Assembly: GCA_946480925.1 (NCBI GenBank)
Contig: CAMLLU010000112.1
Coordinates: 1-11,787 of the forward strand
Length of the DNA stretch: 11,787 nt
Origin: an uncultured Rivibacter sp.
Lineage (GTDB): Bacteria > Pseudomonadota > Gammaproteobacteria > Burkholderiales > Burkholderiaceae
Direction of reading: 5' to 3'
In this document: positions 1 to 11,787 of the stretch, piece after piece
How the letters are laid out: each line of letters starts with the position of its first letter
Position numbering within the stretch: position 1 is the stretch's first letter
Notes under the pieces: generated by a model
Database searches by the model: none
What the model was told of the DNA's origin: nothing
Seen by the model: the letters and a program-made list of their open reading frames with translations, nothing else
Position numbers and translations under genes: made by a program

Positions 1-649
1 GCGCCTGCGTGATGCCCGCCATGATCTCGGCGGTGCGCTTCTTCTTGAGCAGGTCGGGGTCGTTGCTCGAGCTGATCGTGTCGTTCGAGCCGCCCAGCCC
101 CAGGTTGAAGGTCGTGTTGTTGTCTGGGGTCGAAATGCGACCGTCCAGCGAGTACGCGTTGGATTTGTAGTCGTGCTCGGTGGAGTGGCTCACGCCCACG
201 CCGAGCGCAGCGCGGTCGAAGTAGTGCATCAACTTCACGTCACCGGCGGTGCGCTCGTCGTTCATGCCCTTGTCGACGGTGGCACCGGACACCGACGAGT
301 AGTAGCGCGGCGTGGCGCCCGAAACGCTGTCGTGCACCAGGGAGCCTTCGAGCGACCAGCGGCTGCCGATGGGCGCGAGCACGTAGAGCGACGGCGCATC
401 GACCTTGATGCGGTCGAACGTGCCGGACTCGTTGCCGGTGTAGTCCGGGTAGCGCGTGCGCACCTTCTGGCGGTCTTCGTAGTGCAGGTAGCGCAGCGAC
501 ACGATGCCCTGCTCGGGCGCGCCCTGCGCATGCGCTGCCGTGGGCAGCACCCCCGGCAGGCCGAGTGCGGCCAGCACGATGCTGCCGAGCACCTTGCCCT
601 GCTGCGGGGCAACGCCTTCGCCTTCGCGTTGGAGATCAGTTGCAGCCAC
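1..649 (-). CDS. DUF3570 domain protein, N-terminal part (runs off the left edge)
   Basis: About 216 codons are present and the C-terminal half lies outside the window. I chose the GTG at 649 because a GGGAGG Shine-Dalgarno sequence (655-660) sits 5 nt upstream, inside the last codons of the DUF4266 gene, which it overlaps by 14 bp. The protein has a hydrophobic segment at about residues 20-36 and a probable signal-peptidase site at AHA-Q (39-42), so it is exported. The mature part has alternating aromatic/polar stretches (for example SLRYLHYEDRQK near residue 50) and the asparagine/serine-rich GGSNDTISSSND segment, which I recognise as typical of DUF3570. These are uncharacterised proteins, probably outer-membrane beta-barrels, commonly encoded next to DUF4266 and a thioredoxin-like protein, as here. 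Family assignment is from memory of family pattern; the molecular function is unknown. Confidence 0.85.
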   Translation of the reverse strand, partial: MAATDLQREGEGVAPQQGKVLGSIVLAALGLPGVLPTAAHAQGAPEQGIVSLRYLHYEDRQKVRTRYPDYTGNESGTFDRIKVDAPSLYVLAPIGSRWSLEGSLVHDSVSGATPRYYSSVSGATVDKGMNDERTAGDVKLMHYFDRAALGVGVSHSTEHDYKSNAYSLDGRISTPDNNTTFNLGLGGSNDTISSSNDPDLLKKKRTAEIMAGITQA

Positions 650-917
650 AGCCGCCTCCCCCAACACCGTAACCGCCCGTCGCGTTTTCCTTGCTGGTGT
701 AGATGTGCTGCACGTAGCTCTGGTCGAGCACGTCGGCGCTCATCGTCATTTCCTTCTTGGCAAGGTTGCCCTTCTCCCAGGGCTGCGGCGGTTGATAGAT
801 GGCGGCACAGCCGCTCGTTGCGGCCAGAGCGACCAGTGCCGAGCCGGCCGCGGCGAGGCGGCCCAACTTCTTCGCGACTGCTCCCAACGCGTCGCTGCTG
901 TCTTTGCGCTTGCTCAT
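636..917 (-). CDS. DUF4266 small exported protein, probable lipoprotein
   Basis: The protein has 93 residues. I prefer the ATG at 917 (MSKRKDSS) because AAGGGA lies just upstream (921-926). An in-frame ATG at 929 overlaps the TlpA stop codon but has no Shine-Dalgarno sequence. After a basic N-terminus comes a hydrophobic stretch (residues 21-35) ending in SGC with Cys37. This resembles a lipobox, although Thr at -3 is not the usual Leu, so lipidation is likely but not certain. The mature part has a WEKGNLAKKEM segment, a HIYTSKENATGG segment and the C-terminal GGGGCGCN tail, which together are the DUF4266 signature. The family is small, of unknown function, and typically partners DUF3570. The C-terminal Cys-Gly-Cys could bind metal or be redox-active (inference). 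It is followed by the DUF3570 gene with a 14-bp overlap and preceded by the TlpA-like gene with an 8-nt gap. Confidence 0.9.
   Translation of the reverse strand: MSKRKDSSDALGAVAKKLGRLAAAGSALVALAATSGCAAIYQPPQPWEKGNLAKKEMTMSADVLDQSYVQHIYTSKENATGGYGVGGGGCGCN
655..660 (-). promoter_or_regulatory. Ribosome binding site deciding the DUF3570 GTG start
   Basis: The minus strand reads GGGAGG, then CGGCT, then GTG. It lies inside the Gly-rich C-terminal codons of the DUF4266 gene, so the bases encoding the conserved Gly/Cys tail also recruit ribosomes for the next gene. This supports translational coupling. Confidence 0.7.
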
Positions 918-925
918 GGTTCCCT

Positions 926-1426
926 TCATTGCGCAGCCAGTGCGGCCACGATCGCCTCTTCGAGGGCCTTGCGTTCTTCTTCGCGGAAGCCGGCGTGGAC
1001 CTTCACCACCTTGCCGTCGGCGCCCACCAGCACCGAGCTGGGCATGCCCTTGATGGCGTAGCGCTTGGCGGTGTCACCCTTGGGGTCGAAGGCCACGGTG
1101 AACCTGGCCGGCACGTCGGCCAGGAACTTCTCGGCATCGGCGGTCTTCGCGTCGAGGTTCACGCCCACGATCTGCAAGCCGCGCGGGCCGTACTTGGCCT
1201 GCATCTCGTTCATCCACGGGAAGGACTGCTTGCACGGGCCGCACCACGAGGCCCAGAAGTCCACGTAGACCACCTTGCCCTTGAGCTGCTGCAGGGCCAC
1301 CTGGCCCTTCGCACCGGGCAGATCGAACAGCGGAGCCGGCTGGCCGGGTTCGGCAGCCCAGGCCACCGCGCTGGTCAACAGGCTCACGGCCAACATCACC
1401 GCGGCGCGGTACCAGTTCTTATGCAT
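926..1426 (-). CDS. TlpA/ResA-like thiol:disulfide oxidoreductase, secreted
   Basis: The protein has 166 residues. The ATG at 1426 is preceded by AAGGAG at 7-nt spacing; a longer in-frame reading to 1498 lacks this support and would put Arg-rich sequence before the signal peptide. Residues 8-24 form a Sec signal peptide ending in AWA-A. The mature protein is a thioredoxin fold of the AhpC/TSA-redoxin (TlpA) type. It has VDFWASWCGPC with catalytic Cys62 and Cys65, and GMPSS with the cis-proline Pro129 opposite the active site. Such periplasmic proteins usually reduce disulfides, for example apocytochrome c haem-site cysteines or a dedicated partner. Here it overlaps the end of the cytochrome/repeat protein gene by 8 bp, and that protein has both a haem site and many paired cysteines, so it is the obvious candidate client (inference). 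No CcdA/DsbD-type electron donor is in the window. Confidence 0.95.
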   Translation of the reverse strand: MHKNWYRAAVMLAVSLLTSAVAWAAEPGQPAPLFDLPGAKGQVALQQLKGKVVYVDFWASWCGPCKQSFPWMNEMQAKYGPRGLQIVGVNLDAKTADAEKFLADVPARFTVAFDPKGDTAKRYAIKGMPSSVLVGADGKVVKVHAGFREEERKALEEAIVAALAAQ

Positions 1427-3974
1427 TGGGAAGCTCCTTCGATCGATTCGTGGGTGTTTGAACACGGTTGCCGCGCAGCACGAACACCGCCGCGGCAATC
1501 AACGCAAGCCACAGCAGCAGCACGGGCTCGATCGCCCCGCCGCCGACGTTGGTCATCTCGGTGGTGGCCTGGCCGGCAAGCATCACTTCGCTCTTCTGGC
1601 CGCTGGCCGACTGCACGGTGAGCACGCCCGAGCTGTCGCCCGAGGTGCCGGGCGCATAGACCACCGTGACGGTGCAGCTCGCGCCGGGCGGCAGCGTCCA
1701 CGGCACGCTGCGACACGCATCGGCCGCCTGGTTGTCGGTGAGGACGAACGGGCCGGTGGTGGTGACCGCCGAGATCGTGGCCGTGGCCGCGCTGGTGTTG
1801 CGCACCAGCACCGAGAGCGGTTCGGAACGCTGGCCGGTCTTCAGCCCGATGGAGCGGTAGTCGAGCATGACGGCGCTCGTGGCCAGGCTGCCGCCGCCCG
1901 TCGAGCCGCCGCCGGTGCCACCACCAGTGCCGCCGCCACTGTCGCCGCCATTGCCCCCGCTTGCGCCCACCCCGGTGCCGGAAAGCTGCACGTCGGGCGG
2001 CGCGGTGCCGTCGGAGGCGACCTGCAGCATGGCCGACTGCACACCCGAAGCACCGGGCACGAAGCCCACCTGCAGCATGCAGCTCGCACCTTGCGCCAGC
2101 GTGGCGCCAGCCGTGCAGCCGCTGCCGGCCGTCACGGTGAACGACGATGCGTCCGCACCCGACACGCCGGCCGTGCCCAGCGTCACCGAGCCCGGGCCCT
2201 GGTTCACCAGCACCAGGCTCTGGCTCGCAGAAGCCGAACCCACCGCGGTGGAGGCGAAGCTCAGCGACGTGGTACTGCCCTGCCACGCGAGCGTGGGCAG
2301 ATCCGCCGTGGTGCCCAACCCGGTGAGCACGATGGAGTTCGGCGAGCTCGGTGCGTCGGTGACGACGAGGATGGACTCCGCCGCATTCGCCACGGCCGGC
2401 CGGTACACCACGTTGAGCTTGCAGGAAGCTTTGACCGCCAGGCTGGCCGGGCAGTCGTGCGTCACGGAGAACTCGGCCGAGCTGCTCTCGATGCCGGTGA
2501 CGGCCAGCGGCCCGGTGCCGGTGTTGGTGAGCGTGATGACGCGGGGCGTGGAACTGGTGCCCAGCTTCACCGCGCCGAAGCCCAGCGCCACCTGCGACAG
2601 GCTCACTTCGGATTGCGGTGCGTTGATGCCGCTGCCCGCCAGGCTGATGGACGCCGTGCCGCTGGGTGCGTTGGAGGCGATCTCGATGGTGGCCGACTTG
2701 CTGCCCAGCGTGACGGGCTTGAGCGCTGCGGTGACGGTGCAGCTGCCCTCCATCGGAACCACCGCGCCCACGGCACAGGTACCGCCCAGCACTACTTCCG
2801 CCGCATCGGTGCCGATCACACGGATGGCCGTGAACGACAGGCCGGACTCGCCGTTGTTGGTGAGCGTCAACGTCCTGGCCGCGCCGGTGGCGCCCACCAC
2901 CTGCTGGCCGAGGTCGAGCGAGGTCGCATCGAGCGCGATGCCGGGTTGCGCCGTGGCGTTGCCCGTGCCGTTGAGGCTCACGCTGGCCGAGCTGCCGGCT
3001 GCGTTGTGCGCGATGGCCAGGCTGGCATTGCGCGCGCCCTGCGCAGTGGGCTTGAAGCTCACGGCCACGAAACAGCTGCTGCCGCTGGCCACGCTGCCGC
3101 CGGCCGCGCAGGTGGAGCTGCCGTCGATGGCGTAGTCGCCCGGCTGCGCACCACCCAGCGAGATCGATGAGATCTTCAGCGGCGCAGTGCCGGTGCTGCT
3201 GACCGTGATGCGCTGCGGCTGCGAGGTGCCGCCCACCACGCGCGAGAACGACAGCGACGTGGGCGAGAGCGACATCGCCGGCGACTCGTCCACCGCCGTG
3301 CCGGCCAGGCTCACCGTGGAGCTGCCGCCGCTGCCGTTGTGGCGCACGGTGAGGCTGGCTGCGCGTGCGCCCACCGCCGTGGGCTTGAACTGCACCGTGA
3401 TGCTGCAGTTGGCGCCGGCCGACACGCTGGCGCCCACCATGCAGCTGCCGCCGCTCACGGCGAAGTCGCTGCCCGAGGTGACGTCGATGCCGCTGATCAT
3501 CAGCGCGCCCGCGGCACCTGTCGCGTTGCTCACCACCACCGTCTGCGCGGCGCTGGTGGTGCCGATGTTCTGGCTGGCGAACTGCAGGCTGGCCGGCGAC
3601 ACGCCCACCGAGGGCGCGCCGCTCACCGCGATGTAGCTGGGCGTGCCGCCCAGCGTGGCCGAGATGTAGGCTGCGATGTCGTTGAGCTCGGAGTCGGTGA
3701 GCTTGCCCGAGAGGAAGCTCATCTGGCTCACGCCGCCCAGCGCCGTCTTGATCCTGGGCGCGCTGACGCCGCCGACGATTCGGTTCTGCGGGTTGCCCGG
3801 CAGCGAGCCGTGGCAGGCGTTGTTCGAGCAGCTCTGCTTGCCCGACACCACGGCGTTGCCATAGAGCCGCTGGCCGTTGGCCGCGTCTTGCGCCGAGGCC
3901 GCAGCGGCCCAGCCGCATGCGGCGAACACCAGTGCGCGGGCCAGCACCGCGAAGGGCTTCATGCCTTCAGCCAC
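1419..3974 (-). CDS. Cytochrome c domain fused to six choice-of-anchor-D type repeats, with C-terminal membrane tail
   Basis: The protein has 851 residues. The GTG at 3974 is chosen because AAGGAGG lies 7 nt upstream; an ATG four codons later has only a poorly spaced GAAGG. The signal peptide ends at ASA-Q (27-29). Residues 30-110 are a class I cytochrome c domain. Its haem site is C49-SNNA-C54-H55, a CX4CH rather than the usual CXXCH, with Met85 in SQMSF as likely distal ligand and the closing helix LTDSELNDIAAYI. Six Ig-like repeats of about 100 residues follow (about 123-227, 233-338, 345-449, 455-553, 561-667, 698-803). Each ends in a pattern like VSLAGTA and each contains a cysteine pair 9-12 residues apart. 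A Gly/Ser linker (668-697) separates repeats 5 and 6. The end carries NVGGGA, a hydrophobic helix (815-833) and an Arg, resembling a sorting tail. It is probably envelope-anchored with electron-transfer capacity; the partner is unknown. Confidence 0.9.
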   Translation of the reverse strand: MAEGMKPFAVLARALVFAACGWAAAASAQDAANGQRLYGNAVVSGKQSCSNNACHGSLPGNPQNRIVGGVSAPRIKTALGGVSQMSFLSGKLTDSELNDIAAYISATLGGTPSYIAVSGAPSVGVSPASLQFASQNIGTTSAAQTVVVSNATGAAGALMISGIDVTSGSDFAVSGGSCMVGASVSAGANCSITVQFKPTAVGARAASLTVRHNGSGGSSTVSLAGTAVDESPAMSLSPTSLSFSRVVGGTSQPQRITVSSTGTAPLKISSISLGGAQPGDYAIDGSSTCAAGGSVASGSSCFVAVSFKPTAQGARNASLAIAHNAAGSSASVSLNGTGNATAQPGIALDATSLDLGQQVVGATGAARTLTLTNNGESGLSFTAIRVIGTDAAEVVLGGTCAVGAVVPMEGSCTVTAALKPVTLGSKSATIEIASNAPSGTASISLAGSGINAPQSEVSLSQVALGFGAVKLGTSSTPRVITLTNTGTGPLAVTGIESSSAEFSVTHDCPASLAVKASCKLNVVYRPAVANAAESILVVTDAPSSPNSIVLTGLGTTADLPTLAWQGSTTSLSFASTAVGSASASQSLVLVNQGPGSVTLGTAGVSGADASSFTVTAGSGCTAGATLAQGASCMLQVGFVPGASGVQSAMLQVASDGTAPPDVQLSGTGVGASGGNGGDSGGGTGGGTGGGSTGGGSLATSAVMLDYRSIGLKTGQRSEPLSVLVRNTSAATATISAVTTTGPFVLTDNQAADACRSVPWTLPPGASCTVTVVYAPGTSGDSSGVLTVQSASGQKSEVMLAGQATTEMTNVGGGAIEPVLLLWLALIAAAVFVLRGNRVQTPTNRSKELPNA
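1434..1439 (-). promoter_or_regulatory. Ribosome binding site of the TlpA-like gene
   Basis: AAGGAG on the minus strand, 7 nt before the ATG at 1426. It lies within the last codons of the upstream repeat-protein gene and fixes the start downstream of a longer open frame. Confidence 0.75.
1893..1962 (-). repeat. Low-complexity Gly/Ser linker-coding repeat
   Basis: Irregular repeats of gccgcc/ccacca type codons encode a GGNGGDSGGGTGGG-like linker between the fifth and sixth repeats of the cytochrome/anchor-D protein. It is a flexible spacer at protein level and prone to slippage at DNA level. Confidence 0.6.
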
Positions 3975-5443
3975 GGCAGGTCCTCCTTGGCGACGTTCCA
4001 GATCGCATCGGTGTGGTCGCCGTTGGCGCCGCGCACGCTGGGGTAGCCCCAGGCACCGTTGTCGGTGGAGTAGTCGCTCGCGGGCAGGCCCATCGAGCGC
4101 AGCACCATGCCCATGAACTGGTTGTAGAGCAGGCCCGAATACCAGTGCGGATTCGACGACCAGTTGAAGGAGTTCAAGTCGCGGTAGTCGAGCGACAGCC
4201 CGGTCTTGAAATAGCCGCCTGCGTTGCCGAAGGTGACGATGGGGATGCAGCGGTTGTGGTGGTGGCCGGGGTTGCCGCCCGAGCCCAGTTCATGGCCGCT
4301 GGCCACCAGCGCCTTGTCGAGCAGCGTCTTGCCGTCGGCCGTGGTCACCTGGTCGAGCTTGCGCGCGATGTCGAGCTGCGCACCGTCGAACTGCAACTGC
4401 ACGGCGGCGCTGTAGCCGGCGCGCTTGGCCGGGTCGTCCAGCGCATGCGCATAGTTGTTGTGCCACGCATGCTCAGGCTCGGGGCCGAAGGTGTAGGTGT
4501 TGGGCCCGCACACGTAGATGCGGCTGATGCCGGCAGCGAAGGCGGCCACGATGATGTCGTTCCACAGCTGCTCGCATTCGGCCTGGGTCGCGGGCTGGCC
4601 GTAGAAGCCGGCCGAGGACTCCACCGTCGCGGTGTCCTTGGTCGGCCGCGTGAAGCTGCTGGTCACCGTCTGCTGCAGCTTCGACTGCACGTCGGCCAGC
4701 ATGTCCATGTAGTTGCCCAGGCGCGTGCGGCAGTCGGCCGAGCAGCGCGGGTCGCCCATCACGAGATCGGCGTGCTCCTTCACGCGGTCCACCAGCACCG
4801 TCTGCTCGACGGCCGGCGTGCCGGTGGTGGGCGTGGTGGTGGTCTTGAACAGGCGGTCGAACAGCTTCACGTTGCTGTCAGCCGTCTGCTCGGTGGTAGC
4901 GATGCCCGAGCCGGACTTTGCGAGCGACACGAGGTTGCGCACGATGGCCGGCTGCAGCGGGCTCGTCGGGTAGAAGGCACGCGAGGCGGCCATCACCTGG
5001 TCGATGGTCGGGTTGCTGCTGTCGCCGCCCAGCGGGCCGCCGCGGTTGTGGCCCACGCTGGTGGCGAAGTCCAGGCCGTTGATCACGTTCATCAACGACA
5101 ACATGCGCGGCGTGAGCCGGCTGGCCTTGGCCTGCAGGATCTCGCTGATCACCACCATGTCGCCGCTGGTGGTCGACTTCAGCGGCGCGCTGCGCACGCC
5201 GATGCCGCCGTAGGTCGTGGTCTGCGCGGGCGCCACGTCGAGCAGCGGGCCGTAGAACTGGCTCTGGAACACCCCGTGCTGGGTGGTCATGTGCACGAAG
5301 TAGCGCTCGGACGAGGCCTGCGCCAGGGTCTGGGCCTCGGCATCGCGCGGCAGCAGCGAAGGCAGCAGCGGCACGGCCAGCGCGGCCCCGCCGGCGCCTA
5401 GCAGGAATTGGCGACGCGACACACGGTCGAAGTAAGGCTTCAT
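3959..5443 (-). CDS. DUF1552 family protein, Tat-exported
   Basis: The protein has 494 residues. The ATG at 5443 overlaps the upstream stop codon (ATGA) and has GGGAG (5449-5453) at 5-nt spacing. The open frame continues upstream to 5848 but only as Arg-rich out-of-frame sequence. The N-terminus has a twin-arginine signal: S9-R10-R11-Q-F13-L, a hydrophobic stretch (14-31) and AEA-Q (35-38), implying export of a folded, perhaps metal-containing protein. Family features include the histidines near residues 51-56, the HNRGGPLGG segment, a HAWHNN segment (325-330), DGKTLLDKALVASGHELG (His384) and HHH (394-396) followed by PIVTFGNAGGYFKTG. DUF1552 proteins are functionally uncharacterised; they resemble DUF1501-like, alkaline-phosphatase-type hydrolases, which is a fold-level inference. 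They are regularly encoded directly after a DUF1592 protein, as here, mostly in planctomycetes and myxobacteria. Confidence 0.9.
   Translation of the reverse strand: MKPYFDRVSRRQFLLGAGGAALAVPLLPSLLPRDAEAQTLAQASSERYFVHMTTQHGVFQSQFYGPLLDVAPAQTTTYGGIGVRSAPLKSTTSGDMVVISEILQAKASRLTPRMLSLMNVINGLDFATSVGHNRGGPLGGDSSNPTIDQVMAASRAFYPTSPLQPAIVRNLVSLAKSGSGIATTEQTADSNVKLFDRLFKTTTTPTTGTPAVEQTVLVDRVKEHADLVMGDPRCSADCRTRLGNYMDMLADVQSKLQQTVTSSFTRPTKDTATVESSAGFYGQPATQAECEQLWNDIIVAAFAAGISRIYVCGPNTYTFGPEPEHAWHNNYAHALDDPAKRAGYSAAVQLQFDGAQLDIARKLDQVTTADGKTLLDKALVASGHELGSGGNPGHHHNRCIPIVTFGNAGGYFKTGLSLDYRDLNSFNWSSNPHWYSGLLYNQFMGMVLRSMGLPASDYSTDNGAWGYPSVRGANGDHTDAIWNVAKEDLPWLKA
3982..3988 (-). promoter_or_regulatory. 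Strong ribosome binding site deciding the GTG start of the cytochrome/repeat protein
   Basis: AAGGAGG on the minus strand, then ACCTGCC (7 nt), then GTG at 3974. It lies within the last codons of the DUF1552 gene, so the two genes overlap by 16 bp. It is the most consensus-like Shine-Dalgarno sequence I found in the window. Confidence 0.8.
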
Positions 5444-7302
5444 GGCTGCTCCCGGCGGATCGACTTGAACTCGTCGCGCATCACGATGGAGGCGAACAGG
5501 CTGCGCAGGTTGGCGCCGCTGGCCGCCTGCTGGCGGATGGACTCGATCACCGCGGCGTCGCTGTCCACGTCGGCGCGGCCGAAGCCGTAGCGGAAGTAGT
5601 TCTTCGCGAAGCAGCGTTCGAAGTGGCCGCTTTCCAGCACGTACTGCTGCGCCTGCGCCGCGTTGGAAAGCGCCCGCGAAGTCATGCCCGAGAGGTTGGC
5701 CACCACGGTCGGGTCGATGGGCTTCTCGCCCCGCACGCCGCCGCTGTCGTTGCGCACGACCTCGGTGCCGCGCACGCGGCCCAGCGCGTCGAAGCCTTCG
5801 AACACGAAGCCCCAGGGGTTGATGAGCTTCTCGTGGCACTGCACGCACGAGGTGCCTTCCATCTGCGTGACGCGCTGCACGCGTTCACGCGTGGTCAGCA
5901 CGCCCGACAGATCAGCCGCCTTGTTGGACTGGTCCATCACCGGCGCGGGCAGCGCCTGGCAGGTGAGCGCGCTCAGTACCTTGATGCCGCGCGAGATCGG
6001 AAGGGTGGTGTCCGACGAGCCGTTGGCCACGAGGCCGATGCGCGTCATCAGCCCCACGCGTTCGGGCTCGGTGAAGCTGGGCGGCGCGGAAGCGCCGTCC
6101 CACACGCTGGTCTTGTAGAGCGCGGCGAGATCGGCCGAGCGCGCGAACGAATGGCGGTCGGTCAGCACCTGCTGCAGCGAGCCGTTGCGCGACGCGACGT
6201 ACGACACCATGTCGAGCACGTCGTTGATGGCGGCGTCGCGCGTGGTGGCCAGCGGCTTGAAGCTGCCGGCGAAGGCGTCGAACTTCGGGTCGCCCACCTT
6301 GCCGTCCATGGCCACCAGCTCGTCGAGCCGGAACCACTGGCGGAAGAAGCTGCGCATCGCCACGTCGGCGCGCGGGTCCTTCAGCATGCGGGTCACCTGC
6401 GCGGTGTAGACGTCGGGCTTGAGCAGCGCGCCGCTGTCGGCATCGGCGATGAGCGAGGCGTCGGGCACCGAGTCCCACAGGTGCAGCGCCAGGCGCGTGG
6501 CCAGCTCGGGCGCAGTGAGCGCCGTGCAGGTGCCGGAGCCGCTGCTGCTCACACCCTTCTCGACCACGAAGTAGGTCTTGGGAGAAGCGATCATGGTCGC
6601 CAGCACCTTGGTCACCGCGGCACGGTCGGCCGAGCCGCCGGCGGCCTTGCGATACACCTCCACCTCCGCATCGGTGAGCGGCTGGCGGAACAGCACGCGA
6701 CCGGCCTTGCGAACGAAGGCGCGCATGCAGTCGTCTGCGCTGCCGGTGCAGCTGCCCAGCATGGTGGCCACTCGCGCATCGCTGCTGGCCATGTCGGCGG
6801 CCAGCTTGCCTGCGGTGGTGTGGATGGCCGAGACCTGCCGGCTGTTGAGCGACTGGTCGAGGCGCCAGTAGCCCTGGTGGCGCGACGAGTCCGGGTTGAT
6901 CGACGCATCGAGCGGGAACTGCGCGGTGTCGATCACGAGCTTCTGGATACGCGCGGCGGCGCCGGTGTCGGGCACCAGCGCGTTCGACAGCTCGGTGAGT
7001 GCATTGACGAACTGCGCACGCGTCAGGCGCCGCGGCGACGTGGCGCTGTAGCAGCCCGGCGAGGCCGCCACCGGCGTGGGCGCGGGGGTGGCGCCCGGAG
7101 CGGGGGTGGCGCCCGGGGCCGTGGTGGGGCTGGGGGTCGGTTGTGAGGGTTGGCCGTGCGGATCGGGCGCGGGCGTCGGAGTCGGCGTCACGGCCACGGG
7201 CGAGCCTTGGCCCGTCGTCGTGTCGGAACCATCGCCTCCGTTGCAGGCAGACAAGAGCAGGGCGGCCGCAAGCAAGCCACCGCTGATGGCGGGTATTCGC
7301 AT
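5440..7302 (-). CDS. DUF1592/DUF1588/DUF1585 family lipoprotein with a CxxCH site
   Basis: The protein has 620 residues. The ATG at 7302 is chosen because it starts a lipoprotein signal (LLLSAC, Cys20) with GGAAAG 7 nt upstream; the open frame extends to 7356 but adds a charged leader. A Pro/Thr-rich tether spans about 34-82. The folded part follows the order of the planctomycete-type DUF1587/1595/1592/1588/1585 set: RLTRAQFVNALTEL (about 91), a VLFRQPLTDAEVEVYRK region (about 203), SPKTYFVVE with ELATRLALHLWDSVPD (about 240-285), and RVGLMTRIG through the SC486-VQ-C489-H490 motif and FEGFDALGRVR. It ends with a C-terminal YFRYGFGR and a final SIVMRDEF stretch. The CxxCH can bind haem c, giving a cytochrome-like protein, though haem binding in this family is inferred. 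Function is unknown. First gene of the operon; it overlaps DUF1552 by 4 bp. Confidence 0.92.
   Translation of the reverse strand: MRIPAISGGLLAAALLLSACNGGDGSDTTTGQGSPVAVTPTPTPAPDPHGQPSQPTPSPTTAPGATPAPGATPAPTPVAASPGCYSATSPRRLTRAQFVNALTELSNALVPDTGAAARIQKLVIDTAQFPLDASINPDSSRHQGYWRLDQSLNSRQVSAIHTTAGKLAADMASSDARVATMLGSCTGSADDCMRAFVRKAGRVLFRQPLTDAEVEVYRKAAGGSADRAAVTKVLATMIASPKTYFVVEKGVSSSGSGTCTALTAPELATRLALHLWDSVPDASLIADADSGALLKPDVYTAQVTRMLKDPRADVAMRSFFRQWFRLDELVAMDGKVGDPKFDAFAGSFKPLATTRDAAINDVLDMVSYVASRNGSLQQVLTDRHSFARSADLAALYKTSVWDGASAPPSFTEPERVGLMTRIGLVANGSSDTTLPISRGIKVLSALTCQALPAPVMDQSNKAADLSGVLTTRERVQRVTQMEGTSCVQCHEKLINPWGFVFEGFDALGRVRGTEVVRNDSGGVRGEKPIDPTVVANLSGMTSRALSNAAQAQQYVLESGHFERCFAKNYFRYGFGRADVDSDAAVIESIRQQAASGANLRSLFASIVMRDEFKSIRREQP
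5449..5453 (-). promoter_or_regulatory. Ribosome binding site of the DUF1552 gene
   Basis: GGGAG on the minus strand, 5 nt before the ATG at 5443. It sits in the final codons of the DUF1592 gene and supports the start that leaves a clean Tat signal at the N-terminus. Confidence 0.6.
7082..7117 (-). repeat. Two tandem 18-bp units in the Pro/Thr linker of the DUF1592 protein
   Basis: The plus-strand unit gcgggggtggcgcccgga (7082-7099) is repeated at 7100-7117 with one mismatch. It encodes ATPAPG repeats in the tether after the lipid anchor, and its length probably varies between strains. Confidence 0.75.
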
Positions 7303-7391
7303 CGCAGTTCTTTCCGTTGCCGCATGGCGATGCATGCGGGATGAGGAGTCAGCCATCTGCGACGTGCACCCGCAGCGTGACCGATCGTGCC

Positions 7392-7407
7392 GCTCGCAGC
7401 AGCGAGC
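7392..7407. repeat. Small stem-loop in the leader of the envelope operon
   Basis: GCTCGC, loop AGCA, GCGAGC: a 6-bp perfect stem with a 4-nt loop. In the minus-strand transcript it starts about 13 nt after the stop codon of the 8-codon leader ORF. There is no U run, so it is not an intrinsic terminator. Confidence 0.45.
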
Positions 7408-7420
7408 TAGGCGTGCGCCG

Positions 7421-7447
7421 CTACGGGCTGTGCCGGACGATGCTCAT
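7421..7447 (-). CDS. Possible 8-codon leader peptide upstream of the envelope operon
   Basis: The minus strand reads ATG AGC ATC GTC CGG CAC AGC CCG TAG, encoding MSIVRHSP. GGAGG (7453-7457) lies 5 nt before the ATG, a better ribosome binding site than that of the first structural gene. It ends 118 nt before the DUF1592 start codon and is followed by a small stem-loop. It could be a leader peptide or a chance match; the peptide shows no run of one amino acid of the kind used in classical attenuation. Confidence 0.3.
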   Translation of the reverse strand: MSIVRHSP

Positions 7448-7523
7448 GAAAACCTCCAGTGCCAATGTTTGTTTTCGAAGAGGCTTCGCCTTCTTCCGTC
7501 GCCTATCTGCATGTGCGTGGCGA

Positions 7524-7556
7524 TCGGCGGCGAATGTAAAGTTTCTTGGCCGCCGA
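7524..7556. promoter_or_regulatory. 8-bp inverted repeat flanking an AT-rich core, candidate operator
   Basis: TCGGCGGC (7524-7531) and GCCGCCGA (7549-7556) are perfect inverted copies separated by 17 nt of AT-rich sequence (gaatgtaaagtttcttg). Such a dyad in a divergent promoter region could bind a dimeric regulator or form a leader stem-loop. No regulator of this kind is encoded next to it except the kinase gene. Confidence 0.4.
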
Positions 7557-7613
7557 CTCATGACGGACCCATGATGGACTCGCGTCCAATTAACCGTTTT
7601 GTTACTGCCTGTG

Positions 7614-7643
7614 GCGACGGCGAGAACCGCGTCTCGCCGTCGC
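7614..7643. repeat. Perfect 12-bp inverted repeat with 6-nt loop
   Basis: GCGACGGCGAGA (7614-7625), loop ACCGCG, TCTCGCCGTCGC (7632-7643), with possible G-T extension at both ends. It is a very stable stem but no T run follows it on either strand, and no gene ends nearby to need a terminator. It may be an operator, an RNA structure in a leader, or a small-RNA stem. Confidence 0.65.
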
Positions 7644-7785
7644 TGACTGGCGTCACAGGGGAATCGCTGCGCAACACCCGCACGAAGCGAGGTCGCGCTC
7701 CGCGAAGGTTGCTTACGCGGCGTTGCAAAGCTCAACTGGCCGGTGGACCGTCAATGCGGCGTGCGCGCAACACGTGCACGGCGCT

Positions 7786-7813
7786 TTGCCGGGTCGCGAC
7801 GCGGACATAGACT
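7786..7813 (+). promoter_or_regulatory. Weak candidate sigma-70 promoter for the kinase gene
   Basis: TTGCCG (7786-7791), a 16-bp spacer and TAGACT (7808-7813), each a 4/6 match to consensus. It would give a 5' leader of about 25 nt before the ATG at 7846. Support comes only from position and partial matches. Confidence 0.25.
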
Positions 7814-7845
7814 TCCCGCCAGAGCAATCAACGGGTGGGTGGAGC

Positions 7846-9009
7846 ATGGAAGCGGCCGATGCAGCAGCAGGCGAGGCGCGCCCAGCGACGGTTCTCGTCG
7901 TCGACGACACGCCGATGAACCTGGAGGTGACCACGCGTCACCTGGAACAGCGCGGGCATGAGGTGCTCGTGGCGCAAGACGGCGAGGAAGCCGTGGTGCG
8001 CGCGGGGTTCGTGCACCCGGACCTCATCCTGCTCGACGTGGTGATGCCCGGCATCGACGGGCTGGAGACCTGCCGCCGCCTGAAGGCCGACCCGGCTACC
8101 GCCGACATCCCGGTGGTCTTCATGAGCGCGATGACCGAGTCGGTGGACAAGATCGCCGGCTTCGCCGCCGGCGGGGTGGACTACATCACCAAGCCCATCG
8201 ACGGCCCCGAGCTGCTGGCGCGTGTGGACACTCACCTCGCGCTGCATGCGCTGCGCCGGCAGCTGGCGGCACGCAATGCCCTGCTGCAGCAGGAGATCGC
8301 GGTGCGCGAGCAGACGCAGGCCGCGCTCGAGCGCTCCAACAAGGAACTCGAGCAGCTGGCCTACGTGGCCTCGCACGACATGCAGGAGCCGCTGCGCATG
8401 GTGGCCAGCTACCTGCAGCTGGTGGCCAAGCGCTACCACGGACGGCTCGATGCCGAGGCCGACGAGTTCATCGGCTACGCGGTCGACGGCGCCAAGCGCA
8501 TGCAGGCGCTCATCAACGACCTGCTCACCTATTCGCGCCTGGGCACCAAGGCGCGCCCGTTCGAGCCCACCGACTGCCAGCCCCTCATGGCCACCGCGCT
8601 GCGCAACCTGCAGGTGGCCGTCGAGGAAAGCGCGGCACAGATCGAATGCGACCCGCTGCCCCGCGTGATGGGCGATGCGATGCAGCTGCTGCAGCTGTTC
8701 CAGAACCTGCTGAGCAACGCCATCAAGTTCCGGCGCAAGGGCGAGCCGGCCCGCATCGAGGTGCGGGTGCAGCGGCAGGGCGAGCACTGGCGCCTCGCGG
8801 TGCGCGACCAGGGCATCGGCATCGCGCCCGAATACTTCGAGCGCATCTTCGTGCTGTTCCAGCGCCTGCACGGCCGCGGCGACTACCCCGGCACCGGCAT
8901 CGGCCTGGCGCTGTGCAAGAAGATCGTCGAGCGGCACGGCGGCCGCATCGGCGTCGAATCGGTGCCGGAACAGGGCACGACGTTCTGGTTCACGCTGCCG
9001 GCCGCGTAA
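7846..9009 (+). CDS. REC-HisKA-HATPase sensor-less histidine kinase (reverse hybrid)
   Basis: The protein has 387 residues. The ATG at 7846 is chosen because it starts close to the receiver domain and has G-rich GGGTGG just upstream; the frame extends to 7723 without recognisable sequence. The receiver domain (about 14-132) has acidic D20/D21, phosphoacceptor D64 in LLDVVMPG, Ser94 and Lys116 in YITKP, so it should be phosphorylated. A coiled coil (about 133-170) leads to the dimerisation/phosphotransfer helix with H177 in ASHDMQEPLR. The ATPase domain carries the N box (N287, N291), D321 in DQGIGI and the GTGIGLALCKKIV glycine loop. All catalytic residues are present. There is no membrane or sensory domain, so it is cytoplasmic and input probably arrives through the receiver. 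The kinase core resembles those of bacteriophytochromes (known family pattern). The diguanylate cyclase gene follows 126 bp downstream. Confidence 0.95.
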   Translation: MEAADAAAGEARPATVLVVDDTPMNLEVTTRHLEQRGHEVLVAQDGEEAVVRAGFVHPDLILLDVVMPGIDGLETCRRLKADPATADIPVVFMSAMTESVDKIAGFAAGGVDYITKPIDGPELLARVDTHLALHALRRQLAARNALLQQEIAVREQTQAALERSNKELEQLAYVASHDMQEPLRMVASYLQLVAKRYHGRLDAEADEFIGYAVDGAKRMQALINDLLTYSRLGTKARPFEPTDCQPLMATALRNLQVAVEESAAQIECDPLPRVMGDAMQLLQLFQNLLSNAIKFRRKGEPARIEVRVQRQGEHWRLAVRDQGIGIAPEYFERIFVLFQRLHGRGDYPGTGIGLALCKKIVERHGGRIGVESVPEQGTTFWFTLPAA

Positions 9010-9135
9010 CAGGGCCACGTTCTACCCCCGGCCGCTGCCCAACCTGGGCCAAGGGGCTTCGTTTGCGTCAAAGTACGGGCTGTTGCGCGGCCTACCGGCC
9101 CCTCCCCGCTCGCACGCAATAACCAACGACGAAGA
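9010..9135 (+). other. Short gap between kinase and diguanylate cyclase genes
   Basis: 126 bp without an ORF. It has GGCC-rich short dyads but no stem followed by a T run, and no convincing promoter. The two genes could be co-transcribed. Confidence 0.4.
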
Positions 9136-11766
9136 ATGCAGGCGACCCTCAGGACGAAAGCAGCGATCGTCACCACAGCGGTGGTGGTCGGCCTCGTGGC
9201 GCTGGCAGGCTGGTGGCAGTACCGCACGTTGTCCGCCGAATACGTGTCATTGCTCGCCCAGGAGCAGCAGGCCCTCACCGACTCGGCCGCCGCCGACCTG
9301 GACTACAAGCTCGGCATGCACCTCTCGGTGCTGTCGCGCGCCTCGCAGCAGGCGGGTGCCGAGACCTTTCGCGACGCGCAGGCGCGCCGGCGCTTCCTGG
9401 CGGAATGCGGCCTGCGGCCGATGTTCGACACCGTTGCGCTGATCGACACGAACGGCGCCGCGATCGCCAACGATCCGCCGCTCGAGCGGCCCTTCCACAT
9501 CGCCGGCCGCAGCTACTTCAAGCGCGCGGCGGAGACCGGCCGCCCCATCATCAGCGAGCCGGTGCCGGCCAGTGCCGCGCAGCTGCCTGCCGTGCTGATG
9601 CTGGCGCCGGTGCGCGCGGGCGACGGCCGGCTGCTCGGCTTCGTCGCCGCCGGGCTGGACCTGCAACGCCCCAGCATGCTGGGCAACCTGCGCCAGGCCA
9701 AGGCCGGCCAGGCCGGCTACTACATGGCCGAAACGAGCGACCAGGAACCCGTGGTCGTGATGCACCCCGACGCCGCGCGGCTGCTGCAGCCGGCCCGCGA
9801 TGCCGTGCCGGCTGCGGGCGACGTCGTCGCGCAATCGCCGGTGCCCACGGCAGGGTGGACGCTGCGCTCCGTCGTGCCGGCCGAGGCGGCCGACGCACCG
9901 CTGCAGCGCTCGCGCCAGGCGCTGCTGTGGCAGCTGGTGGCCGTGGCGCTGCTCAGTGCGGGGCTGGTGTGGCTGGCCACAGGCTGGATGATGCGGCCGC
10001 TGCAGACGCTGCTGGGCAGCATCCGCACCCTGCGCCGCACGCCCGACGCCCGGCTCGCGCTCGACGTGCGCAGCGGCGACGAACGCGGCGAGCTGGCCCG
10101 CGAGTTCGACGCACTGATGGCGCAGCTGCGCGAGCAGCGCAGCGAGCTGGCCGCCGTGCTGGACGCCTCGCCGCTGGGCCTGTTCCGCAGCGATGCCGAG
10201 GGGCGCATCGTCTACGTCAACGACGCCTACCTGCAGATCCACGGCCTGCGGCGCGAAGACACCGCCACCGGCTGGCTCTCGCTGGTACGCGAAGACATCC
10301 GCCAGCCGGTGTGGACCGAGTGGCAGCGCCTGGTGCGCGAGGGCGGCTCGCTGCAGGCCACGCGCACGCTGCGCCGTGCCGACGGCAGCAAGGTGCAGGT
10401 GTCGGTGCGCACCCGGCCGGTGTTCGTCGACGGCCGCCTGCAAGGCCAGGTCGGCACCGTGACCGACATCAGCGACCGGCTGGCCGCCGAGCGCGCACAG
10501 CGCACGCTGACGGCCATCTTCGACGCCACCACCGACTACGTGATCCAGGCCGATCCGCAAGGGCGCATGACCTACATGAACCCTGCCGCGCGGCGGATCA
10601 CCGGCGTGGAGCTCAAGGCTCCGATCGGCCATCTCAAGGTGTTCGACCTCAACCCGCCCGAGACGATCGAGCGGCTGCGCAACGAGATCATCCCGAAGGC
10701 CCTGGCCGACGGCGTGTGGGTGGGCGATTCGCTCGCGTGGGATGCGCAGCGGCGCATCTTCCCGGTGAGCCACATCGTCATCGCGCATCGCAACGCCGAA
10801 GGCCGCGCCGAATACTTCTCGGCGCTGCTGCGCAACATCTCGACGACCAAGCACGCCGAGACGGCGCTCAGGGAAAGCGAGGCACGGCTGCGCACGGTGA
10901 CCGATGCGCTACCGATCCGCGTGGCCTACATCGATGCTCGGCAGCGCTATCGCTTCAACAACCTGGCCTACGAACGCGGCTTCGGGCGGCGCCGCGAAGA
11001 GATCCAGGGCAAGACGGTGCGCGAGCTGCTGGGCGACGACGCCTACGCCGCGGTGGAGCCGCACATCCGCAAGGCACTCGCTGGCGAGGCCGTCACCTTC
11101 CAGAGCGAGATGACCACCGGCGACAGCTACGTCTGCTACGAGGCGCAGTACGTGCCGCAGTGCGGCGAGGACGGCAGCGTCATCGGCTTCCACGCCATCG
11201 TCACCGACATCACGCGGCAGAAGCTCGAAGAGCGGCGGCTGCTGCAGCTCGCGCAGGTCGATACGCTCACCGGGCTCACCAACCGGGCCGGCTTCGACGA
11301 AGCCCTCACCCAGGCCATGATCCGCGCGCGCACCTCCGGCGCGCCGATGGTGCTGATGTACCTGGACATCGACCGCTTCAAGCAGGTCAACGACCGGCAC
11401 GGCCACCTGGTCGGCGACGCGCTGCTGCGCGGCTTCGCGCAACGGCTGAGGCAGGTGCTGCGCGCCACCGACACCGTCGCGCGGCTGGGCGGCGACGAAT
11501 TCACCGTGCTCATGGAGAACCTGCCGCGCCTCGAAGTGGCCGCCACCGTGGCCGCCAAGATCGTGGGCGCGATGCGCGAGCCGTTCGACCTGGACGGCCA
11601 CCCCGTCCAGGTCAGCACGAGCATCGGGCTCGCCTTCTACCAGGGCGGCACCACCACCGCGCGCGAACTCGTCAAGCAGGCCGACGAGATGCTCTACCAG
11701 GCCAAGGGCGCAGGCCGCGACAGGTTCCAGATGCCGCTGATGCTGATCAAGGGCGGCCGAAGCTAG
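9136..11766 (+). CDS. Membrane diguanylate cyclase: Cache-HAMP-PAS-PAS-PAS-GGDEF
   Basis: The protein has 876 residues. A first membrane helix (about 9-28) and a second (about 262-284) bracket a periplasmic double-Cache-type sensor (30-258; RSYFKRAAETG at 125-135). HAMP follows (about 285-336, with DERGELAREF), then three PAS domains (about 338-449, 456-572, 580-694) and a GGDEF domain (705-867). The active site is complete: D744 in YLDIDRFKQVND and G785-GDEF. The product-inhibition site R776-ATD lies the usual five residues upstream, so it should make c-di-GMP from two GTP with feedback control. There is no EAL domain. The start has only a weak GAAG. The ligand of the Cache domain is unknown; PAS cofactors are not evident, though N-Y-F-type cores could bind small molecules. 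It probably acts with the preceding kinase in envelope-sensed signalling. Confidence 0.95.
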   Translation: MQATLRTKAAIVTTAVVVGLVALAGWWQYRTLSAEYVSLLAQEQQALTDSAAADLDYKLGMHLSVLSRASQQAGAETFRDAQARRRFLAECGLRPMFDTVALIDTNGAAIANDPPLERPFHIAGRSYFKRAAETGRPIISEPVPASAAQLPAVLMLAPVRAGDGRLLGFVAAGLDLQRPSMLGNLRQAKAGQAGYYMAETSDQEPVVVMHPDAARLLQPARDAVPAAGDVVAQSPVPTAGWTLRSVVPAEAADAPLQRSRQALLWQLVAVALLSAGLVWLATGWMMRPLQTLLGSIRTLRRTPDARLALDVRSGDERGELAREFDALMAQLREQRSELAAVLDASPLGLFRSDAEGRIVYVNDAYLQIHGLRREDTATGWLSLVREDIRQPVWTEWQRLVREGGSLQATRTLRRADGSKVQVSVRTRPVFVDGRLQGQVGTVTDISDRLAAERAQRTLTAIFDATTDYVIQADPQGRMTYMNPAARRITGVELKAPIGHLKVFDLNPPETIERLRNEIIPKALADGVWVGDSLAWDAQRRIFPVSHIVIAHRNAEGRAEYFSALLRNISTTKHAETALRESEARLRTVTDALPIRVAYIDARQRYRFNNLAYERGFGRRREEIQGKTVRELLGDDAYAAVEPHIRKALAGEAVTFQSEMTTGDSYVCYEAQYVPQCGEDGSVIGFHAIVTDITRQKLEERRLLQLAQVDTLTGLTNRAGFDEALTQAMIRARTSGAPMVLMYLDIDRFKQVNDRHGHLVGDALLRGFAQRLRQVLRATDTVARLGGDEFTVLMENLPRLEVAATVAAKIVGAMREPFDLDGHPVQVSTSIGLAFYQGGTTTARELVKQADEMLYQAKGAGRDRFQMPLMLIKGGRS

Positions 11767-11787
11767 CTCCGTCGGGAACACGGTCTG

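What the first reader, a model, noticed from the sequence alone, without database searches (positions are those of the whole stretch)
1..7302. Six-gene envelope redox operon of uncharacterised families
Seen: six minus-strand genes with overlaps of 4, 16, 8 and 14 bp plus one 8-nt gap, all with Sec, Tat or probable lipoprotein signals. Known: DUF1592/DUF1552 and DUF4266/DUF3570 are each recurrent but functionally undescribed pairs. Inference: here both are fused into one unit by a cytochrome/Ig-repeat protein and a TlpA-like oxidoreductase, giving a self-contained periplasmic or surface redox machine with two haem sites and a hydrolase-like partner.
Basis: partly seen in the sequence, partly recalled or inferred. 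Interest (0 to 1): 0.72.

Follow-up and report, generated by a model that had tools for sequence, protein, structure and literature searches.

The report
Flavin-haem redox operon beside cellulases
A set of bacterial genes that appears to wire thiol, flavin and haem electron carriers to a little-known enzyme pair runs, in relatives, straight into genes for plant-cell-wall degrading enzymes, hinting at a redox-powered attack on cellulose that does not depend on the known oxidases.

Summary
The six minus-strand genes exist as described. They form a conserved unit: in 7 of 7 other genomes with the close DUF1592/DUF1552 pair the same order recurs, TlpA missing in two. Two corrections. DUF3570 is not undescribed: it is an experimentally shown substrate of the flavin transferase ApbE, with DUF4266 and thioredoxin-like proteins as known companions (PMC8238504); the window protein has both flavinylation motifs. 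And the window cuts the operon: in relatives it continues into GH5/GH6 cellulases, Cip1-like proteins, ApbE and DsbD. GH6 was found in 5 of 33 genomes, all five with this operon, at the locus. The DUF1592 protein resembles the C-terminal part of CBM2-bearing, Cbp2D-like redox proteins. A parallel operon, cytochrome-DUF1501-TlpA-DUF4266-DUF3570, with ApbE, occurs in two other genomes of the class. Best reading: a thiol-flavin-haem electron line serving a DUF1592/DUF1552 enzyme that acts on plant polysaccharide. Architecture is shown; chemistry, direction and substrate are inferred.

The parts
5440..7302 (-). DUF1592-type (PSD4/PSCyt3/PSD2) c-type haem lipoprotein, 620 aa
   Evidence: Pfam DUF1592, DUF1588, DUF1585 over cut-off, DUF1595 below cut-off
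5833..5847 (-). CVQCH haem-binding motif of the DUF1592 protein
   Evidence: C486, C489, H490 invariant in 25 of 25 rows
7243..7254 (-). lipobox LSAC of the DUF1592 protein
3959..5443 (-). DUF1552 (HXXSHH) protein with Tat-like signal, 494 aa
1419..3962 (-). cytochrome c domain followed by choice-of-anchor-D Ig repeats and a C-terminal hydrophobic stretch
   Evidence: NF012200 E 1.3e-97; cytochrome PF13442 E 4e-4 for the window, below the family cut-off
3810..3830 (-). CX4CH haem-like motif CSNNACH
   Evidence: Cys, Cys, His and a Met invariant in 8 of 8 loci
926..1426 (-). TlpA/ResA-like thiol oxidoreductase
   Evidence: Pfam Redoxin, AhpC-TSA; below the NCBIfam ResA and DsbE cut-offs
1232..1243 (-). 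CGPC active-site motif of the TlpA-like protein
   Evidence: read from the translation
636..917 (-). DUF4266 small lipoprotein
   Evidence: Pfam 75.8 bits, cut-off 27
642..650 (-). CXC motif in the C-terminus GGGGCGCN
   Evidence: same C-terminus in 8 of 8 operon loci
1..667 (-). DUF3570, N-terminal half (cut by the window edge; start at 649 or 667)
   Evidence: Pfam 72.5 bits, cut-off 25
278..322 (-). two [S/T]GA[S/T] candidate flavinylation motifs (311-322 and 278-289)
   Evidence: two motifs in 8 of 8 operon DUF3570 proteins
7421..7447 (-). possible leader peptide MSIVRHSP with ribosome-binding site
   Evidence: same peptide in L001 with two synonymous differences; found in no other fetched operon locus

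Best explanation
This is the front part of a polysaccharide-linked envelope redox operon. Shown by sequence: gene content, conserved order, motifs, export signals, and plant-cell-wall enzymes downstream in relatives. Inferred: reducing power leaves the cytosol through DsbD, passes to TlpA and the CXC lipoprotein DUF4266, then to ApbE-attached FMN on DUF3570 (probably an outer-membrane barrel), then to c-type haem on the Ig-stalk protein and on the DUF1592 lipoprotein. DUF1592 with its constant neighbour DUF1552 is the working enzyme and acts on plant polysaccharide next to lipid-anchored GH5, GH6 and Cip1-like proteins, most likely by reductively activating an oxidant, a role comparable to cellobiose dehydrogenase plus LPMO in fungi. 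The DUF1592/DUF1552 core is modular: elsewhere it is carried on chains with cellulose- or starch-binding modules and sits with a flavocytochrome-type flavoprotein or is fused to a sugar-dehydrogenase domain.
For: Same order in 7 of 7 other genomes. Two flavinylation motifs in 8 of 8 operon DUF3570 proteins; ApbE in 7 of 7 operon genomes, at the locus in 4 of 6 whose downstream DNA could be read. DsbD at the locus in 3 of 5 readable. GH6 in 5 of 33 genomes, all operon genomes, at the locus; Fisher 8.8e-5. CBM2 x3 or CBM26 x4 on DUF1592 proteins with DUF1552 next, in 3 genomes. One of these chains matches the solved Cbp2D X183 domain just before its DUF1587-DUF1585 set, and the window protein aligns to that set. 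Parallel operon with DUF1501 in 2 genomes. LacI-type operator-like sites upstream of DUF1592 in 4 of 8 loci (post hoc).
Against: No activity is known for DUF1592 or DUF1552. The window itself shows no CAZyme: base 1 lies inside DUF3570. G005 has the operon but no GH6 in its genome, and GH6 was not found in G006 either. G428 and G649 have the parallel operon without a CAZyme among the genes scanned. TlpA is missing in 2 of 8 loci and DsbD in 2 of 5 readable. ApbE is not at the locus in G002 and G417. No CBM domain was found in P0001. No operator-like site at one mismatch or less in the window, L001, L005 or L006. The alkaline-phosphatase-like fold of DUF1552 suggests hydrolysis at least as much as redox chemistry.
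Confidence: 0.45

Rival explanations
1. Electrons run the other way: DUF1592/DUF1552 oxidises sugar ends or oligosaccharides released by the cellulases, and haem, flavin and thiol carriers pass the electrons inward or to an acceptor.
For: A glucose/sorbosone dehydrogenase domain is fused to the DUF1592 protein of G560 and an FCSD-type flavoprotein follows DUF1552 in G492 and G558; both kinds are known as dehydrogenases (family knowledge).
Against: DsbD at the locus in 3 of 5 readable loci and the DsbD model of PMC8238504 favour outward flow. In G560 the dehydrogenase is an extra domain, so DUF1592/DUF1552 need not be the dehydrogenase.
Confidence: 0.2
2. DUF1552 is a hydrolase of the alkaline phosphatase superfamily (esterase, sulfatase or phosphodiesterase) working on wall decorations; DUF1592 only anchors or senses.
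Against: The haem motif of DUF1592 is invariant in 25 of 25, and DUF1592 sits with redox partners in 6 of the 8 genomes. Foldseek gave no match at E 0.001 or better.
Confidence: 0.18
3. The thiol and flavin genes serve maturation only: disulfide repair or haem attachment for the secreted cytochromes and cellulases.
For: TlpA is ResA/DsbE-like by profile, below the family cut-offs; DsbD is near in 3 of 5 readable loci.
Against: TlpA is missing in 2 of 8 loci that keep both cytochromes. Maturation would not need flavinylated DUF3570, whose two motifs are kept in 8 of 8.
Confidence: 0.1
4. Two separable modules stacked by chance and kept together in one Burkholderiales group.
For: DUF4266 in 32 of 300 order genomes but the close DUF1552 in only 1 of 300, the query genome's relative G001 itself; each half occurs without the other.
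Against: Overlapping or nearly touching genes kept down to about 45-60% protein identity; parallel operon with DUF1501 in 2 other genomes of the class.
Confidence: 0.07

Closest known systems
ApbE/DUF3570/thioredoxin-like/DUF4266 flavinylation system, with or without DsbD (Meheust et al. 2021, PMC8238504)
   Same: DUF3570 with two [S/T]GA[S/T] motifs, DUF4266 with C-terminal CXC, thioredoxin-like gene; ApbE and DsbD in relatives
   Different: Here joined to DUF1592, DUF1552, a cytochrome/Ig protein and, in relatives, cellulases; the passages read name no such partners
Cbp2D of Cellvibrio japonicus (X158, X183, DUF1587, X132; PMC8981238, PMC12542752)
   Same: The window DUF1592 protein is related to the part that follows the X183-type domain in a Cbp2D-like protein; link to cellulose enzymes
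   Different: No CBM2, no X158 and no X183 on the window chain; a separate cytochrome/Ig gene and a flavinylated module instead; DUF1552 partner. Cbp2D's own sequence was not compared
Planctomycete-type PSCyt3/PSD cytochromes with a fixed neighbour gene (He et al. 2017, PMC5615132)
   Same: PSCyt3/PSD domains beside a conserved partner gene; carbohydrate link proposed from CBM fusions
   Different: That paper reports neither flavinylation nor cellulase operons in the passages and section read
Fungal cellobiose dehydrogenase plus LPMO
   Same: Works-like comparison only: flavin and haem feeding an oxidative attack on cellulose
   Different: Unrelated proteins; AA10 found in 1 of 7 operon genomes

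Membership tests
ApbE/DUF3570 flavinylation system (PMC8238504) | DUF3570 with two [S/T]GA[S/T] motifs | tested here: met
   window and 7 of 7 operon relatives
ApbE/DUF3570 flavinylation system (PMC8238504) | DUF4266 with C-terminal CXC | tested here: met
   Pfam over cut-off; GGGGCGCN in 8 of 8
ApbE/DUF3570 flavinylation system (PMC8238504) | thioredoxin-like gene | tested here: met
   TlpA-like gene, a different Pfam family from the PF13899 used in the paper; missing in 2 of 8 loci
ApbE/DUF3570 flavinylation system (PMC8238504) | ApbE in the cluster | tested here: inconclusive
   window ends inside DUF3570; at the locus in 4 of 6 readable relatives, in the genome in 7 of 7
ApbE/DUF3570 flavinylation system (PMC8238504) | covalent FMN on the protein | not testable with these tools
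   needs expression with ApbE
PSCyt3/PSD plus DUF1552 pair | DUF1592, DUF1588, DUF1585 domains and CxxCH | tested here: met
   CVQCH
PSCyt3/PSD plus DUF1552 pair | DUF1587 and DUF1595 domains | tested here: inconclusive
   DUF1595 31.4 bits, cut-off 34.2; DUF1587 not reported at E 0.001
PSCyt3/PSD plus DUF1552 pair | adjacent DUF1552 gene | tested here: met
   32.1 bits, cut-off 30
Cbp2D-type cellulose-binding redox protein | CBM2 on the same chain | tested here: not met
   no CBM found in P0001
Cbp2D-type cellulose-binding redox protein | X132 domain | tested here: inconclusive
   related to the region after an X183-type domain in L061; Cbp2D sequence itself not available
LPMO electron-donor system | AA10 LPMO in the genome | tested here: not met
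   1 of 7 operon genomes, 1 of 12 searched; the window's own genome is not held
alkaline phosphatase superfamily (DUF1552) | fold | tested here: met
alkaline phosphatase superfamily (DUF1552) | metal ligands and nucleophile | not tested
   model coordinates were not at hand; invariant H56, H132, H328, H333, E385, H395 in 25 rows noted

The most novel reading that the evidence does not exclude
DUF1592/DUF1552 is a new class of haem-dependent, LPMO-independent oxidative polysaccharide enzyme, and flavinylated DUF3570 is an outer-membrane, flavin-based conduit that carries electrons out to it. This would supply both the missing end use of the DUF3570 system and a bacterial counterpart of cellobiose dehydrogenase plus LPMO.
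Probability: 0.2. Interest if true: 0.92.

Novelty: new variant of a known kind. Interest (0 to 1): 0.68.

Why it matters
Two open questions meet in one operon: what DUF3570-based electron transfer is for (called uncertain in PMC8238504) and how bacteria power redox attack on cellulose when no cellobiose dehydrogenase equivalent is known in them (stated in PMC8981238 and PMC10916295). Knockouts in one culturable genus could test both. The swapping of electron partners around DUF1592/DUF1552 and the parallel DUF1501 operon also give a handle on a large group of PSCyt/DUF1552/DUF1501 proteins of unknown function.

Tried and rejected
Pfam PF07586 as a genome query found 0 of 300 and missed even G001, so it was replaced by alignment A3 (25 of the 120 listed homologues plus the window, 25 rows in all). 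In one search, 8 of 300 genomes matched; 7 were short N-terminal matches (about 36-58 of 501 profile positions, the Tat-signal region) and were not counted. In one search, 4 of 199 matched; G029 was dropped for the same reason, and G310 has only distant DUF1552 copies without the flavin module in the DNA seen (L027 genes).

Upstream neighbours (response-regulator/kinase and GGDEF proteins, + strand) are not part of the unit: the RR-HK query had no hit in L001, L002, L005 or L006, and only distant-family hits several kb upstream in L003 and L004. No sigma-70-like promoter and no intrinsic terminator in 1-8000, no Rfam match, no tRNA.

Flaws of my own scripts. The GH6 query was translated in a wrong frame (20 stops, visible), so GH6 statements rest on Pfam, a reading of L003 and the PF01341 search. 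In one search the window cytochrome was read in a wrong frame; its motif is taken. One search printed only DUF4266 C-termini that fitted my pattern (10 of 14 loci); one search is used instead for the 8 operon loci. tblastn tables left out hits of 30 residues or fewer and cytochrome/Ig hits below 38-40% identity. The operator consensus was recalled and chosen after seeing the upstream DNA, so its chance value 9e-10 is post hoc, and some of the 15 scanned loci overlap. Start codons are nearest-fit guesses. The 16 plain regions are 4 second copies plus 12 regions covering 13 of the 37 DUF4266 places; motif counts cover 15 of them (L036 left out). L068, the second DUF1592 place of G558, was fetched but not examined.

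On checking I changed: plain DUF3570 C-termini from 13 to 14 of 15 ending in F or Y; the claim that DUF1592 shares long Pro/Ala linkers (only its lipobox is general); and lowered the main confidence and the novel-case probability slightly because the CAZyme link is absent from some operons.
Full report
What is in the window. Six minus-strand genes fill 1-7302: DUF1592, DUF1552, a cytochrome with choice-of-anchor-D Ig repeats, a TlpA-like protein, DUF4266 and the first half of DUF3570. The nearest named relative found is Methylibium rhizosphaerae (L001: 86% identity for DUF1592, 91% for DUF1552). No whole genome is held for the window.

It is a conserved unit. A genome-contig scan with the DUF1592 protein gave six loci, and a survey of relatives one more genome, G417. 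In all seven the order DUF1592, DUF1552, cytochrome/Ig, (TlpA), DUF4266, DUF3570 is kept. TlpA is missing in L003 and L004. DUF1592 and DUF1552 overlap by 4 nt in 7 of 8 loci, window included, and are 2 nt apart in L003. The close DUF1552 type is rare: 1 of 300 genomes of the order, namely G001 itself, and 2 of 199 relatives, G001 and G417, with distant copies in a third, G310. DUF4266 is commoner, 32 of 300. Four of six operon genomes have a second DUF4266 place; these regions hold TlpA and DUF3570 but gave no hit to DUF1592, DUF1552, GH5 or Cip1, nor did 12 further DUF4266 regions.

The DUF4266/DUF3570 half is already described. Meheust et al. 2021 (PMC8238504; outline, passages and section 12 seen) showed flavinylation of C. 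luteolum DUF3570 by ApbE at two [S/T]GA[S/T] sites. They report 285 clusters with DsbD, typically with DUF3570 (227), DUF4266 (221) and a thioredoxin-like gene (183), and 316 more clusters without DsbD. The window's DUF3570 has two motifs, VSGATPRYYSSVSGAT, and so do 7 of 7 operon relatives. Of 15 plain DUF3570 proteins, 7 have two motifs, 4 one and 4 none. All 7 full-length operon proteins end in F and 14 of 15 plain ones in F or Y (L042 ends in E, and L037 was read from an over-long frame). Together with the pellet location of the recombinant protein in that paper, this suggests an outer-membrane barrel. That is my inference; the C-terminal signature is recalled.

The window cuts the operon. 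Downstream of DUF3570 in relatives: L001/L046 has a Cip1-like gene, ApbE, GH6 and DsbD; L002/L029 has DsbD, a Cip1-GH5 fusion and GH6; L003/L048 and L004/L051 have GH5, GH6, Cip1-like and ApbE; L026/L047 (G417) has GH5, GH6, pectate lyase, Cip1-like and DsbD; L005/L049 has Cip1-like and ApbE; L006 ends inside a Cip1-like gene. So Cip1-like genes are in 7 of 7. Where the contig could be read on, GH6 is in 5 of 6, GH5 in 4 of 6, ApbE in 4 of 6 and DsbD in 3 of 5. GH6 was sought in 33 genomes: it is in 5, all among the 7 operon genomes, one copy each and at the locus, and in 0 of 26 others, 12 of which have DUF4266 (Fisher 8.8e-5). G005 and G006 lack it; G006 is a metagenome-assembled genome whose contig ends in the operon. 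Of 13 downstream enzymes checked, 12 fit a loose lipobox pattern and 13 have a run of 18 or more P/A/S/T/G residues; DUF1592 fits the lipobox in 7 of 8 loci but has long runs in few. This suits lipid-anchored, surface-tethered enzymes. Cip1 is a cellulose-induced fungal protein (search listing).

The DUF1592 protein and polysaccharide. PF07631 was found in 8 of 274 genomes of the class, G001 among them. Two (L061/G492, L062/G558) carry three CBM2, cytochrome domains and the full DUF1587-1595-1592-1588-1585 set on one chain; the next gene is DUF1552 and the next an FCSD-type flavoprotein. A third (L063/G560) has four CBM26, a glucose/sorbosone dehydrogenase domain, a cytochrome and the same set, with DUF1552 next. 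In L061 the domain just before DUF1587 matches the solved X183 domain of Cbp2D (7b21, E 1.3e-4) and a protein of the Teredinibacter kind (8q1v, 3.7e-9; my identification of that entry is by its name and the paper, not shown by the call), and an inner part matches the FCSD haem subunit (3vrd, 1.3e-31). In L062 the 8q1v match is there (7e-7) but 7b21 is not listed; in L063 7b21 is weak (0.0089). The window protein aligns to the C-terminal third of L061, 27% over 499 columns, E 9e-38, while P0002 and the L061 DUF1552 align only weakly, 30.8 bits. Cbp2D contains X158, X183 and X132, with DUF1587 annotated (PMC8981238 passages; PMC10916295 passages, prints DUF1687). So X132 is most likely this set, though Cbp2D itself was not compared. 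Loss of cbp2D or cbp2E harmed growth more than loss of the LPMO gene in an earlier study cited in PMC12542752 (passages). A Cellvibrio DUF1592 protein with CBM2 is in a table of PMC6004670 (one passage). He et al. noted CBM fusions and fixed neighbours of PSCyt genes (PMC5615132, passages and section 13); they also report that PSCyt and glycoside hydrolase gene densities are inversely correlated and that the products were predicted periplasmic or cytoplasmic, which speaks against a simple shared role at the surface.

Independent recurrence. Two further class genomes have a cytochrome/DUF1592-like gene, DUF1501, a TlpA-like gene, DUF4266 ending GGGGCGCN and DUF3570 with two motifs, closely packed; ApbE lies upstream of the cytochrome gene in G428 (L067), and in G649 (L066) a frame that reads like ApbE overlaps the end of DUF3570 and runs off the contig (TlpA, DUF4266 and that last frame were named by reading, not by a Pfam run). 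In G649 a DUF1553 gene also intervenes. No cellulase was among the genes scanned there. Of the 8 genomes with DUF1592, then, 3 have DUF3570 alongside, 2 an FCSD-type flavoprotein, 1 a dehydrogenase fusion, and 2 (G469, G570) only DUF1552 among the genes scanned.

LPMO and regulation. AA10 is in 1 of 7 operon genomes and 1 of 12 searched, so feeding an AA10 LPMO is unlikely to be the general role; other LPMO families were not searched. LacI-type operator-like sites with at most one mismatch occur 6 times in 268,768 nt, 5 of them within 410 nt upstream of DUF1592 in L002 (two), L003, L004 and L026; there are none in the window, L001, L005 or L006. The consensus was picked after seeing the sequences.

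Model. DsbD, TlpA, DUF4266 CXC, DUF3570 flavins, haem of the Ig stalk, haem of DUF1592, DUF1552, polymer. Shown by sequence: the carriers' motifs, export signals and linkage. Inferred: each transfer, the direction, the outer-membrane site and the substrate.

Literature limits. In the library held, DUF4266 or DUF3570 occurs in 1 paper and DUF1592 or DUF1552 in 4; the two lists do not overlap, and the listings showed no title joining the halves. This concerns that library's main texts only; supplementary files could not be opened, including Supplementary file 1 of PMC8238504, which may list such clusters. PMC11334425 and PMC5122149 were seen as passages.

Noticed in passing
window 7421-7447 (-); L001 142 nt upstream of 10001: A tiny ORF, MSIVRHSP, with a GGAGG site about 145 nt upstream of DUF1592 is identical in peptide in the window and L001 with two synonymous changes, followed by a GC-rich inverted repeat; it looks like a leader peptide.
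   Followed up: partly
window about 7550-7587 (-): The block CCATCATGGGTCCGTCATGAGT (two TCATG units) upstream of DUF1592 is kept in L001; possibly a regulator site.
   Followed up: no
L067 (G428:C16) 3281-10098 and L066 (G649:C24) 1738-7538: Parallel operons: cytochrome/DUF1592-like, DUF1501, TlpA, DUF4266, DUF3570, ApbE.
   Followed up: partly
L041 (G044) 5885-10291: A shorter cytochrome/Ig-like protein precedes TlpA-DUF4266-DUF3570-ApbE without DUF1592/DUF1552; a glucose/sorbosone dehydrogenase gene lies next on the other strand.
   Followed up: partly
L036 (G022:C1:662001-678000): Two divergent DUF4266/DUF3570 sets lie within about 6 kb of each other.
   Followed up: no
L030, L031, L033, L034: Four of 15 plain DUF3570 frames have no [S/T]GA[S/T] motif although an apbE lies in the same 15-16 kb region; they may be unflavinylated or use another motif.
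   Followed up: no
L027 (G310:C9) 5233-10889: A distant DUF1592 gene is followed by two tandem DUF1552 genes.
   Followed up: no
window 7723-11766 (+): Divergent response-regulator/histidine-kinase hybrid and a PAS-GGDEF protein; the former is not conserved next to the operon in relatives.
   Followed up: partly
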